NCBI GenBank assembly: GCA_002030045.1
Contig: LQBI01000001.1
Coordinates: 124,001-188,000, forward strand
DNA from: Candidatus Aegiribacteria sp. MLS_C
GTDB lineage: Bacteria; Fermentibacterota; Fermentibacteria; Fermentibacterales; JCC-6
Reading direction: 5' to 3'
Length of the DNA stretch: 64,000 nt
Below the pieces are notes generated by a model that saw nothing but the letters and a program-made list of their open reading frames with translations, was not told where the DNA came from and did not search any database. This document shows, piece after piece, positions 1 to 64,000 of the stretch; the stretch's first letter is position 1; the number at the start of each line of letters is the position of its first letter. The position numbers were made by a program, and so were the translations under genes.

Positions 1-1226
1 TGGCTCTGTGCGAACAGGCTGATTTTCCCGTCATCTGCACCAATTTCGTCAACTCCTCCACCGGGGAGATACCGCATCCGATAGTGCCTTACGTCATGAT
101 GGAGTTCGACGGTGTCGAGGTAGCATTCATAGGCCTGGCGACACCGGATACCTACGGACTGGTCACACCAGAGCTCCTGGAGGGTTTCGTCTTCCTCAAT
201 GAGCTGGAGACCACGGAGAGGTACGTGCGGGAAGTACGTGAGAACGGCGCAGACGTGGTAATACTGGTCTCACACCTCGGCCAGCCGGGGGATCCGGAGA
301 GATACCTGGAACGTGTCTTCGACGCGTGGGAGCAGGGAAAGGAGTACGCGAAGGATTTCGCGATGAACAACGCCGAACTCACCTGCATGGTGCACGGCAT
401 AGACCTGGTAGTGTCCGGACACATCCATCTGGGTCTGCTTGAACCCTGGATCAATCCCGTTACACATACGCCCGTGGTACAGGGGTACGCCAACGGCACA
501 GGCATAGGCCGAATAAGGCTGGCCATAGACACCGGGACCGGAACGGTAGTGGGCTTCGACATGCCCGAGGGCGAGGAATACGTGAGCCTCCTGCACGACG
601 AGTACTGGCCCGATCCGGAGGTGGCGGAGCTGATAGAGGGCTTCAGGTCCGTTGCCGAGGCTGGCATGGACCAGGTCGTCGCCGAGGCTCTTGAGCAGAT
701 CCCAAGAGGCGGTGCCGAACACCCCGTGGGAAGGCTCATAGCGGATGCGATGCTCTGGAACACTGGAGCGGATGTGGCGCTGATGAACAGGGGCGGTATA
801 AGGGCTGCCATCCCCAGGGGTCCGGTCACCCCCAGGATCATCTACCAGGTTCTTCCCTTCGAGGAGGACCTATTCCTGATGGAACTGAGCGGCGCCGAAC
901 TCAAGGCCGTTCTCGAGACAGGCATGCAGGGCCGCCGCCGGGACATGGAGATCGGCGGACTGACCGCAACCAGGGACCAGTCGATGCCCGACGGGGAGAA
1001 GATGGGGAACATACTTGTAGGTGGCGAACCCTGGCATCCTGACAGTACCTACCTTTTCGTCACCACGGGCTACCTTGCCCAGGGCAACGTGGGCTACGAG
1101 ATAATGCTCGGGCACGAGGCGGTGCCCGCCGGACTCACGCTGATGGAAGCCGTGATCGCCTACATGGAGGACCTCGGTGAGTTCGAGGCGGACGACCGGA
1201 CCAGGATCATCTGGACAGGGGAGTGA
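1..1226 (+). CDS. 5'-nucleotidase / metallophosphoesterase (5' end missing)
   Basis: The 3' part of a UshA-type 5'-nucleotidase gene; the frame is open from base 3, so the start and the N-terminal metal-binding motifs lie outside the window. The visible protein begins in the calcineurin-like phosphoesterase domain, with a metal-binding SGHIH motif. From roughly position 690 onward follows the 5'-nucleotidase C-terminal domain, with the family segments HPVGRLIADAM, NRGGIRAAIP and LPFEEDLFLMELSG. The family hydrolyses extracytoplasmic nucleotides or related phosphodiesters. Whether this protein has a signal peptide cannot be seen. The stop codon overlaps the next GTG start, implying translational coupling. 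Family assignment is firm; the substrate is not known. Confidence 0.9.
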   Translation, partial: ALCEQADFPVICTNFVNSSTGEIPHPIVPYVMMEFDGVEVAFIGLATPDTYGLVTPELLEGFVFLNELETTERYVREVRENGADVVILVSHLGQPGDPERYLERVFDAWEQGKEYAKDFAMNNAELTCMVHGIDLVVSGHIHLGLLEPWINPVTHTPVVQGYANGTGIGRIRLAIDTGTGTVVGFDMPEGEEYVSLLHDEYWPDPEVAELIEGFRSVAEAGMDQVVAEALEQIPRGGAEHPVGRLIADAMLWNTGADVALMNRGGIRAAIPRGPVTPRIIYQVLPFEEDLFLMELSGAELKAVLETGMQGRRRDMEIGGLTATRDQSMPDGEKMGNILVGGEPWHPDSTYLFVTTGYLAQGNVGYEIMLGHEAVPAGLTLMEAVIAYMEDLGEFEADDRTRIIWTGE

Positions 1227-1648
1227 GTCCGGGCTTCGACAGGGGAAGGCTCATCCTGGCCCTTCTGCTGGGTGTACCTTCCCTCCTCCTCTTCCTGCTG
1301 TCCGTATTTCGACCAGTTCTTCCCCTGGAGGGTACGGACCCGCTGCTCTCGGCACTGTGCCACAGGCAGCCCGACCGCTGCCTCTCTCTCCCCTGGGGGA
1401 GCAGCGCCCTCTGTTCCAGGTGCACCGCCTTCTGGCTGGGCCTTGCCGCCGGTAGCGCGGTTACCTACAGCGGCCGTTTCCGGCCAGTTTTCTGGACCGG
1501 CCTGACCCTGATGCTACCCCTCATCGCCGATGGTCTGCTCCAGCTCCACACGTACTACGAGAGCAGCAACCCGCTGAGGGTTGTCACCGGCCTTGCCGCG
1601 GGTCTCGGAATCTCTATAGTTATCCTCGGAAAGCAGTCCCGGCGGTAG
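1223..1648 (+). CDS. DUF2085 membrane protein
   Basis: A 141-residue membrane protein. It has a hydrophobic N-terminal segment (about residues 9-30), then the DUF2085 cysteine pattern LCHRQPDRC ... CSRCTAFWLG, then two more hydrophobic segments. DUF2085 proteins are small multi-pass membrane proteins of unknown function whose conserved Cys/His residues suggest metal or redox chemistry; that is family knowledge, not shown here. The GTG start sits inside the upstream stop (GTGA), so the gene is probably co-translated with the nucleotidase gene. Confidence 0.75.
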   Translation: MSPGFDRGRLILALLLGVPSLLLFLLSVFRPVLPLEGTDPLLSALCHRQPDRCLSLPWGSSALCSRCTAFWLGLAAGSAVTYSGRFRPVFWTGLTLMLPLIADGLLQLHTYYESSNPLRVVTGLAAGLGISIVILGKQSRR

Positions 1649-1653
1649 CGTGC

Positions 1654-1672
1654 CCTGCCGATCCACGGCAGG
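1654..1672. other. short perfect hairpin between two small genes
   Basis: CCTGCCG and CGGCAGG form a 7-bp perfect stem around a 5-nt loop, just after the DUF2085 stop. No T-run follows on either side, so it is not a clear intrinsic terminator. It could be an mRNA 3'-end stabiliser or simply chance in GC-rich DNA. Confidence 0.3.
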
Positions 1673-1719
1673 AAACACTCTCCGGGTCTTAAAGGAGGCA
1701 TCCTGAAGGAAGGGACCGG

Positions 1720-1995
1720 ATGGGTGATGGCATGGAAGAAAGCATGATAAGAGTATCCCTGGACAGGGTCGAGGAGGGTATAGCGGTGCTCCTTACGGAG
1801 GACGGATGGACCTGGAACGTCCCTGCGGACAGTCTCCCTGAGGGATCCGACGAGGGAGATGTCATAGACGTGGTTTTCAGGCTGAACCCCCGGGAGACGC
1901 GGAAACTTGCAGACAGGGTCGCAGAGCTGCAGCGGATGCTCCTGAGGCGGACAGCCGAGAGGGAAGAGGAGGGCTCCTCCGATGGAAGCCGGTGA
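1720..1995 (+). CDS. DUF3006 family small protein
   Basis: A 91-residue acidic protein beginning, after a short lead, with the pattern MIRVSLDRVEEGIAVLL. This matches DUF3006, a small beta-rich family often found next to hydrolases and competence proteins. ATG codons exist at 1720 and 1732. A purine-rich AAGGAAGGGA lies just upstream of 1720 and a stronger AAAGGAGG about 22 nt upstream, so the exact start is uncertain. The end overlaps rsmI by 14 bp. Function unknown. Confidence 0.7.
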   Translation: MGDGMEESMIRVSLDRVEEGIAVLLTEDGWTWNVPADSLPEGSDEGDVIDVVFRLNPRETRKLADRVAELQRMLLRRTAEREEEGSSDGSR

Positions 1996-2680
1996 CGGGG
2001 GCAGGCTGGTGCTGGTGGGAACACCGATAGGCAACCTGTCGGACATGTCCCCCAGGGCGGAGGAGGTCCTTAGGACCGCTGATGCGGTAATGGCCGAAGA
2101 TACCAGACGCACCGCGAGGTTCGTCACCGACCGGTCCAGGCTCTACAGCTACCATGATCACAACGCCTCCGGAAGACTGCCGCAGATCGTGGACTTCCTG
2201 GAGCGCGGCAGCACGGTGGCCCTGGTATCCGATGCGGGAATGCCGGGAATATCAGACCCCGCTTACCGCGCGGTAAGGGCGGCGCTGCACGGAGGCTTTC
2301 CAGTGGAGGCCATCCCCGGTCCATCAGCGGTGATCTGCGCCCTGGTGGCTTCGGGACTTCCCACCGACAGGTTCTGTTTCGAGGGTTTCCTGCCGAGGAA
2401 GACGGGCGCAAGGACGGCACGTCTTCGTGAGATGTCCACCTACGGTGGTTCGATAGTATATTACATTGGGCCTCATCATCTCGGCAAGTTCCTCGATGAG
2501 ATGCTGAACATCCTCGGGAACAGACCCGTATGCGTGGCCAGGGAGCTTACCAAGCTCCACGAGGAATACCTGAGGGGATCGATGGAGGGAATGAGGGAGC
2601 GTTTCGCGGAGGGAACGGTCCGCGGAGAGATAACCCTGGTTGTAGGTGGAGAGGGTCTGGGACCGGATTTCTTTGATTGA
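1982..2680 (+). CDS. rsmI: 16S rRNA 2'-O-methyltransferase RsmI
   Basis: RsmI methylates the 2'-OH of C1402 of 16S rRNA using S-adenosylmethionine. The protein shows the family N-terminus LVLVGTPIGNLSD, the MAEDTRRTARF segment and SDAGMPGISDP, all typical of the tetrapyrrole-methylase fold. At 232 residues it is shorter than the usual 270-290. It ends near LVVGGEG, so the small C-terminal domain found in many RsmI proteins is absent. It overlaps both neighbours, suggesting one mRNA. Assignment is confident. Confidence 0.95.
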   Translation: MEAGDGGRLVLVGTPIGNLSDMSPRAEEVLRTADAVMAEDTRRTARFVTDRSRLYSYHDHNASGRLPQIVDFLERGSTVALVSDAGMPGISDPAYRAVRAALHGGFPVEAIPGPSAVICALVASGLPTDRFCFEGFLPRKTGARTARLREMSTYGGSIVYYIGPHHLGKFLDEMLNILGNRPVCVARELTKLHEEYLRGSMEGMRERFAEGTVRGEITLVVGGEGLGPDFFD

Positions 2681-3351
2681 CGAAGACTTCGGCCAGCTCT
2701 ATCTTACAATGTTTTATGGAACTTGCCGGGAGGTTTGAAGAGCTGGACAGAATAAGGCAAGCCGCCAGAAGACTTCTGGACCCCCTCGTCGGCCTTCTGG
2801 CCAGGCTGGGTATCGGTCCGTTCTCGGTGACCTCCGCGGGGCTGATCCTCACTGCGGCGGCCGCCGTACTGGTCTGGTACGGGAGCTACATTCCGGGGGC
2901 GGCTCTCCTGATCGCGGGAAGCATACTTGATGCGGTGGACGGGGAGCTTGCCCGGAGGAAGGGGATAGTGAGCAGGGCCGGAGCGGTGTTCGATTCCAGC
3001 TCGGACCGAATAGGCGAGCTTCTGGTCTTCGGAGCTATGCTGGCGGGGAAAGCGGGCGCCGAACACGCTTCGATGGTCTACCTGGTACCCGCCGCCATCG
3101 GGGGCTCCTTCATGGTCAGCTATGTGAGGGCCAGGGCAGAGGGAGTGAATCTTTCATGTTCCGTTGGTATATTCACCAGGACGGAGAGGCTGGTACTGCT
3201 GATAACCGGTCTCGCAGGTGCCGGCGTATGGGGCGGCGGTATACTAGTGGTGCTGCTGTCGGTTCTGGCTGCGGGCACCTGGGTGACCGCTGTTCAGAGG
3301 TTCGCAAAGGTAATAAAGGACGGCAGAGGGGTTTCGCTGAACAGGGAGTGA
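2677..3351 (+). CDS. CDP-alcohol phosphatidyltransferase, probably inositol-phosphate specific
   Basis: A membrane enzyme of the CDP-alcohol phosphotransferase family. The signature D-x2-D-G-x2-A-R-x8-G-x3-D-x3-D is intact: [10 protein letters not shown], then [10 protein letters not shown], around residues 87-112. Hydrophobic segments flank it. The N-terminus (about 45 residues) is polar and could include a mis-extended start; a later start near position 2710 is possible. The next gene encodes myo-inositol-phosphate synthase, so the likely acceptor is inositol phosphate, giving phosphatidylinositol phosphate as in actinobacteria and archaea. That specificity is inferred from the neighbour only. 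Confidence 0.8.
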
Positions 3352-3403
3352 GATCCGGTCACGCCGTCCGTTCACTGGTCCAATCCCTTCAGGGAGGATG
3401 CGA

Positions 3404-4525
3404 ATGTCCAAAAAAGTCAGAGTAGCAATCATCGGTGTCGGTAACTGCGCAAGCAGTCTTGTCCAGGGCGTGGAGTTCTACCGTAACGCCAAGGACTCGG
3501 AGAAGGTGCCGGGCCTGATGCACGTCAACCTGGGAGGATATCACGTCAGCGACGTGGAGTTCTCCGCGGCATTCGACATAAACATCACGAAGGTGGGCAA
3601 GGACCTCAGCGAGGCCATCTTTGCCGACCCGAACTGCACGGTGAAGCTCTGCGACGTGCCCAAGCTGGGCGTGAAGGTGAACCGCGGCATGACCCACGAC
3701 GGTCTCGGGAAGTACCTCAAGGATGTTATCAAGAAGGCTCCGGGGCCCACATCGGACATCGTAGGCATACTGAAGGAGACCAAGACCGACGTTGTGGTGA
3801 GCTACCTGCCCGTGGGCAGCGAAGAGGCCACCAAATGGTACGTCGAGCAGATCCTCGATGCCGGATGCGCTTTCGTGAACGCCATCCCGGTCTTCATCGC
3901 CAGGGAACCCTACTGGCAGAAGAGGTTCCGGGACAGGGGACTACCGGTCATGGGCGACGACATAAAGAGCCAGGTGGGGGCCACCATCCTCCACAGGGTC
4001 ATGACCAGGCTCTTCGAGGACAGGGGAGTGAGGCTGGACAGGACATATCAGCTCAATGTGGGAGGCAATACCGATTTCCTGAACATGCTGGAGAGGGAAA
4101 GGCTTGAGAGCAAGAAGATCTCGAAGACCAATGCCGTGACCTCGCAGCTTCCCGGTGGTATGGCGCCCAGGAACGTACATATCGGTCCCAGCGATTACGT
4201 TGAGTGGCTGGACGACAGGAAGTGGTGCTACATCCGGATGGAGGGTACCAGCTTCGGCGACGTGCCCCTGAATATAGAGGCAAAGCTCGAGGTCATAGAC
4301 AGTCCCAACTCCGCAGGCGTGATCATAGACGCGGTCCGCTGCGCCAAGCTGGCACTGGACAACGGTCTCTCCGGTGCGATCGAGGCTCCTTCCTCCTACT
4401 TCTTCAAGTCCCCTCCCGTCCAGTACTACGACGACGAATGCAGGAGGATGACCGAGGATTACATAGAGAAGTACCACCAGAACAAGCAGGAGAAGAAGGC
4501 TTCGGAAAAGAAGCCTGACAAGTAG
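3404..4525 (+). CDS. ino1: myo-inositol-1(3)-phosphate synthase
   Basis: Converts glucose 6-phosphate to inositol 3-phosphate using NAD. The N-terminus carries the Rossmann motif [16 protein letters not shown]. The family segments [24 protein letters not shown] and [11 protein letters not shown] follow. The size and pattern are those of the actinobacterial/archaeal type rather than the longer eukaryotic enzyme. Two ATGs are possible; an AGGGAGG at 3391-3397 abuts the first (3398) but is ideally spaced for 3404, so 3404 is chosen. The C-terminus is a Lys/Glu-rich tail. Paired with the upstream phosphatidyltransferase gene it makes an inositol phospholipid module. Confidence 0.95.
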
Positions 4526-4527
4526 TC

Positions 4528-5196
4528 TTGGATATCAGGGAGGACGGCTATGCCGGGAGCTTCATCACCTTCGAGGGAGTGGAGGGTGCCGGTAAATCCA
4601 GCCGCTGCCTGACCCTGGTCAAAAGTCTGGAGGCCGCCGGTTTCCCTGTGATGCATACACGGGAACCCGGCGGACCCAGGGCTTCCGAGAGGATACGCGA
4701 TATCCTGCTGGACCCCGGCCTCCGCGTCACACCTCTCACGGAACTCATGCTCTATCTCGCATCGCGGGCCTCCAACACGGAGCTTCTTATCAGACCCGCC
4801 CTCGAGGAGGGTGTCAACGTCATCTGCGAACGCTTCTCCGATGCCACCTTCGCGTACCAGATCGGCGGACGGGGGCTTCCTGAGGAACCGGTGAGGAATG
4901 CGGACGGGCTGGCCACCGGCGGCCTGCTCCCTGACCTGATCGTACTGCTGGACCTCGACCCTGAGGTCGGCCTTGCGAGACTTGAAAGGCAGGGAAGGGA
5001 AAGGGACAGGATCGAGCAGGAAGAGATCATGTTCCACAGGAGGGTCAGGGAGATGTATCTCAGGCTTGCCGGGGAGAACCCCAGGTACCTCGTGGTGGAC
5101 GCGGAACAGGAACCCCTTGTACAGGACCGCATCATAGAGCTTGAAGTGACAGCCATGCTGGAGAAGCGCGGAAGCGGAAGAGGAGAGAAGAGATGA
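4528..5196 (+). CDS. tmk: thymidylate kinase
   Basis: Phosphorylates dTMP to dTDP for DNA synthesis. The P-loop FEGVEGAGKSS lies near residues 14-24, followed by HTREPGGP, the ERFSDATFAYQ substrate segment and a LID region GRERDRIEQE. Length (222) is typical. No ATG is available in frame before the P-loop, so TTG 4528, two bases after the ino1 stop, is the start; its ribosome binding site is weak, consistent with coupling. Its 3' end overlaps the S41 protease start by 4 bp. Confidence 0.93.
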   Translation: MDIREDGYAGSFITFEGVEGAGKSSRCLTLVKSLEAAGFPVMHTREPGGPRASERIRDILLDPGLRVTPLTELMLYLASRASNTELLIRPALEEGVNVICERFSDATFAYQIGGRGLPEEPVRNADGLATGGLLPDLIVLLDLDPEVGLARLERQGRERDRIEQEEIMFHRRVREMYLRLAGENPRYLVVDAEQEPLVQDRIIELEVTAMLEKRGSGRGEKR

Positions 5197-6674
5197 AGAA
5201 GTTCCTGCCCGGATGGGTTACAGTAGTGCTTGCCGCCGGTCTCGTCGTATCGGGCGGGCTTATGCTGCTTCCTTCCGCCACCGCCTACGACGCAGTGGCC
5301 AAGAATTCATCCCTCGAGCTTTTCATGGATGTCTTCTCCAGGACCTCGGTCACCTATGTCGACTCCGTGGATTCCCAGGAACTCGTGGAGGCCGCCCTCA
5401 GGGGAATGCTGGAATCCCTGGATCCCAACAGCGTTCTTCTCAACCCCGATGATTACGAGAACCTCCGTATCCAGCTCTCCGGGTCCTTCGAGGGAGCCGG
5501 CATCACCATCGGTATAAGGGAGGACTGGCTCACCGTCATAGCTCCCGTAGAGGGAACTCCCGCCTTCAGGGCCGGAATGAAGGCGGGGGACAGGATCGTT
5601 GAGATCGATGGGAATTCAACCGAGGGCATCACCACCACTGAGGCCGTCATGCAGATAAGGGGTCCCAGGGGCAGCGAGGTGGAACTCACCGTGGTCCGCC
5701 CGGGTCTTTCCGACTCCCTTGTCTTCAGAATAGAGAGGGACGTCATAGACCTGCCCTCTGTGACCGCAGCCTTCATGCTCGACGACAGCACCGGCTACCT
5801 CAGGCTGTCCAGGTTCGGCGAGGAGACCGCAAGGGAGACCCAGGAAGCCCTCCAGGAGCTGATCACCTTCGGGATGCAGGACCTCATACTGGACATACGC
5901 GGGAACGCCGGAGGCCTGTTCACCGCTGCAGTAGAGGTGAGCGACTTGTTCCTGCCCTCGGGCACCCTCGTGGTTTCAACCAGAGGCAATGCAGTGGGAG
6001 AGGACAACTACTACACCGCAAAGGGCCCGCTCTTCTCAGGCAGGACGGTGCTGCTCGTCGACGGCGGCAGCGCCAGTTCCTCCGAGATACTGGCCGGAGC
6101 CCTGCAGGACAATGATGCTGCGGTACTGATAGGGAGCCGTACCTTCGGGAAGGGATCCGTTCAGACCCTCATGGACCTCGGGGAGTTCCGCAACCTGGGC
6201 CACTACGGCATAAAGCTCACGACGGCCAGGTACTACACTCCCAGCGGGCGCAGTATCGACAGAACGCTGGAGGATGACTTCTCGGACGGGGATGAGATCC
6301 CCGATTCCCTGGTCACCTGGGGTATCCTGCCGGACATAGAGCTGGAATCCCCGGAACTCTCCGGGTCACTTCCGGCCGAGCTGTACCTGGGATCCTTCTT
6401 TTTCAATTTCGCCACGGACTACGTGATGGACCACGAGATCGGCGACGATTTCTGGCCCGACTCGGCCACGGTTGCCGATTTCCGACAGTACCTGGTCGAC
6501 CAGGGCATCCAGTGGGATGAGGGTGAGTTCACGGAGAACATCTTCTACATAGAGAACGCCCTCTTCGCCGAGATAGCTGCCAGAGTCTGGGACCGGGAGA
6601 TGTACTACAGGATGGTGGCGCCTCACGACGAAGGCATTCAGAGGGCGCTCCGGTACTTCAGGGAAGGGGCCTGA
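5193..6674 (+). CDS. S41 family C-terminal processing protease
   Basis: A periplasmic or envelope-bound tail-specific protease of the CtpA/Prc class. A signal or anchor segment occupies residues 9-31. A PDZ domain spans about residues 95-185 (PAFRAGMKAGDRIVEIDG). The S41 core carries the catalytic serine within GGSASSSEILAG (about 290-301) and the catalytic lysine in FGKGSVQ (about 319). The C-terminal 100 residues after the core are unassigned. The gene is coupled to tmk upstream and to the mutase downstream (ATGA overlap). Confidence 0.93.
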   Translation: MKKFLPGWVTVVLAAGLVVSGGLMLLPSATAYDAVAKNSSLELFMDVFSRTSVTYVDSVDSQELVEAALRGMLESLDPNSVLLNPDDYENLRIQLSGSFEGAGITIGIREDWLTVIAPVEGTPAFRAGMKAGDRIVEIDGNSTEGITTTEAVMQIRGPRGSEVELTVVRPGLSDSLVFRIERDVIDLPSVTAAFMLDDSTGYLRLSRFGEETARETQEALQELITFGMQDLILDIRGNAGGLFTAAVEVSDLFLPSGTLVVSTRGNAVGEDNYYTAKGPLFSGRTVLLVDGGSASSSEILAGALQDNDAAVLIGSRTFGKGSVQTLMDLGEFRNLGHYGIKLTTARYYTPSGRSIDRTLEDDFSDGDEIPDSLVTWGILPDIELESPELSGSLPAELYLGSFFFNFATDYVMDHEIGDDFWPDSATVADFRQYLVDQGIQWDEGEFTENIFYIENALFAEIAARVWDREMYYRMVAPHDEGIQRALRYFREGA

Positions 6675-8071
6675 TGAGAATACGCTTCGGCACCTCGGGG
6701 TGGCGCGGCATCATCGCCAGGGAGTTCACCTGGGAGCGGGTGGAAAGAGTGGTGGACGGTATAGCCCTTTTCCTGCAGAGACAGGGAAGGGATACGGTGG
6801 TGGTGGGAGGCGACTGCAGGTTCCTCTCGCCCGAGCTGGCCGAGTACACCGCAGAGAGAATGACGGGATACGGCTTTCGGGTCACACTCTCTCAGGTGCC
6901 GTGTCCCACACCGGTCCTGTCGCATGCATGCGTCAGCGGCGGACTTGGCGGTGTGGTCAATTTCACCGCGAGCCACAACCCTCCACTTTACAACGGCATC
7001 AAGTTCAGCCCCTGGCACGGTGGACCGGCTGACGACGGCATGACCGCTGCCATCGAGGAGATCATCGCATCAGGGGCGAAACCCGCAGGCGGGAATGGTT
7101 CCGTATTCCGGGTCGATCTCCGGGACGCGTACGTCAATACCCTCCTGGAACGCCTGAATACGGAAGCCTTCTCCGGCAGCGGGCTCAGAGTCGTCTACGA
7201 CGCTTTCTCCGGTACAGGTTCCGGCATACTGGACAGGTTGCTCGTTGACCTTGGCGTTTCCGTGAGGGTTATGAACGGAGTGCGGGACCCCCTGTTCGCA
7301 GGCCGGGAGCATCCCGAACCGGGGGAGAGCGGGACCGCCGACCTTTCGGGACAGGTCCTCGCCAGCGGGGCATCCATCGGTGTCGCCACCGACGGTGATG
7401 CGGACCGTTTCGGGATAGTGGACGAAAACGGGAGTTTCGTTTCTCCCCACGATTTCCTTCCCCTGCTTCTTGAATACCTGGTTACCGTCCGGCACATGGA
7501 GGGCAGGGCCGTCCGTTCGGTGACGACAAGCGGTCTCCTGGACCGTGTCGCATCCGCCCACGGTATCGCTACCGTCGTGACCCCGGTTGGTTTCAAGTAC
7601 CTCGGGGCCGAGATGCTCGGAGGGGGTGTCGTCCTCGCCGGCGAGGAGAGCGGCGGCCTCTCTATCCTGGACCATGTACCTGAGAAGGACGGCATACTCG
7701 CATGCCTCCTGGCGTGCGAAATGGTCTGTGACCGGGGCAGGGGTCTCGGCGAGCAGCTGAAGGGACTCTGGGACCGTTACGGCAGGGTCTTCATCTCCCG
7801 GATGGACCTCAAGCTCGATCCGGTACTCAGGGACCGTATCGAATCCGGTTACTTCAGATCAGTGCCGGTTTCCGTGGCCGGCATGGAAGTGCTCGACGTG
7901 GACATGACCGACGGGGTCAGGATGGTGATGAAGAACGGTGACTGGGTACTGATAAGGCTTTCGGGTACGGAGCCGCTTGCCAGGGTCTACGCGCAGTCCG
8001 CATCGGAGGAACGCAGGGACTCGCTTCTCGATTCTCTGAGGACGGAGTTCGAAGGGATGCGGGAGGAATGA
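6674..8071 (+). CDS. phosphoglucomutase / phosphomannomutase family enzyme
   Basis: An alpha-D-phosphohexomutase interconverting hexose 1- and 6-phosphates. All four active-site loops are visible: phosphoserine loop TASHNPPLYNG (Ser about 100), metal loop DGDADRFG (about 239-246), sugar loop GEESGG (about 323-328) and phosphate loop RLSGTEP (about 428-434). Whether the substrate is glucose, mannose or glucosamine phosphate cannot be told from these motifs. It could supply precursors for envelope polysaccharides. It is coupled at both ends to its neighbours. Confidence 0.93.
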   Translation: MRIRFGTSGWRGIIAREFTWERVERVVDGIALFLQRQGRDTVVVGGDCRFLSPELAEYTAERMTGYGFRVTLSQVPCPTPVLSHACVSGGLGGVVNFTASHNPPLYNGIKFSPWHGGPADDGMTAAIEEIIASGAKPAGGNGSVFRVDLRDAYVNTLLERLNTEAFSGSGLRVVYDAFSGTGSGILDRLLVDLGVSVRVMNGVRDPLFAGREHPEPGESGTADLSGQVLASGASIGVATDGDADRFGIVDENGSFVSPHDFLPLLLEYLVTVRHMEGRAVRSVTTSGLLDRVASAHGIATVVTPVGFKYLGAEMLGGGVVLAGEESGGLSILDHVPEKDGILACLLACEMVCDRGRGLGEQLKGLWDRYGRVFISRMDLKLDPVLRDRIESGYFRSVPVSVAGMEVLDVDMTDGVRMVMKNGDWVLIRLSGTEPLARVYAQSASEERRDSLLDSLRTEFEGMREE

Positions 8072-8496
8072 TGGAGCTGGACCCCGTCAGAATGGTTCTC
8101 GACCTCAAGACACTGCACAGGGGTGTTAACACCGGCAGTTTCACCGTCCCCATGAAGGAGGTCGCCTGGGACATCGAGGACGTACTGCCCGCAAGCGGGA
8201 AGGGCATCCTGGAACTCACGGTTGACCTGGAGGACGGAGCCGTAATATGTGCCGGTATCCTTCACGCGGATTTCACCACTCCCTGCGCCAGATGCCTGGA
8301 GCCCACCCGTTTCCAGGTGGTCGAGGAGATATTCCGCGAGTTCGCCCTGACGCCCGGCACCTCCGGGGAAGAGAGAGAGATGGTCCCGGACACCGGGCTG
8401 CTGGACCTGATGGAAGCCGTCAGGGAAGCCGTCATCCTGTCCGTTCCCGTCAAACCCCTCTGCTCTAGTGACTGTCCCGGAATAGATTATATTTGA
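8068..8496 (+). CDS. yceD: YceD/DUF177 family protein
   Basis: A 142-residue member of the YceD (DUF177) family, almost always found just upstream of rpmF and plsX as here. It carries the paired cysteine motifs CARCLEP in the middle and PLCSSDCPG at the C-terminus, probably a metal site. In plants and E. coli the family is linked to 23S rRNA accumulation. The start overlaps the mutase stop. Assignment rests on motifs and synteny. Confidence 0.88.
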   Translation: MMELDPVRMVLDLKTLHRGVNTGSFTVPMKEVAWDIEDVLPASGKGILELTVDLEDGAVICAGILHADFTTPCARCLEPTRFQVVEEIFREFALTPGTSGEEREMVPDTGLLDLMEAVREAVILSVPVKPLCSSDCPGIDYI

Positions 8497-8511
8497 GTAT
8501 ATTCGCGCCTG

Positions 8512-8540
8512 TTGATCATTCGGATCCCAACGGTGACAAT
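8512..8540 (+). promoter_or_regulatory. possible sigma70-type promoter for rpmF-plsX
   Basis: TTGATC (8512-8517) and GACAAT (8535-8540) are separated by 17 bp, each matching four of six consensus bases. Transcription would start about 28 nt before the rpmF ATG. The match is modest. Confidence 0.33.
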
Positions 8541-8574
8541 AACTATGACCCTGTTTGAAGGAAGAGACGAAAAC

Positions 8575-8757
8575 ATGCCAGTACCAAAGAGAAGACACTC
8601 GTCAACCAGGAGAGACAAACGCCGGGCGAATGACGCCCTCATGGCGAAGTCAACCAGCAACTGCCCCCAGTGCGGTGAGCCCAGACTCCCCCACAGGGTC
8701 TGCAGGCACTGCGGTTTCTACGATGGAAGACAGGTAAAGGAGCCGGAGGAGGAGTAG
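8575..8757 (+). CDS. rpmF: 50S ribosomal protein L32
   Basis: A 60-residue L32. It has the conserved [18 protein letters not shown] start and a zinc-binding C-x2-C ... C-x2-C pair (CPQC, CRHC), so this is the zinc-containing form. ATG 8575 is chosen because it yields the invariant N-terminus and has GAAGGAAGAG upstream; earlier in-frame starts would add a non-conserved 21-residue lead. It precedes plsX as in most bacteria. Confidence 0.96.
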
Positions 8758-8806
8758 TCCATCCTCCGGAATCCGATCCCCCCAGAAGGAAGGACCGGTC
8801 CCGGAT

Positions 8807-9832
8807 TTGTCTTTCAGTCTTAACATTGCGGTCGACGCCATGGGAGGGGACAACGGTCCAACGGTGGTCGTGAACGGTGTGGTGCGGTTCTTCCGTGAGT
8901 GCAGCAGCGGAATGACCAGAGACGTGGGGGTAATCCTGGTGGGCGACCGTGACATCCTCTCCAGGATGCTTTCCCGCAGCGGAGGCGCCAGGCTCCCCAT
9001 ATCCATCCAGCACGCTTCCCAGGTCATCACTATGGACGATCATCCCGCCGAGGCGCTGAAGACCAAACCGGACAGCTCCATGGTCGTCATGGCGGGTCTT
9101 CAGAAGAAGGGGATCGCCCAGGCGATGGTGAGTGCAGGGAATACGGGTGCGATGATGGCGGCCAGCCTATTCGCCCTGGGAAGGATAGAGGGTATCCCGA
9201 GACCGGCGATAGCCGCGACCTTCCCCACTCAGCACAACCCTACCATCATACTTGACGTCGGTGCCAATGTCGGCTGCAACGATAAGCAGCTTTTCCAGTT
9301 CGCCATAATGGGGGATGCTTACTCCAGGTCCGTCTTCGGTATAGAGAATCCCAGGATACTTGTACTTAACGTTGGCCGGGAGAGGACCAAGGGTCCGCCT
9401 GTCCTTCAGAACCTGTACGGTATGCTGGAAGCATCGTCGCTCAACTTCATGGGTAACGTGGAAGGTGACGGGATACTGAAGGGAGAAGCTGACGTGGTGG
9501 TATGTGACGGTTTTACCGGCAACATCCTCCTCAAGACTTTTGAATCCATAGCCGACCTGGTGGGAGGGTCGCTCTATCTGGAGATGAAGAGGCACTGGGC
9601 CTCCAGGGCGGGTTACCTCCTCATGAGGCACGCCTTCTCGAAACTGTGGGAGAGACTCGACTCCGCCGAGTACGGAGGGGCACCCCTGCTGGGGTTGAAC
9701 GGCGTATCCATAGTCGCTCACGGGAGCAGTTCGGCCAAGGCCATAAAGAACGCTGTGGCTGCGGCCCGTGACTTCCATCGCAGCGGAGTGAGCGACAGGA
9801 TCCGACAGGAGATCCAGAGGTCCACAACCTGA
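8807..9832 (+). CDS. plsX: phosphate acyltransferase PlsX
   Basis: Makes acyl-phosphate from acyl-ACP, the donor for PlsY in phospholipid synthesis. The N-terminal IAVDAMGGDNGP signature and SAGNTGAMMA are present, and the length (341) is typical. TTG 8807 is the only start that keeps the conserved N-terminus; AGAAGGAAGG lies about 14 nt upstream. It is the first lipid gene of the fab cluster. PlsY and PlsC are not in the window. Confidence 0.95.
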   Translation: MSFSLNIAVDAMGGDNGPTVVVNGVVRFFRECSSGMTRDVGVILVGDRDILSRMLSRSGGARLPISIQHASQVITMDDHPAEALKTKPDSSMVVMAGLQKKGIAQAMVSAGNTGAMMAASLFALGRIEGIPRPAIAATFPTQHNPTIILDVGANVGCNDKQLFQFAIMGDAYSRSVFGIENPRILVLNVGRERTKGPPVLQNLYGMLEASSLNFMGNVEGDGILKGEADVVVCDGFTGNILLKTFESIADLVGGSLYLEMKRHWASRAGYLLMRHAFSKLWERLDSAEYGGAPLLGLNGVSIVAHGSSSAKAIKNAVAAARDFHRSGVSDRIRQEIQRSTT

Positions 9833-9845
9833 GATTGGAGATACG

Positions 9846-10829
9846 GTGAGTAGGAACGCCTACATAGTCGGAACGGGACATGCGGTTCCGGACGGAATCA
9901 TCACCAATGCCGACCTTGAGAAGATAGTCGACACCAGCGATGAATGGATTGTAACCAGGACGGGCATAAAGGAGAGGCGCAGGGTGGACGCCGAAACGGC
10001 TTCGTCCGATCTCGTCGCCGAGGCGGTCCTGAACGCCCTTGACATGGCCGGATGGAAGCCGGAGGACGTGCAGGGGATTATCGTCGGGACCGTCACTCCG
10101 GACTACCCGTTCCCCTCCACCGCCGCCCTGGTGGCCGACAGGCTGAATATGGGGAAGATCCCGGCCTACGACTTCGAGGCCGGTTGCACCGCATTCATCT
10201 ACGGTCTGATACAGGCGAAGGCCTTCATCGAGTCCGGCATTCTGGACAGGATAGTGGTGGTTGGCGTTGACTGTCTCACCCGGATAACCAACTGGGACGA
10301 CAGGTCCAGCTGCATCCTCTTCGGCGACGGTGCGGGAGCGGTGGCTGTCTCCTCGGAAGGACCCGGCGGAAGACTGGGAGGCTGGCACTGGGGGAGCGAC
10401 GGCTCCCTGGGCGAGTACCTGATACAGTGGGGCGGTGGTTCAAGGAACCCCGCGAGCCATGAAACAGTGGACAAGAACCATCACACCATCTACATGGAGG
10501 GTTCGAGGATATTCAAGCACGCGGTCAGGGCGATGCACGACTCCTGCATGGAGGCCCTGAAGAGGGACGGCACGCCGAAGAAGGACGTGGACCTTCTCGT
10601 GTCGCACCAGGCGAACCTGAGGATCATCGACGCCACCGCCAGGGCACTTGAGCTGGAACCGGAACAGGTGTATATAAACATACAGAAATACGGCAATACC
10701 TCCGCCGCCTCCATACCAATAGCTCTGGACGAAGCCCACAGGAGCGGGGCGATAAGCGAATCCAGCACCGTCGTCCTTGCCGCCTTCGGCGCAGGGCTCA
10801 CATGGGGCGGTATGATACTGCACTGGTAG
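9846..10829 (+). CDS. fabH: 3-oxoacyl-ACP synthase III
   Basis: Catalyses the first condensation of fatty acid synthesis (acyl-CoA primer plus malonyl-ACP). The catalytic triad is visible: Cys about 113 in EAGCTAF, His in SHQANLRI and Asn in KYGNTSAAS. The N-terminal SDEWIVTRTGIKERR is characteristic. GTG start, 13 nt after plsX. Confidence 0.96.
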   Translation: MSRNAYIVGTGHAVPDGIITNADLEKIVDTSDEWIVTRTGIKERRRVDAETASSDLVAEAVLNALDMAGWKPEDVQGIIVGTVTPDYPFPSTAALVADRLNMGKIPAYDFEAGCTAFIYGLIQAKAFIESGILDRIVVVGVDCLTRITNWDDRSSCILFGDGAGAVAVSSEGPGGRLGGWHWGSDGSLGEYLIQWGGGSRNPASHETVDKNHHTIYMEGSRIFKHAVRAMHDSCMEALKRDGTPKKDVDLLVSHQANLRIIDATARALELEPEQVYINIQKYGNTSAASIPIALDEAHRSGAISESSTVVLAAFGAGLTWGGMILHW

Positions 10830-10850
10830 GAACCACGGAGGGGGGTTATT

Positions 10851-11573
10851 ATGGGCAGACTTGCAGTTGTTACGGGAGCCGCGAGAGGAATAGGCCTCGC
10901 GATATCCAGAAGACTAGTTGAGGACGGCTGGTCCGTAGCCGGATGCGACGTTCTGGAGCAGGACCTGGAGAGAGCTTCGGCGGAACTGGGCGATGCTTTC
11001 AGCCCCTGGCCGCTGGACGTTACCAGCGAGGCGGCCGTGGGCGAGACGGCAGCAGGGATAGAGAGCAGGCTGGGTCCGGTCTTCGGCCTGGTGAACAACG
11101 CTGGAATAACCAGGGACGGGCTGCTCATGAGGATGAGCATCGAGGACTGGGACAGGGTCGTCGCCGTCAACCTCACCGGCTCCTTCCTTATGTGCAGGGC
11201 CTTTTCCAGGGGGATGCTCCGCCAGAAGGAGGGCTCCATAGTGAACATCTCCTCTGTGGTGGCTCTCCTGGGGGCTGCGGGGCAGGCCAACTACGCCTCC
11301 ACAAAGGCCGGCCTGCTGGGCCTTACCAGGACCCTTGCCAGGGAATTCGCCGGAAGGAATATCAGGGTGAACGCCATCGCACCTGGTTTTATCGAGACCG
11401 AGATGACGAGGGAACTCCCCGAGAAGGTCCGGGAGGATTACGCTTCCAGGGTGCCCCTGAACAGGATGGGACAGCCCGCCAGCGTTGCCGCTGCCGTCAG
11501 TTTCCTTCTCGGAGATGATTCCTCTTATATTACCGGCACAGTAATCCCTGTAGATGGTGGACTTACAACCTGA
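10851..11573 (+). CDS. fabG: 3-oxoacyl-ACP reductase
   Basis: NADPH-dependent short-chain dehydrogenase reducing 3-oxoacyl-ACP. It has the cofactor motif TGAARGIG near the N-terminus, VNNAGITRDGLL, the Ser-Tyr-Lys triad (ISSVV, YASTK) and a C-terminal ITGTVIPVDGGLTT. A GGAGGGGGG ribosome binding site precedes the ATG. FabD, usually encoded between fabH and fabG, is missing here. Confidence 0.95.
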   Translation: MGRLAVVTGAARGIGLAISRRLVEDGWSVAGCDVLEQDLERASAELGDAFSPWPLDVTSEAAVGETAAGIESRLGPVFGLVNNAGITRDGLLMRMSIEDWDRVVAVNLTGSFLMCRAFSRGMLRQKEGSIVNISSVVALLGAAGQANYASTKAGLLGLTRTLAREFAGRNIRVNAIAPGFIETEMTRELPEKVREDYASRVPLNRMGQPASVAAAVSFLLGDDSSYITGTVIPVDGGLTT

Positions 11574-11587
11574 GAAAGGAATACGAT

Positions 11588-11827
11588 ATGTCTCTTGAAA
11601 ACCGTGTTACCGAGATCATCATAGACAAGCTCGGGGTAAAGCCCGAACAGGTCACGATGGAGGCGCATTTCGATACGGACCTCGGTGCCGATTCCATTGA
11701 CCAGTACGAGCTCATCATGGGTTTTGAGGACGCGTTCGGCCTCAGGATAGACGAGGATGAGGCCGCGAAGCTCACCACCGTGGGCAAGGTTGTGGAGTAC
11801 CTGCGGGAGCAGGACGTAGACCAGTAG
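11588..11827 (+). CDS. acpP: acyl carrier protein
   Basis: A 79-residue acidic ACP. The phosphopantetheine serine is Ser36 in DLGADSIDQYEL (commonly DSLD; here Leu is replaced by Ile). An AAAGGA ribosome binding site lies 7 nt upstream. It sits between fabG and fabF, as in E. coli. A strong RNA hairpin follows its stop codon. Confidence 0.96.
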   Translation: MSLENRVTEIIIDKLGVKPEQVTMEAHFDTDLGADSIDQYELIMGFEDAFGLRIDEDEAAKLTTVGKVVEYLREQDVDQ

Positions 11828-11850
11828 CCCTTCAGCTCGGTTCACGAGAC

Positions 11851-11874
11851 GCACCGCAGCTACGGCTGCGGTGC
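11851..11874 (+). other. perfect cUACGg tetraloop hairpin in the acpP-fabF spacer
   Basis: A 10-bp perfect stem (GCACCGCAGC paired with GCTGCGGTGC) is closed by a UACG loop with a C-G closing pair, one of the extra-stable UNCG class. No T-run follows, so termination is unlikely. It may protect or process the acpP mRNA, allowing much more ACP than FabF from one transcript (inference). Confidence 0.7.
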
Positions 11875-11927
11875 GGTACTGCAGAAGAGGACGTTGTAAG
11901 AGACAATCAGGGACAGGGGACGTTTCA

Positions 11928-13169
11928 ATGAACAGACGAGTGGTCATCACCGGTACCGGAATCATTGGTCCCGTTGGGAAGACGGCATCCGAGAGCTGGA
12001 AGAGTGCCCTTGAGGGTGTGAGCGGCATCCGAAGGATGTCCCTGATCGACCCCGAGGAGTTCACAAGCCAGATCGCCGGCGAGGTAAGGGACTTCGATCC
12101 AGAGGAACACTTCGACAGGAAACTCGTGAAGAGGATCGACAGGTACACCCAGTTCGCCATGGTGGCGGCCAGGGAGGCCTATGCCCAGTCGGGCCTGGAA
12201 GGAAGTATCAGGCCTGAGAGGCTGGGAGTGATAATCGGCTCGGGCATAGGAGGTATAGAGACCCTGGAAAGCGAGCACAAGGTCGCCCTGGAGAGGGGTG
12301 TCGGAAGGATCAACCCCTTCTTCTGCCCGATGATGATAAGCAACATCGCTGCGGGAAGGGTAGGAATAGATCTCAACGCCAAGGGGCTCAATTTCGCCAC
12401 GGTCACCGCCTGCGCCACCAGCGGGCATGCCATAGCCCTTGCACTGGACATGATAAGGCTGGGCCGGGTGGATGCCATACTGGCCGGAGGATCGGAAGCA
12501 CCCATCACGCTCACCGGAGTGGGTGGTTTCTGCCAGCTCAAGGCGCTGTCCACACGGAACGACGATCCGAAGACGGCGTCAAGGCCCTTCGACCGTGACC
12601 GTGACGGTTTCGTGATCTCGGAGGGCGGCGCGGTCCTCGTCATGGAGGAACTGGAATCGGCAAGGTCCAGGGGCGCGGAGATCATGGCGGAGATCGTTGG
12701 AGCGGGAATGACATGCGACGCCTATCACATCACCGCACCGGCCGAGGGCGGCGAAGGATCGGCCAGGGCGATGGTACTGGCCATGGAGGATGCGGGGATC
12801 TCGCCGGAGGAAGTGGATTATATCAATGCCCACGGTACTTCAACGCAGCTTAACGACATCAACGAGACAGAAGCCATAAAGACCGCGATGGGAGAGGAGG
12901 AGGCGCACAGAACGCCTGTTTCCTCCACCAAGTCGGTCACCGGGCACATGCTGGGTGCAGCGGGTGCCGTGGAGACGATTTTCACCGCCTTTGCGCTGAG
13001 GGAGGGGATCATACCTCCCACAGCGACCCTGTTCGAACCCGACGAGGCCTGCGACCTGGATTATGTGCCCGGCAGGGCGAGGAAGGCGGACATGGAGTAC
13101 GCCCTCTCGAATTCGCTGGGTTTCGGAGGACACAACGTCACCATCGCGCTCAAGAAGTACTCCGGGTAG
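11928..13169 (+). CDS. fabF: 3-oxoacyl-ACP synthase II
   Basis: Elongating condensing enzyme of fatty acid synthesis. The Cys-His-His triad is present: TACATSGHA (Cys about 161), NAHGTSTQLND and VTGHMLGAAGA. ATG 11928 gives the family start MNRRVVITGTG and has GGACAGGGGA upstream; an in-frame upstream extension would encode part of the hairpin spacer and is rejected. It is followed 6 nt later by rnc. Confidence 0.96.
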   Translation: MNRRVVITGTGIIGPVGKTASESWKSALEGVSGIRRMSLIDPEEFTSQIAGEVRDFDPEEHFDRKLVKRIDRYTQFAMVAAREAYAQSGLEGSIRPERLGVIIGSGIGGIETLESEHKVALERGVGRINPFFCPMMISNIAAGRVGIDLNAKGLNFATVTACATSGHAIALALDMIRLGRVDAILAGGSEAPITLTGVGGFCQLKALSTRNDDPKTASRPFDRDRDGFVISEGGAVLVMEELESARSRGAEIMAEIVGAGMTCDAYHITAPAEGGEGSARAMVLAMEDAGISPEEVDYINAHGTSTQLNDINETEAIKTAMGEEEAHRTPVSSTKSVTGHMLGAAGAVETIFTAFALREGIIPPTATLFEPDEACDLDYVPGRARKADMEYALSNSLGFGGHNVTIALKKYSG

Positions 13170-13175
13170 CCGGTC

Positions 13176-13859
13176 ATGCTCCCCGGGCCGGTGCAGGAGG
13201 CGGAAGAACTCCTTGGTCTTGCATTTCGCGACAGGGAACTGCTCCGCACAGCGCTGACCCACGGTTCCCTCCATGACGAGGCAGGAACAGGGACCGACTA
13301 CGAGAGGCTGGAGTTCCTGGGGGATGCCGTCCTGGAACTCATAACCAGGGAGTTCCTTCTCAGGAGGTTCCCGGAGGAGCAGGAGGGGAGCCTCACTCGA
13401 AGGAAGATAGGGATAGTAAAAAAGGGCAGTCTCGCCGTGCACGGCGCAAGGATGGGACTTGACAGGCTGGTCCTCGTGGGCCGCAGCTTCAGGTCCACCG
13501 CTTCATCAAGGCGCTCCCTGGCCGCCGACGTGCTCGAGGCCTTGATCGGTGCCGTCTATCTGGACAGCGGGCTGGAGACCGCGAGGGAGTTCGTCACCAG
13601 GGAGATCCTGGAAAGGTCCCCTGTTCCGGATCCTGGTCCGGACCCCAGGAGCAGGCTCCAGGAGTACTGCCAGGGCCTGGGACTGGAACTTCCGGCGTAC
13701 AGGACCGTCACCATGGAAGGTCCCGATCACAGGCCCTCCTTCACCGTCATGGTGACCATAGGAGGCCGCGAGGCGGGGAAGGGTACCGGGCCCACAAGGA
13801 AGGCTGCCGTGGAACAGGCTGCCGCAAGGGCCCTTGAGAACATCGAGAGGACGGTATGA
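13176..13859 (+). CDS. rnc: ribonuclease III
   Basis: Double-strand-specific endoribonuclease for rRNA and mRNA processing. The catalytic signature ERLEFLGDAVLEL and the second acidic motif DVLEALIGAVYLD are present in the N-terminal domain. A double-stranded RNA-binding domain occupies about residues 150-225 (SRLQEYCQG ... GTGPTRKAAVEQAA). Its place after fabF is a widely conserved arrangement. Confidence 0.95.
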   Translation: MLPGPVQEAEELLGLAFRDRELLRTALTHGSLHDEAGTGTDYERLEFLGDAVLELITREFLLRRFPEEQEGSLTRRKIGIVKKGSLAVHGARMGLDRLVLVGRSFRSTASSRRSLAADVLEALIGAVYLDSGLETAREFVTREILERSPVPDPGPDPRSRLQEYCQGLGLELPAYRTVTMEGPDHRPSFTVMVTIGGREAGKGTGPTRKAAVEQAAARALENIERTV

Positions 13860-13860
13860 A

Positions 13861-15036
13861 GTGAACTACTATTTTTCGGAGGAACTCAACGACATAAGGG
13901 AACTCTGCTCCGAGATAGCTGAGAAGTACATAATTCCGGTCAGGGCGCAGCTTGACGTGGAGAACAGGTTCCCCGCGGAGATCATACGTGTGATGGCGGA
14001 GAGCGACCTGTGCGGGATATACATTCCGGAAGCCTACGGTGGTTCGGCCGAGGTATTCGGTGGAGGCTCCCTGGCCCTCTGCGTGGCGACGGAGGAACTC
14101 AGCAAGGCCTGCGGAGGCATAGCAGTATCCTACGCCGCCAACGCCCTGGGAGCGATGCCCATTCTTCTCTCGGGTTCCGAGGAGCAGAAGCAGAAATACC
14201 TTCCCCAGCTGGCATCGGGAGAGAAACTGGCGGCCTTCGCCCTCACCGAACCCGAGGCCGGGAGCGATGCGGGAGGCGTCAAGACAAGGGCCGGCAGGGA
14301 AGGCGACTTCTACGTGCTGAACGGTACCAAGCAGTGGATAACCAACGGGGGCGAGGCTCAGATATACACCGTCATAGCCCAGACCGATCCTTCCAGGGGC
14401 GCCAGGGGTCTTTCCGCCTTCATCGTGGAGGACGGGACCCCCGGCTTCAGCTACGGGAAGAAGGAGGACAAGATGGGCATTCGTGCCTCCTCCACCCGTG
14501 AGCTGATATTCGAGGACTGCAGGGTGCCGGCGGAGAATCTCGTGTCCAGGGAGGGTTACGGGTTCATAGTGGCCATGAAGACCCTGGACAGGTCCAGGCC
14601 CGGTGTCGCCGCCCAGGCGGTGGGCATAGCCCAGGGAGCCTTCGAGGCCGCTGCGAAGTACGCGTCGGAGAGAGTACAGTTCGGCAGGCGCATAGACTCC
14701 TTCCAGGGTATCCAGTTCATGCTCGCTGACATGGCGACCCAGATAGAGGCCGCAAGGGCTCTGGTGTACGCCACGGCCCGCATGATCGATGCCGGTGAGC
14801 GAAAGTTCGAGAAGGAGTCCGCCATGGCCAAGGTCTTCGCCAGCGACACCGCCATGAGGGTCACCACGGATGCCGTCCAGATCATGGGAGGCTACGGGTA
14901 CATGAGGGAGTATCCGGTGGAGAAGATGATGCGGGATGCCAAGATAACCCAGATATACGAGGGCACCAACCAGATCCAGCGCAGCGTCATAGCCTCCGCC
15001 GTGATAAAGGAGACAGCTTCGGGAGGCGGCAGATAA
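13861..15036 (+). CDS. acyl-CoA dehydrogenase (butyryl-CoA dehydrogenase-like)
   Basis: An FAD enzyme that oxidises acyl-CoA to enoyl-CoA, or reduces the reverse reaction in anaerobes. Key features are FALTEPEAGSDA and QWITNGG in the middle domain, RVQFGRRIDSFQ, GGYGYMREYPVEK and the catalytic Glu in IYEGTNQIQR. GTG 13861, one base after the rnc stop, gives a 391-residue protein of normal length with GAGAGG upstream. Its stop overlaps the etfB start. The adjacent EtfB and ferredoxin-type EtfA suggest a Bcd/Etf complex like that of clostridia. Confidence 0.92.
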   Translation: MNYYFSEELNDIRELCSEIAEKYIIPVRAQLDVENRFPAEIIRVMAESDLCGIYIPEAYGGSAEVFGGGSLALCVATEELSKACGGIAVSYAANALGAMPILLSGSEEQKQKYLPQLASGEKLAAFALTEPEAGSDAGGVKTRAGREGDFYVLNGTKQWITNGGEAQIYTVIAQTDPSRGARGLSAFIVEDGTPGFSYGKKEDKMGIRASSTRELIFEDCRVPAENLVSREGYGFIVAMKTLDRSRPGVAAQAVGIAQGAFEAAAKYASERVQFGRRIDSFQGIQFMLADMATQIEAARALVYATARMIDAGERKFEKESAMAKVFASDTAMRVTTDAVQIMGGYGYMREYPVEKMMRDAKITQIYEGTNQIQRSVIASAVIKETASGGGR

Positions 15037-15821
15037 TGCGGATGGTCGTAGCCGTCAAGCAGGTGCCCGATACCTCCGAGGTGAGGATAGACGAGGAGAG
15101 GGGCACCCTCGTCAGGGAGGGTGTTCCCTCCATACTGAACCCCTTCGACGAGTACGCGCTTGAAGAGGCCATGAGGTGGAGGGACCAGCTGGGAGGCTCC
15201 GTGACCGTTGTCACCATGGGCCCCCCCCAGGCCGAGGCGGTACTCAGGGAAGCCGTGGCCATGGGCGCCGATGACGCCGTGCTGCTATCGGACAGGGCCT
15301 TTGCCGGAGCGGATACCTGGGCCACCAGTCATACCCTGGCGAAGGCGGTGGAAAGACTCGGCGGCGTGGACGTGGTCATGACCGGGAAGCAGGCCATCGA
15401 CGGCGATACCGCCCAGACGGGTCCCGGCATAGCCGCCTCCCTCGACTGGCCGCAGATCACGTTCGTCGGAAAGGTCAGGGAACTTACGGAGGACGGTATC
15501 GTGGCCGAACGCTACGTCGAGGGAGGTTGCGAAGTCGTCAGGTCCTCCCTTCCCGTGGTCATCACCGTGCTGAAGGACGCCAATACGCCCCGTCTCCCCT
15601 CTCTCAGGGGCAAGATGAAGGCGAGGAAGATGGAAGTCCCCGTGTGGGGCATCGATGACCTGGGGCTCACTCCGGACCAGGTAGGTCTGGATGGTTCGCC
15701 CACGAGGGTAGTGAGAATAATGACCCCCGAGAACCCCGCGAGCGGGGAGATACACCGGGGGGAGCCCGAGGAGATAGCCCGGCTCATAGTGGACCAGCTC
15801 CTGGGGAATGAGGCTGACTGA
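15036..15821 (+). CDS. etfB: electron transfer flavoprotein subunit beta
   Basis: Subunit of the heterodimeric flavoprotein that exchanges electrons with acyl-CoA dehydrogenases. The N-terminus MVVAVKQVPDTSEVRID, the signature TGKQAIDGDTAQTGP and the C-terminal nucleotide-binding region are all clear. The gene overlaps both the dehydrogenase gene and etfA by one base, so the three are almost certainly made together. Confidence 0.95.
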   Translation: MRMVVAVKQVPDTSEVRIDEERGTLVREGVPSILNPFDEYALEEAMRWRDQLGGSVTVVTMGPPQAEAVLREAVAMGADDAVLLSDRAFAGADTWATSHTLAKAVERLGGVDVVMTGKQAIDGDTAQTGPGIAASLDWPQITFVGKVRELTEDGIVAERYVEGGCEVVRSSLPVVITVLKDANTPRLPSLRGKMKARKMEVPVWGIDDLGLTPDQVGLDGSPTRVVRIMTPENPASGEIHRGEPEEIARLIVDQLLGNEAD

Positions 15822-17014
15822 TGGCCAGCATCGACGTCAGGAAGGATATCTGCGTGGGCTGCGGAGCATGCGTTCCGGCCTGTCCCTTCGGAGCCATATC
15901 CATGGAGGACGGCATAGCGGTCATCGGTGATGCGTGCACGCTGTGCGGCGCCTGCGAGTCGTCATGCCCCTTCGGGGCCATAGTGATACGTGCCGGCGAG
16001 ACCGGCGCGGCGGACCTGGACCTCTACTCGGGAGTGATGGTGATAGCCGAACAGAGGGACGGGGAAGTGGACCATTCGACCCTTGAACTCCTCGGCGAAG
16101 CAACCAGACTGGCGGCAGCCGACGAAAGCAGCGTTTCGGTCCTTCTCCTGACCGCCGTGGCGGGGGAATGGTCCGGAAAACTGATAAGCTGCGGCGCCGA
16201 CGTTGTATACCTCGGCCTTGCCCCGGAGCTGGCACATTACAGGACCGAACCATTCGCGGGGGTCGCCCGAAGGGTCATCACGGAGAAGAGACCGGCTGTG
16301 GTTCTAGCCGCTGCGACCACCACCGGACGCGACCTCATGCCCAGGATAGCAAAGATGCTTGATACGGGACTCACTGCGGACTGCACGGCACTTGCCATAG
16401 ACCCCGATACCGGCGGGCTCCTTCAGACCCGGCCCGCCTTCGGAGGCAACATACTCGCCACCATAGTCTGCGCCGACACCAGGCCGCAGATGGCAACGGT
16501 GAGGCCCAGGGTCATGAAGGCCATCGAGCCGGATCCTGACAGGAAGGGAACGGTGGAGGAGCTGGCAGTGGCGCCGGAGGAACTGACCTGCAGGACCGAG
16601 GTGCTGGAATGGCTCCCCCTGGAGGAGGGAGAGGTGGACATCACCGAGGCCGAGGTGATAGTCTCAGGCGGACGTGGTCTAAAATCCCCCGAGAACTTCG
16701 CAATGCTTGAGGAACTCGCGGGCCTCCTCGATGGAAGCGTAGGCGCCAGCAGGGCCGCGGTGGACGCAGGCTGGGTCCCATACCCGCACCAGGTCGGACA
16801 GACAGGCAAGACCGTGCAGCCCAAGATCTACCTGGCCTGCGGGATCTCCGGGGCGGTGCAGCACCGAGTGGGCATGCAGTCCTCCGACAGGATACTTGCG
16901 GTCAACAAGGACGAGAACGCTCCCATCTTCGATTTCTGCGACCACGGCTTCTGCGCCGACCTGTTCGAGGTCATACCCCTGGTCATCAGGGAGATAAAGA
17001 GGAGAAGGGGCTGA
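15821..17014 (+). CDS. etfA: electron transfer flavoprotein subunit alpha with N-terminal ferredoxin domain
   Basis: A 397-residue EtfA. The first 60 residues are a 2[4Fe-4S] ferredoxin module with two C-x2-C-x2-C-x3-C-P motifs (CVGCGACVPACP and CTLCGACESSCP). The EtfA core follows, with the FAD-binding C-terminal segment SGGRGLKSPENF, VDAGWVPYPHQVGQTG and IYLACGISGAVQH. The fused clusters could pass electrons to or from an external ferredoxin, as proposed for some anaerobic Etf complexes. Bifurcation itself is an inference. Confidence 0.94.
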   Translation: MASIDVRKDICVGCGACVPACPFGAISMEDGIAVIGDACTLCGACESSCPFGAIVIRAGETGAADLDLYSGVMVIAEQRDGEVDHSTLELLGEATRLAAADESSVSVLLLTAVAGEWSGKLISCGADVVYLGLAPELAHYRTEPFAGVARRVITEKRPAVVLAAATTTGRDLMPRIAKMLDTGLTADCTALAIDPDTGGLLQTRPAFGGNILATIVCADTRPQMATVRPRVMKAIEPDPDRKGTVEELAVAPEELTCRTEVLEWLPLEEGEVDITEAEVIVSGGRGLKSPENFAMLEELAGLLDGSVGASRAAVDAGWVPYPHQVGQTGKTVQPKIYLACGISGAVQHRVGMQSSDRILAVNKDENAPIFDFCDHGFCADLFEVIPLVIREIKRRRG

Positions 17015-17046
17015 ACGCGACGACAGGGAAGAGGAAGAGGTCGCCG

Positions 17047-19845
17047 ATGAATGGCGGAGGGTCGAACACCGCGGTACCTGAGAATGATTACTACCGCTTG
17101 ACGGCGGAGGAGTCTCTCGAGAGGCTTGGTTCGTCCCCGGCCGGCCTTTCCAGGGAAAGAGCAGACGCGATCAGGGAGAAGGTCGGCCCCAACGAGATCT
17201 CCGCGGACATCTCCGTCCCGAAGTGGGTAATCTTCCTCAAGCAGTTCCGCGACCTCCTGGTCATCATACTCCTGATCGCGGGGGCCATTTCCATCGCCAT
17301 CGGAAGCTACCGGGACGGTGGCGTGATGTTCATCATAGTGATCGTCAACGCGATCATCGGGTTCGTCCAGGAGTACAAGGCGGGGAAGATCCTGGAAAGA
17401 CTGCGGGAGATGATCATGTCCCCGGCAAAGGTCAGGGTGGACGGCGAACTCACGGAGATGTCCCAGATCCAGCTGGTTCCGGGCGACGTCGTGGAGGTGG
17501 AGGCCGGGGACAGGATACCGGCCGACCTCCGGCTTCTCGAATGCTTCGACTTCAGGACCGTGGAGTTCTCCCTCACCGGCGAGTCCATGCCCCAGGAGAA
17601 GATGACCAGCTCGATCCACGAGGAGATGATCATCTCCGACCAGGAGAACATGGCCTTCATGGGAACAACCGTGGCAACGGGGAACGCTGTGGGTGTGGTG
17701 GTACGTACCGGCATGGGCACCGAGATGGGCAGGATAGCCGGCATGGCCAGGGACACGACTGAAACGAGTTCCCCCCTTCAGAAGGAACTGGGGAACCTGG
17801 CACGCTGGCTCACGATGATAGTGGTGGTCATCAGTGCCGTACTGTTCGGTGTGGCGCTCTGGCAGGGTTTCACCCTGTCCACTGCGATGATCCTGGCTCT
17901 CGGCATTGCTGTGGCCATGGTGCCGCAGGCACTGCCGGCACAGGTCACCGTGGCTCTGACGGTCGCCAGCAAGAGGCTGGCTGACCGGAAGGCGGTTGTT
18001 AAGAACCTCCCGTCAGTGGAGACCCTGGGTTCCACCACGGTGATCTGCACCGACAAGACCGGGACACTGACCAAGAACGAGATGACCGTGAAGAACATAT
18101 GGTTCGACGGTCGGGAGTTCACCATGACCGGTGTCGGGTACGAACCCTCGGGTACCATACTGGATTCCGACGGAGAGCCCCTCTCCCGGGAGGGGATAGA
18201 TAGAATAGAGGTGATGATGGATGCCGCGACCATGGCATCCAACGCCGAGATACACGCCCCTGACGAGGAACACCGCAACTGGTATCCGGTGGGAGACCCC
18301 ACCGAGGCTGCCCTCATCACGATGTCCACCAAGCTTGGGACCCGCAGTCCGCAGGAGGACGAGGAGAACCCTGAACTCCACGAGTTCCCCTTCGATTCCG
18401 AGAGGAAGAGGATGAGTTCTGTCCGTCAGTTCGGCGACAGGGTCGAACTGGCCATGAAGGGTTCCACCGACAGCGTCCTCTCTGTCACGAAGTACATCTA
18501 CCGTGACGGTCAGGCAGTGCCGATAACGGAAGAGGACAGAGAACACATAAGGGAGATGAACGAGAAGTTATCGGACCGGGCCCTAAGGGTGCTGGCCATC
18601 GCCTTCCGTCCCCTGGAGGACGACGGTAGGGACTGGGCGATGGAGGAAGTGGAGAAGGATGTCGTGTTACTGGGCCTCGTGGGAATGATGGACCCTCCGA
18701 AGGATGGCGTGAGAGAGGCCATCGAGGCCTGCAGGGACGCCAGGATAAGGATAGTGATCATGACCGGCGACCACGCCGTGACCGCCAGGGCCGTTGGAAG
18801 GGAGATAGGTCTGACGGATTCCGGGGATGCCCCCGTCTACACCGGCGAGGAACTGGAACACATGGATGACGACAGGCTCAGGGAGATACTGTTCTCGGGG
18901 GATGCGGTGATCTTCTCCAGGGTCAGTCCCGCCCACAAGCTGAGGATCGTGAACATCCTTGAGGACCAGGACGAGGTAGTGGCAGTCACCGGCGACGGGG
19001 TCAACGACGCCCCCGCCCTGAAGAGGGCCGACATCGGCGTGGCGATGGGAATAACCGGGACTGACGTGGCCAAGGAGGCGGCGGAGCTGATCCTTCTCGA
19101 CGACAGCTTCCCAACGCTGGTGGAGGCGGTCAGGGAGGGCAGGACCATTTACAGGAACCTGAAGAAGACCGTGCTGGCTTCCATCACCACCAACGCGGCC
19201 GAGCTTGTGGTCGTGGTGCTCGGTCTGGCCGCCGTGGCAATGGGCGACTGGGCTATACCGATGCTGGCCCTTCAGATACTGGCCATCGACCTGCTGGCGG
19301 AGGTGGCTCCCCTTACCTGTCTCACCTTCGATCCTCCCCGGAAGGGCATCATGCAGTCCTTCCCCAGGGACCGGAATGAGCACATAATGAATTCCAGGAC
19401 CTCACCCGAGGTCATGCTGATGGGTACGCTTATCGGGGGTCTGGCCTTCGCGAACTACGCCCTGGGAATGTTCCGGTACGAAAACGCCCCTTTCACCGCC
19501 GGGCTGGTACCTCCATACCCCGATGCCTACATGAAGGCCACCACGCTGGCCTACCTTACGATAGCCTTCTGCCAGTTCGTGAACATCATGTCCAGGAGAT
19601 TCAGGCTGACCTCTATCTTCAACCGAAACTTCTTCAGCAACAAGGTGATACTCTGGTCGATAGCCGCATCCATAGCGATGATCCTTCTGGTTGTCTATAC
19701 GCCCTTCATGGGCCGATTCCTGTATTTCAGCGGCCCCGCTCCCGCGGACTGGCTCTTCGTGACAGGCGCAGCCCTGGTATACCTCGGGGTATTCGAGGTC
19801 GTGAAGATGGTTAAGAGGAGAAGGGAAAAGCTGAAAGCGGAATGA
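17047..19845 (+). CDS. P-type cation-transporting ATPase (type II-like)
   Basis: A 932-residue P-type ATPase with cation_ATPase_N domain, actuator loop TGES (about residue 177), phosphorylation site CTDKTGTLTKNE (Asp about 335), MTGDHAVTARA and TGDGVNDAPAL hinge, and about ten membrane segments. The overall pattern is nearest SERCA/PMR1. However, the M4 site reads VPQALPAQ, where Ca-ATPases have IPEGLPA. M6 reads AIDLLAEVAP, where SERCA has VNLVTDGLP. M5 keeps Asn and Glu (TNAAELVV). The ion transported is therefore uncertain. It starts 32 nt after etfA. Confidence 0.9.
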   Translation: MNGGGSNTAVPENDYYRLTAEESLERLGSSPAGLSRERADAIREKVGPNEISADISVPKWVIFLKQFRDLLVIILLIAGAISIAIGSYRDGGVMFIIVIVNAIIGFVQEYKAGKILERLREMIMSPAKVRVDGELTEMSQIQLVPGDVVEVEAGDRIPADLRLLECFDFRTVEFSLTGESMPQEKMTSSIHEEMIISDQENMAFMGTTVATGNAVGVVVRTGMGTEMGRIAGMARDTTETSSPLQKELGNLARWLTMIVVVISAVLFGVALWQGFTLSTAMILALGIAVAMVPQALPAQVTVALTVASKRLADRKAVVKNLPSVETLGSTTVICTDKTGTLTKNEMTVKNIWFDGREFTMTGVGYEPSGTILDSDGEPLSREGIDRIEVMMDAATMASNAEIHAPDEEHRNWYPVGDPTEAALITMSTKLGTRSPQEDEENPELHEFPFDSERKRMSSVRQFGDRVELAMKGSTDSVLSVTKYIYRDGQAVPITEEDREHIREMNEKLSDRALRVLAIAFRPLEDDGRDWAMEEVEKDVVLLGLVGMMDPPKDGVREAIEACRDARIRIVIMTGDHAVTARAVGREIGLTDSGDAPVYTGEELEHMDDDRLREILFSGDAVIFSRVSPAHKLRIVNILEDQDEVVAVTGDGVNDAPALKRADIGVAMGITGTDVAKEAAELILLDDSFPTLVEAVREGRTIYRNLKKTVLASITTNAAELVVVVLGLAAVAMGDWAIPMLALQILAIDLLAEVAPLTCLTFDPPRKGIMQSFPRDRNEHIMNSRTSPEVMLMGTLIGGLAFANYALGMFRYENAPFTAGLVPPYPDAYMKATTLAYLTIAFCQFVNIMSRRFRLTSIFNRNFFSNKVILWSIAASIAMILLVVYTPFMGRFLYFSGPAPADWLFVTGAALVYLGVFEVVKMVKRRREKLKAE

Positions 19846-20368
19846 TCCGTAAAGTAACAGCTGACTGGATTCTGACGGCATTACAGCAATCGACCGGAGC
19901 GGTGTATTCGCCCGGGTACTGTCCAGTTTCGCTCAGCGCAATTGACAGTTTCGGCCGCAGTGTTCCGCGGTCGATGGAGAAACCCTCTTGCCCCTGCGAA
20001 ATACCTCGATCTGATATACCCGACCCGTGAAGCCCGGTGGCTTTCGTTCCATCTCATCTCTGTCTCGGGGAAACCTGACATCCTTCAGTCGGTCCCGGTT
20101 TCGCGACAATGCAGGGAACGCCTGCCTGCAATTCCTGACGACAGCTGCGAAATCCGCAACCGGCCCCGGTCCTGGGCGATCGCGATCCATTCCAGCCTTG
20201 CTCCCCAGAAAATCATGACCGGTTACTCTCCTTGAAGGGCAGGAAAGGGATCGGGTTCCAGTGCCGTCATTGACTCCTCAACCGCACGGCAGCTATCATT
20301 GTCCTCCGGTCCTTCCGTTATCGATTGTTCGGTACTTCCGATCACACAAGCTGTCTGGAGTCAACCTT
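19846..20368. other. intergenic region with no recognised gene
   Basis: About 520 bp between the ATPase and PHP genes. Short open frames occur on both strands but none has a family motif, a convincing start or a consistent codon bias. I see no tRNA, no terminator with a T-run and no clear promoter. It may hold a degraded gene. Confidence 0.5.
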
Positions 20369-21340
20369 GTGAACAGCGGGCATATGATAGAGAAAAGGGC
20401 CATCCTCCACGTTCATACCAGGGCTTCCGACGGTACCGGCACGGTGGAGCAGGTGATCGATGAGGCCCTCTCGGCGGGAGTGGACATCCTGGGCATCAAC
20501 GACCACCGCAACCTCTGGGCCAGGGACCACGGATACGGGGGCTGGCATTCGTCCCTCTTCCTGCTGGCCGGGACGGAGCTCGAGGATCAGGGTGAGAACA
20601 GCCACATGCTCGCCTACGGTATCGACCGGCTGCCTCCATCGAAGGTCACATCGGAGCAGATCGATTTCGTCAATTCGGAGGGGGGGATAGCCATCGCCGC
20701 ACATCCCACCGAGGCTCCCGGCAGGCTGCCGAAGACCAGGAGCTATTCATGGAAGGCTGGCCGCGAGGGACTGGGGGGAGTGGAGGTGTGGAACTACATG
20801 TCCTTGTGGAAGAAGGGTATAAATCCCCTGAACGCCGTCCGGAAGCTTCGGCATCCCGACCGTTGCACGGCGGATCCCGATCCCGGGGCCGTGGAATTCT
20901 GGCAGGGCACCGGCGGCTGCGCAGTAGCATGTCCAGACGCACACGCCCTGCGGTTCGGAGTGGGCAGGCGCATTCTGGAGGTATTCCCGTACGGAATGCT
21001 CTTCAGGAGACTGGTCACCCACATACTGCTTGACGATGAGCTTCCGAAGGAACATGTGGAAGCCGAGAGGAGTATAATCGAAGCACTGAGACTGGGCAGG
21101 TGTTTCTGCAGCAGCATGCTCCCGGGGGACGCCTCGGGCTTCAGGGCGGCGCGGGAAGGCAGCCGGATGATGCTGAGGATGCCGGGTGAGGGAGACGTGT
21201 TCCTGGACGGGCCTCTCGGAGCAGTATGGCGAGGCCGGCTGGAGAAGGGTGATCACAGACTTCCGGGCGGTGACTGCCCCGGTCTTGCGGTCACCGTGAA
21301 AAGGGAAGGAAGGACATGGATATTCTGCGGCGTGCCCTGA
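20369..21340 (+). CDS. PHP-domain phosphoesterase
   Basis: A polymerase-and-histidinol-phosphatase (PHP) superfamily metal hydrolase. Its metal-ligand motifs are visible in order: HVHTRASDGTG, GINDHR, AGTELED, IAAHPTEAPG and a late CPDAHALRFG. This suggests a soluble phosphodiesterase or phosphatase; the substrate is unknown. GTG 20369 has TGGAG eight bases upstream and is preferred, while ATG 20384 would also retain the domain. A longer frame from 20261 lacks support. The C-terminal 100 residues are unassigned. The 3' end overlaps the next gene by 25 bp. Confidence 0.8.
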   Translation: MNSGHMIEKRAILHVHTRASDGTGTVEQVIDEALSAGVDILGINDHRNLWARDHGYGGWHSSLFLLAGTELEDQGENSHMLAYGIDRLPPSKVTSEQIDFVNSEGGIAIAAHPTEAPGRLPKTRSYSWKAGREGLGGVEVWNYMSLWKKGINPLNAVRKLRHPDRCTADPDPGAVEFWQGTGGCAVACPDAHALRFGVGRRILEVFPYGMLFRRLVTHILLDDELPKEHVEAERSIIEALRLGRCFCSSMLPGDASGFRAAREGSRMMLRMPGEGDVFLDGPLGAVWRGRLEKGDHRLPGGDCPGLAVTVKREGRTWIFCGVP

Positions 21341-21801
21341 TACCCTGGCTGTTCGTCGCTGTCGCCCCATCCGCCGCCCTCGCCACCCCTGTGGACGTTA
21401 CCCGGGACCTTCTGTACGCCGTCGAGTACGGAAGGGGAGGCGATTTCCTGAATATCATGTCCTCGAGCCTTCGAAGCAGCATCGAGGACTCCTACAGGCA
21501 ACTCCAGGAGATATCATTCGAGGAACCCGGAGCTGCGGAGGCTCTCCTCCAGAGGACGGGAAGCGGCATCACGGTATGGGACCTTGAGTGGATGACCACC
21601 GAGGATTTCGTTTCGGCACTTCTTCCTGTCCTTGACATGCCGTCCCCGGAAGAGGTCGTATTCGAGGAAGTCAGCATGCGGGGCAGGAACGCCGAGGTCG
21701 TATTCACTTGGCAATCTGGCATTTCCGTCACCTTCTTCTACACATGGGAGGTATCCTCCTGGAAGCTCACCGGCTCCTCGCTCCTTGAAGACCTCTTCTG
21801 A
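21316..21801 (+). CDS. secreted protein of unknown function
   Basis: A 161-residue protein with a signal peptide (hydrophobic residues 8-23, likely cut after ALA). The mature part is mixed alpha/beta and acidic, with a last third (AEVVFTWQSGISVTFFY ... WKLTGSS) that looks like the NTF2/DUF4878-type fold seen in the next lipoprotein. That similarity is weak. The ATG overlaps the end of the PHP gene, with AAGGAAGG upstream. Confidence 0.65.
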   Translation: MDILRRALIPWLFVAVAPSAALATPVDVTRDLLYAVEYGRGGDFLNIMSSSLRSSIEDSYRQLQEISFEEPGAAEALLQRTGSGITVWDLEWMTTEDFVSALLPVLDMPSPEEVVFEEVSMRGRNAEVVFTWQSGISVTFFYTWEVSSWKLTGSSLLEDLF

Positions 21802-21814
21802 AGGACGTGTGCAG

Positions 21815-21844
21815 TTGACGCTGCGTCTACCGCAGTTGTAGAAT
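21815..21844 (+). promoter_or_regulatory. sigma70-type promoter for the DUF4878 lipoprotein gene
   Basis: TTGACG (21815-21820) and TAGAAT (21839-21844) are separated by 18 bp, five of six consensus matches in each box. The predicted transcript would have a leader of about 80 nt before the ATG at 21933. It lies in the spacer just after the preceding stop codon. Confidence 0.55.
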
Positions 21845-21932
21845 CCATTGTCCGTATCAGGTCTTCAGGGGTGGCGGTTTGCATTCTAACGGAAACTGTG
21901 ACTTCTGATACTCGCAAAGTGGAGGTAGAGAG

Positions 21933-22319
21933 ATGCGTAGAATTCTTGCTGTCCTCAGTATCGTGGGTCTTGCCGTCATGGCATGCGGTGGCGGCGGCGG
22001 CGGTGCCAACAGCCCGGAGGATGCCGTCAATGGTATGTTCAATGCCCTGAAGTCAGGCGATCTCGATGCCATGGCCCAGTACATGCCCGCTGACGAGCGC
22101 GCCGAGTTCGAGAACATGTCCGATGAAGAGAAGCAGATGGCCGAAGGCATGCTCGCCATGTTCGGCGAAATAGACGTCAAGGTCCTGGGTTCCGAGATCG
22201 AGGGTGAAGAGGCTGTAGTCACCATCGAGTTAACCTTCATGGGCGAGACCGAGCAGGACGAGGTCGAGCTTATGATGGAAGACGGCAGATGGGTCGTCAC
22301 CGATGGAGGCATGTTCTAG
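21933..22319 (+). CDS. DUF4878-like lipoprotein
   Basis: A 128-residue lipoprotein: hydrophobic signal, lipobox VMAC (Cys about 18), then a run of glycines. The domain follows with SPEDAVNGMFNALKSGD, typical of the DUF4878/lumazine-binding-like fold, and ends VELMMEDGRWVV. It is probably membrane-anchored facing the periplasm. GGAGG precedes the ATG at a good distance. The last 21 bp of this gene are duplicated 1.7 kb downstream, with its terminator. Confidence 0.8.
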   Translation: MRRILAVLSIVGLAVMACGGGGGGANSPEDAVNGMFNALKSGDLDAMAQYMPADERAEFENMSDEEKQMAEGMLAMFGEIDVKVLGSEIEGEEAVVTIELTFMGETEQDEVELMMEDGRWVVTDGGMF

Positions 22320-22599
22320 TCCTTCGAGGGAATTGCTGCGGGAGTCTCCGTTTCGGAGGCTCCCGTTCTTTTTACTCCCCGCAGGCCCTCTCGACTATCC
22401 TCCGCTCACTCCTCATCCCGGCATTCCGAACGACGAACGTCGGCAGGTGGCGGCGGTTTTTCCCGGTTCGCCCCGCCAGGCCGGTCCTCCATGGCGCAGA
22501 GCAATTGAACGTATGCTCATCAGGGACGGCGGAACCCGTCGGGGTCACATTCACCAGACGACTGCCGATCGCAGGGATGGGTCCTCAGTGGACTGGCGG
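22299..22599 (+). repeat. direct repeat, copy A (about 300 bp)
   Basis: This segment recurs at 24010-24311 in the same orientation. By eye I count about 13 mismatches and one single-base indel, so about 95% identity. It includes the last 21 bp of the lipoprotein gene, its terminator and about 225 bp of apparently non-coding DNA. It ends in CTGGCGG, which in copy B is the 3' edge (CCA end) of tRNA-Ser. Confidence 0.9.
22339..22373 (+). terminator. intrinsic terminator of the DUF4878 lipoprotein gene
   Basis: CGGGAGTCTCCG and CGGAGGCTCCCG form a 12-bp stem with one T-G wobble around a TTT loop, followed by TTCTTTTT. It starts 20 bp after the stop codon. Confidence 0.85.
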
Positions 22600-23037
22600 G
22601 CCATCTGTCCAAAAGTTGGAAACAATTCTACACTTGGTTACGTGATATTCCCCCGTTTGAGCGTGAGGAGGAGAAATCTCAACTCCTCTTCTCTGATCAG
22701 GCTGGTAGATGATATGAGCACGGAAGCGTGAAAACAACTATAGAACTACCTTAAGATGCCTGGTGAGCTTGGAAACTATATTATTATTATATAATTACAA
22801 CAGTAAATTTTTTTGAAGATAGTATCTTACCTCCCCGATTATCCATGACCAGTGCAAGCAGAAGAAGCTAAGAAGCCTCTCTCGTAATAAAAAAATGAAC
22901 ATATTCATAATTATTACCCCAATATGCCATTTAATATGTTATAAATAGAACGGAGCCTAAATGACACACCCATAGCTAAGGGTACCAGAAGGTCTACATG
23001 CTCGAGCTGGAGTAGCTGTTCCAAAGCCCTATGATCA
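22600..23037. other. AT-rich non-coding stretch
   Basis: No gene recognised. From about 22735 to 22935 the sequence is strikingly AT-rich (runs such as ATTATTATTATATAAT), unlike the GC-rich surroundings. A 17-codon frame starting at 22897 has no ribosome binding site and is not called. The patch may contain promoters or be foreign DNA. Confidence 0.6.
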
Positions 23038-23067
23038 TTGACATGGGGTAATACCGCCATTAGTAAT
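23038..23067 (+). promoter_or_regulatory. possible promoter for the secreted-protein gene at 23084
   Basis: A perfect TTGACA (23038-23043) is followed 17 bp later by TAGTAAT (23061-23067). The predicted start would leave a leader of only about 10 nt before ATG 23084, which is short. Confidence 0.42.
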
Positions 23068-23083
23068 GACAAGGGTTATAGAA

Positions 23084-23704
23084 ATGAAGCTAATGATCGT
23101 TTGTCTTCTTTCAGCGGCGGTGAGCACCTGCTTCCCGCAGGAGCCTGACACTCTCTTCTTCGACGACTTCTCCGAACCGGGCTCGAATCCCTGGGTATAC
23201 GGACCTCTGTGGACCTTCTACGGAGAGTCGATGAGAATGTACGACCAGCAGGGCACCAGCTCGGGTGAGACCCTGTTCGCCTCTGATACGCTGGTTTCAC
23301 CTCCGGTATGCATCCCGGACGGGATGGACAGTCTGCTGGTGAGCGTGCCGATGTCTCTGTATGCCAAGTGCACCACCATCAATATCGGGAGCATGTACAA
23401 CCTCGAGCGGATATCCGTAATCAACGGGACCGGCACACATGACATCTGGGAGTTCTACGCGACTGACGTATCATACCTTTATGTCAGCTGGGAGGACACT
23501 GTAGATATGCCCGTCCCCGCCTCCGCCTGGGTTCCGAGTGATTCTCTCCGGGTCCGGTTCATCGGCGAGTCATACTGTCATCCCCTATACTGGGACGGTT
23601 ACCTGGAGATAGAATGGATACTGGACAGCGTGGCTCTGCTGGGATTCGGCTGCCAGGAACTCACGAACTCTACCTGGGGCAGTATCAAGACCTTGCTGCA
23701 GTAG
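23084..23704 (+). CDS. secreted protein of unknown function
   Basis: A 206-residue protein with a signal peptide (MKLMIVCLLSAAVSTCFP). The mature part starts with TLFFDDFSEPG, a phrase common at the start of extracellular beta-sandwich proteins in FCB-type bacteria, and is rich in aromatic and acidic residues. ATG 23084 is preferred to 23066 because it puts the signal peptide at the N-terminus. It lies between the two 300-bp repeats. Its end overlaps the convergent minus-strand gene by 20 bp. Confidence 0.6.
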   Translation: MKLMIVCLLSAAVSTCFPQEPDTLFFDDFSEPGSNPWVYGPLWTFYGESMRMYDQQGTSSGETLFASDTLVSPPVCIPDGMDSLLVSVPMSLYAKCTTINIGSMYNLERISVINGTGTHDIWEFYATDVSYLYVSWEDTVDMPVPASAWVPSDSLRVRFIGESYCHPLYWDGYLEIEWILDSVALLGFGCQELTNSTWGSIKTLLQ

Positions 23705-23996
23705 ATTCCTCATTGGCGGACGTTCCGATGCCATCAGTCAAGCCTTCCAATAAGATCTTCCGCTTCTTGTTGCCCTCGTATTCCATGAAGCTGTCGGCGA
23801 AGTAATCGGTCGCGGATGTCTCAAGGTCAACACGGTCTATTCGGATCACCAGTTCAATGGTCCCGCTCTCCTCATCGTAGTAGCCAGAATGCAGGACCTC
23901 CGCATGGCAGACCAGGTCAACCAGTGTGGAAGCGCCTGCCGCGGATGCGAGGAGCAGAGCAAGAGCAGCTGCGAGTGGCAGGGATAACGGTTTCAT
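23685..23996 (-). CDS. small secreted protein of unknown function
   Basis: A 103-residue minus-strand protein. A strong signal peptide (MKPLSLPLAAALALLLASA) is cut near AGA-ST, leaving a short acidic mature chain with no recognised family. The ATG at 23996 has a GGAG ribosome binding site; the longer frame would start inside the duplicated repeat and is rejected. It faces the upstream gene convergently, with a 20-bp overlap of the coding ends. It might be a shortened remnant of a longer secreted protein. Confidence 0.55.
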   Translation of the reverse strand: MKPLSLPLAAALALLLASAAGASTLVDLVCHAEVLHSGYYDEESGTIELVIRIDRVDLETSATDYFADSFMEYEGNKKRKILLEGLTDGIGTSANEESTAARS

Positions 23997-24009
23997 CTCC
24001 AGCTCCCTT

Positions 24010-24311
24010 ACCGATGGAGGCATGTTCTAGTCCTTCGAGGGAATTGCTGCGGGAGTCTCCGTTTCGGAGGCTCCCGTTCTTTTTACTCCCCCGCAGGTCC
24101 TCTCGACTATCCTCCGCTCACTCCTCATCCCGGTATTCCGAACGACGAACACCGGCAGGTGGCGGCGGTTTTTCCCGGTTCGCCCCGCCAGGCCGGTCAT
24201 CCATGGCGCATGGCAATTGAAAGGATGCTCATCAGGGACGGCGGAACCCGTCGGGGTCACCTTCACCAGACGACTGCCGATCGCAGGGATGGGTCCTTAA
24301 TGGGCTGGCGG
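24010..24311 (+). repeat. direct repeat, copy B (about 300 bp)
   Basis: Second copy of the segment at 22299-22599, about 95% identical by eye. Its left end carries an orphan fragment of the lipoprotein gene's 3' end plus terminator. Its right end runs into the CCA end and first acceptor bases of tRNA-Ser at 24306-24311. Confidence 0.9.
24050..24084 (+). terminator. duplicated intrinsic terminator
   Basis: Exact copy of the stem-loop and T-run at 22339-22373. Here it could end plus-strand transcripts from the secreted-protein gene at 23084-23704. Confidence 0.75.
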
Positions 24312-24391
24312 AGGACCGGGGATTCGAACCCCGAAGGGCGTAAACCCGGCGGATTTCAAATCCGCTGCCTTACCAGTTAGACTAGTCCTCC
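24306..24391 (-). tRNA. tRNA-Ser (anticodon UGA)
   Basis: On the minus strand a full class II cloverleaf is readable. The acceptor stem is GGAGGAC/GTCCTCC. The anticodon stem GCGGA/TCCGC holds a TTTGAAA loop with anticodon TGA. A long variable arm and a T-arm CGGGG-TTCGAAT-CCCCG follow. Discriminator G and the CCA end are encoded. The long variable arm and TGA anticodon identify serine. Confidence 0.92.
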
Positions 24392-24401
24392 GCAAGGGTG
24401 G

Positions 24402-24430
24402 AATTTAAGTTATCATTGTACATCGGTCAA
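24402..24430 (-). promoter_or_regulatory. promoter of tRNA-Ser(UGA)
   Basis: On the minus strand TTGACC (24430-24425) and TAAATT (24407-24402) are separated by exactly 17 bp. Transcription would begin about 4 nt before the mature tRNA 5' end. Confidence 0.6.
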
Positions 24431-24462
24431 TCAGAAGGGTCTTTTCAGCAGGAGGTGGCGGG

Positions 24463-24984
24463 TTGCTCGAGATGGAGCTTAAATTCAGAGTGGAGGAGTT
24501 CGGACCGATTGAGGAGACACTCGCCCGGCTGGGGGTGTCGGCGGGAGAGGCAGTGGAGGAGAACAACCTCGTGCTGGACATGATGGGCGGACCCTTGAGA
24601 GGGACCGATACCCTTTTCCGGCTGAGGAACTGCGAAGGTGGAACCCTTGTAACGGTGAAGAAGCCGCTTCCTTCAACGGCCCTGAAGGTGCGCAGGGAGG
24701 AGGAGGCTGTCCTGGCATGTTCCCAGGAGAAGGCCCTGGAGCTCTTCGGTCTGCTTGGATACGGTGTCGTCTACAGTTACAGGAAGACACGGAGGCAGTG
24801 CCGGGTGGGGAATGCGACGGTATGCCTCGACAGTCTCTGGTTCGGGGATTTCGTCGAGATCGAGGCCGCTTCGGAGGAAGCGGTCCTCGAGGCGGCCGGA
24901 CTTCTGGGTCTGGATCCGGACGAAGGCATCAGGTTCAGCTACGCGGCCCTTGAGAAGGATGCGGAATCCGGCATTCAATACTGA
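24463..24984 (+). CDS. CYTH-domain protein (CyaB/ThTPase-like)
   Basis: A 173-residue triphosphate tunnel metalloenzyme family member. The defining ExExK motif is at the N-terminus (EMELKF). Basic and acidic tunnel residues follow (FRLRNCEGG, VTVKKPL, YRKTRRQC, DFVEIEA). The family includes class IV adenylate cyclases, thiamine triphosphatases and inorganic triphosphatases; which one this is cannot be told. TTG 24463 has GGAGGT six bases upstream, better than ATG 24472 at 15 bases. Confidence 0.82.
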   Translation: MLEMELKFRVEEFGPIEETLARLGVSAGEAVEENNLVLDMMGGPLRGTDTLFRLRNCEGGTLVTVKKPLPSTALKVRREEEAVLACSQEKALELFGLLGYGVVYSYRKTRRQCRVGNATVCLDSLWFGDFVEIEAASEEAVLEAAGLLGLDPDEGIRFSYAALEKDAESGIQY

Positions 24985-25093
24985 ATACTGACCGGTTCGC
25001 GGAAGGACCCTGCTTGCGGGTATGCCGGGCAGGATAACCTACCAGCCTTGACAGGAGGGGTTTCAGGAGCAATTTATCGGCACTGCGCATAAG

Positions 25094-25107
25094 TGTATGA
25101 TTTCATA
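25094..25107. promoter_or_regulatory. palindrome upstream of the coiled-coil gene
   Basis: GTATGA-TT-TCATAC is a perfect 6-bp inverted repeat with a 2-bp spacer, 28 bp before the next start codon. It could be an operator half-site pair; no regulator is identified. Confidence 0.3.
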
Positions 25108-25134
25108 CAAAATCGACCAAAGGGGAGCGTCTCT

Positions 25135-25698
25135 ATGGACCAGCATACTGTGAAGGAGCGAAAGCTCAAGACTGAGATTCATTTCAAGAACGCCATCAGG
25201 AAGGACCTGGTTGAGAGTGTCCGCCAGCTGCATGAGTGGCAGGAAAGGCTCAACACAATACATAACATCCGTAAGGAGAAGAAGCTCCGGAGGACGGTGG
25301 CGAGGTACAGGGAATACATCGAGGACATGAGGGAATTCCTGGATCCCCTTCTCGATGAGCTGGAGGATAGCATCAAGGCGGAGATGAGCTTCAGCGAGGA
25401 GGAGATCGGCCAGTTCAGGGAAGAGGTGAAGGAGGATTCTAAGCTTGCAGCAGAGGCTCGGGAAGCCTTCGACAGGATCAGGGCGGCGGCGGAAAAGGCC
25501 GAGGACAAGAAACTGACCCCCGAGGAACTGGCGGCTCTCAAGGAAAGCTACAGCAAGGCATGGCGCGCCTTCAGGCTGGAAGAGCACAGGCTGGAGGAGG
25601 CCCGCGAGGAGCTTGAGAGCGAGAAGGTCGACCGCGAGATATTCAAGAGAGAGCTGAAGCGCATTCAGGTGGAGCGTCATTTCATAAAAGAGGTATAG
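25135..25698 (+). CDS. coiled-coil protein of unknown function
   Basis: A 187-residue, highly charged, almost entirely helical protein (Glu/Lys/Arg-rich, heptad-like patterns from about residue 20 to the end). No signal peptide, membrane segment or catalytic motif is seen. ATG 25135 follows AGGGGAG at a good distance; an earlier in-frame start would overlap the palindrome. The MtfA-like gene starts 6 bp after it, so the two may be cotranscribed. Function unknown. Confidence 0.6.
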   Translation: MDQHTVKERKLKTEIHFKNAIRKDLVESVRQLHEWQERLNTIHNIRKEKKLRRTVARYREYIEDMREFLDPLLDELEDSIKAEMSFSEEEIGQFREEVKEDSKLAAEAREAFDRIRAAAEKAEDKKLTPEELAALKESYSKAWRAFRLEEHRLEEAREELESEKVDREIFKRELKRIQVERHFIKEV

Positions 25699-25704
25699 GC
25701 CTCA

Positions 25705-26577
25705 ATGGAGGTCTATCCCGGAAGGAAGATGCAGGTCAGGCTGGGGGTTACCATCCTGGCCTGCACCCTGTTTTCACTTCCATTCATTGCATCCGGAAGG
25801 GCACTGTTCATGGTGCCGCTCGTTTTCGTCGCCGGCGCCGTCTACTATTTCGCCTTCTACAGCACGAGGTACAGGAGACGACGGAGGATAGCCGCAAACC
25901 CGCTGTCCGAGGGGGACAGGGAAATACTGAGACGGAACGTGTCGTTCTACGGCACACTCGGGGAGAATGACAGGAAGGCATACGAGACCGACCTGGCAGT
26001 ATTCCTGGCCGAACACAGGATAACGGGCGTGGACGACGTCGAGATCACCAGGAAGGTCGCGCTCCTGGTGGCCGCCACAGCTGTCCGTCTGGTATTCCGA
26101 AGACCCGAGTGGGAGTTCAGGGATTTCGGCGAGATACTGGTCTACCCCGGCGGGTTCAGGACCGACGGCACCTACTCCACGGACCTGAACGGTACAGATT
26201 CCGCTGCAGCCGGGCTTGTTCACTCATCGGGCAACGTGATACTGTCGCTGCCGCATCTTCTCAGGGGATTCCAGCACGACAACGATGGCTTCAACGTAGG
26301 GTATCACGAGTTCGCCCACGTCCTGGACGGATACCATCCCGACGGCATTCCCGACGAACTTTCCCTCGGAGCCTACCGACCCTGGGTGGAAGTGATGCAG
26401 AGGGAATTCGAGAAGGTCAGCAGGGGCAGGTCCATACTGAGGCAGTATGCGGGCACAAACCCCGCGGAGTTCTTCGCCTGCGCCGTGGAAGCGTTCTTCG
26501 AGAAGCCCGGGCAGATGAAGGGGAAAGCCCCGGAACTCTACGAGCAGCTCTCAAGGTTCTTCAATCAGAAACCGTGA
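25705..26577 (+). CDS. MtfA-like zinc metallopeptidase (M90)
   Basis: A 290-residue protein with two hydrophobic N-terminal segments (about residues 13-30 and 33-50) and then an MtfA/M90 domain. The zinc-binding motif is YHEFAHVLDGY, with a downstream helix NPAEFFACAVEAFFEKP that supplies the further Glu ligand seen in this family. In E. coli MtfA binds the Mlc repressor and has aminopeptidase activity; here the membrane anchor is an addition. The target is unknown. Confidence 0.87.
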   Translation: MEVYPGRKMQVRLGVTILACTLFSLPFIASGRALFMVPLVFVAGAVYYFAFYSTRYRRRRRIAANPLSEGDREILRRNVSFYGTLGENDRKAYETDLAVFLAEHRITGVDDVEITRKVALLVAATAVRLVFRRPEWEFRDFGEILVYPGGFRTDGTYSTDLNGTDSAAAGLVHSSGNVILSLPHLLRGFQHDNDGFNVGYHEFAHVLDGYHPDGIPDELSLGAYRPWVEVMQREFEKVSRGRSILRQYAGTNPAEFFACAVEAFFEKPGQMKGKAPELYEQLSRFFNQKP

Positions 26578-26637
26578 CAGCGTCGCTGCGCCGCCGGCCC
26601 GCCGGACTGCCGTTAGCCGTCCCCGGGTCAGCGAGTC

Positions 26638-26666
26638 TTGTTTCCCGGCCCGGCCTTGGCGATATT
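26638..26666 (+). promoter_or_regulatory. possible promoter for the diguanylate cyclase gene
   Basis: TTGTTT (26638-26643) and GATATT (26661-26666) are 17 bp apart in the spacer upstream of ATG 26692. The match is moderate. Confidence 0.38.
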
Positions 26667-26691
26667 GGCACACGTAGAGGGAGGGGTTGAC

Positions 26692-27597
26692 ATGAAGATG
26701 ATCATCGTCGCTGACGAGCAGCTCAGGAAAGCCGTCGCCGTGGCCGCCTCGGATCTTGCACTGGAACAGGTCACCGCGGATGACCCTGAAGAGGTCGCGG
26801 AGAGAACAAGGACCTTCGAGTGCTGCATCGTGCTCCTTCAGGCTTCCGTGCTGGGAGCCGGCGGGCCGGGCCTGTTCAGGGAACTGAAAAGGCAGAACGG
26901 CCAGGAAGGCAGGAGCTGCTACATTATCGCGGGAAGCGACGGAAGGGACATTGATGAGCAGTGGCGTGCAGCCGATGCGGGAGCGGACGACTTCGTATCC
27001 GCCGACATGAGCCCCGCAGAGATGAGATCCAGGCTTTCTCTGGCTGTACGTGTAGCCGGTCTCGAGAAGAAACTGATGGACCTGAACAACCGCCTCAGGC
27101 TGCTGGTAAGGACCGACAGCCTCACCGGCCTGCTGAACCATGCCGCAATACTGAGGGAACTGAGCATGGAACTTGATCGCGCAGGAAGGGACGGAAGTCC
27201 CACCAGCATACTCATGGTCGACCTGGACCGTTTCAAACTCATCAACGACAATCTCGGCCATCAGACCGGGGACCGGGTCCTGGTCACCTTCGCAAACCTG
27301 CTTTGCAGGAGCTGCAGGTCCTTCGACAGGATCGGACGCTACGGCGGCGAGGAATTCCTGGTGGTGCTGCCACGGACCACTGGGGAAGAGGCTGCATCGA
27401 TCGCCGAGATGATAAGATCCGGTACCGAAGTTCTCCATCTTGAGGAGGGGGCCTCTCCTCTCAAGCTCACTTGCAGCATCGGCTGCAGCACTGCGGAGGG
27501 ATCGGACCGGCATCCCTCGTCCATGATCGCGACTGTGGATTCGGCCCTTTTCAGGGCCAAGGAATCAGGCAGGAACAGTGTCGTTTCATTCAGATAG
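26692..27597 (+). CDS. diguanylate cyclase with degenerate receiver domain
   Basis: Makes cyclic di-GMP. Residues 1-120 look like a response-regulator receiver, but the phospho-acceptor Asp is absent (IVLLQASVL where a DxxL-type segment is expected) and the conserved Lys is not evident. A short helical linker leads to a GGDEF domain with DSLTGLLNHAA, VDLDRFKLINDNLGH and active site GGEEF. An RxxD inhibitory site (RSFD) sits exactly five residues before GGEEF, so product inhibition is likely. A GAGGGAGGGG ribosome binding site supports ATG 26692. Confidence 0.92.
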   Translation: MKMIIVADEQLRKAVAVAASDLALEQVTADDPEEVAERTRTFECCIVLLQASVLGAGGPGLFRELKRQNGQEGRSCYIIAGSDGRDIDEQWRAADAGADDFVSADMSPAEMRSRLSLAVRVAGLEKKLMDLNNRLRLLVRTDSLTGLLNHAAILRELSMELDRAGRDGSPTSILMVDLDRFKLINDNLGHQTGDRVLVTFANLLCRSCRSFDRIGRYGGEEFLVVLPRTTGEEAASIAEMIRSGTEVLHLEEGASPLKLTCSIGCSTAEGSDRHPSSMIATVDSALFRAKESGRNSVVSFR

Positions 27598-27641
27598 GCG
27601 GACCGGTTCCCGAAATATCTGATGTAAGGGATCGAGAGTGC

Positions 27642-28229
27642 TCACTTCTTGCCGGAGGACCCCGGGACAGTGATGGGTATACCATCCCTGCAGAGAGGGC
27701 ACTCATCCTCCGGCCAGCTTTCGGCATCGGTTGTCAGGAGGGCTCTGTAGGGTACTCCAAGCTCCAGTTTCCCTCCGGTCCTGTCCACTATGAGACCCAC
27801 CTGCGGGACGGCGGCGCCGGCTCCCTCCAGAGCTTCTATGGATTCCACTACGCTGCCGCCCGTAGTACAGACGTCCTCCACCAGAAGCACCCTGTTCCCG
27901 GAAACGATGTCACTGAAACCCGATCTCACTGTCATTCTCGAACTGGCGTCCCGCTGGAGGAAGGCGAAGCACTTTCCCATGTGGAGTGCAGTGGAGAACC
28001 CGAATACCACGGCTCCGTAGGCCGGTGCGCAGACAATGTCTATTTCGTCCCTCAGATCGTCCATCAGGACAGCCATCATCCTTCCGAGTTCGTCGACGAA
28101 GCGAGGTTCCCTGACTATCCTGATCTTCTCGAAGTACTGACTTCCGTGCCTTCCGGAAGTGTACCTGAAGTGGCCCTCGAGGAGCGCATCGCAGGACCTC
28201 AGTATCTCAAGAACCCTTTTTTCGCTCAA
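27642..28229 (-). CDS. pyrE: orotate phosphoribosyltransferase
   Basis: Converts orotate plus PRPP to orotidine 5'-phosphate in pyrimidine synthesis. The N-terminal region GHFRYTSGRHGSQYFEK and the PRPP-binding loop VLLVEDVCTTGGSV are diagnostic. TTG 28229 has GGGAGG upstream. The C-terminal tail contains a CPLC pair not needed for catalysis. No other pyrimidine gene is adjacent apart from pyrH and tmk elsewhere in the window. It converges on the cyclase gene, with a 44-bp gap. Confidence 0.93.
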   Translation of the reverse strand: MSEKRVLEILRSCDALLEGHFRYTSGRHGSQYFEKIRIVREPRFVDELGRMMAVLMDDLRDEIDIVCAPAYGAVVFGFSTALHMGKCFAFLQRDASSRMTVRSGFSDIVSGNRVLLVEDVCTTGGSVVESIEALEGAGAAVPQVGLIVDRTGGKLELGVPYRALLTTDAESWPEDECPLCRDGIPITVPGSSGKK

Positions 28230-28275
28230 ATCGGTCCTCCCTCCCGGTGGACAGGCGGTCCCGGATGGGGAGCCG

Positions 28276-29523
28276 CTACTGGGAAAAGCTGAAGGGATAG
28301 GTTACGGGCAGGGGGCCCTCGTCTTCGTCCACGGCGCCGAACCGCCATGTTCCCACGGTTGAGGCAAGCTCCATGTCGAAGGCCGGGTTCATAGTGTTGG
28401 ATTCCAGTATCGTAACATCGGACACCCTCCCGCTGGGTTCAATGAGCATCTCTATCACCACGGTGCCCGACAGCAGCGGATCGGATCTCAGGTACTTGTT
28501 GTAGATGAAGGTGACCGCGCTCTCCTTCGAGGTCAGCACCTCCCTAACCTCGCTGGAGGTCCTGGAGCTGTAGAGGGAGCCCGGCTCGGTCTGCAGCACC
28601 ATGTCATCATCTATGTTCACCTCGGAGAAGACCATGCTCACGGGATTCTCGGAAACCGTCTCTATCGTACCACCCGTACCAGTGAACCTCGTGGGGTCCC
28701 TGCCGGAACCCTGTCCTGAACCCGCCACCTCATGTCCGGCGGAGGTCATGTTCAGCGGGCCTACCTCCTCGAGTGCCGCCATCTGGGCGCCGCCGTTGAG
28801 GATAGCGTTCAGCTGCTCTATGCTCATGGAGCCCGACCGGCCTGAAGCGTCGAAGGATGCCGTGTCCGGGTAAGCCGGGGAGGTGACGCCGGAGGAAGCC
28901 GCCTGAAGGATTTCCTGCGGATCCGGTCCGGTGTCGGACGAACCGGCTGCGATATCGGTTTCCGCCTGTGCCAGTTCGGTCTGCGACGGTCCGGGCTGCA
29001 GCTGGTACATTATGGTATAGAGCTGTCCCGGGTTCGTGCTGCAGGACTGGACGGTGGTCCTGTAGCCGTCGGCCATCAGCGTGAAGGTATAGACCTCACC
29101 TCCTATCAGGTTGTCGTGTATGTAGGGTGTGGACCCCAGGAAATGCCCATCCATGAAGACAAGGGCCCCTCGGGGTTCTCCCTGTATAAGGACCGTGGCC
29201 ATGCTCTCGTCCCTTACGGTGTCGAGTATCTCCCTGAGCCGGGGGTTCTCCCACGGGCCGAGGTCATAGTAGGGATCCAGGAGAAGTAGGCTGTGAAAGG
29301 AAGCCTGGGTTCTGTCCGGCTGCCCTATGCCGAAGTAGGCCGCCCCCAGCCTGTGGTAGGCCCGGATCTCCTCGTCGAGGGTCAGTCCACCCCTGTCCAG
29401 GAGGTTCTCCAGCGATTCGATGCTGCCGTTCATGTCGCCCATTAGATACAGGTCTATCGCCTCGTCAACGGAGGCCGCCTGTGCGGACAGTGATAGAAGT
29501 AGGCAAATTACCAGATGGACCAC
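28276..29523 (-). CDS. PEGA-domain and TonB C-terminal-domain envelope protein
   Basis: A 415-residue exported protein. Order: signal peptide (MVHLVICLLLSLSAQAA), a TPR-like helical region (about 20-95), and a PEGA domain (GALVFMDGHFLGSTPY). A low-complexity Ser/Gly-rich linker follows, then a TonB/AgmX-type C-terminal domain (LLSGTVVIEMLIEPSGRVSD ... WRFGAV). Such proteins bridge the periplasm or act in gliding and secretion machines, but it lacks a TonB-type N-terminal anchor. GTG 29523 has GGGAGG upstream; the longer frame adds a poor lead. It lies upstream of pyrE on the same strand. Confidence 0.75.
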   Translation of the reverse strand: MVHLVICLLLSLSAQAASVDEAIDLYLMGDMNGSIESLENLLDRGGLTLDEEIRAYHRLGAAYFGIGQPDRTQASFHSLLLLDPYYDLGPWENPRLREILDTVRDESMATVLIQGEPRGALVFMDGHFLGSTPYIHDNLIGGEVYTFTLMADGYRTTVQSCSTNPGQLYTIMYQLQPGPSQTELAQAETDIAAGSSDTGPDPQEILQAASSGVTSPAYPDTASFDASGRSGSMSIEQLNAILNGGAQMAALEEVGPLNMTSAGHEVAGSGQGSGRDPTRFTGTGGTIETVSENPVSMVFSEVNIDDDMVLQTEPGSLYSSRTSSEVREVLTSKESAVTFIYNKYLRSDPLLSGTVVIEMLIEPSGRVSDVTILESNTMNPAFDMELASTVGTWRFGAVDEDEGPLPVTYPFSFSQ

Positions 29524-29549
29524 ATCAACCTCCCGAATAAACAATGAAG

Positions 29550-29599
29550 AGGCGGGCGCCAATCGTCAACGGACCCGCTTCTTGACGATGGCGCCGCCT
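29550..29599. repeat. long imperfect inverted repeat in a divergent spacer
   Basis: The arms at 29550-29569 and 29582-29599 are complementary except for two single-base bulges (GGCGCCAATCGTCAA against TTGACGATGGCGCC), around a 12-nt loop. It sits between divergently transcribed genes, in the leader of both. A weak T-run (AATTTT) follows on the plus side. Confidence 0.6.
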
Positions 29600-29653
29600 G
29601 GAACAATTTTCCTCATGCGGAGTTATAGCAGTGCGATCGGAGGTGCAGGCCAA

Positions 29654-30232
29654 ATGAACAGAGGATATGGAACGAATACGATGGAAAAGTCCGGACTAAC
29701 GACCCTGTTGATCTCCCTTTCACTGTCCATGGTGCTGATGGCGTGCTGGAACCCTTTCTCCCCCGAAAGCAAACCCAGTGAGTCCGAGCAGTACTACAGT
29801 CCGTGCGACAGTGCATGGAAGGTGCTCAAGAACCTCCAGTACGCCTACGTCAGCCGTGACATCGGCCATTACCTGGACTGTTTCCGGGACGATTTCGAGT
29901 TCCATCTCCTGGAGATAGACTGGGACGACTACGACGGTGACGGAATAATCGACGAATACTGGGGTCTCGACCTCGAGGAAGCTTTCCACGAGGTCATGTT
30001 CAACAATGTAAGCACCATAGAGCTTACGCTCTCAGGCGATAGCCAGAGCCCCTGGACCGGCGACTCCACAGGACAGTCCCTGCAGCTCACCCGTACATTC
30101 GACCTCAAGGTCTACACCAGCGATGACCCGCCGGAGGGCTTCAGGGCGTCGGGTGAGGCCCTGTTCATCTGCCGGCCTGATTCAACGGGCGAGTGGTACA
30201 TCTGGCAGTGGTGGGACCAGTCGGAATTCTGA
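29654..30232 (+). CDS. lipoprotein of unknown function
   Basis: A 192-residue lipoprotein. A hydrophobic stretch ends in lipobox VLMACW (Cys about 28). The mature part is acidic, with SDAW-type segments and DDYDGDGIIDEYWG, which resembles a calcium-binding dockerin-like or EF-hand loop. Its end, EWYIWQWWDQ, is similar in style to NTF2-like domains of secreted proteins in this genome. ATG 29654 has GGAGGT nine bases upstream; ATG 29681 also keeps the lipobox. Function unknown. Confidence 0.65.
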   Translation: MNRGYGTNTMEKSGLTTLLISLSLSMVLMACWNPFSPESKPSESEQYYSPCDSAWKVLKNLQYAYVSRDIGHYLDCFRDDFEFHLLEIDWDDYDGDGIIDEYWGLDLEEAFHEVMFNNVSTIELTLSGDSQSPWTGDSTGQSLQLTRTFDLKVYTSDDPPEGFRASGEALFICRPDSTGEWYIWQWWDQSEF

Positions 30233-30248
30233 GTTTCCCTGAGGCCCG

Positions 30249-32108
30249 TTGAAGCACCTTATCCAGGTTCTTCTTCTTGTTTACGCTTGTAATGCCGGAG
30301 ATACCTGCGCATGGTGGTTATTCCTCTCCGATCGCGGTCCGGGGCTTGAGGAGAGGCTGGAGACCAGGACCCTGGAGCTTCAGCTTTCCCCATCCCATGA
30401 AAGGCGACTGGCCGCCGGACTGACAGAGGCTGACGAGCTGGATCTCCCTCCATTCCGGGAGTACGTGGACCGGATAGCATCCCATCCAGCATGCCTTGCT
30501 ATCAGGACCACATCGCGTTATCTGAACGCCGTGAGCGTTACGATACGTGGCAGCGATGCCGGTTTACTCCTCGAACTCCCCTTCGTCGCCGGAATACGCC
30601 CGGTGGCCGTCAGCACTTTCAGTCCCCCGGATTTGGCGCCCCTCTTCCCGGCCAGGTCCCTGATGACCGATTCACAGCTCCGTCTGGTGGGGCTGGACAA
30701 GCTCCACGAAAGGGGCTGGATGGGCCGGGGTGTTGTGGTGGGGGTGCTTGACTCGGGTTTCGACCTGGTGCACGAATGTTTCTCGAGCATCGACATAATA
30801 GACATGTACGACTTCGTGAGCGACGATCCCGACCCCTCCCAGCAGCCGGGCGACCCTCCGGGTCAGTCCACCCACGGGACAGCCGTGCTTTCGGTAATGG
30901 GCGGATACGTTCCGGATCAGTACTGCGGCGGCATTCCCGAGGCATCCTTCATACTTGCCAAGACGGAAGACATCAGCGACGAGTACCAGGCGGAGGAGGA
31001 CTACTGGGTGGCCGGGCTCGAATGGATAGAGGCCGGAGGAGGACAGCTTGTCAACAGTTCCCTTGCCTATATCGACTGGTACACGTATCCCGACCTGGAC
31101 GGCAACACCGCGGTCACCACCGTGGCCGCCGACGCCGCAGCTTCCAGGGGCATGATGGTTTACAACTCCATAGGGAACTCGGGACCGGGCGAAGGGTCCC
31201 TGCTGGCGCCGGCGGACGGGGATTCGGTGTTCGCCTGCGGTGCAGTGGACCCATCCGGCGTGGTGGTGGACTTCTCCTCCCGGGGACCGACATATGACGG
31301 CAGGATAAAGCCCGACGGATGCGCACTGGGACTGGGGGTCGCCATGGCGGGACAGGGCGCCGGAGGTTTTGTTCAGGGGAACGGTACATCCTTCTCCTCC
31401 CCTCTGGTGGCCTCGGCCGCTGCGGCGGTGGCGGGGGCGCACCCGGAATGGGACATGGTGAGGGTCATGGAAGTGCTCAGGAACACCGCTTCAAGCAGCG
31501 GGTCACCGGACAACAGCATCGGTTACGGTATCGTCGATGCATACGCGGCGCTAATGTACAGGTCCGTGACCGGAGTGGTGAGGTTAAGCTCCAGCTCCGC
31601 CACGGTACCAGACTATCCTCTCGTAGTGATAACCGGTGATTCGGTCTTTCAGACATTGAGCAACGCCGAAGGCTGGTTCGCCCTCTCGCCATGGGTCCTG
31701 GGAGATTTCACAGTCTCCGGAGGAGGCGGGGAAGGCCAGGTCATACCCGTCACCGGCAGCCTGTCGGAGGAGGGGGTCGAGATAACCGTATATGTTGACC
31801 TGGATCCCTCGGACTCCCCTCCGACGGTCTTTCCGAATCCCTCCAGCGAAGGGGTCTACGTGGGCTTCGACCTTACCTCGGGGCCGGCCGACGTGTGCCT
31901 GTCAGTGTTCGACCTCACGGGTCAGCCGGTTCACGGCCTCTGCAGGACCGGGCTCGAACCGGGTTCCTACAGGGCACCTCTGCCCGGTGAGGCTTTCTAC
32001 TGGGACGGAACATGTGACGATGGCGGTCAGGCGGCATCAGGGGTATATATTATCTCCCTGCGGACAGGCGGGTCCACGGAACTGCTCAAGTGCACCATCG
32101 TGCGCTGA
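30249..32108 (+). CDS. subtilisin-like serine protease (S8) with C-terminal sorting-type domain
   Basis: A 619-residue secreted protease. A hydrophobic leader precedes an inhibitor-like propeptide region (about 20-135). The S8 catalytic domain has Asp in VLDSGFD, His in STHGTAVLS and Ser in GNGTSFSSPLVA, plus the oxyanion NSIGNSG. After it come a small beta domain and a C-terminal segment (VFPNPSSEGVYVGFDL ... GVYIISLRTGG) like the type IX secretion or FlgD-type tails of FCB bacteria. TTG 30249 is the only start in range. Substrate unknown. Confidence 0.88.
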   Translation: MKHLIQVLLLVYACNAGDTCAWWLFLSDRGPGLEERLETRTLELQLSPSHERRLAAGLTEADELDLPPFREYVDRIASHPACLAIRTTSRYLNAVSVTIRGSDAGLLLELPFVAGIRPVAVSTFSPPDLAPLFPARSLMTDSQLRLVGLDKLHERGWMGRGVVVGVLDSGFDLVHECFSSIDIIDMYDFVSDDPDPSQQPGDPPGQSTHGTAVLSVMGGYVPDQYCGGIPEASFILAKTEDISDEYQAEEDYWVAGLEWIEAGGGQLVNSSLAYIDWYTYPDLDGNTAVTTVAADAAASRGMMVYNSIGNSGPGEGSLLAPADGDSVFACGAVDPSGVVVDFSSRGPTYDGRIKPDGCALGLGVAMAGQGAGGFVQGNGTSFSSPLVASAAAAVAGAHPEWDMVRVMEVLRNTASSSGSPDNSIGYGIVDAYAALMYRSVTGVVRLSSSSATVPDYPLVVITGDSVFQTLSNAEGWFALSPWVLGDFTVSGGGGEGQVIPVTGSLSEEGVEITVYVDLDPSDSPPTVFPNPSSEGVYVGFDLTSGPADVCLSVFDLTGQPVHGLCRTGLEPGSYRAPLPGEAFYWDGTCDDGGQAASGVYIISLRTGGSTELLKCTIVR

Positions 32109-32138
32109 TCATCCCGGCAAGGGGGTAGACACCGGAAC

Positions 32139-32642
32139 ATGCTGTTTAGGACTCTGGCCATTCTGGTCCTGATAGGCCTTCTCTGGGCCCTTGGGATCAT
32201 CGATCCGGGCGGACTGCCATGGGATTCGCAGGAGTTCAGGGTAAGCGGTGCAACCGTACTTATCTATCTGGTCTGGAGCGCTGTGGAGACCGTATACAGA
32301 CGGGGAAGGACCGGTCTTCCCTATGCGGTGTTCTACTCAGTCCTGCTGGTGACGGCGCTGGATTCCTTCCTGCTGGAACTCACTACCTGGTCTTCTCCGT
32401 GGTCCCTTCGATGGGCCGGACTGCTGATCTTCGCGGCCGGCTCCGGTCTTCGGATCCGGGCTTTCCGCCTGGGTTCCGCCGGCCTTCTGAGGGCCGGCAG
32501 GTACCTGCAGCTAGCGGGGCTTCCCTCTGCCCTGGGGAGCGTGGCAGGCCTCGTGCTGGCTGCGGTCGCCGGTATCCCGGGTTCCGTCCACGAGGAACCC
32601 GGTCAGCAGGAGGATGCGGAACTTGATGAAGGTGCTTCTTGA
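32139..32642 (+). CDS. multi-pass membrane protein of unknown function
   Basis: A 167-residue protein with about four or five hydrophobic segments (starting at residues 3, 36, 62, 88 and 125) and an acidic C-terminus. The stretch LRWAGLLIFAAGSGLRIRAF is reminiscent of isoprenylcysteine methyltransferase-like membrane proteins, but it is too weak to assign. The stop overlaps dtd by 4 bp, suggesting cotranscription. Confidence 0.6.
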   Translation: MLFRTLAILVLIGLLWALGIIDPGGLPWDSQEFRVSGATVLIYLVWSAVETVYRRGRTGLPYAVFYSVLLVTALDSFLLELTTWSSPWSLRWAGLLIFAAGSGLRIRAFRLGSAGLLRAGRYLQLAGLPSALGSVAGLVLAAVAGIPGSVHEEPGQQEDAELDEGAS

Positions 32643-33091
32643 AGGCGCTGATCCAGAGGGTTTCCAGCGCATCCGTCTCGTCGGAAGGGATTCTCAGGGG
32701 TTCCATAGGAAGGGGTCTCCTGGTGCTGGCCGGTTTCGGCAGATCGGACACCGAGAGGGACCTGGAGTGGATGACCGGCAAGGTCCTGGGCCTGCGGGTA
32801 TTCCCCGACGACGACAGCAACATGAACCTCTCGGTAACGGAAGTGGGCGGTGGCATCCTTGTCGTCAGCCAGTTCACCCTCCATGCGGACACCAGGAAGG
32901 GAAGGCGTCCCAGTTTCATGGCGGCTGCCGATCCTTCCGAGGCAGAGACACTTTACGACCTGTTCGTGAGCATGCTGGCAGGATCGGGCCTGGAGGTCAG
33001 CTCGGGAGTCTTCGGGAGCATGATGAAGGTCAGCCTTGTGAACGAGGGTCCTGTGACCCTGATGATCGATTCGCCATCGGAGAGGGAATAG
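32639..33091 (+). CDS. dtd: D-aminoacyl-tRNA deacylase
   Basis: Removes D-amino acids mistakenly attached to tRNA. The family motifs SQFTLHADTRKGRRPSF and NEGPVTLMIDSP (the cis Gly-Pro pair) are intact, and the length of 150 is typical. TTG 32639 gives the conserved start MKALIQRVSSASV and overlaps the upstream stop. Confidence 0.95.
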   Translation: MKALIQRVSSASVSSEGILRGSIGRGLLVLAGFGRSDTERDLEWMTGKVLGLRVFPDDDSNMNLSVTEVGGGILVVSQFTLHADTRKGRRPSFMAAADPSEAETLYDLFVSMLAGSGLEVSSGVFGSMMKVSLVNEGPVTLMIDSPSERE

Positions 33092-33095
33092 AGAA

Positions 33096-33686
33096 GTGTG
33101 GTGGTACCCTGCCGAAGAACCGCTCGTTCTGGCAAGCAGGTCGCCCAGGAGGAGAACCATACTGGAGATGGCGGGAATACCATTCGTTCAGATCCCCGGT
33201 GGTATCGAGGAGACGGACATGGAAGGCGGACCTGAGGAAGTCGTGGTCCACTGGGCCGCCAGGAAGGCCGGCAGTGTCGGGGAACTCTCGAAGGGAAGAC
33301 CCGTGCTCGGTGCGGATACCATGGTAGCCATGGAGGACCATCTTCTAGGCAAGCCCCGGGATCCCGGGGAGGCGTCCGAGATGCTTGGACGGCTCTCGGG
33401 AAAGTGGCATTCCGTCTTCGGAGGCGTTGCGCTGATGTGGCCTGAGAGGGGCCTCGACTTCAGTTTCTGCGAGGAGACCCGGGTGAAGTTCAGGGAACTC
33501 ACCCCCGATGAGATAAGGGCATACGTGAATACCGGCGAGCCTCTGGACAAGGCCGGAGCCTACGGTATACAGGGTTTCGGATGTGTTCTCGTGGAGAGCA
33601 TCAGGGGATGCTATTTCAATGTCATGGGGCTTCCCGTCTCGAGATTCGTGCACGAGTTCAGGGACAGGCTCCTGAAAGGGCATTGA
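33096..33686 (+). CDS. maf: Maf-family nucleotide pyrophosphatase
   Basis: A nucleoside triphosphate pyrophosphatase thought to remove non-canonical nucleotides and to affect septation. The N-terminal LASRSPRRRTILEMAGI, the GADTMVAMEDHLLGKPRD segment and DKAGAYGIQGFG are diagnostic. GTG 33096 lies 4 bp after dtd. Confidence 0.93.
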   Translation: MWWYPAEEPLVLASRSPRRRTILEMAGIPFVQIPGGIEETDMEGGPEEVVVHWAARKAGSVGELSKGRPVLGADTMVAMEDHLLGKPRDPGEASEMLGRLSGKWHSVFGGVALMWPERGLDFSFCEETRVKFRELTPDEIRAYVNTGEPLDKAGAYGIQGFGCVLVESIRGCYFNVMGLPVSRFVHEFRDRLLKGH

Positions 33687-33687
33687 T

Positions 33688-34026
33688 ATGAGGGATCCGG
33701 CCTACTGCGGACTCGAATGCGGTTCCTGTCCCGCCTATCTCGCCACGGTCAGCGGGTACGGTCATTCAAGAAAGAGGATCGCAGAGGAATGGTCCAGGAT
33801 CTACGGCAGGAAGATAAGCCCGGAGGAGATCAGCTGCACCGGCTGCAGGAAGAAGGAGGGGTTGCACTTCTCTCACTGCTACGAATGCTCCATAAGGCTC
33901 TGCGCCGTTTCCCGCGGCGTTGAGACCTGTGCCTCCTGCGGCGAGTACCCATGCCTGGACCTGGAGGAGTTCTTCGAGCTGGCCCCGGAAGCCAGGAATA
34001 ACCTCGAAGCCCTCCGAAGGCACTGA
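33688..34026 (+). CDS. DUF3795 cysteine-rich protein
   Basis: A 112-residue protein with the DUF3795 pattern: YCGLECGSCPAY at the N-terminus, then CTGC, CYECSIRLC and CASCGEYPC. The regularly spaced cysteines suggest a zinc or iron-sulfur site. The family is common in anaerobes and of unknown function. The ATG is right after the maf stop. Confidence 0.83.
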   Translation: MRDPAYCGLECGSCPAYLATVSGYGHSRKRIAEEWSRIYGRKISPEEISCTGCRKKEGLHFSHCYECSIRLCAVSRGVETCASCGEYPCLDLEEFFELAPEARNNLEALRRH

Positions 34027-34088
34027 GCTGGTCCCGAAAGGGTCACCGGGAAGAACCTTCTCCTCTTGTCATCGCAGATTACCTCAAG

Positions 34089-34117
34089 TTGACACTTTTT
34101 CTTATATTGCCTATCAA
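34089..34117 (+). promoter_or_regulatory. sigma70-type promoter upstream of tRNA-Ser(GGA)
   Basis: A perfect TTGACA (34089-34094) and TATCAA (34112-34117) are 17 bp apart, with an AT-rich spacer. Transcription would begin about 135 nt before the tRNA, so the leader must be trimmed. Confidence 0.62.
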
Positions 34118-34259
34118 TAAGCCTGCTGGAAATGCCGGCTTCAACGGCGGAGGAAGTGATTCCGGCCGTTGTGGGTGCTGGCGGAAAGATCGGCATTCGT
34201 GCGATGTCTTCATCTGCATGGAGGATATGCCGCTTTCTGTTCTACCTGGGTTCTCATGC

Positions 34260-34352
34260 GGAGAGATGTCCGAGCTGGCCGAAGGAGCACGGTTGGAAAC
34301 CGTGTAGGGCGTGTATACGTTCTCGAGGGTTCGAATCCCTCTCTCTCCGCCA
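34260..34352 (+). tRNA. tRNA-Ser (anticodon GGA)
   Basis: The acceptor stem is GGAGAGA/TCTCTCC. The anticodon stem CACGG/CCGTG holds a TTGGAAA loop with anticodon GGA. A long variable arm and a T-arm GAGGGTTCGAATCCCTC follow. Discriminator G and CCA are encoded. Confidence 0.95.
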
Positions 34353-34452
34353 TCCCCTGCACCCGTTGGAGCGGCTTCGGGGTCCGGCAGGCAGCTGATC
34401 ATCGTAGGAGCCAGCGATGCCAGCGATTTCAGTATCAATTCGGGGAGGAAAT

Positions 34453-36399
34453 ATGTCTGATACTTTCACTGGCGAAACCTACAACACGCTGTGCAAGGAT
34501 GCGGAGGATTACCTGTCGAAGGGATCCCCTGAACAGGCTCGCGAACTCCTGCAGAAAGCCGTCTCCCTGATCGGTACCAGACCTGCGGCGAGAAGTCTCC
34601 TGGCGGATACATGCATGACTATGGAACTCTGGTCCGAGGCCCGGGACCAGCTGGAGATCCTGATAACTCTCGACGAGGGCAATACAGGCAATCATTTCAA
34701 ACTGGCCCAGGTACTCGAAGAGCTTGGTGAGTACCAGCTGGCTGCGGACAACTACCGGGTCGTGCTGGACGGAAAGCCCGACCATCACGGAGCCAAGGTG
34801 GCCCTGAAGAGGATCGCCTCCCGGGACCGTGATTCCGGCATGGGCGTCAACCTTGCGGACGTGTTCAGGTCGCATTCAGAAGAGCCCGAAGAGGGTCCTG
34901 CGGAAGATGAACAGGCCGGGGAGGCCGAGGATCAGGGCTTCAGGGAAGGTATGCAGATCTACCCCGATGTGCCCTCGGACGACATCTTCGCGGAATCGGA
35001 GGATGAGGAGGAAGACGACAGCGTCGACGCCCTGCTGAAGAACATCGGTCTTACGGGAGCCTCGGTTTCCGATAACGATGACGAGGACGTATCGAGGCTT
35101 CTGGAGAACATAGGGGTGTCGACTTCAACTACGCTTGCCTCTGCATTCGCTGAAGCCGGGGAAACCGGACAGGAGGATTCTGACGGGGGAGACGAGTCAA
35201 CCGTTGCCGAGAAGAAGAAGGTGGTCAGCCTCGATGACATCTTCGGCACATCTGCCAGGGAAGAGGAACCGGCGGCAGCGGAGGCCGGTGAGGAAGCGGC
35301 TGTACACGTCCCCGCCGAGGAGGAGGAACCGGTGGCAGCGGAGGCCGGGGAGGAAGCGGTTGTACACGTCCCCGCCGAGGAGGAGGAACCAGCGGCAGCG
35401 GAGGCCGGGGAGGAAGCGGTTGTCCAGGCTCATGCCGGTGGAGTGGCGGAAGAGGAAGAGGTAGAGGAAGAGGTAGAGGAAGAGATTGAGGAATCCGCTC
35501 CTGGCTCAGGCGCAGGAAAGACCCTCGAAGACATGTTCAGCGCATCCGCCGGCGAGCAGGAAGAGGAAGAAACCTCTTCCGTTGAAGCCGGGCCTGCGGA
35601 GCCGGAAGAAGTCGCCGCCGCCGAGCCGGAGATCGAGGAGGCAGCCGCTTCTTCCGTCGAAGAGGTGCTTGCGGAGCCGGAAGAGGCCGCCGCCGAGCCG
35701 GGGATCGAGGAGATAGCCGCTTCTTCCGTCGAAGAGGTGCTTGCGGAGCCGGAAGAGGCCGCCGCCGAGCCGGAGATCGAGGAGGTAGCCGCTTCTTCCG
35801 TCGAAGAGGTGCTTGCGGAGCCGGAAGAGGCCGCCGCCGAGCCGGGGATCGAGGAACCATCCGCCGGGGGATTTCTTCTTCTAAGGAACGATGCCGAGTA
35901 TACCATGGATACCTGGTCACCGGAGTCGGGGCTGCTGACGGTGAACATGGCCTCCGGTACCCTGGACATGGAAGCCTCCAGGCTGACGGTGGTGGAAAAG
36001 ACCCTTGAAATGAAGCTTCTCGATGAAGGGACCTTCAGATTATCGGGACAGGGAACGTTCCTCATCAACTGTGGGAGAGAGGCTCCCCTGAGACTGAACC
36101 TCAGGGATGACATGATAATTCGCAGGGATCTGGTGATACTCCATACCGGGGAGATTACGCTCGAACTGCTGGACGTACCTGGCAACGAGGACTTCTACGT
36201 GGTTAAGAACACGGCTCACGAGAGCGTGGTTCTCAGGGCCGATGATCCTGTCAGGGTCATTCTCCTGGGACAGAACAGGAGGGTTTTCCTGGTCAGGACA
36301 TCCGCCATCGCAGCCGCTGACCCGGACATCGTCTTCAGCGGTTCGAAGGAAGGTTACACAGAGGTGTCCGGTTCCGGCAAGCTCTACCTTATCGAGTGA
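34453..36399 (+). CDS. TPR protein with acidic repeats and C-terminal beta domain
   Basis: A 648-residue cytoplasmic-looking protein. Residues 1-130 contain tetratricopeptide repeats (AEDYLSKGSPEQARELLQKA, LEELGEYQLAADNYRVVL). A very acidic Ala/Glu/Pro region of about 340 residues follows, with tandem repeats at 35261-35440 and 35631-35846. Last comes a 175-residue all-beta domain (GGFLLLRNDAEYTMD ... SGSGKLYLIE) resembling the AIM24 fold. That resemblance is tentative. ATG 34453 has GGGGAGG upstream. It probably assembles complexes; function unknown. Confidence 0.65.
   Translation: MSDTFTGETYNTLCKDAEDYLSKGSPEQARELLQKAVSLIGTRPAARSLLADTCMTMELWSEARDQLEILITLDEGNTGNHFKLAQVLEELGEYQLAADNYRVVLDGKPDHHGAKVALKRIASRDRDSGMGVNLADVFRSHSEEPEEGPAEDEQAGEAEDQGFREGMQIYPDVPSDDIFAESEDEEEDDSVDALLKNIGLTGASVSDNDDEDVSRLLENIGVSTSTTLASAFAEAGETGQEDSDGGDESTVAEKKKVVSLDDIFGTSAREEEPAAAEAGEEAAVHVPAEEEEPVAAEAGEEAVVHVPAEEEEPAAAEAGEEAVVQAHAGGVAEEEEVEEEVEEEIEESAPGSGAGKTLEDMFSASAGEQEEEETSSVEAGPAEPEEVAAAEPEIEEAAASSVEEVLAEPEEAAAEPGIEEIAASSVEEVLAEPEEAAAEPEIEEVAASSVEEVLAEPEEAAAEPGIEEPSAGGFLLLRNDAEYTMDTWSPESGLLTVNMASGTLDMEASRLTVVEKTLEMKLLDEGTFRLSGQGTFLINCGREAPLRLNLRDDMIIRRDLVILHTGEITLELLDVPGNEDFYVVKNTAHESVVLRADDPVRVILLGQNRRVFLVRTSAIAAADPDIVFSGSKEGYTEVSGSGKLYLIE
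35261..35440 (+). repeat. three 60-bp tandem repeats inside the TPR protein gene
   Basis: Three in-phase units encode 20 residues each around EEEEPxAAEAGEEAVVHVPA. Copies differ by only a few bases, so they expanded recently. Confidence 0.85.
35631..35846 (+). repeat. three 72-bp tandem repeats inside the TPR protein gene
   Basis: Three exact-period units starting at 35631, 35703 and 35775, with a partial fourth at 35847. Each encodes 24 residues containing AASSVEEVLAEPEEAAAEP. The near identity of units suggests slippage-prone DNA. Confidence 0.88.
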
Positions 36400-36499
36400 C
36401 CCGGAGGTTCGAACCCGCCGCCGGTACGAGGCGGCACGTACACCGACTCCTCAATTGATGACGGGTTTTCGGTAATCCGCATGATCCGGGAAAACGGGT

Positions 36500-36575
36500 G
36501 GGGATGTAGCTCAGCTGGCAGAGCGCTGCCTTCGCAAGGCAGAGGTCGGCGGTTCGATCCCGCTCATCTCCACCA
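36500..36575 (+). tRNA. tRNA-Ala (anticodon CGC)
   Basis: A standard 76-nt tRNA. The acceptor stem is GGGGATG/CATCTCC with one G-T wobble, and the D-arm is GCTCAGCTGGCAGAGC. The anticodon loop TTCGCAA holds anticodon CGC. The T-loop is GGTTCGATCC, discriminator A, and CCA is encoded. Confidence 0.95.
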
Positions 36576-36621
36576 TCCCGGTCCTTTCTCGACCTGTTCC
36601 TGAACTGGAAGGCGTCCTCCC

Positions 36622-37395
36622 TTGACAGTCCGTGATCTGACCGAATCCGTCTGGCTCAATCAGCCGGGAAGACTGTCCGCCCGGACGGGGTCCTGCGCTG
36701 ACGGGTTCAGGGGCACGGGTGTGATGGCCGGTGCAGTCGCAGTGGCGGAGGGTCCCCACGGCATGATGGACCTTGTAATGAAGGCCGTTTCCACTGTCAG
36801 GGATACATTCGCCGAGGGCGTCGCCTATGGAGCGGACACACTGCTTGCGGACATCATGGACGAACTGCTGGAGGAACTCCCGGAGGAGATATCTGTGGCT
36901 GCTGCCGCCTTCCTGGGAAGGGGGACCTGGGTGTACACGCGGGGTGGCTGCAGGGCGTTCGTGGCTGGACTGAGATCGGAAGAAGCAACAGGCGAGGTCA
37001 CTCCGGTGGGCGAAGACAGTCTGGAGGAAGTCGAGCTTTCTCATGGACAGTGCCTGCTGCTGGTGAGCCGGGGACTTGTCGGGCTGGCCGGCTCACCCCA
37101 GGCCCTCGCCGGTCTATCGAAGTGCCGCAGACCGCTTGAACAGTGTCTCGTCGGAATAGTTGCCGGGACCAGGATCAGGTTCGACAGGATCGGGGGCAGC
37201 GCTGCTGCGGTCAGGTACTGCAGAAGAGCGCGACGTATTCCAGAGTTCCGTTACTACCGGGCTGTCCTGGCTTTAGCGGCTGCCGCAGCCGCCGGGCTTC
37301 TCACCCTCCCTCTCTGCGGACGTGGGGACGGACCTGCTGGAGGTGATCCCGAAGAAACGTCCGATACGTCGGAAACAGTGATGCCTCTCGATTGA
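36622..37395 (+). CDS. degenerate PP2C-like protein with C-terminal membrane anchor
   Basis: A 257-residue protein whose order of segments follows PP2C phosphatases. An AGAVAVAEGPHG start is followed by a helical pair. TRGGCRAFVAG stands where active enzymes have GDSRAYL, and LSHGQCLLLVSRGLVGLA where they have a GD..LLCSDGL segment. The metal-binding aspartates are replaced by Gly or Arg, so it is probably catalytically dead. A hydrophobic helix near residues 213-232 is followed by an acidic tail. TTG 36622 is the likely start. The fold assignment is pattern-based and uncertain. Confidence 0.5.
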   Translation: MTVRDLTESVWLNQPGRLSARTGSCADGFRGTGVMAGAVAVAEGPHGMMDLVMKAVSTVRDTFAEGVAYGADTLLADIMDELLEELPEEISVAAAAFLGRGTWVYTRGGCRAFVAGLRSEEATGEVTPVGEDSLEEVELSHGQCLLLVSRGLVGLAGSPQALAGLSKCRRPLEQCLVGIVAGTRIRFDRIGGSAAAVRYCRRARRIPEFRYYRAVLALAAAAAAGLLTLPLCGRGDGPAGGDPEETSDTSETVMPLD

Positions 37396-37417
37396 AGGGC
37401 GTTCCGCCCTCTTTCTT
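37396..37417 (+). terminator. intrinsic terminator after the PP2C-like gene
   Basis: AGGGCG-TTC-CGCCCT stem-loop followed by CTTTCTT, directly after the stop codon. Confidence 0.7.
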
Positions 37418-37435
37418 CGATAAGGGGTACACATG

Positions 37436-37441
37436 TATATT
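37436..37441 (+). promoter_or_regulatory. -10 element of the SRP RNA promoter
   Basis: TATATT preceded by TG, placed 7 bp before the predicted SRP RNA 5' end. The -35 region (TTCTTC about 17 bp upstream) is poor, so the extended -10 may matter. Confidence 0.42.
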
Positions 37442-37445
37442 CAGG

Positions 37446-37720
37446 CCGCCGGCCATGCTAGGCGGGGAGCTAGCGGTGCCCTTCACCCGCAATCCGCTGC
37501 AGCGGGGCCGAATGATCTGTGCGGCAGAGCGCAGCGGGAATGGACCCGTGCAAGTGGTGACGATGGTCAGGACCTGAGCGGCGTCAGCCCGTGAACCCCG
37601 TCAGGACCGGAAGGTAGCAGCGGTAAGCGGTGTCTGCCGGGCGACTCGGGACAACCTGACCTGAGCCGGCTGCACGATACATCCCGTGAGGCCTGTCCAG
37701 CAGGTATGCATGGCCGGCGC
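37446..37720 (+). ncRNA. signal recognition particle RNA, long form with Alu domain
   Basis: The SRP RNA scaffold for Ffh and co-translational targeting. The universal tip GTCAGGACCGGAAGGTAGCA (37600-37619) is present, with its flanking helix (GGTCAGG at 37565 pairs with CCTGACC at 37655). About 100 nt upstream the sequence GCGGGGAGCTAGCGGTGCCC and AATCCGC ... GGGGCCGAAT match the Alu domain known from Bacillus scRNA. The ends pair perfectly: GCCGGCCATGC (37448-37458) with GCATGGCCGGC (37708-37718). The total length, about 275 nt, is that of the long bacterial form, not the short 4.5S type. Confidence 0.93.
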
Positions 37721-37742
37721 ACCGAAAGGGATGGAGGATCCT

Positions 37743-39236
37743 TTGAGCTATCTTGTATTCGCCAGGAAATGGCGCCCCCAGTCATTCGACGAGGTCCTTT
37801 CGCAGGAGCATGTGACGGTAACTCTGAAGAATGCCATAGATACAGGCAGGATAGGCCATGCCTATCTCATGACCGGGCCCAGGGGAGTAGGCAAGACAAC
37901 CACGGCCAGGATCTTCGCTAAGGCACTCAACTGCGAGAAGGGGCCTTCGTCGGTCCCGTGCCAGGTATGCGATTCATGCAGGAGCATCACCTCAGGGAAC
38001 CACATGGACGTCCGGGAGATCGACGGTGCCAGCAACAGGGGGATCGACCAGATAAGGGAACTGAGGGAGCAGGCCCGCTACGCCGCAGCTACCGGAAGGT
38101 ACAAGATATACATCATCGACGAGGTCCACATGCTGACCAATGAGGCGTTCAACGCCCTGCTCAAGATACTCGAGGAACCTCCCGAATCAGTGATATTCAT
38201 CTTCGCAACGACTCAGCCCAGGAAGGTCCCGGATACCATTCTGAGCAGGTGCCAGAGGTTCGATTTCAGGCGGATCCCGGTTTCGGACATGTCCGAATAC
38301 CTCCGCAGCGAAGCTTCGGGCGAGGGCATAACGCTGGACGACTCGGCCCTGGGCCTCATCTGCAGGGCCAGCGGAGGCAGCATGCGCGACGCTCTTTCCC
38401 TGATGGACCAGCTGGTGAACTTTTCCGGTAACGACATACACGGCGAGGACGTGGCCCGTCTGCTCGGGCTGGTCAGGACAGACATCCTCGCCGACGTTAC
38501 TGCCGGTATCCTCCGGGGCGATGCGTCCGGAGCTGTGGACCGGATATCCGTCTCCCTCTCGGAAGGCTACAGCGTGGACGAACTGATGGACGCGCTCCTC
38601 GCCTTCCTGAGGAACCTGCTGCTCGTGGCCGCCGGGGCCTCGGAGAGCCTCAGGGAAGTGCCGGAATCGGAGCTTGTACTCCTTAGGGAACTTGCAGAGG
38701 GAGTTCCCGACATTGCCGTTCTCAACATTCTCAGAATAATGACCGGTGCATCCATAGAGGTAAGGAGGAGCAATCTTCCGAGGGTCACGCTGGAGACCGC
38801 TGTGATGACCGCTTCCAACCTGACCAGGGCATTCTCCCTCAACACCCTTCCCGGTGTAACCGCCAGGCTCTCGGCCGTAAGAGCTGCGGCAGTTGATCCA
38901 GGGAAGGTTCCCGGCGGTACACCGGGAGTCGAGGGAGCACCTTCCTCCGGGGCTCCGGACCTCGGCCAGGACGATAGCGATGACGAAGGTGAAATGGAAG
39001 AGGGCGAAGTCGATCAGGGCGTCTTCCAGGACTATGGAGATCCTGCCGAAGAACAGGTCCCGGCCGGGTCAGCATACGGGGCTGAGGAGGGTGATTCCGG
39101 GAATGGTGTCAGGGAGCCGGAGGAGGAGGAAGCTGCCGGGCCTTCGGAAGACGAGCCCCCCGAGGATGATGGTCCTGACCGTAAGAAGGAGCAGGAGACC
39201 TCCCAGCAGATACTGGGACTCTTCGACGCCGTCTAG
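37743..39236 (+). CDS. dnaX: DNA polymerase III subunit gamma/tau
   Basis: Clamp-loader ATPase of the replicative polymerase. The start chosen, TTG 37743 with GGAGG five bases upstream, gives the family N-terminus SYLVFARKWRPQSFDEV and avoids overlapping the SRP RNA. It has Walker A GPRGVGKTT (about 45-53), a four-cysteine zinc module ending CQVCDSC, Walker B IIDEVHML and sensor 1 FATT. Domain III follows. The C-terminal 120 residues are acidic and low-complexity, with no tau-like polymerase-binding domain evident. Confidence 0.96.
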   Translation: MSYLVFARKWRPQSFDEVLSQEHVTVTLKNAIDTGRIGHAYLMTGPRGVGKTTTARIFAKALNCEKGPSSVPCQVCDSCRSITSGNHMDVREIDGASNRGIDQIRELREQARYAAATGRYKIYIIDEVHMLTNEAFNALLKILEEPPESVIFIFATTQPRKVPDTILSRCQRFDFRRIPVSDMSEYLRSEASGEGITLDDSALGLICRASGGSMRDALSLMDQLVNFSGNDIHGEDVARLLGLVRTDILADVTAGILRGDASGAVDRISVSLSEGYSVDELMDALLAFLRNLLLVAAGASESLREVPESELVLLRELAEGVPDIAVLNILRIMTGASIEVRRSNLPRVTLETAVMTASNLTRAFSLNTLPGVTARLSAVRAAAVDPGKVPGGTPGVEGAPSSGAPDLGQDDSDDEGEMEEGEVDQGVFQDYGDPAEEQVPAGSAYGAEEGDSGNGVREPEEEEAAGPSEDEPPEDDGPDRKKEQETSQQILGLFDAV

Positions 39237-39334
39237 TCCCATCATGAAGGAGCGGCCGGTTCCATGTCCGGCGCAATGGCGGTTACTCACGGGCCGGATC
39301 GGGACCGATTCAGGGAAAGGACACGAGAGGATCC

Positions 39335-39649
39335 ATGAACCAGAAGCAACTGATGAAGATGATGGCCCAGGCGCAGAAGATGCAGGACGGAGTGATGAGG
39401 GTCCAGGATGACCTGGCTGAGGAGCGGGTGGAAGGAACGTCCGCAGATGGACTGGTCAGGGCCGTGGTGACGGGTCAGGGGGAACTGGTGGAGATCTCAC
39501 TGTCGCCGGAGGTGGTGGATCCGGAGGACGTGGAGATCCTGGAGGACCTGATCCTGGTAGCCGTGAGGAACGCAGTTGAGGAAAGCCGTAAACTGTCACG
39601 TCAGCGCATGGAGGGGCTGGGGCTTCCGGGCCTGGGAGGGCTGATGTGA
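39335..39649 (+). CDS. ybaB: nucleoid-associated protein YbaB/EbfC
   Basis: A 104-residue DNA-binding protein of the YbaB/EbfC family. It has a Met/Gln-rich first helix (QLMKMMAQAQKMQ), the central beta segment VRAVVTGQGELVEISLSPEVV and a Leu/Gly tail. Its place between dnaX and recR is the conserved arrangement. The end overlaps recR by 4 bp. Confidence 0.93.
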   Translation: MNQKQLMKMMAQAQKMQDGVMRVQDDLAEERVEGTSADGLVRAVVTGQGELVEISLSPEVVDPEDVEILEDLILVAVRNAVEESRKLSRQRMEGLGLPGLGGLM

Positions 39650-40233
39650 GTTCGGACCTTTTCGACAGGCTGGTGGAACAGCTGCAGCGCCTTCCCGGAA
39701 TAGGGAGGAAGACGGCAATGAGGCTCGCATTCAGCATCGTTGACGACAGGGACATGGCGCGGGATTTCTCGGAGGTCCTGGAACTCGTGTGGAGGAACCT
39801 GGGGGAGTGCTCCATATGCAGGAACATCACTGAGAAGGAAATCTGTGAAGTCTGCTCCTCGCCGTCGCGGAACGACTCGATCTGCGTCGTACACAATCCC
39901 GCCGACATGAGGGCCATCGAGGATGCTGCACTCTACAGGGGGAAGTACTTCGTTCTCCATGGATTCCTCGCCCCGCTGGACGGAATGGGACCGGAGGAGC
40001 TGGGAATAGATAAGCTGCGAAGCATGATAGAGAGGTTCGGCACTGACGAGGTCATACTGGCCCTTGATTCCACCGCCGACGGAGAGGCCACCTCGTCATA
40101 CCTCGCCCGGACCCTGTCGGACACCGGCGTAGAGGTAACCAGACTGGCAAGGGGACTGCCGCCGGGAGCCTCCGTGGAGTTCGCCGATTCTCTGACCCTC
40201 AGCCAGGCCTTCCAGGGAAGACAGAGAGTCTGA
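39646..40233 (+). CDS. recR: recombination protein RecR
   Basis: Works with RecO and RecF in gap repair. It has the N-terminal helix-hairpin-helix (LQRLPGIGRKTAMRLAF), the four-cysteine zinc finger (CSICRNITEKEICEVC) and a Toprim domain (ICVVHNPADMRAIE ... LALDSTADGEATSSYL). The length of 195 is typical. GTG start overlapping ybaB. Confidence 0.95.
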   Translation: MSSDLFDRLVEQLQRLPGIGRKTAMRLAFSIVDDRDMARDFSEVLELVWRNLGECSICRNITEKEICEVCSSPSRNDSICVVHNPADMRAIEDAALYRGKYFVLHGFLAPLDGMGPEELGIDKLRSMIERFGTDEVILALDSTADGEATSSYLARTLSDTGVEVTRLARGLPPGASVEFADSLTLSQAFQGRQRV

Positions 40234-40236
40234 GAG

Positions 40237-40848
40237 TTGCAGCTGAACTGGCCCAACAGGCTCTCCATACTGAGGATACTCCTCAGTCCCCTGTTCATGC
40301 TGCTTCTCATCGACAACAGACAGGGCTCCAGGATCGCAGCCCTGACGGTCTTCTTCATCGCCTCGGTAACCGACCTGTACGACGGATATCTCGCCAGGAG
40401 GTACGGATGGGTCACCAACCTCGGCAAGTTCCTTGACCCTCTGGCGGACAAGCTTCTCATAGCACTGGCCCTGATAGGTCTGAACCAGATCGACCTGGTC
40501 CCGGGCTGGGCCCTTTATCTGATAATCGGACGGGAACTGCTGGTCACCGGGCTCCGGTCCATAGCAGCCTACGCAGGCGTGCTCATCCTTCCGTCAATGA
40601 TGGGGAAGTACAAGACCTCGATCCAGATGCTCTCCATGTGCCTGTACCTGCTCTATTCGGTGCTGCATTACGACAGCACGGGGCGGATAGCCTTCCTCTA
40701 CTACCATGGCATGGAAATCTTCGGCGGCGAGCACATGCTGCTCCTCGCAGCCGACCTGACACTGCTGGCGGCTGTCCTGATGGCAGTGATATCCGGCGTG
40801 GACTACTTCTGGCGCAACAGGTCCATACTCAGAAGGCTGGTGCTGTGA
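40237..40848 (+). CDS. pgsA: CDP-diacylglycerol-glycerol-3-phosphate phosphatidyltransferase
   Basis: A membrane enzyme that makes phosphatidylglycerophosphate. The CDP-alcohol phosphotransferase signature DLYDGYLARRYG ... GKFLDPLADK is intact, and the N-terminal NWPNRLSILRILLSP matches PgsA. TTG 40237 is 3 bp after recR. The next gene, pgpA, encodes the following enzyme and overlaps its stop. Confidence 0.94.
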   Translation: MQLNWPNRLSILRILLSPLFMLLLIDNRQGSRIAALTVFFIASVTDLYDGYLARRYGWVTNLGKFLDPLADKLLIALALIGLNQIDLVPGWALYLIIGRELLVTGLRSIAAYAGVLILPSMMGKYKTSIQMLSMCLYLLYSVLHYDSTGRIAFLYYHGMEIFGGEHMLLLAADLTLLAAVLMAVISGVDYFWRNRSILRRLVL

Positions 40849-41312
40849 GAAGGCTCCTCTCCATTACCGGTCAGGCGGTGGCCACCGTCCTAGGCGCGGG
40901 TTTCTCGCCGGTAGCCCCCGGCACTGCGGGAAGTCTGGTCTCGGCCGCGGTATTCTGGTTCACGGGACCGGGGAGTACTGCGGCGCGTTTTCTTCTGGTC
41001 CCGGTTGTCATCATCGGGTACTGGGGATGCACTGTTGGCCGAAGGGAGTGGGGGACGGACCCTTCGCGGGTGGTTGCGGACGAGTTCGCCGGCTGCTGGC
41101 TGGCGTGTCTCGCGGTCCCGGCCCGGTGGGGCATACCCGGTGTGGCGGCGGCATTCGCTCTATTCAGGCTCTTCGACATACTCAAGCCATGGCCGGTATC
41201 CTTCTTCGACAGACAGGACACTCCCCTGGGAATTCTGATGGACGATCTGGCGGCGGGCTTGCTCGCAGTGCTCATCATCGTTGCGGCGAACGCGGTACAT
41301 GGGCTCCTCTGA
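40845..41312 (+). CDS. pgpA: phosphatidylglycerophosphatase A
   Basis: Dephosphorylates phosphatidylglycerophosphate to phosphatidylglycerol. The motifs GFSPVAPGTAGSLV, DPSRVVADEFAGCWLA, RLFDILKPWP and a final MDDLAAG are family hallmarks, with four membrane segments. GTG 40845 overlaps the pgsA stop (GTGA); a longer open frame upstream lies inside pgsA and is not used. Confidence 0.93.
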   Translation: MRRLLSITGQAVATVLGAGFSPVAPGTAGSLVSAAVFWFTGPGSTAARFLLVPVVIIGYWGCTVGRREWGTDPSRVVADEFAGCWLACLAVPARWGIPGVAAAFALFRLFDILKPWPVSFFDRQDTPLGILMDDLAAGLLAVLIIVAANAVHGLL

Positions 41313-41790
41313 AGGACCATCCGCTCTGGCTGGAAGGCTCCTTGCCGATTCCGGGCTCACCCTGGCCGTGGCCGAGTCCTGTACCGGCGGAATGCTGGGC
41401 ATGACCCTCACTGCGGAGCCGGGAGCATCACAGTGGTTCATCGGTGGTGTAATAGCCTACTCCGACAGTATCAAGACCCTGCTCCTGGGAGTGGACCCGG
41501 GGACGATAGCGGATTCCGGAGCGGTCAGCAGGGAGACAGTGATGCAGATGGCATCGGGGGTCAGGTCCCTGACGGGAGCCGACATTTCCATTGCGGTAAC
41601 CGGTATCGCCGGTCCGGCCGGCGGAACTCCTGACAAGCCTGCAGGTACGGTCTGGATGGCAATCTGCCACGATGCGGGCTGCCGCGCCTGGCGAGGTTTC
41701 TTCTCAGGCGGCAGGGACATGGTCAGAAGAGGCGCCACCGACTCCCTGCTGGAAAACCTCGTGGAATTCCTTTCGAAGGAGCTTTCATGA
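41299..41790 (+). CDS. pncC: CinA C-terminal domain protein (nicotinamide-nucleotide amidase)
   Basis: A stand-alone CinA C-terminal/PncC domain of 163 residues, which deamidates nicotinamide mononucleotide. Family motifs AESCTGGMLG, WFIGGVIAYSDSIKTLLLGV, SGAVSRETV and AVTGIAGPAGGTPDKPAG are all present. The N-terminal MoaB-like domain of full CinA is absent. ATG 41299 lies inside the end of pgpA. The cinA-thpR-recA order is common. Confidence 0.93.
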   Translation: MGSSEGPSALAGRLLADSGLTLAVAESCTGGMLGMTLTAEPGASQWFIGGVIAYSDSIKTLLLGVDPGTIADSGAVSRETVMQMASGVRSLTGADISIAVTGIAGPAGGTPDKPAGTVWMAICHDAGCRAWRGFFSGGRDMVRRGATDSLLENLVEFLSKELS

Positions 41791-42314
41791 GGGTGTTCGT
41801 GGCGCTTTCCCTTCCGGGGGGCGTGCTGGACGGAATAGAACGATGGAAGGGTCCCCTGGCGGGGAGGTACCCCTCCCTGAGCTGGGTCAGCAGGGACAGA
41901 ATGCACATGACACTCAGGTTCTACGGCGATATTCCGCGGGACTCCCTCGGCAGGATCAACGGCGTGTTGGAAGAATGGACCCCCGGTCCCCTGAAGTTCA
42001 CTATCGGCAGACTTGGGTCCTTTGGCAGTGGAGGTTCGCCTTCAGTATACTGGCTTGGTGGGGAGTTCCCTCCCGAGGTGGTGTCCATCGCCCGAAGACT
42101 GGGGAAGATCCCCGACGACAGAGGGAGGGTCGCCGGAAAGGTCTTCGTTCCCCATCTCACGGTGGCAAGGAGGCGCAGCGGTATCGTCCCCCTCCTGGAA
42201 CCGCCGGATGAGATGGCGGGAGAGATCACGGAAGTGTCGATCATAGACAGCATGTTGACATCCGGGGGTCCGGAGTACACATACCTGAGGAGATACGGTT
42301 TACATAACGTCTGA
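41787..42314 (+). CDS. thpR: RNA 2',3'-cyclic phosphodiesterase
   Basis: A 2H phosphoesterase superfamily protein (former 2'-5' RNA ligase). The two catalytic HxTx motifs are HMTLRF and HLTVAR, and the N-terminal [10 protein letters not shown] is typical. It is coupled to pncC (ATGA) and precedes recA by 11 bp. Confidence 0.93.
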
Positions 42315-42325
42315 GAGGTGGTCCA

Positions 42326-43393
42326 ATGGCGGCTAGGAAAGGCAGGTCCGAGGACAAGGAGAAGGCCCTGAAGGCTGCATTCCATCAGATACAGAAGCAG
42401 TTCGGGCAGGGAGCGGTCATGCGGCTGGGCGAGAACGTACACATGAAGGTGGACGTGATCCCCACGGGTTCGCTGGCGCTTGACGCCGCCCTTGGCATAG
42501 GCGGTATCCCCAGGGGAAGGGTAACGGAGATCTACGGCGCGGAAGCGTCGGGCAAGACCACACTTGCACTTCACATCATAGCAAATGCTCAGAGACTTGG
42601 CGGCGAGGTGGCTTTCATAGACGCAGAGCATGCACTGGACCCCGTCTACGCCCGTAACCTGGGAGTGAACATCGACGATCTCCTGGTGTCCCAGCCATCG
42701 AACGGCGAACAGGCGCTGGAGATAACCGAGATGCTGGTAAGGAGCAACGCGATCGACGCTGTAGTTATCGACTCGGTTGCCGCTCTGGTTCCCAGGGCAG
42801 AGATAGAGGGAGAGATGGGCGACAGCCACGTTGGTCTTCAGGCAAGGCTCATGTCCCAGGCCCTGAGGAAACTGACGGGTGTCGTATCCCAGTCGAAGTG
42901 CGCGGTGATATTCATAAACCAGATCCGCATGAAGATAGGGGTCATGTTCGGCAACCCCGAGACTACCACCGGCGGACGCGCGCTGAAGTTCTACAGCAGC
43001 GTCCGGCTGGACGTCCGCAGGGTCGCTTCCCTGAAGGACGGCGAAGAGGTGATCGGCAGCCGCACCAGGATCAAAGTGGTCAAGAACAAGCTGGCCCCTC
43101 CCTTCAGGAAGGCCGAGTGCGACATCCTTCACGGATTCGGGATATCAAGGGAGAGCGAGCTTATCGACATCGGACTGGAGAACGACCTTCTTACGAGGCG
43201 CGGCACATGGTACTCCATGGGCGACATGCAGCTGGGCCAGGGCAAGGAGAAGAGCAGGCTCTTCCTGGTGGAGAACCCGGATATCGCCGACCGGCTCGAG
43301 TCGGAAATAAGGACCAGACTGGAGATCCCGGCGCCGTCAGGCGCGGCTGAAGCGGCAGCGGAACCCTCCGCAGAAGATACCGCCTCAGAATGA
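42326..43393 (+). CDS. recA: recombinase RecA
   Basis: Forms nucleoprotein filaments for homologous recombination and SOS induction. Walker A reads [11 protein letters not shown] (about 70-80), where most RecA proteins have GPESSGKTT. The regions [27 protein letters not shown] and [20 protein letters not shown] follow. The C-terminal 25 residues are acidic and Ala-rich. No LexA-type operator is visible upstream; the gene sits tightly after thpR. Confidence 0.97.
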
Positions 43394-44022
43394 CCGGCGG
43401 CCCGATTGTCCTGGAGTCCGTCAGGATAGCCAGGAAGGGCTGGACCCTGGCGGAGGGGGAAGGCCGCCGCTGGCTGCTGAGAAAAGGGACCTCGGAAAGA
43501 CTGGGACTTGGTGCGGGCTCCATTGTGGAGGTATCCGGAATGGACCGTATCGCCATAGGGGAACAGCTTCCCGCGGCACGTTCCGATGCCGAAAAATACG
43601 CTGTGCGTGCCGCGCATACCTGCGTTCAGCTCAGGGACTACCTGCGCCGCAGGGGCTACCTGCCTGACGTGATCGAAGAGATATCCCGCTGGGCCGAGGA
43701 ATCCGGCCTGGTGGACGACAGGCGATACGCGGAGGCATTCCTGCTCAACCATTCGGACAGGTCCCCGATGGGGAATCACCGCATTCGGATGGAACTGGGC
43801 AGACGTGGTATCGATCCTTCGATCGTCGGCGAACTCCTCGAGGACCGTGACATGGACGGGCTTCGCAGGATTGCGATCGACGAGGTCAGGAGGCGCTACG
43901 GTGGCTTGGAACGGGAGAAGGCCCTGAGAAGGGCCGCAGGCTACCTCTCGAGAAGAGGGTTTCCCTTCGGGACCGTGAGGCGCATTCTGGACGAGGCCTT
44001 GGGAACAGGTGAGGACGACTGA
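43390..44022 (+). CDS. recX: regulatory protein RecX
   Basis: Modulates RecA filaments. The C-terminal two thirds contain the RecX three-helix repeats ([37 protein letters not shown]). The N-terminal 70 residues are less conserved. The start overlaps the recA stop, the usual arrangement. Confidence 0.9.
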
Positions 44023-44550
44023 GTGAGGGACAGGTGGTACCGCCTGTTCTGGACGGAACTGGGCCGCAGGATACTCGGAGGAGGGGAACCCCTTCCGGAA
44101 GGTATGCCGTCCCATATGTCCTCAGTGCTGGGCTTGTCCTTCCGCAAACCTCGCGGGGGGCGGATAATGGTCGGAGAGATGCTCACTCCCAGGGAATCGA
44201 GGTTCATCTACGGGAGGACATGGCGTATCCTGAGGGGAATGGGCTACAGCCGTCCCCTCAGGCTGAGTCCATGGCCGGGCGTTACACTGCTGCTGCCGTT
44301 CCATTCGGATCGAACCGCGGTTGTGCCCCAGTCCTTCTCCCGCCGCGTCCCGGAGCTGGAGAGGGCTCTGGCACTCGTGGGCAGGAACGCCGGGACAGCG
44401 GCTGTAGGCTACGGACTGGTAGTCGTGATGGCCCGCTGGAGCCTCGAAGTCCTGGAGGTGCTGGAAGCCGGAGGAGTGTCGGCCTGTTCTCTGGACATGC
44501 TCCCGGCCGTGTGCGGCAGGGGCTCATCTCCAGCGTCTTCCGGTCCTTGA
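44023..44550 (+). CDS. protein of unknown function in the recA-recX operon
   Basis: A 175-residue, Arg-rich protein directly following the recX stop, with GTG start. It has no signal peptide or clear membrane helix and no motif I recognise. Its N-terminus is basic and tryptophan-containing (WYRLFWTELGRR) and its C-terminus is hydrophobic and Val/Leu-rich. It shares the AGG-rich codon use of its neighbours, so it looks like a real host gene. Confidence 0.55.
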   Translation: MRDRWYRLFWTELGRRILGGGEPLPEGMPSHMSSVLGLSFRKPRGGRIMVGEMLTPRESRFIYGRTWRILRGMGYSRPLRLSPWPGVTLLLPFHSDRTAVVPQSFSRRVPELERALALVGRNAGTAAVGYGLVVVMARWSLEVLEVLEAGGVSACSLDMLPAVCGRGSSPASSGP

Positions 44551-44770
44551 CTTTCTGATGAAATTGTAACAGTTTAGCCGTTCCCTTCGGTGTTCCACCG
44601 GCGCACCGTCCGACCATTGCGTTGCGGGGAGACGGGTGACGGCGGGAATGAGGGTCCGCATGGTTCTCACATGCCGGGGGACTATGGATACAAAGTGTTC
44701 AACACCTTGCAGTTCTATCTCACGGTCTGCAGGGATGAAATGGTGTATTGCGCAGCGGAGGTCAGGAAAA

Positions 44771-45199
44771 GTGAAGACGTATTCGGCCAAGACCGGGGAG
44801 ATCGAAAGGAGATGGTGGCACGTGGATGCCGCCGGATACTCTCCGGGAAGACTTGCTTCGAGGATCGCAATGATCCTCCAGGGCAAGAACAAACCGGTTT
44901 ACACTCCCCATGTGGACACCGGCGATTTCGTGATAGTCACCAACGTGGAGAAGATGGACTTCACGGGAAGGAAGCTGGAACAGAAGGAGTACGGGAGGCA
45001 TACCGGGTATCCGGGAGGAAGGAAGACCACCAGCATCAGGGAAGTGCTGGAGAAGCATCCTGACAGGATACTACGGAAGGCCGTGCGCGGAATGCTGCCC
45101 AAGAACAGGCTGGCAAGGCAGCAGATCAGGAAGCTCAAGATCTTTGCCGGCAGTGAACATCCACATCAGGCCCAGAACCCTCAGGCTCTGGAACTGTAG
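44771..45199 (+). CDS. rplM: 50S ribosomal protein L13
   Basis: A 142-residue L13 with WWHVDAAGYSPGRLASRIA, GKNKPVYTPHVDTGDFVIV and GMLPKNRLARQQ. GTG 44771 gives the expected N-terminus and length; earlier in-frame starts would extend into the leader. The 220-bp spacer upstream (44551-44770) probably carries the promoter and a leader of the ribosomal mRNA, but I can define no clear element in it. Confidence 0.95.
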   Translation: MKTYSAKTGEIERRWWHVDAAGYSPGRLASRIAMILQGKNKPVYTPHVDTGDFVIVTNVEKMDFTGRKLEQKEYGRHTGYPGGRKTTSIREVLEKHPDRILRKAVRGMLPKNRLARQQIRKLKIFAGSEHPHQAQNPQALEL

Positions 45200-45216
45200 C
45201 TGTCAGGGGTGGTTGA

Positions 45217-45603
45217 ATGAATCAGCACATAGGCGTAGGAAGAAGGAAGAGTGCCACGGCCCGGTGCTATCTGAAGCCCGGCAAGGGACAGATAAGGATA
45301 AACCACAGGGACCCGGGTGAGTATTTCTGTCATCTCTCACAGCTGGAACACGCCCTGGAGCCCCTCGAGCTCCTGGGAGTGGCCCGGGACTTCGACGTTA
45401 CCGTAAACGTCAGGGGCGGAGGGATAACCGGACAGGCCGGAGCCATCAGGCTTGGGATCGCAAGGGCTCTCGTGGAACTCAACCCCGATTTCAGGTCGTC
45501 TCTCAAGGCAGAGGGAATGCTGAGAAGGGATCCCAGGACCGTCGAGAGGAAGAAGTACGGTCAGCCCAAGGCGAGAAAGAGATTCCAGTTCTCCAAGAGA
45601 TAG
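45217..45603 (+). CDS. rpsI: 30S ribosomal protein S9
   Basis: A 128-residue S9 with GVGRRKSATARCYL, VRGGGITGQAGAIRLGIARAL and the basic tail KKYGQPKARKRFQFSKR, whose last arginine contacts P-site tRNA. It is cotranscribed with rplM, as in most bacteria. Confidence 0.96.
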   Translation: MNQHIGVGRRKSATARCYLKPGKGQIRINHRDPGEYFCHLSQLEHALEPLELLGVARDFDVTVNVRGGGITGQAGAIRLGIARALVELNPDFRSSLKAEGMLRRDPRTVERKKYGQPKARKRFQFSKR

Positions 45604-45679
45604 GATCCCGGGATGCCGCGCCTTCCGCAGAGGCTCGTTCCTGACGGTGGCGTGGGCGACTAACACACACGGCCGGTGG

Positions 45680-45716
45680 TGACTGACCCGGTGTCCCCCG
45701 AAAGGGGGATCGGTCT
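45680..45716 (+). promoter_or_regulatory. structured leader upstream of rpsB
   Basis: TCCCCC-GAAA-GGGGGA (45694-45709) is a perfect hairpin with a GNRA tetraloop, extended by GACC (45684-45687) pairing with GGTC (45712-45715) across an internal loop. It lies 38 nt before the rpsB start. Bacterial S2 genes are often controlled by leader RNA structures that bind S2; this is a candidate, not a match to a known class. Confidence 0.5.
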
Positions 45717-45753
45717 GATCAAGCCGGTCGGAGGTAAACCGAAAGGACAAGTC

Positions 45754-46752
45754 ATGCAGATACCTTCCATGCAGGAGATGCTGGAGGCCGGAATACATTT
45801 CGGCCACCAGAAGAGCAGATGGAACCCGAAGATGCGCAACTACATCTTCATGGCCCGTAACGGTATACACATAATAGACCTGAAGAAGTCGAGGGCTCTC
45901 CTGGAAGAGGCCGCGAACCTCGTATCCAGGACGGTATCCTCCGGCAAGAACGTTCTCTTCGTCGCCACCAAGAAGCAGGGCAGGGAATGCGTCAGGGAGC
46001 ATGCCGTCAGGAGCGGCCAGTACTACGTCACCGAGAGGTGGATGGGTGGCATGCTCACGAACTTCAGCACGATCTCCGGAGGCATAGAGACCCTCAACGA
46101 ACTGGAGAAGCTGGAGAAGGAGGGTTACCCTCCCAGCATGACGAAGAAGGAGATCCTCAGAAAGAAGCGCCACTACGAGAAGCTCGAGAAGGACCTGTCC
46201 GGTATACGCAACATGAAGAAGCTGCCGGGAGTGGTGGTAGTGGTGGACATCAAGAAGGAACAGATAGCGGTCAAGGAAGCCAGGAAGCTGGGCATTCCAT
46301 GCATCGGGCTGGTGGACACGAACTGCGATCCCACAGAAGTTGACTATCCTATCCCCGGGAACGACGACGCCATCAAGTCCATCTCCATGATAATAGGCAC
46401 GCTGGCCGACTACGCCATTCTCGGTTCCGAGGGCGCCGGCAGCGGTGAGAATGAGTTGACCCCTCAGGAGATGGAGGCCGGGGCCGAGCAGCCGGCTTCC
46501 CAGATAAAGATCGAGGATTACATCTCCGAGGAGGAGGACGACGTTCCATCCAAGCCGAAGAAGCCAGCGAGGAAGCGGAAGCCGGTCAGGAAGTCCCCCG
46601 AGAACGGTGAAGAAGCCGAGGATGAGACCAGGAAGCCCGACAGGAAGACAACCAGGAAGACTACTGCCAGGACCATGGACGAGGAACCGTCACCGGAACA
46701 GCCCCGGGAGAATTCCGAGGTCTCCGATGAAGGAAAGGACCCGGGTGAATGA
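45754..46752 (+). CDS. rpsB: 30S ribosomal protein S2 with long C-terminal extension
   Basis: The first 235 residues are ordinary S2: [48 protein letters not shown] and [19 protein letters not shown]. About 95 more residues follow that are not part of the standard protein, rich in Glu, Lys, Arg and Pro, with alternating acidic and basic blocks ([14 protein letters not shown]). ATG 45754 matches the family start. It overlaps tsf. Confidence 0.95.
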
Positions 46753-47348
46753 TGGACATCAATCTCGACGATCTCAAACAGCTCAGGAAAGCCACCGGGG
46801 CCGGAATTGTGGATTGCAAGAAGGCTCTCGAGGAGAGCGGCGGCGATATGCAGCAGGCCATAACCATTCTCAGGGAGAAGGGCATCAAGGTCGCTTCAAA
46901 GAAGGCCAGCCGGGAAGCGGAAGAGGGTCTGGTGACAGCGTACATCCATCCCCCCGGAAAGCTGGGTGTGCTGGTGGAGATCAACTGCGAGACCGATTTC
47001 GTCGCCAGGACCGATGATTTCCAGGCGTTCGCAAAGAAGGTGGCGATGCACATAGCCGCCTACCCGCCCGCCGTCGTATCCAGGGACGATCTGTCCTCCG
47101 AGGCAGTGCAGGCTGAACGCAACATACTCATGGCACAGCTGGGGGATTCCGGCAAGCCGGCCCAGATAATCGAGAAGATAATCGACGGCAGAATGGAGAA
47201 GTTCTTCTCCGAGAACTGCCTCCTCGACCAGGAATGGTCTGACGACCCTGACGTGGGTACCGTGAGGGATGCTCTGACCGACCTGATCGGAAAGCTGAGG
47301 GAGAACATCGTCATAAACCGCTTCGCAAGGTTCTCCATAGGCTCCTGA
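46749..47348 (+). CDS. tsf: elongation factor Ts (short type)
   Basis: Exchange factor for EF-Tu. It has the N-terminal UBA region [18 protein letters not shown] and the [13 protein letters not shown] core. At 199 residues it is the short form, as in Thermus and chloroplast lineages, lacking most of the second core subdomain of E. coli EF-Ts. Two adjacent ATGs (46749 and 46752) overlap the rpsB stop. Confidence 0.94.
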
Positions 47349-48082
47349 TGATGCAGGAGCCCCCGGCGACATCGGACCGGGTACTGCTGAAGCTCAGCGG
47401 CGAGGTGCTGGCCGGGGGTTCCGGCCATGGCATCGATGCTTCCGTGCTGGAAGGCGTTTCCGCACCGGTCCTTGAACTCTCCTCGCAGGGATGCGGGATT
47501 GGAATAGTCGTTGGAGGGGGCAACTTCATCCGCGGACGGGACCTGGCCTCGGCCGGAAGGATCACCGGTGACCAGATGGGAATGCTGGCCACGATGATCA
47601 ACGGCCTTGCGCTGAGAGATGCGCTGCGGACCATGGGGGGAGCAGCTGCTGCCCTCTCCGCTATTCCCGTGGAAGGTATCTTCGAGACCTTTTCCCCCGA
47701 TCTCGCCTGCGACTACCTGGACCGCGGGTTCGTAGTGATATACGTAGGGGGTACGGGCAACCCGCTCCTGACCACCGACACGGCCGCAGCCCTGAGAGCT
47801 GTTCAGACCGGATGCAGCAGGCTCCTGAAGGGAACCAAGGTGGACGGTGTCTACGATGCGGACCCAGAATCCGTACCCGGGGCCAGGAAGTATGCGACCA
47901 TCTCATACGATCAAGTGCTAAGGTCGGGCCTGAAGGTGATGGATGCGGCGGCAGTGGCCATTTGCAGGGAGGCCGGACTTCCTATTAGTGTTTTCGATGT
48001 ATGGAAGCCGGAGAATATCGTGAAGGTCTACCGCGATCCTTCACTGGGAAGCCTGATAGGGGGATACGAGGATGATCGATGA
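47348..48082 (+). CDS. pyrH: UMP kinase
   Basis: Phosphorylates UMP to UDP. It has the amino-acid-kinase fold motifs VLLKLSGEVLAG, IGIVVGGGNFIRG, GDQMGMLATMING, GGTGNPLLTTDTAA and KGTKVDGVYDADP. The start overlaps the tsf stop and the end overlaps frr by 11 bp. Confidence 0.95.
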   Translation: MMQEPPATSDRVLLKLSGEVLAGGSGHGIDASVLEGVSAPVLELSSQGCGIGIVVGGGNFIRGRDLASAGRITGDQMGMLATMINGLALRDALRTMGGAAAALSAIPVEGIFETFSPDLACDYLDRGFVVIYVGGTGNPLLTTDTAAALRAVQTGCSRLLKGTKVDGVYDADPESVPGARKYATISYDQVLRSGLKVMDAAAVAICREAGLPISVFDVWKPENIVKVYRDPSLGSLIGGYEDDR

Positions 48083-48629
48083 ACTGATGAAGGACATCAG
48101 GTCCAGGATGAAGGCGGCGGTGGACAGCACCGCAAGGGAGATGGCCGTCATAAGGACGGGCAAGGCCAGCCCGGCTCTCCTCGATAACCTCAGGGTCGAG
48201 TGCTGGGGCGGATTGCATCCCATCAAGCAGGTGGCAGGCATATCAGCCCCGGAAGCCCGCCTCATAGTCATCCAGCCCTTCGATCCGTCAACGTCCGATG
48301 CCATAGTCAGGGCAATACAGAAATCCGACCTGGGCCTCAGGGCCAGCGCTGACGGACCGGTCATAAGGATACCGGTACCCAAGCTCTCCGACGAGAGAAG
48401 GCAGGAACTGGACCGTCTGGTCAAGAAACTGGCAGAGCAGGGCAGGACCTCCATAAGGAACGTCAGGAGGAGCGGGAACGACGAACTGCACAGGGCCAGG
48501 AAGGACAGCGAGATCACGGAGGATGAGGAACACAGTGGAATGGCCGAGGTCCAGGAGGCAGCGGACGGGGCAATCGCAGAGATAGACAGGTTCCTCGAGG
48601 CCAAGGAGAAAGAGATCCTAGAGGTCTGA
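48072..48629 (+). CDS. frr: ribosome recycling factor
   Basis: Splits post-termination ribosomes together with EF-G. A 185-residue RRF with EMAVIRTGKASPALLDNL near the N-terminus and the hinge and coiled C-terminus RTSIRNVRRSGNDELHRA. It sits in the conserved tsf-pyrH-frr-uppS order. Confidence 0.95.
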   Translation: MIDELMKDIRSRMKAAVDSTAREMAVIRTGKASPALLDNLRVECWGGLHPIKQVAGISAPEARLIVIQPFDPSTSDAIVRAIQKSDLGLRASADGPVIRIPVPKLSDERRQELDRLVKKLAEQGRTSIRNVRRSGNDELHRARKDSEITEDEEHSGMAEVQEAADGAIAEIDRFLEAKEKEILEV

Positions 48630-48633
48630 TGCA

Positions 48634-49365
48634 TTGACCAGCTCCTCGCCTTCCGTACTGGCTCCCCTCACCCATCTGGGCATAATAATGGACGGCAACG
48701 GCCGCTGGGCCAGGTCGCGGGGTCTGAAACGGATCGAGGGCCACAAGGCCGCCGAGACATCCATACATGAATCAGTGGAATACTGCGGTGAGACTGGAAT
48801 AGGCTACCTGACGCTCTATGCATTCTCTACCGAGAACTGGAAGCGGCCCAGGGCGGAGGTCGGTTTCATCATGGCCCTGCTGAAGAGGTTCATCAGGAGG
48901 AACATAGACAGCCTGGACCAGAACCGCGTGAGGGTCAGGGCCACCGGCAGGCTGAATGACCTTCCCGCGGGTCCTCTGAGGGAACTCCGTTCAGCCATGG
49001 AAAGGACCGCCGGGAATGACGGTCTCCAGCTTATCCTCGCCCTGAGCTACGGCGGCAGGGCCGAACTGGTGGACGGTTTCCGGAGGATAGCCGGCATGGT
49101 TCGGAACGGTGATATCTCCCCGGAGGGAATAACGGAGGATACCATCTCCTCCAGCCTCTACCTGCCCGACGTTCCCGATCCGGATCTTGTCATCAGGACA
49201 AGCGGAGAACTCAGGCTGTCCAATTTCCTGCTGTGGCAGTCGGCCTATTCGGAACTGTACTTCACGGATGTACTGTGGCCCGATTTCAGGAAGAAGCATC
49301 TGATGGAGGCTGTCGAGGAGTACCGTCGCCGAAGAAGACGCTTCGGCGAGGTCGATGACGTCTGA
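48634..49365 (+). CDS. uppS: isoprenyl transferase (undecaprenyl diphosphate synthase)
   Basis: cis-Prenyltransferase making the lipid carrier for peptidoglycan. Motifs: IIMDGNGRWARSRGL, YLTLYAFSTENWKRP, ALSYGGRAELVD and RTSGELRLSNFLLWQSAYSE. TTG 48634 gives the short lead typical of the family. Its stop overlaps cdsA. Confidence 0.95.
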   Translation: MTSSSPSVLAPLTHLGIIMDGNGRWARSRGLKRIEGHKAAETSIHESVEYCGETGIGYLTLYAFSTENWKRPRAEVGFIMALLKRFIRRNIDSLDQNRVRVRATGRLNDLPAGPLRELRSAMERTAGNDGLQLILALSYGGRAELVDGFRRIAGMVRNGDISPEGITEDTISSSLYLPDVPDPDLVIRTSGELRLSNFLLWQSAYSELYFTDVLWPDFRKKHLMEAVEEYRRRRRRFGEVDDV

Positions 49366-50183
49366 TGGGAAGGTTCAGCGCGCTCTCAAGCCGAGTGGCG
49401 GTGGCCGTACCCGGAGCAGGGCTTTTCGCCGCTGTCGCGTTCATCGATTCCGATCTTCTCACGGTAGCCTTCTTCGCCCTCATCGCCTTCCTCACGACCA
49501 TGGAGGCTGTACGCCTGCTGGGTCCTTCAGCCTTTCCGATCACCCTGACCGCCGCGGTCCTCGCCGGGGGATCGACGGTTTCCGTGGCCCTTCTCTCCCC
49601 GGGACTCTCCATGGTCCTGCTTCCGCTGCCCGGAGTGGTCGTTTCGTTAATGCAGGTGCTCGGGGATGGGGTCGAAGGCGCCAGGAGGCGCACGGCCGGA
49701 CTCACTGGTCTCACCGTCATGATCTCTCTCTGCTTCGGGCTGATGGCCAGGATGAGGACCGATTTCGAATCCCCATGGGTCATGTTCATACCGCTGCTGT
49801 TGTGCTGGATTGGTGATTCCCTGGCCTATTTCGCAGGGTCCGCCTTCGGCAGGCACAAGATGGCGCCCTCGGTGAGCCCGGCCAAATCATGGGAGGGGTT
49901 CGGAGCGGGTATCGCGGGATCGGTGGCCGGAGCCCTTCTCGCGGGAACCCTGGGAGCCGGTTTCGGCGCCGGAGCAATGATCGCGGCGGGTCTGGCCGGA
50001 GGAGCGGCCGCAGTATCGGGTGACCTGCTGGAATCCGCCCTGAAGCGTGACGCCGGCATGAAGGACTCAGGGGCCCTTCTGTCGGGTCACGGGGGTCTTC
50101 TGGACAGGTTCGACAGCCTTCTGGCTGCGGTACCCGTGGTATGGGCGATCATGTTCATCTCCTCCGAATGGGCAGTGCTGTGA
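49365..50183 (+). CDS. cdsA: phosphatidate cytidylyltransferase
   Basis: Makes CDP-diacylglycerol, the substrate of PgsA and of the inositol-type phosphatidyltransferase in this window. It is highly hydrophobic with about seven or eight membrane segments. The signature S-x-x-K-R ... K-D-x-G is present as SALKRDAGMKDSGALLSGHGG, then DRFDS; the usual PGHGG is SGHGG here. The start overlaps the uppS stop. Confidence 0.93.
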   Translation: MGRFSALSSRVAVAVPGAGLFAAVAFIDSDLLTVAFFALIAFLTTMEAVRLLGPSAFPITLTAAVLAGGSTVSVALLSPGLSMVLLPLPGVVVSLMQVLGDGVEGARRRTAGLTGLTVMISLCFGLMARMRTDFESPWVMFIPLLLCWIGDSLAYFAGSAFGRHKMAPSVSPAKSWEGFGAGIAGSVAGALLAGTLGAGFGAGAMIAAGLAGGAAAVSGDLLESALKRDAGMKDSGALLSGHGGLLDRFDSLLAAVPVVWAIMFISSEWAVL

Positions 50184-51298
50184 ACCCCAGGCGGGTGGCG
50201 GTACTTGGAAGCACTGGCTCCATAGGCAGGCAGGCGCTGGAAGTCATCTCCTCCAGGGAAGACCTGCTCCTTCATTCGATCCTGTGCGGTTCCGACCTGG
50301 AGTCACTGTCCGACCAGGTTTCCCGGTTCTCTCCCGGCATCGCCGCCGTGGTAGACCCCGCTGAAAGCTGTCCCGGTTCAATGGTCTGCGGTCCTTCGGC
50401 GGTCAGGTCTGCGGTGGAGGGGGCCGATCTGGTGCTCAATGCAATAGTTGGAAGCGCCGGACTGGAGGCCAGCATTCTCTGCAGGGACCTGGGAATTCCC
50501 CTCGCCCTGGCGAACAAGGAGAGCCTGGTCGTGGGGGGCGAACTGCTCAGGGAGTTCATAGCCTCCGGCAGGGTGATACCCGTGGACAGTGAACACAGCA
50601 CGATATTCAGGTGTCTCCAGGGGGAACGGGACAGGGTCAGGGGTGTTACACTGACAGCCAGCGGAGGTTCGGCAAGGGACGTTCCTCTCGATGAGATCGA
50701 CCACCTGCCAGTCCATCGGATACTGGACCACCCGACATGGCGGATGGGGGCGAGGATAACCGTGGATTCGGCCACCATGGTGAACAAGGCCTTCGAGGTG
50801 ATAGAGGCCGGATGGCTGTTTCCTGACCTCCCTGTGGATGTGGTAGTTCATCCCCAGAGCATCGTGCATTCCCTGGTCAGGCTCAGCGACGGCTCCTGGA
50901 AGGCCCTGCTCGGGCAACCGGACATGAGTATCCCCCTGCAGTACGCCCTGACCTGGCCACGGTGCGATAACTGCGTCATTGCCCGGGACGGACCGCTGGA
51001 CTGGGGTCCACTTGAGTTCATGCCGCTGGAGAGCGGGCGATACCCGGCCTTCGACGTGGTCTCGGTCGCGGGGAATGAAGGCGGCACGGCTCCCGCGGCG
51101 GCGAACGCGGCGGACGAAGTTGCTGTGGAGGCTTACCTTGAAGACAGGATAAGCTTTGGGGACATAGCCGTGGTCATTTCCTCCGTCCTGGAGGGTCACA
51201 GAAAAACGGCGGTCTCATCGCTCGAAGACGTGATGAACGCCGATGCGGAAGCCCGTGCCTCTGCACGGAAGGTGGTGGACAGACTGTGCTCAGCGTGA
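50180..51298 (+). CDS. dxr: 1-deoxy-D-xylulose-5-phosphate reductoisomerase
   Basis: Second enzyme of the MEP isoprenoid pathway. NADPH motif VAVLGSTGSIGRQALEV; catalytic region ALANKESLVVGGELL; PVDSEHSTIFRCLQG; MGARITVDSATMVNKAFEVI; and VVVHPQSIVHSLV. GTG 50180 overlaps the cdsA stop; ATG 50168 is possible, adding four residues. It is followed by rseP with a 13-bp overlap. Confidence 0.95.
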   Translation: MNPRRVAVLGSTGSIGRQALEVISSREDLLLHSILCGSDLESLSDQVSRFSPGIAAVVDPAESCPGSMVCGPSAVRSAVEGADLVLNAIVGSAGLEASILCRDLGIPLALANKESLVVGGELLREFIASGRVIPVDSEHSTIFRCLQGERDRVRGVTLTASGGSARDVPLDEIDHLPVHRILDHPTWRMGARITVDSATMVNKAFEVIEAGWLFPDLPVDVVVHPQSIVHSLVRLSDGSWKALLGQPDMSIPLQYALTWPRCDNCVIARDGPLDWGPLEFMPLESGRYPAFDVVSVAGNEGGTAPAAANAADEVAVEAYLEDRISFGDIAVVISSVLEGHRKTAVSSLEDVMNADAEARASARKVVDRLCSA

Positions 51299-52521
51299 TA
51301 GCCATCGTGTTCGGCCTGGGCGTGATAGTGTTCTTCCACGAGATGGGCCACCTTGTTGCAGCAAAGCTGGTCGGACTGCCCGTTCCCAGATTCTCCATAG
51401 GCTTTCCGCCGCACGTTTTCAGGAAACGTCTGGGGGAGACCGAGTACTGTATCGGCGTGATACCCCTGGGAGGCTACTGCAAGGTCAACCTGGGCACCAC
51501 GGGCGAGCCGGTGGAGGGAGTGTCCTGGTTCAGGAGGGCCCTGGTGGCCTTCTCCGGACCCTTCTCCAACCTTATTCTGACTGCCGTCATACTGGTCACC
51601 ATATTCGGCATCGTGGGCTGGGACGTGGACATGGCGCCTCCGGTGGTGGGGAACCGGGACAACAGCCTGGGACTGGGTGTCGGGGATACCGTGCTCTCGG
51701 TGAACGGTGAGCCTGTGAACGATTATTACGGAATGCTCGAGATGATGTATACCCGGCCTTCCGGATCCCTTGCGGTGGGCACAGCTTCGGGACGGTCGAT
51801 CAGACAGTATTCGCTGAAGGGGGATTCGGTCCCCTTCCAGCCCATGGTCCCGGTTGTCATCGACGAGGCGATGATAGGTTTCCCGGCATACGAATCGGGT
51901 ATCAGGAGCGGCGACAGCGTCGTAGCGGTGAACGGAGAGCCGGTGAGGATATGGAGTGATTTCCAGTCCGTCATCGAACGCGGCGCCGGTGAACTCCGGA
52001 TCGACTTCTTCAGGGACGGAAGACCGGACACTGCCTGGGTCACTCCGGGTGTCTACGACGGAAGGAGACTCACTGGCGTCACAGTGGAGCTCCCTTCCAG
52101 AAGGGTCAGGCTCCCTATCTTCCAGGCATTATGGGAAGGTGTGAGATCGGCGGGAGAGGGGACGGTCTACGTGGTGACGACACTCTTCAGACTCTTCGGC
52201 AGGCCTTCTGAGCTGGCTGAAAGTTCCGGGGGCCCGATCTACGTGGCCGAGACGCTTGGCCAGCAGGCGAGATCGGGGCTTCCGAGCTACCTTTACACTC
52301 TTGCCAGCATCTCGCTGGCGATAATGATCTTCAACCTCCTCCCCATACCGGTCCTGGACGGCGGCCATATACTCATCCTGGTCCTGGAGGGCATCAGGGG
52401 CAGACCCATATCGAAAAGGACCGTACAGGTGATGCAGCAGACGGGGATGGTGATAATACTGCTGCTGTTCCTACTCATAGTCTTCAAGGACGTATCAAGG
52501 GTAATCACCAGGGTCAGGTAA
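51286..52521 (+). CDS. rseP: site-2 membrane metalloprotease RseP
   Basis: An intramembrane zinc protease that cleaves anti-sigma factors and signal peptides. The HExxH motif is FFHEMGHLVAAK (about 17-28), the second ligand motif NLLPIPVLDGGH, and two PDZ domains lie between (about 125-200 and 205-265). About four membrane segments. Its place after dxr is the conserved one. BamA, often next, is not found; a minus-strand lipoprotein gene follows instead. Confidence 0.93.
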   Translation: MLSVIAIVFGLGVIVFFHEMGHLVAAKLVGLPVPRFSIGFPPHVFRKRLGETEYCIGVIPLGGYCKVNLGTTGEPVEGVSWFRRALVAFSGPFSNLILTAVILVTIFGIVGWDVDMAPPVVGNRDNSLGLGVGDTVLSVNGEPVNDYYGMLEMMYTRPSGSLAVGTASGRSIRQYSLKGDSVPFQPMVPVVIDEAMIGFPAYESGIRSGDSVVAVNGEPVRIWSDFQSVIERGAGELRIDFFRDGRPDTAWVTPGVYDGRRLTGVTVELPSRRVRLPIFQALWEGVRSAGEGTVYVVTTLFRLFGRPSELAESSGGPIYVAETLGQQARSGLPSYLYTLASISLAIMIFNLLPIPVLDGGHILILVLEGIRGRPISKRTVQVMQQTGMVIILLLFLLIVFKDVSRVITRVR

Positions 52522-52582
52522 CCACAGCGGGAACAGGGGCGTCCCTGGTCGGACCACGGCCCGTCTTGAAGAGCGGAACCCG

Positions 52583-52930
52583 TCAGAAGTCCCCGATCTC
52601 CTCCTCGGAGTATCCCTCGACCCCTTCCTGCCGGCAGGTGGGTTCGGGAGGCTCCAGTTTCGCCACGGTGTCGGAGATGCATCTGTAAAGGTAGGCCCAT
52701 GCTTCCGGACGGGGACGGCAGGAATCGACTATATCCTGTACCTCCTCAGGGGTGGGCTGCCGGGGTCTGAGGCTGTCACAAGGGCTCAGGACCGAGTACC
52801 TCGCTATCCACCCTGCGGCTGCGGCGAGTTCGTCCCGTTTTCCGGCGGACAGCCCGCTGTAGGAACCGGGCTCGTCGCAGGCTGTTGTTACTGTCAGCAA
52901 TGCAAGGGCGAAAACGGTTGTAGAACGCAC
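52583..52930 (-). CDS. small lipoprotein of unknown function
   Basis: A 115-residue lipoprotein: short signal peptide ending in lipobox TTAC (Cys about 18), then an acidic chain with four further cysteines (SPCDS, DSCRP, YRCIS, PTCRQ), probably disulfide-bonded. GTG 52930 has AGGAG just upstream. It diverges from the large peptidase/barrel gene and converges with rseP. No family recognised. Confidence 0.6.
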   Translation of the reverse strand: MRSTTVFALALLTVTTACDEPGSYSGLSAGKRDELAAAAGWIARYSVLSPCDSLRPRQPTPEEVQDIVDSCRPRPEAWAYLYRCISDTVAKLEPPEPTCRQEGVEGYSEEEIGDF

Positions 52931-52967
52931 TATACTCCTGTTCGATGTGGAACCGTGGCAGTATAGT
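52929..52967. promoter_or_regulatory. inverted repeat and -10-like element in a divergent spacer
   Basis: ACTATAC (52929-52935) and GTATAGT (52961-52967) are perfectly complementary and 25 bp apart. The right arm contains TATAGT, a good -10 for the plus-strand gene at 53007, though no clear -35 is seen. The left arm overlaps the minus-strand start codon. Confidence 0.4.
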
Positions 52968-53006
52968 CGAACTATTGCTCACTGAAAAGCCTTCACTGGA
53001 GGTCCG

Positions 53007-56000
53007 ATGAAAAAGGCACTGCTTCTGCTGCTTCCCGCTGTGTTTTCCCTGTGTACGGCTACCGGCTACGGACGCAACAAGGTACAGGTCGAGCGGGAAG
53101 ACTGGTGGGAGATCCGTGGAAGTCATTTCACCATTTACTTCCCCGTCGGCGGCGAAGTGCCAGCCGAGACCCTGCTGGTTCACACGGAGAGGGAACTCGC
53201 CGAACTCTCCGAGGAGTTCGGCTACATGCCCGAGGACCCGATTCCCATGATCCTCTACGTATCGCCCGGGACATTCAGGCAGACGGATATCAACCCATAC
53301 GAGATCTCCCAGACGGTGGGCGGATTCACGGAGTTCTACAAGGGCAGGGTAGTCGTCCCCTTCACCGGATACTGGTCCGAGTTCCGCCACGTGGTCTCAC
53401 ACGAGATAAACCATGCCTACATCTACGACATGCTCTACAGGCGGTCCCTCCTGAACATAATCACCGGAGGGACACCCCTGTGGATGATGGAGGGGCTGGC
53501 GGAGTACACTTCGCTGGGCTGGGACGCTGCATCCGAGGCCGAGTTCAGGGACATGGTCATCGCCAATCAGATAGTGCCGATAGATCAGCTGTCACGAAGG
53601 TCCGACTACCTGGTCTACAGGGAGGGACAGGCAATTTACCACTTCATCGTTGAGAGGTACGGCAGGGAGAAGTACAGGGAGTTCGTCAGGCATATCAATG
53701 CCAGGGCAGCCAGTGATTACGCTTCCAGGGACATGAGTTCGGACTCCGGAGTGCGCAGGGGTTCCGGCGACCCCTTCAAAGCTGTCTTCGGCATGTCCGT
53801 GGAGCAGTTCAGCGAGAAGTTCATGGAATGGGCCAGGGAGACCTACTGGTCGGAACTGGCCTGCCGGGAGAGTCCAGGTGACATCGGGAACGCACTGTAC
53901 AGGGATGAAGAGAGGGTGGCACAGCTGAACACGGTCATCTCTAGCGATGGTCGGCTGATCGCCGGGGTGGAGTACCACCACGCTCATTTCGCTGTCACGG
54001 TCAGGTCCGCTATTACCGGAGAGGTAGAGGAGAGGCCCTTCGTATCGGGAGGGATCCAAGATGCTTCGGTCTCGCCGCTCTACCGCGTCTGCAGTTTCTC
54101 CCCCTCAGGGGATTCACTCGCCGTGGCAGTTCAGTACTTAAGGGGCGACAGGCTGCGAATATGCTCCGACGGTCGGCACGAAGACCTTCCCTTTGAGATG
54201 GACATAATCAGGGATCCGTCATGGTCCTCCGACGGAAGGTATGTCACCTTCGCCGGAATGGTGGACGGCATTCTGGACATCTACCTCTGGGACCTTCAGC
54301 AACACGCACTGAGCAGGGTGAGCGACGACATACGGGGAGAGAGGGACCTCTCATGGAGCGATGGAGGTATCCTATGCGCGGTGGAGGAAGGCCCGAATAA
54401 GACCTGCGTACTGGAATACGGTATCGACGGCACTTTCAGGACCCTTCTGGAGGATACGTCAGAGGTGAGATATCCGATGCACACGGATGACGGTATCGTA
54501 ATCCTCTCCAACAGGGAAGGCTATCCCGACCTCTACCTTCTGGACGAGGATTCGGGAGACCTGAACCGGCTGACTGCGCTGTACAGGACGATAGAATCCC
54601 CCTCCATGGCAGATTCCTCGCGCATCATGACCTTCGTCTCCAGCGACTGGAGCGGGATGGGAGTATACCTGGGCTACGACGTCACGGACAGGAGGGTGGT
54701 TGAATGCTCCCCGGGCAGCTACGATGTCTCAAGTACAGGCGAGGATGAACGTCGGGCATCACCTCCCGGGGTCCTGCCGGAACCCGGCCGGGAAGCGGGT
54801 CTCGAAGGGTCCCGGACGGACACGGGAACACCGGTCTCCGCCGGCGTGGCACCGGCTGGAATAGCTGAGGATGAGATCCACGGGGTGGAAGCCGCCGAAG
54901 GGGTCCATACCAGGACAGAACCATGGCAGGGTCTTGGGGGGAACGGCTCCAGCTTAAGCATGGCACCCTACTCCCCGAGACTTTCGGTCGACTACGCAAG
55001 TGCCATGGCCTCCTATGACTCCTATCTCGGAATAGCCGGCTATACGCAGATCATCCTGAGCGACATCCTGGCGCAGCATCAGGTTGTCGTGAACACGAAC
55101 CTGAACGGGAGCAGTCTGAGCGACGTGGACATCGCTCTTCTTTACGGATACCTGCCGAACCGGACGGACTACATCTTCGGCCTGATGAGGGAATCATACA
55201 GGTACATCTTCAAGTTCTCAGACGGGCACTACGAAGAGGTGAGGGACGTCGACATGGGCGGTTTCGCGCAGGCCCGGTATCCCTTCAGCCCCTCCTTCAG
55301 GCTCAGCGGTACGATTGGATACAGGAAGCTGAGCAGGACCGGTACGTGGAATTCGACCGCCGACGTTGACGAGGACATATTCTCGATCGAGGGTGGACTG
55401 GTGTTCGATAACGCCCTGTGGGGTGCGGTCGGTCCCAGGGTAGGAAGCAGGCTGAGCCTTGCGGGAGAGTACGCTCCCCCCATCTCCGGTTCGGCGGACT
55501 ACTTCACGCTTCTGATGGACCTCAGGCATTACCTCTGGGTCTCCTCCAGGGTGACGCTCGCCGCCAGGCTGGCCCTCGGTTCCAGCTGGGGATCCGACGG
55601 GCAGGTGTTCTTCCTGGGCGGCGCCATTCCGCATAGACTGCTCTGGGGAGAGGTGGACACGATAAACGAGCTGCTCGGTTTCTACACCAACTACGGGGAC
55701 ATGCTGAGGGGATACGACTACGCCAGCGTTCAGGGAAGGAGATACGGGATCCTGAGCCTGGAGATGAGGGTGCCCTTCGTGAACACCCTTGCCCTGGATG
55801 CTCCTCTGCCCATCACCATCACCAACGGCAGGGGCGCCTTCTTCATTGACCTCGGGACCGCCTTCAACGAATTCGACAGTTTCCGCGGGGTCTCCACCGA
55901 CGGCGGCTTCCATCTTCAGGACCTGAAGCTGGGCATCGGTCTCGGATACAGGTTCAACCTGGGGTATTTCCTTCTCAAGCATGACATAGCCTGGAATACG

Positions 56001-56060
56001 GACCTCAGGGGCATCTCGCAGAGGCCCGCGCACTACTTCACTCTCGGAGCGGAGTTCTGA
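53007..56060 (+). CDS. outer-membrane peptidase, beta-propeller and beta-barrel fusion
   Basis: A 1017-residue exported protein in three parts. After a signal peptide (to about residue 20) comes a gluzincin-type peptidase domain (about 30-290) with HEINHAY and a downstream WMMEGLAEYTS supplying the third zinc ligand. Next is a TolB/PD40-like beta-propeller (about 300-580, repeats such as PSWSSDGRYVTFAG and DIYLWDLQ). A low-complexity linker (about 585-650) leads to a C-terminal outer-membrane beta-barrel resembling BamA-family surface antigens, ending HYFTLGAEF. The zinc site looks active. Substrate unknown. Confidence 0.85.
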   Translation: MKKALLLLLPAVFSLCTATGYGRNKVQVEREDWWEIRGSHFTIYFPVGGEVPAETLLVHTERELAELSEEFGYMPEDPIPMILYVSPGTFRQTDINPYEISQTVGGFTEFYKGRVVVPFTGYWSEFRHVVSHEINHAYIYDMLYRRSLLNIITGGTPLWMMEGLAEYTSLGWDAASEAEFRDMVIANQIVPIDQLSRRSDYLVYREGQAIYHFIVERYGREKYREFVRHINARAASDYASRDMSSDSGVRRGSGDPFKAVFGMSVEQFSEKFMEWARETYWSELACRESPGDIGNALYRDEERVAQLNTVISSDGRLIAGVEYHHAHFAVTVRSAITGEVEERPFVSGGIQDASVSPLYRVCSFSPSGDSLAVAVQYLRGDRLRICSDGRHEDLPFEMDIIRDPSWSSDGRYVTFAGMVDGILDIYLWDLQQHALSRVSDDIRGERDLSWSDGGILCAVEEGPNKTCVLEYGIDGTFRTLLEDTSEVRYPMHTDDGIVILSNREGYPDLYLLDEDSGDLNRLTALYRTIESPSMADSSRIMTFVSSDWSGMGVYLGYDVTDRRVVECSPGSYDVSSTGEDERRASPPGVLPEPGREAGLEGSRTDTGTPVSAGVAPAGIAEDEIHGVEAAEGVHTRTEPWQGLGGNGSSLSMAPYSPRLSVDYASAMASYDSYLGIAGYTQIILSDILAQHQVVVNTNLNGSSLSDVDIALLYGYLPNRTDYIFGLMRESYRYIFKFSDGHYEEVRDVDMGGFAQARYPFSPSFRLSGTIGYRKLSRTGTWNSTADVDEDIFSIEGGLVFDNALWGAVGPRVGSRLSLAGEYAPPISGSADYFTLLMDLRHYLWVSSRVTLAARLALGSSWGSDGQVFFLGGAIPHRLLWGEVDTINELLGFYTNYGDMLRGYDYASVQGRRYGILSLEMRVPFVNTLALDAPLPITITNGRGAFFIDLGTAFNEFDSFRGVSTDGGFHLQDLKLGIGLGYRFNLGYFLLKHDIAWNTDLRGISQRPAHYFTLGAEF

Positions 56061-56145
56061 TGACGGTAGCCGGGATCGTCCGGGGATAGCGTATATTCCG
56101 GCATAAGGACAGCAGCACTGAAGGAACAATCGAAGGAGAACCGGT

Positions 56146-57006
56146 TTGAAAGCCATATTCTTCATGCTCGCGACAGTATCCGCAGCCTTCGCATGGACAT
56201 GCCCGGCCTGCGGCACCGTGTTCGAAGGGGAGTTCTGTCCCGAATGCGGTCTGATAAGTCCGCCGGAAGGGATGACCTTCATACCGGCGTGTTCAGTCAG
56301 CGTTGACGGGAACATGGTCCATGTCCCGGCCTTCTTCATAGACAGCGAGCCGGTAAGCTCCCGGAGCATGCTCAGCTGGCTATCGTCGGAGATAACGCAT
56401 CTTGACCAGGTCCACGTGTATCTCACGGGGCAGGCTGAACTGCTGATGCCCGGTGAGAACATCGGCGAAGAGTTCCGTGACGTTGTGTTCGTCAGGTACA
56501 CGCCCTGGGTGGTCTACCGCGACATGCAGGGAGGGGTCGAGGGCATAACGGTACAGACCGGCTGCTTCGACAATCCTGCCAACGCCGTCACTTTCGACGC
56601 AGCAGGCCTCTATCTGGGCGACAACGGGAAGAGACTCCCCACGGAGGCCGAACTCACAGCCGCGATCTCGGCCGGCGCCGCCGGTTACGTAGATACCTGG
56701 GATGTGGTCAGCGCCTACTCGGATTTCATCTCCATGACACTTTCTTCCATTATCGGCGTTCCTCCTGCAGGACTTGCCATGTTCAGCGAGAACCTGGACC
56801 CGAGGGAACGCATAATGTGGGAATGGACCGCTGACGCCTGGGGTCAGCAGGCGGGAGCGCCTTCCGATGCCGTATCACCCTACGCGGTGATCTTGAAGCC
56901 CCTGGATCCCGTCGTGAGGGGAACGGGCATGCGTGAGTACGGGTACTTCAATGTAATCTTCAGGGGAGTGGTGGCGCTTCCCTGGTACCAAGGGAACCGT
57001 AGCTGA
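56146..57006 (+). CDS. secreted FGE-sulfatase-fold protein with zinc ribbon
   Basis: A 286-residue exported protein. A short signal peptide precedes a CPACGTVFEGEFCPEC zinc-ribbon-like segment (about residues 19-34), then a degenerate formylglycine-generating-enzyme fold. The signs are GMTFIPA, VPAFFIDSEPVSSR, GKRLPTEAEL and MWEWTADAWG. The copper-binding cysteine pair of true FGE is not seen, so this is probably a binding or structural version. TTG 56146 has GAAGGAGAA upstream. It is followed closely by the LpoB-like gene. Confidence 0.75.
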   Translation: MKAIFFMLATVSAAFAWTCPACGTVFEGEFCPECGLISPPEGMTFIPACSVSVDGNMVHVPAFFIDSEPVSSRSMLSWLSSEITHLDQVHVYLTGQAELLMPGENIGEEFRDVVFVRYTPWVVYRDMQGGVEGITVQTGCFDNPANAVTFDAAGLYLGDNGKRLPTEAELTAAISAGAAGYVDTWDVVSAYSDFISMTLSSIIGVPPAGLAMFSENLDPRERIMWEWTADAWGQQAGAPSDAVSPYAVILKPLDPVVRGTGMREYGYFNVIFRGVVALPWYQGNRS

Positions 57007-57027
57007 AAAAGAAGTGGAGACGAGTAT

Positions 57028-57624
57028 ATGAGATATTTCACCGCTATCATCGCCACTGCGGCGCTTGCGGTGCTCATGGCGTCCTGTGGCGGACGTGAGG
57101 TAACAAGGACCGATCCCGGCACGGTGACCGATCTCAGCGGTTACTGGAACGATACCGATGCCCGGATGGTGGCCGACTCCATGGTATCCCAGTGCCTTGA
57201 CGGCAGGTGGCTGACGGATCACGGGGCTTCCCGCGGAGACCGACCGGCCACACCGGTGATCGTAGTGGGGGGCATCTACAACGAGAGTTCGGAACATATC
57301 AATACCGACCTGTTCATGAACGAGATCGAGCGTTCCCTTCTGGAGTCGGGAGAGGTCCAGATCGCCGCCGGCGGGTCCAGCAGGGAGGAGATAAGGGACG
57401 AGAGGTACCAGCAGGGCATTTTTGCCTCTCCCGAGTCGGCGGCGGAGTTCGGACGCGAGATCGGTGCAGATTTCGTCATGACAGGCGACATCGGCTCCAT
57501 CGTGGACGAGGAGGGAGACACCAGGAGCATCTACTACCAGGTGAGCCTTGAGCTGGTGGATGTTGAAACGGCCCTGAAAGCATGGATGGGCAGCCTCGAG
57601 ATCAAGAAGATCATCGAGTGGTAG
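57028..57624 (+). CDS. LpoB-like lipoprotein (penicillin-binding protein activator)
   Basis: A 198-residue lipoprotein (lipobox LMASCGG, Cys about 20) with the LpoB/COG3417 pattern. The visible segments are DLSGYWNDTDARMVADSM, PVIVVGGIYNESSEHINTD, LLESGEVQI, EFGREIGADFVMTGDI and YYQVSLELVDVET. In E. coli LpoB reaches from the outer membrane to activate PBP1b; whether that applies here is not known. The next gene encodes a TPR lipoprotein often found beside LpoB-like proteins. Confidence 0.85.
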   Translation: MRYFTAIIATAALAVLMASCGGREVTRTDPGTVTDLSGYWNDTDARMVADSMVSQCLDGRWLTDHGASRGDRPATPVIVVGGIYNESSEHINTDLFMNEIERSLLESGEVQIAAGGSSREEIRDERYQQGIFASPESAAEFGREIGADFVMTGDIGSIVDEEGDTRSIYYQVSLELVDVETALKAWMGSLEIKKIIEW

Positions 57625-57664
57625 AAAAGGGGTCCAGTCTCCTCTGGCGAAGGCTGAACACCGG

Positions 57665-58999
57665 ATGAATAACCCCTTTGCAGGGAAACGCCTCCTGATG
57701 ACCTTCGGGACGGTGCTTGCCTTGATCGTATCTGCATCCTGCGCAACTAGCTACACGGGCGATATGCGGCGTGTCACCTCCGAGCTCAGGAACAACGATC
57801 CGGACCAGGCACTGGAGGAGTTCCGGCGGACCTTCAGCGATTCAACGGGAAGGGATCGCCTCCTCTACCTCATGGAACTTGGCAACCTGCTCAGGCTGGC
57901 AGGCGAATACGGCCAGGCTGGAAGTGTCCTTCTTCAGGCCGACCGCCTGAGCGACCGGCAGCGGGGAGTGGATCTGGGTCAGCAGGTGGGATCCTTCCTG
58001 ACAAGCGATACGGCGCTGGAATTCAGGGGTGCGGACTACGAGAAGGTAATGATAAACTACTGTCTTGCGGTCTGCTACGCTGCACAGGGCAACATGGAGG
58101 ATGCCCTGGTGGAGTGTCGAAGGGTCAACGACAAGCTCAGGGCTCTTAACGTGAACTACGAGGACAATCCCAACCGCTACAGGGACGACGCCTTCGTGCG
58201 GTACTTCATGGGAGTGCTGTTCGAGAAGGCGGGAGACCTGAACAACGCGCTCGTCGCTTACAGGAACAGCGTATCCGTCTACGATTCGGACTACGGGGAA
58301 TACTACGGGCTGCCGGCCCCGGACAGGGTCAGGGCCGACGTTCTCAGACTGTCCAGCCGGCTTGGAATGCAGTCGGTATACAGTGAGTACGCATCCGATT
58401 GGCCTGATGTGGAATGGGAGGGACTTGGCCCCGACGTCGAACGGGGAGAGCTGGTGGTGATCATGGAGGTGGGACTGATCCCGCCCAGGCAGGAGAGGAC
58501 CAGCACTTTCATGGTCGATGACAGGGTCTACAGGATCGCTCTCCCTGCCATCCCCGGAGGGAGTAGGGTCAGGAGCAGCCTGGTGGTCAGTTCGGGAAGC
58601 AGTGTGTCCTCCGGTTTCCTGACGGAGGACCTGACCGGGATCGCCAGGAAGAACCTGGAGGACCATGCCGGCAGGGACGTGGCAAGGGCAGTGGCAAGGC
58701 TGGCGGTCAAGGCCGGCGTAAGCGAGGCCGGTGAGGAGATCGTCGAAGAATTGACAGAAGAGGGGAGCGGTATCGCCAGGTTCACCGGTCTGGTTCTAAG
58801 CATCTTTGGTGCGGCAACGGAGCAGGCCGACCTCAGAGCATGGCTCACGCTTCCCTCACAGATATACGTGGCCCGTATCGCCCTTCCCGCCGGCGAACAT
58901 CCCGTGAACGTCTCGCTCGACGGCAGGACCGTCTACAGTACAGGATCCATGCCGATAGAAGCGGGTGGTATCGAGCTGCTCTTCCTCAGGGATCAATGA
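57665..58999 (+). CDS. COG3014-like TPR lipoprotein
   Basis: A 444-residue lipoprotein (lipobox VSASCA, Cys about 27) with tetratricopeptide-like helices through residue 230 (DQALEEFRRTF, YCLAVCYAAQGNMEDALVECR, GVLFEKAGDLNNALVAYRNS). A beta-rich C-terminal half ends in PEGA-like features (ALPAGEHPVNVSLDGRTVY). Homologues of this type are linked to LpoB-like genes. Together they form an envelope lipoprotein pair, possibly for cell-wall synthase control. Confidence 0.78.
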   Translation: MNNPFAGKRLLMTFGTVLALIVSASCATSYTGDMRRVTSELRNNDPDQALEEFRRTFSDSTGRDRLLYLMELGNLLRLAGEYGQAGSVLLQADRLSDRQRGVDLGQQVGSFLTSDTALEFRGADYEKVMINYCLAVCYAAQGNMEDALVECRRVNDKLRALNVNYEDNPNRYRDDAFVRYFMGVLFEKAGDLNNALVAYRNSVSVYDSDYGEYYGLPAPDRVRADVLRLSSRLGMQSVYSEYASDWPDVEWEGLGPDVERGELVVIMEVGLIPPRQERTSTFMVDDRVYRIALPAIPGGSRVRSSLVVSSGSSVSSGFLTEDLTGIARKNLEDHAGRDVARAVARLAVKAGVSEAGEEIVEELTEEGSGIARFTGLVLSIFGAATEQADLRAWLTLPSQIYVARIALPAGEHPVNVSLDGRTVYSTGSMPIEAGGIELLFLRDQ

Positions 59000-59002
59000 T
59001 CC

Positions 59003-59656
59003 ATGGACAGACGCACTCTGGCCTCCATGATAGACCATACCCAGCTCAGACCGGATGCCGGGAGATCTGATATCGAGCGGCTTTGCAGGCAGACGCTTGA
59101 GTACGGTTTCGCCGCAGCCTGCGTCAACCCTCTATGGGTTTCCCTGGCTTCGGACCTGCTCAGGAACGGGAGCCCGCTGGTCTGCTCCGTGATCGGTTTT
59201 CCCCTGGGAGCATCGGTCACAATGGCCGATGAAGCTTCCCGGGCGTTGGACAATGGCGCCGGTGAGCTTGACATGGTCATTCCCCTGGGTCTGCTGAAGA
59301 GCGGAATGACCAACGAGGCTGCGAAGACCATCGAAGAAGTAGTGAAGGCCTCTTCCGGAGTGCCGGTGAAGGTCATACTGGAGACCTGCCTGCTCACAGA
59401 CGGGGAAAAGGTCATCGGCTGCAGGCTGGCGATGGATGCAGGAGCTTCATGGGTAAAGACCTCCACCGGATTCGGCGGCGGAGGGGCCACTGTCGAGGAT
59501 GTCGCCCTGATGAGGAGCGTTGTGGGAGAGAAGCTGGGGGTAAAGGCATCCGGCGGTATAGGTACCCTCGAGAAGGCGCTGTCGATGATAGAGGCGGGAG
59601 CAGGCCGCCTCGGCTGCAGCAGAAGCGTTCAGATAATCGAGTCGATCAGAGAATGA
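59003..59656 (+). CDS. deoC: deoxyribose-phosphate aldolase
   Basis: Cleaves 2-deoxyribose 5-phosphate to glyceraldehyde 3-phosphate and acetaldehyde. The Schiff-base lysine is about residue 152 in WVKTSTGFGGGGAT, with ELDMVIPLG and VKASGGIGTLEKA. The length of 217 is typical. It starts 3 bp after the TPR lipoprotein gene, though it is metabolically unrelated. Confidence 0.94.
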   Translation: MDRRTLASMIDHTQLRPDAGRSDIERLCRQTLEYGFAAACVNPLWVSLASDLLRNGSPLVCSVIGFPLGASVTMADEASRALDNGAGELDMVIPLGLLKSGMTNEAAKTIEEVVKASSGVPVKVILETCLLTDGEKVIGCRLAMDAGASWVKTSTGFGGGGATVEDVALMRSVVGEKLGVKASGGIGTLEKALSMIEAGAGRLGCSRSVQIIESIRE

Positions 59657-59682
59657 CCCCCGGAAAGTTCCTGGAAATTAGT

Positions 59683-59715
59683 GCAGGCAACCGGAGGGGT
59701 CAACCGGTTGCCTGC
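59683..59715. terminator. 12-bp perfect hairpin between convergent genes
   Basis: GCAGGCAACCGG (59683-59694) and CCGGTTGCCTGC (59704-59715) pair perfectly around a 9-nt loop. On the minus strand it is followed by ACTAATTT. It separates deoC from the convergent minus-strand microprotein gene, so a bidirectional terminator is plausible; the T-run is weak. Confidence 0.5.
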
Positions 59716-59763
59716 CTGTGCCCTGGACTACATTCGGTTCTCTACGGCCGGTCAGGGAGGGGG

Positions 59764-59853
59764 TCAGACCGGCAGTACGATGAGAGCGAATGCTGGCAGG
59801 ATCAGCGCTTCGACAGCGAGGATCAGCCAGTTTTTCAGTCCAGGTCTTTGCAT
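59764..59853 (-). CDS. 29-residue single-pass membrane microprotein
   Basis: On the minus strand ATG (59853) is preceded at 8 nt by an excellent AAGGAG ribosome binding site. It opens a 29-codon frame ending in TGA. The peptide starts MQRPGLKNW and continues as one hydrophobic helix (about residues 10-27, LILAVEALILPAFALIV), with a single Glu in the middle. It lies divergently upstream of the helicase gene, and a hairpin follows it. The strong ribosome binding site, membrane-helix character and tidy flanks support a real gene; no family is recognised. Confidence 0.5.
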   Translation of the reverse strand: MQRPGLKNWLILAVEALILPAFALIVLPV

Positions 59854-59936
59854 TTCACTATCTCCTTGCGCATTCAAACTCTCAACCGAACACTTATTCC
59901 AGAAGCAAGAAGTTTACCAGAAAAAAGGGACGACCC

Positions 59937-62108
59937 GTGAGCAGCGAGAATCTCAATCCCGTTCAGAAGGAGGCGGTGGACTATTCGGACGGGCATCTGA
60001 TAATACTTGCGGGAGCCGGCAGCGGAAAGACCAGGGTGCTCACCTCGAAGATAGCCCGTATCATAGGGAGAGGACTGGCAGAACCCTGGCAGGTACTGGC
60101 GATGACCTTCACAAACAAGGCTGCCGGGGAGATGAGGGAAAGGGTCGAGCGGATGCTGCCCGGAAAGGGCTCCCGCGTCAGGATGGGCACCTTCCATTCA
60201 GTGTGCGCCTGGATCCTCAGGAGAGAAGCCCATCATCTCGGTTTCAACGAGAATTTCACCATCTACGATGCGGACGACCAGAAGACGCTGATGCGGAGGC
60301 TCCTGAAGGGACGCGGGATTTCCACCAGGATAACTCCGGGCATAGCGCTCTCGTACATCTCCCGGTGCAAGAATGACGGGGTTACGGCGGAGGAGGCCTC
60401 GGAATCTGCTTCAAGCGCCAGGGACAGGGAACTTGCAGAGGTATACGGAGCCTACCAGGAGAGGCTTCGTGATTCGGGTGCCTTTGATTTCGACGATTTG
60501 TTGACGGGTGTTCTTACTCTATTTCGTCAATATCCTGACGTAAGGAACGGTTACGCATCCAGGTTCTCCCACATCCTGGTGGACGAGTACCAGGATACCA
60601 ACAGGGTGCAGCACGAACTCCTCCGTGAACTGGCTTCCAGAGGTGCGATGGTGACCGTAGTCGGCGACGACGACCAGTCCATCTACTCGTGGAGGGGGGC
60701 CTGTGTCGAGAACATACTGGAGTTCGAGAAGGATTTTCCCGGTACCAGGATGATCAGGCTGGAGGAGAACTACAGGTCCAAGGGCAACATACTCCGCGGG
60801 GCGGCGTCGCTGGTCAGTTTCAACCTCAGACGGCACGGCAAGACCCTGTGGACAAGGCAGGACCCGGGACCGCCCGTGAGAGTTAAATGCCTCTACAACG
60901 AGCAGGAGGAGGCGGAATGGATCCTTGGGGAGATAGAGGAACTCCTGGAGGACGGCTCTTGCCCCTCCGACTCCATAGCCATCCTGTACAGGACAAACGC
61001 CCAGTCGAGGCAGTTCGAGACCGCCTGCCGCAGACGGGGTATCAGGTACGAGGTGGTGGGTTCCCAGAGGTTCTACGAGAGGATGGAGATAAAGGACATC
61101 ATCGCCTACCTCAGGGTGCTCCTGAACCATGAGGACAGGCTAAGCCTGGAACGCATCATCAACAAACCGGGCAGGGGTCTCGGTACCAAGGGCAGGGAAG
61201 CATTCTTCGACTTTGTCGACGGTAATGGTACGGACCCGCTGGACGCGATGATGATGGCCGGCGGTATCGACGGGGTATCATCCAGGGCGGCCTCCGCCCT
61301 GAGGGACCTGGGCCTGTGGTACCGGAAGGCGGCTGAGATGACCGCCGGTGGAGCGGCCGCCCTGGAGGTTGTGGACAGCCTCCTGGAGACAACCGGATTG
61401 GCAGCCCGGTACGATTCCGGGGACGTGACGGACCAGTCCAGGCTCGAGAACATCGAGGAGTTCCGAAGGAGTGTTCTGGAATACGATCAGGCAGCTCCCG
61501 AGGGAGGTTTGCCCGGGTTCATGACAGAGGTGAGCCTTGCCACCACCGTGGACGATTACGAGGGAAGGGACAGCGGCAGGATCGCGCTGATGACCCTGCA
61601 CTGCGCCAAGGGTCTCGAGTTCAACACCGTCTTCATCGCCGGTCTCGAGGAGGGCATGCTGCCCTTCATCAGGCCCGGCGAGTATGCACCCTCGGACATT
61701 GAGGAGGAGAGACGGCTGCTCTACGTGGGAATGACCAGGGCGATGGAGAGGCTTGTACTTACATTTACCCTGAACAGGATCAGGGCCGGGGTGCGCCAGT
61801 CCGGCCCTTCAAGGTTCCTGGAGGAGATCGCCGCCGGTGAATCGCGGATACCACCCGCGGATCGTGACCTTCCAGGGGAGATCACTTCTTCCGATGATGA
61901 TGTAGATACAGGTATCGATTACAGGATCGGCAACCTCATACGGCATCCCAGGTACGGCCGCGGTATCGTGAGGAAGGCAGTCAGGAACGGATCGGAGTGG
62001 CGGATCACGGTGGACTTCGGTTTCGACGAGCCCAAAACGCTTGTCACCGGCTACGTTCCCATACCGGTGATAAAGGAGAGAGCTGATGCCGGCGACATGG
62101 ACCAGTGA
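59937..62108 (+). CDS. UvrD/PcrA-type superfamily 1 DNA helicase
   Basis: A 3'-5' DNA helicase of 723 residues for repair and replication. Motifs: Q-motif NPVQKEAV; Walker A ILAGAGSGKTRVL; Ia AMTFTNKAAGEMRERV; II VDEYQDTN; III VVGDDDQSIYSWRGA; IV ENYRSKGNIL; V LMTLHCAKGLEFNTVF; and VI LLYVGMTRAMERL. The C-terminus ends in a Tudor-like PcrA tail (VGNLIRHPRYGRGIV-type). GTG 59937 has AAGGGA six bases upstream and gives the family N-terminus; a longer frame would add about 50 unrelated residues. Confidence 0.95.
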   Translation: MSSENLNPVQKEAVDYSDGHLIILAGAGSGKTRVLTSKIARIIGRGLAEPWQVLAMTFTNKAAGEMRERVERMLPGKGSRVRMGTFHSVCAWILRREAHHLGFNENFTIYDADDQKTLMRRLLKGRGISTRITPGIALSYISRCKNDGVTAEEASESASSARDRELAEVYGAYQERLRDSGAFDFDDLLTGVLTLFRQYPDVRNGYASRFSHILVDEYQDTNRVQHELLRELASRGAMVTVVGDDDQSIYSWRGACVENILEFEKDFPGTRMIRLEENYRSKGNILRGAASLVSFNLRRHGKTLWTRQDPGPPVRVKCLYNEQEEAEWILGEIEELLEDGSCPSDSIAILYRTNAQSRQFETACRRRGIRYEVVGSQRFYERMEIKDIIAYLRVLLNHEDRLSLERIINKPGRGLGTKGREAFFDFVDGNGTDPLDAMMMAGGIDGVSSRAASALRDLGLWYRKAAEMTAGGAAALEVVDSLLETTGLAARYDSGDVTDQSRLENIEEFRRSVLEYDQAAPEGGLPGFMTEVSLATTVDDYEGRDSGRIALMTLHCAKGLEFNTVFIAGLEEGMLPFIRPGEYAPSDIEEERRLLYVGMTRAMERLVLTFTLNRIRAGVRQSGPSRFLEEIAAGESRIPPADRDLPGEITSSDDDVDTGIDYRIGNLIRHPRYGRGIVRKAVRNGSEWRITVDFGFDEPKTLVTGYVPIPVIKERADAGDMDQ

Positions 62109-62265
62109 TCCGGCAGGAGGACGGGAGTTGTTGGATGCAGCCTTTCCCGGGCACTGCCGGTTCCGCTGAGATAAGGGTGACAGTCTCCCGGGGGATGCTC
62201 TTCCGAATGACTTTGAATCCCTCCACCGCCGTCGGGGAGGACCGGGACCGGAGGTAATGCGCGGA

Positions 62266-63084
62266 ATGGGCGAGAATCAGCTGAAGGACATGGCCCGAAG
62301 GGTTAGACTGGACGTGCTGGAGATGATCCGGGCGGCGGGCAGCGGACATCCCGGAGGGTCCTTCTCCTCCGTGGAGATACTTGTGGAGCTGTACTGGAAC
62401 GTTCTCAGGATCCGCCCCCTGGAACCCGGCTGGAAGGATAGGGACAGGTTCATCCTCTCCAAGGGGCACGCCTGCCCAGCCCTCTACTCTGTGCTGGCAA
62501 GGAGGGGCTACTTCGATCCGAAGGAACTCACCACCCTGAGAAAGCTGGGTTCCAGGCTGCAGGGCCATCCCAACATGCGCGACCTCCCCGGACTGGACGC
62601 ATCCACCGGCAGCCTTGGACAGGGCCTCTCAATCGCCTGCGGCATTGCCCACGGCCTGCGTCTGGACGGGCTGCCCGGCCGCGTCTACTGCCTTCTGGGA
62701 GACGGAGAGCTTCAGGAGGGGAACGTCTGGGAGGCGGCCATGACAGCATCCCACTACGCACTTGGCCACCTGACCGCGATAGTGGACAGGAACCTGGTCC
62801 AGCTTGACGGTAATGTCTCGGGGGTCATGGAGATAGAACCCCTGGCGGACAAGTGGCTGTCTTTCGGATGGGACGTCATCGTTGCCGAAGGGCACAGCTT
62901 CCAGTCACTTGACAAAGCCTTCGAACACTGCGGAACCACCGCCTTTCCCTCGGTGGTGATAGCCAATACCGTGAAGGGCAGGGGAGTCTCCTTCATGGAG
63001 GGTGCATCCGCATGGCACGGCAGGTGCCCCGACGGGGAGGAGTACGCCTCTGCGAAGAGGGAACTGGAAGGGGGCTCGTCGTGA
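62266..63084 (+). CDS. transketolase, N-terminal subunit
   Basis: The thiamine-diphosphate-binding half of a split transketolase (pentose phosphate pathway). Visible features are AAGSGHPGGSFSSVEILVEL, SKGHACPALYSVLA, LDASTGSLGQGLSIACG, the TPP/Mg motif GDGELQEGNVWEAAM (about 145-159) and VDRNLVQLDG. ATG 62266 has GGAGGT at a good distance; ATG 62257 is too close to it. The stop overlaps the next gene by 4 bp. Two-gene transketolases are common in archaea and many anaerobes. Confidence 0.93.
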   Translation: MGENQLKDMARRVRLDVLEMIRAAGSGHPGGSFSSVEILVELYWNVLRIRPLEPGWKDRDRFILSKGHACPALYSVLARRGYFDPKELTTLRKLGSRLQGHPNMRDLPGLDASTGSLGQGLSIACGIAHGLRLDGLPGRVYCLLGDGELQEGNVWEAAMTASHYALGHLTAIVDRNLVQLDGNVSGVMEIEPLADKWLSFGWDVIVAEGHSFQSLDKAFEHCGTTAFPSVVIANTVKGRGVSFMEGASAWHGRCPDGEEYASAKRELEGGSS

Positions 63085-64000
63085 GGGACTCGAAACCCTC
63101 GCGGGAAGGCTACGTCGAGGGCATCCTGGAAGCCGGCAGGAGGGACCCGCGGGTAGTGGTGGTGGAGGGAGATGTTTCCCGATCCATAGGGAGTGCCGCC
63201 TTCGGAGAAGAGTTTCCCGACAGGTTCTTCAACTTGGGAGCAAGCGAGCAGGACATGATGGGGGAAGCCGCCGGTCTGGCCCTGGCCGGCTTCACTCCCT
63301 TTGTCTCCACATACGCTGTTTTCATTGCGGGAAGAGCATGGGAGCAGGTACGGACCAGCGTCTGCTACATGGACCTTAAGGTGAGGATCGGCGGAGCCCA
63401 CGGAGGGATCAGCGTCGGACCAGACGGGGCAACCCACCAGGCCCTTGAGGACGTGGCCATCATGAGAGTGCTGCCGAACATGAAGGTGCTGGTGCCGGCG
63501 GACTCGAACCAGACAAGGGCCTCGGTCCTGGCATCGCTGGACATGGAGGGTCCCGTCTACATAAGGTTCGGCAGGAACCCGGTGCCGCAGATCTACTCCC
63601 TTGCCGAAAGTGTTGTGCCCGGCAGGGGGAACCTCCTTGCGGAGGGCGGTGATGTAACCCTGGTGGCCTGCGGGCCGATGGTGGCCGAGGCCCTGGAGGC
63701 TGCGGAGTTATTGCGGAAGAAAGGCATATCTGCCGGTGTTGTGGACATGGTGTCGGTGAAACCCCTGGACGAGGGGCTGCTCCTGTCACAGGCATCCAGG
63801 ACCGGTGCGGTGGTGGTGGCGGAGGACCACCAGGTCACCGGAGGCCTGTTCGGAGCCGTGGCGGAGACCCTTGCGCTGAAGGGACGGGCAAGGGTGGATG
63901 CCGTTGCGGTCATGGACCGCTTCGGCACCAGCGGCTCCCCTGAACTCGTCAGAAGGGACTACGGTCTCACCGCACATGAAATGGCGAAAAGGGCTGAGAA
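63081..64000 (+). CDS. transketolase, C-terminal subunit (3' end outside the window)
   Basis: An open frame from GTG 63081 to the window edge encodes the second half of the split transketolase, at least 306 residues. Features: VVVVEGDVSRSIGSAAF, NLGASEQDMMGEAAGLALAG, TYAVFIAGRAWEQVR, GGISVGPDGATHQALEDVAI and the C-terminal domain VTLVACGPMVAEALEAA ... VVVAEDHQVTGGLFGAVAE. The conserved Glu of ASEQDM activates thiamine diphosphate. The GTG overlaps the upstream stop, so both halves are made together. Only the last few residues can be missing. Confidence 0.95.
   Translation, partial: MRDSKPSREGYVEGILEAGRRDPRVVVVEGDVSRSIGSAAFGEEFPDRFFNLGASEQDMMGEAAGLALAGFTPFVSTYAVFIAGRAWEQVRTSVCYMDLKVRIGGAHGGISVGPDGATHQALEDVAIMRVLPNMKVLVPADSNQTRASVLASLDMEGPVYIRFGRNPVPQIYSLAESVVPGRGNLLAEGGDVTLVACGPMVAEALEAAELLRKKGISAGVVDMVSVKPLDEGLLLSQASRTGAVVVAEDHQVTGGLFGAVAETLALKGRARVDAVAVMDRFGTSGSPELVRRDYGLTAHEMAKRAE

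Follow-up and report, generated by a model that had tools for sequence, protein, structure and literature searches.

Introduction

Transfer RNA genes are the classic entry points for large genomic islands that bring their own integrase. Sequences found behind tRNA genes also include the rtT repeats that follow Escherichia coli tyrT (Rfam RF00391), units of which each end in some 19–20 nt of the tRNA 3′ end. In Dehalococcoides, ssrA islands are inserted in the T-loop with a 20-bp repeat, and some of them have no integration genes (PMC3146451); cis-mobilizable elements (CIMEs) are a further described class (PMC5704250). In E. coli, 56 of 60 clones obtained with linear DNA, which had been trimmed and recircularised before it integrated, were duplications; 14 of these, when sequenced, spanned 109–950 bp, and a single crossover of circularised DNA accounts for the duplications (Amarir-Bouhram et al., 2011; PMC3240628). 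Here we describe a locus of Candidatus Aegiribacteria sp. MLS_C (Fermentibacterota) in which DNA absent from related genomes lies between two direct copies of the host region next to tRNA-Ser(UGA), and compare it with these systems.

A duplicated intergenic region beside tRNA-Ser(UGA)

The window (the whole 64,000-nt stretch of DNA analysed) contains a pair of directly repeated segments, R and R′ (Table 1), that are identical in 288 of 302 alignment columns (95.4%) and spaced 1,711 bp apart. The copies differ by 13 substitutions and one 1-bp indel, all 14 differences being located beyond the first 78 bp, and the E value of the match (~2e-135) excludes chance. At its left edge the repeat holds the last 21 bp of the lipoprotein gene, followed in both copies by the terminator, while the right copy stops 6 bp inside tRNA-Ser(UGA); R is nearly the exact convergent intergenic span between the two genes. 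The first-pass annotation had described direct repeats of about 300 bp at about 95% identity, made up of a lipoprotein gene end, its terminator and some 225 bp more, and the alignment confirms this. It had also placed the end of the right copy on the CCA edge of tRNA-Ser(UGA); the boundary lies slightly beyond that edge, within the tRNA. The tRNA-tail copy at the far end of R is weak on its own because it comprises only 6 bp.

A search for further 300-bp copies, as had been proposed, found no third copy of the 302-column repeat in the 2.98-Mb genome, which rules out a dispersed repeat family. A structured RNA in the repeat was likewise rejected, with no Rfam family besides the tRNA and folding z-scores of −0.5 and +0.3 against shuffled sequences. 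Elsewhere in the window (35259–35855), the gene of a 660-aa TPR-like protein, which has long acidic Glu/Ala repeats, contains coding minisatellites built of 60- and 72-bp units.

Table 1. Features of the tRNA-Ser(UGA) locus (window positions) and the comparable repeat arrangements at three tRNA genes, including this one (positions relative to the tRNA end).
Feature	Position	Strand	Remarks
DUF4878 lipoprotein gene, 128 aa	21933..22319	+	Intact host gene at left edge; conserved and syntenic in sister species
Left repeat copy (R)	22299..22599		Lipoprotein 3′ end, terminator, spacer and 6 bp of tRNA-Ser 3′ end
Intrinsic terminator of lipoprotein gene, left copy	22338..22366	+	
Truncated copy of tRNA-Ser 3′ end	22594..22599	-	CCGCCA on the - strand
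Inserted non-repeated DNA	22600..24009		1,410 bp; GC 0.50; missing from relatives and the rest of the genome
AT-rich non-coding stretch of insert	22700..23065		GC down to 0.29
Gene 1, complete	23087..23704	+	205-aa secreted protein ending STWGSIKTLLQ; distant homologues in relatives
Gene 2, secreted-protein gene fragment	23685..23996	-	3′ end missing; right repeat cuts upstream region at ribosome-binding site
Probable internal joint, gene 1 end/truncated gene 2	23705..23732		Gene 2 homology ends at residue 88
Right repeat copy (R′)	24010..24311		Runs 6 bp into tRNA-Ser
Terminator within right copy	24049..24077		
tRNA-Ser(UGA), intact	24306..24391	-	
Repeat at tRNA-Ser(UGA), window	-6 to +296		95.4% identity; cargo 1.41 kb
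Repeat at tRNA-Gln	-8 to +128		87% identity; cargo 2.46 kb
Repeat at tRNA-Ser(CGA)	-20 to +69		89% identity; cargo 2.29 kb

The inserted DNA

The 1.4 kb of AT-rich DNA reported between the repeats proved to be 1,410 bp long with a GC content of 50%, as against 60% for the window, reaching its minimum (0.29) at 22775–22924. It has no counterpart elsewhere in the genome and no DNA match in plasmids or phages; an origin from either was ruled out on this ground and because gene 1 has no relative in viral contigs. Two convergent genes for small secreted proteins had been annotated here, of which the left one looks complete whereas the right one is a fragment. The gene 1 protein carries a signal peptide (judged by eye), and its C-terminus, STWGSIKTLLQ, resembles the end of a distant homologue, STWGAIKATF. 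The single good homologue of gene 2, a 145-aa protein in G051, continues for about 57 residues further, and the homology ends at residue 88 on the side of the window protein, as gene 2 runs into the end of gene 1; a joint probably lies there. At its other end, gene 2 has lost to the right repeat all upstream DNA from 13 bp before its start codon. Consisting of one complete gene and one fragment, the insert is therefore a patchwork.

Neither insert ORF has a Pfam match, and no integrase, transfer gene, transposase or recombinase was found in the insert, in line with the earlier remark that no integrase is visible. A transposon or insertion sequence was rejected, since the insert ends have no inverted repeats, there is no transposase and the duplication amounts to 302 bp. 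As a separate observation, contig C22 of G000 (6,084 bp) encodes a tyrosine recombinase and a primase-helicase, and probably represents a binned fragment of a phage or plasmid.

The site in related genomes

The comparison with relatives suggested at first pass revealed an empty site in 12 sister species of the same genus (G001, G003, G004, G005, G006, G007, G008, G011, G012, G015, G016 and G018), in which the lipoprotein gene is followed by 54–184 bp and then by tRNA-Ser(UGA), with the cargo absent. Wherever contigs reach, the gene order PHP – g21316 – lipoprotein – tRNA-Ser – CYTH (– g25093) is kept, and the syntenic empty site therefore identifies the locus as an insertion accompanied by a duplication. 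An ancient fixed arrangement, with both repeats in all relatives, was tested and is rejected by these empty sites. The 225-bp spacer half of the repeat has no match in the 12 genomes, so it is either particular to this species or diverged past recognition. In G005, the DUF4878 lipoprotein gene beside tRNA-Ser(UGA) is present as a diverged tandem pair.

A thirteenth relative, G010, contains an independent 3.1-kb insert at tRNA-Ser(UGA). This site was joined from contigs C31 (after the lipoprotein gene) and C71 (before the tRNA), which overlap by 127 identical bases, and reads lipoprotein – terminator – palindromic repeat – TGGCGGAGGACCG – 3.1 kb – intact tRNA-Ser, where TGGCGGAGGACCG corresponds to 13 bp of the tRNA-Ser 3′ end. 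The two genes of this insert are for exported proteins, one parallel-beta-helix-like with a Por secretion tail, the other a beta-propeller protein whose N-terminus is lipoprotein-like; there is no integrase.

The same layout at other tRNA genes

Direct repeats of 50–600 bp, at least 80% identical and 0.5–6 kb apart, were surveyed in 823 kb of the genome, taken as stretches. Only three such repeats were found, each with its start within the 3′ end of a tRNA gene (Ser-UGA, Ser-CGA and Gln; Table 1), in a sample biased toward tRNA-linked repeats by the picking of about half of the stretches around tRNAs; the 464 kb not picked in this way (the window, C24 and C13) yielded no further case. Applied to G010 and G015, the same criteria picked up additional spaced repeats, mostly away from tRNAs, and the exclusive association with tRNAs is therefore a property of this genome's sample. 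The cargo at tRNA-Gln encodes a Por-tail protein and an AAA/DUF4143 ATPase, and that at tRNA-Ser(CGA) a single, probably exported, 653-aa carboxypeptidase-regulatory-domain protein. The tRNA link claimed for the window thus holds and recurs, at three tRNA 3′ ends of this genome. Given the same layout at two other tRNAs, tRNA ends look like recurrent entry points for small gene cargos with no visible integrase.

Copies of tRNA tails and their hairpin body

Exact copies of tRNA 3′ ends (at least 11 nt) were sought over 8 kb on each side of 145 tRNA genes from four genomes, with the tRNAs themselves masked. Eleven copies were detected downstream, none upstream and none on the antisense downstream strand, compared with a random expectation of about 0.2 over 950 kb if equal base frequencies are assumed. 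Five copies, two in this genome (Ser-CGA and Gln) and three in G015 (Arg-UCU, Ser-GCU and Ser-UGA), have a length of exactly 20 nt and extend from the T-loop to CCA; they lie at the edges of the Gln and Ser-CGA inserts and of three short G015 units. In front of these copies is a related body of ~65 nt (core GGTGAGTTTACnCTGAGC...GAGTCGAAG). A strict version of the core has three occurrences in 1.78 Mb, all of them abutting a tRNA tail. By eye, one hairpin of the body has apparent paired changes (TTCGGTC/GACCGAA, TTCAGTC/GACTGAA and TTTGATC/GATCAAA); no convincing Rfam match was obtained for the body.

Units of 85–139 bp behind tRNA genes consist of this ~65-nt hairpin body and then an exact 20-nt copy of the 3′ end of their own tRNA, each unit at a different tRNA bearing that tRNA's tail. 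Behind tRNA-Ser(UGA) there are two tandem 85-bp units in G013 and one 88-bp unit in G005. Short tandem units that terminate in a portion of the tRNA 3′ end were seen at tRNA-Gly and tRNA-Val of the present genome (94 and 44 bp). In G010, 12-nt tail copies occur 2.6 kb downstream of tRNA-Asn, with a Por-tail-like beta-propeller protein as cargo, and 5.2 kb downstream of tRNA-Met, beyond Fic-like, oxidoreductase and nucleotidyltransferase-like genes (all assigned by eye). We found nothing on this pattern in the literature on tRNA-tail repeats or Fermentibacteria tRNAs.

Origin of the insert

We prefer, and give an even chance to, the explanation that a small circle entered at the 3′ boundary of tRNA-Ser(UGA) through a single crossover and so produced an insertion-duplication. 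Such a circle, of about 1.7 kb, would have combined a copy of the host intergenic region between the lipoprotein gene and the tRNA, including the 3′ end of the former and the last 6 bp of the latter, with 1.4 kb of foreign DNA made up of a whole secreted-protein gene and a piece of another. One crossover within the shared 302 bp would then produce the order lipoprotein – R – cargo – R′ – tRNA, leaving both host genes and their 3′ contexts unbroken, with R′ derived from a strain about 5% (4.6%) different. Direct copies of a host segment flank the insert, as expected of an insertion-duplication. Beyond the direct observations (the repeats, the empty site, the foreign composition, the truncated cargo gene and the recurrence at two other tRNAs), we infer the circle, its crossover and the origin of R′ in another strain. 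The genome contains a ComEC gene, so that DNA uptake is possible, and with copies 4.6% different the event is either old or involved a diverged strain. The first joining of R′ to the foreign DNA needs a separate illegitimate event.

The crossover could have been carried out either by RecA on the 302 bp or by a recombinase of tRNA ends acting in trans. Homologous recombination by RecA alone gives no account of repeat edges located at −6, −8 and −20 inside tRNA 3′ ends. These edges can be read in two ways, as the work of a recombinase on tRNA ends or as the outcome of selection, the latter because only a duplication running from 3′ end to 3′ end leaves both genes intact.

A role for a recombinase, since lost or acting in trans, that placed the cargo at the tRNA-Ser 3′ end is also conceivable if somewhat unlikely; the locus would then be a CIME-like relic and the left tail a decayed distal attachment site. 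The 13-bp tail copy bounding the G010 insert at the same tRNA speaks for this, as do the exact 20-nt tails of the Gln and Ser-CGA inserts and the three G015 units, which parallel the Dehalococcoides ssrA islands (PMC3146451). However, the tail copy in the window has only 6 bp, and the similarity extends over 296 bp of native flank including the lipoprotein 3′ end, for which recombination at attachment sites alone is insufficient. Moreover, neither the insert nor the window encodes a recombinase; all four tyrosine recombinases of the genome map to other contigs, that of C24 lying behind an apparent topA, as for a housekeeping Xer. We consider it distinctly improbable that the intergenic region was tandemly duplicated within the cell by template switching or end joining, with capture of filler DNA and selection for the product that spared the neighbours. 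R matches the convergent intergenic region almost exactly, the sole span that can be duplicated without gene damage, and the filler is a patchwork, both of which would fit; but the filler has no source elsewhere in this genome, Ku is absent (ruling out non-homologous end joining), and three tRNA 3′ ends in 823 kb are not expected of random events. That unrelated sequence was joined at the repeat by assembly or binning is barely credible: the assembly has 35 contigs and is apparently metagenome-derived, as its named relatives are, and assemblers fail at repeats, yet the copies are only 300 bp long and differ at 14 positions, the contig extends over 271 kb, and similar structures occur on other contigs and in independent assemblies.

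A single crossover of a small circle had already been put forward at first pass, together with a tandem duplication and the idea of a minimal non-autonomous cargo unit. The empty site and the repeat anatomy lend the circle partial support, and the tRNA link is real. That the unit still moves is in doubt, given a cargo gene already reduced to a fragment and repeat copies that are 4.6% apart, and excision today is uncertain. Plain tandem duplication fails, as it leaves 1.4 kb of unrelated DNA unexplained. Overall, the insert, at a recurrent hot spot, is probably old and has partly decayed.

Wider significance

Taken alone the locus is modest; its interest lies in the recurrence of such inserts at tRNA ends. 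Inserts here measure 1.4–5 kb, are integrase-free and often carry genes for exported proteins, and the three cases in one genome duplicate the tRNA's own flank in a way that leaves both neighbouring genes undamaged. If general, this would offer an uncultured phylum a simple route for swapping surface and secreted proteins. It is tempting, though speculative and on the whole unlikely, to see in these inserts a dispersed cassette system of Fermentibacterota, in which small integrase-less cargos, mostly of exported proteins, would use the tRNA tail and downstream flank as an attachment module recognised by one recombinase in trans; the window would be a decayed member. At several sites, the module of such cassettes would be the ~65-nt hairpin body followed by the exact 20-nt tRNA tail. 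The 20-nt tail units offer a way to trace the responsible enzyme, should one exist.

Comparison with known systems

The 85-bp units of sister species resemble rtT repeats in being placed behind a tRNA and in ending with its 3′ tail, and the tandem units at tRNA-Gly and tRNA-Val of this genome resemble those of E. coli tyrT; rtT repeats, however, have no cargo genes, and the window itself has no such unit. With the Dehalococcoides ssrA islands, the inserts share low-GC cargo beside an RNA gene whose 3′ 20 bp are repeated at the far edge, tandem units, and units lacking integration genes (PMC3146451). Those islands repeat 20 bp only and many encode serine recombinases, whereas the repeat of the window comprises 296 bp of flank besides 6 bp of tRNA and its insert has no recombinase; a 20-nt tail is present at the Gln and Ser-CGA sites of this genome. 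The 20-nt tails agree with the established T-loop mode of integration, of which these islands are one example, and with the CIME concept.

Like CIMEs (PMC5704250), the insert is bounded by repeats at a tRNA 3′ end, has no integrase or transfer genes (the tyrosine recombinases of the genome being on other contigs) and abuts an intact tRNA 3′ end, which the right repeat enters. It is much smaller, and functional attachment sites or a descent from an ICE or IME would be putative. In place of an attachment core of about 15–20 bp, its far edge has the 6 bp CCGCCA, compared with tails of 13 bp in G010 and 20 bp at Gln and Ser-CGA, and because 6 bp falls short of an attachment repeat we do not file the window as a CIME.

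Foreign DNA between direct copies of a host segment is also what Amarir-Bouhram et al. (2011; PMC3240628) obtained, with duplications of 109–950 bp. Theirs was an engineered plasmid at lacZ, whereas here the insert is natural, its repeat ends in a tRNA 3′ end and its layout recurs at other tRNAs. On this analysis, the window would work like an insertion-duplication at a tRNA-linked hot spot.
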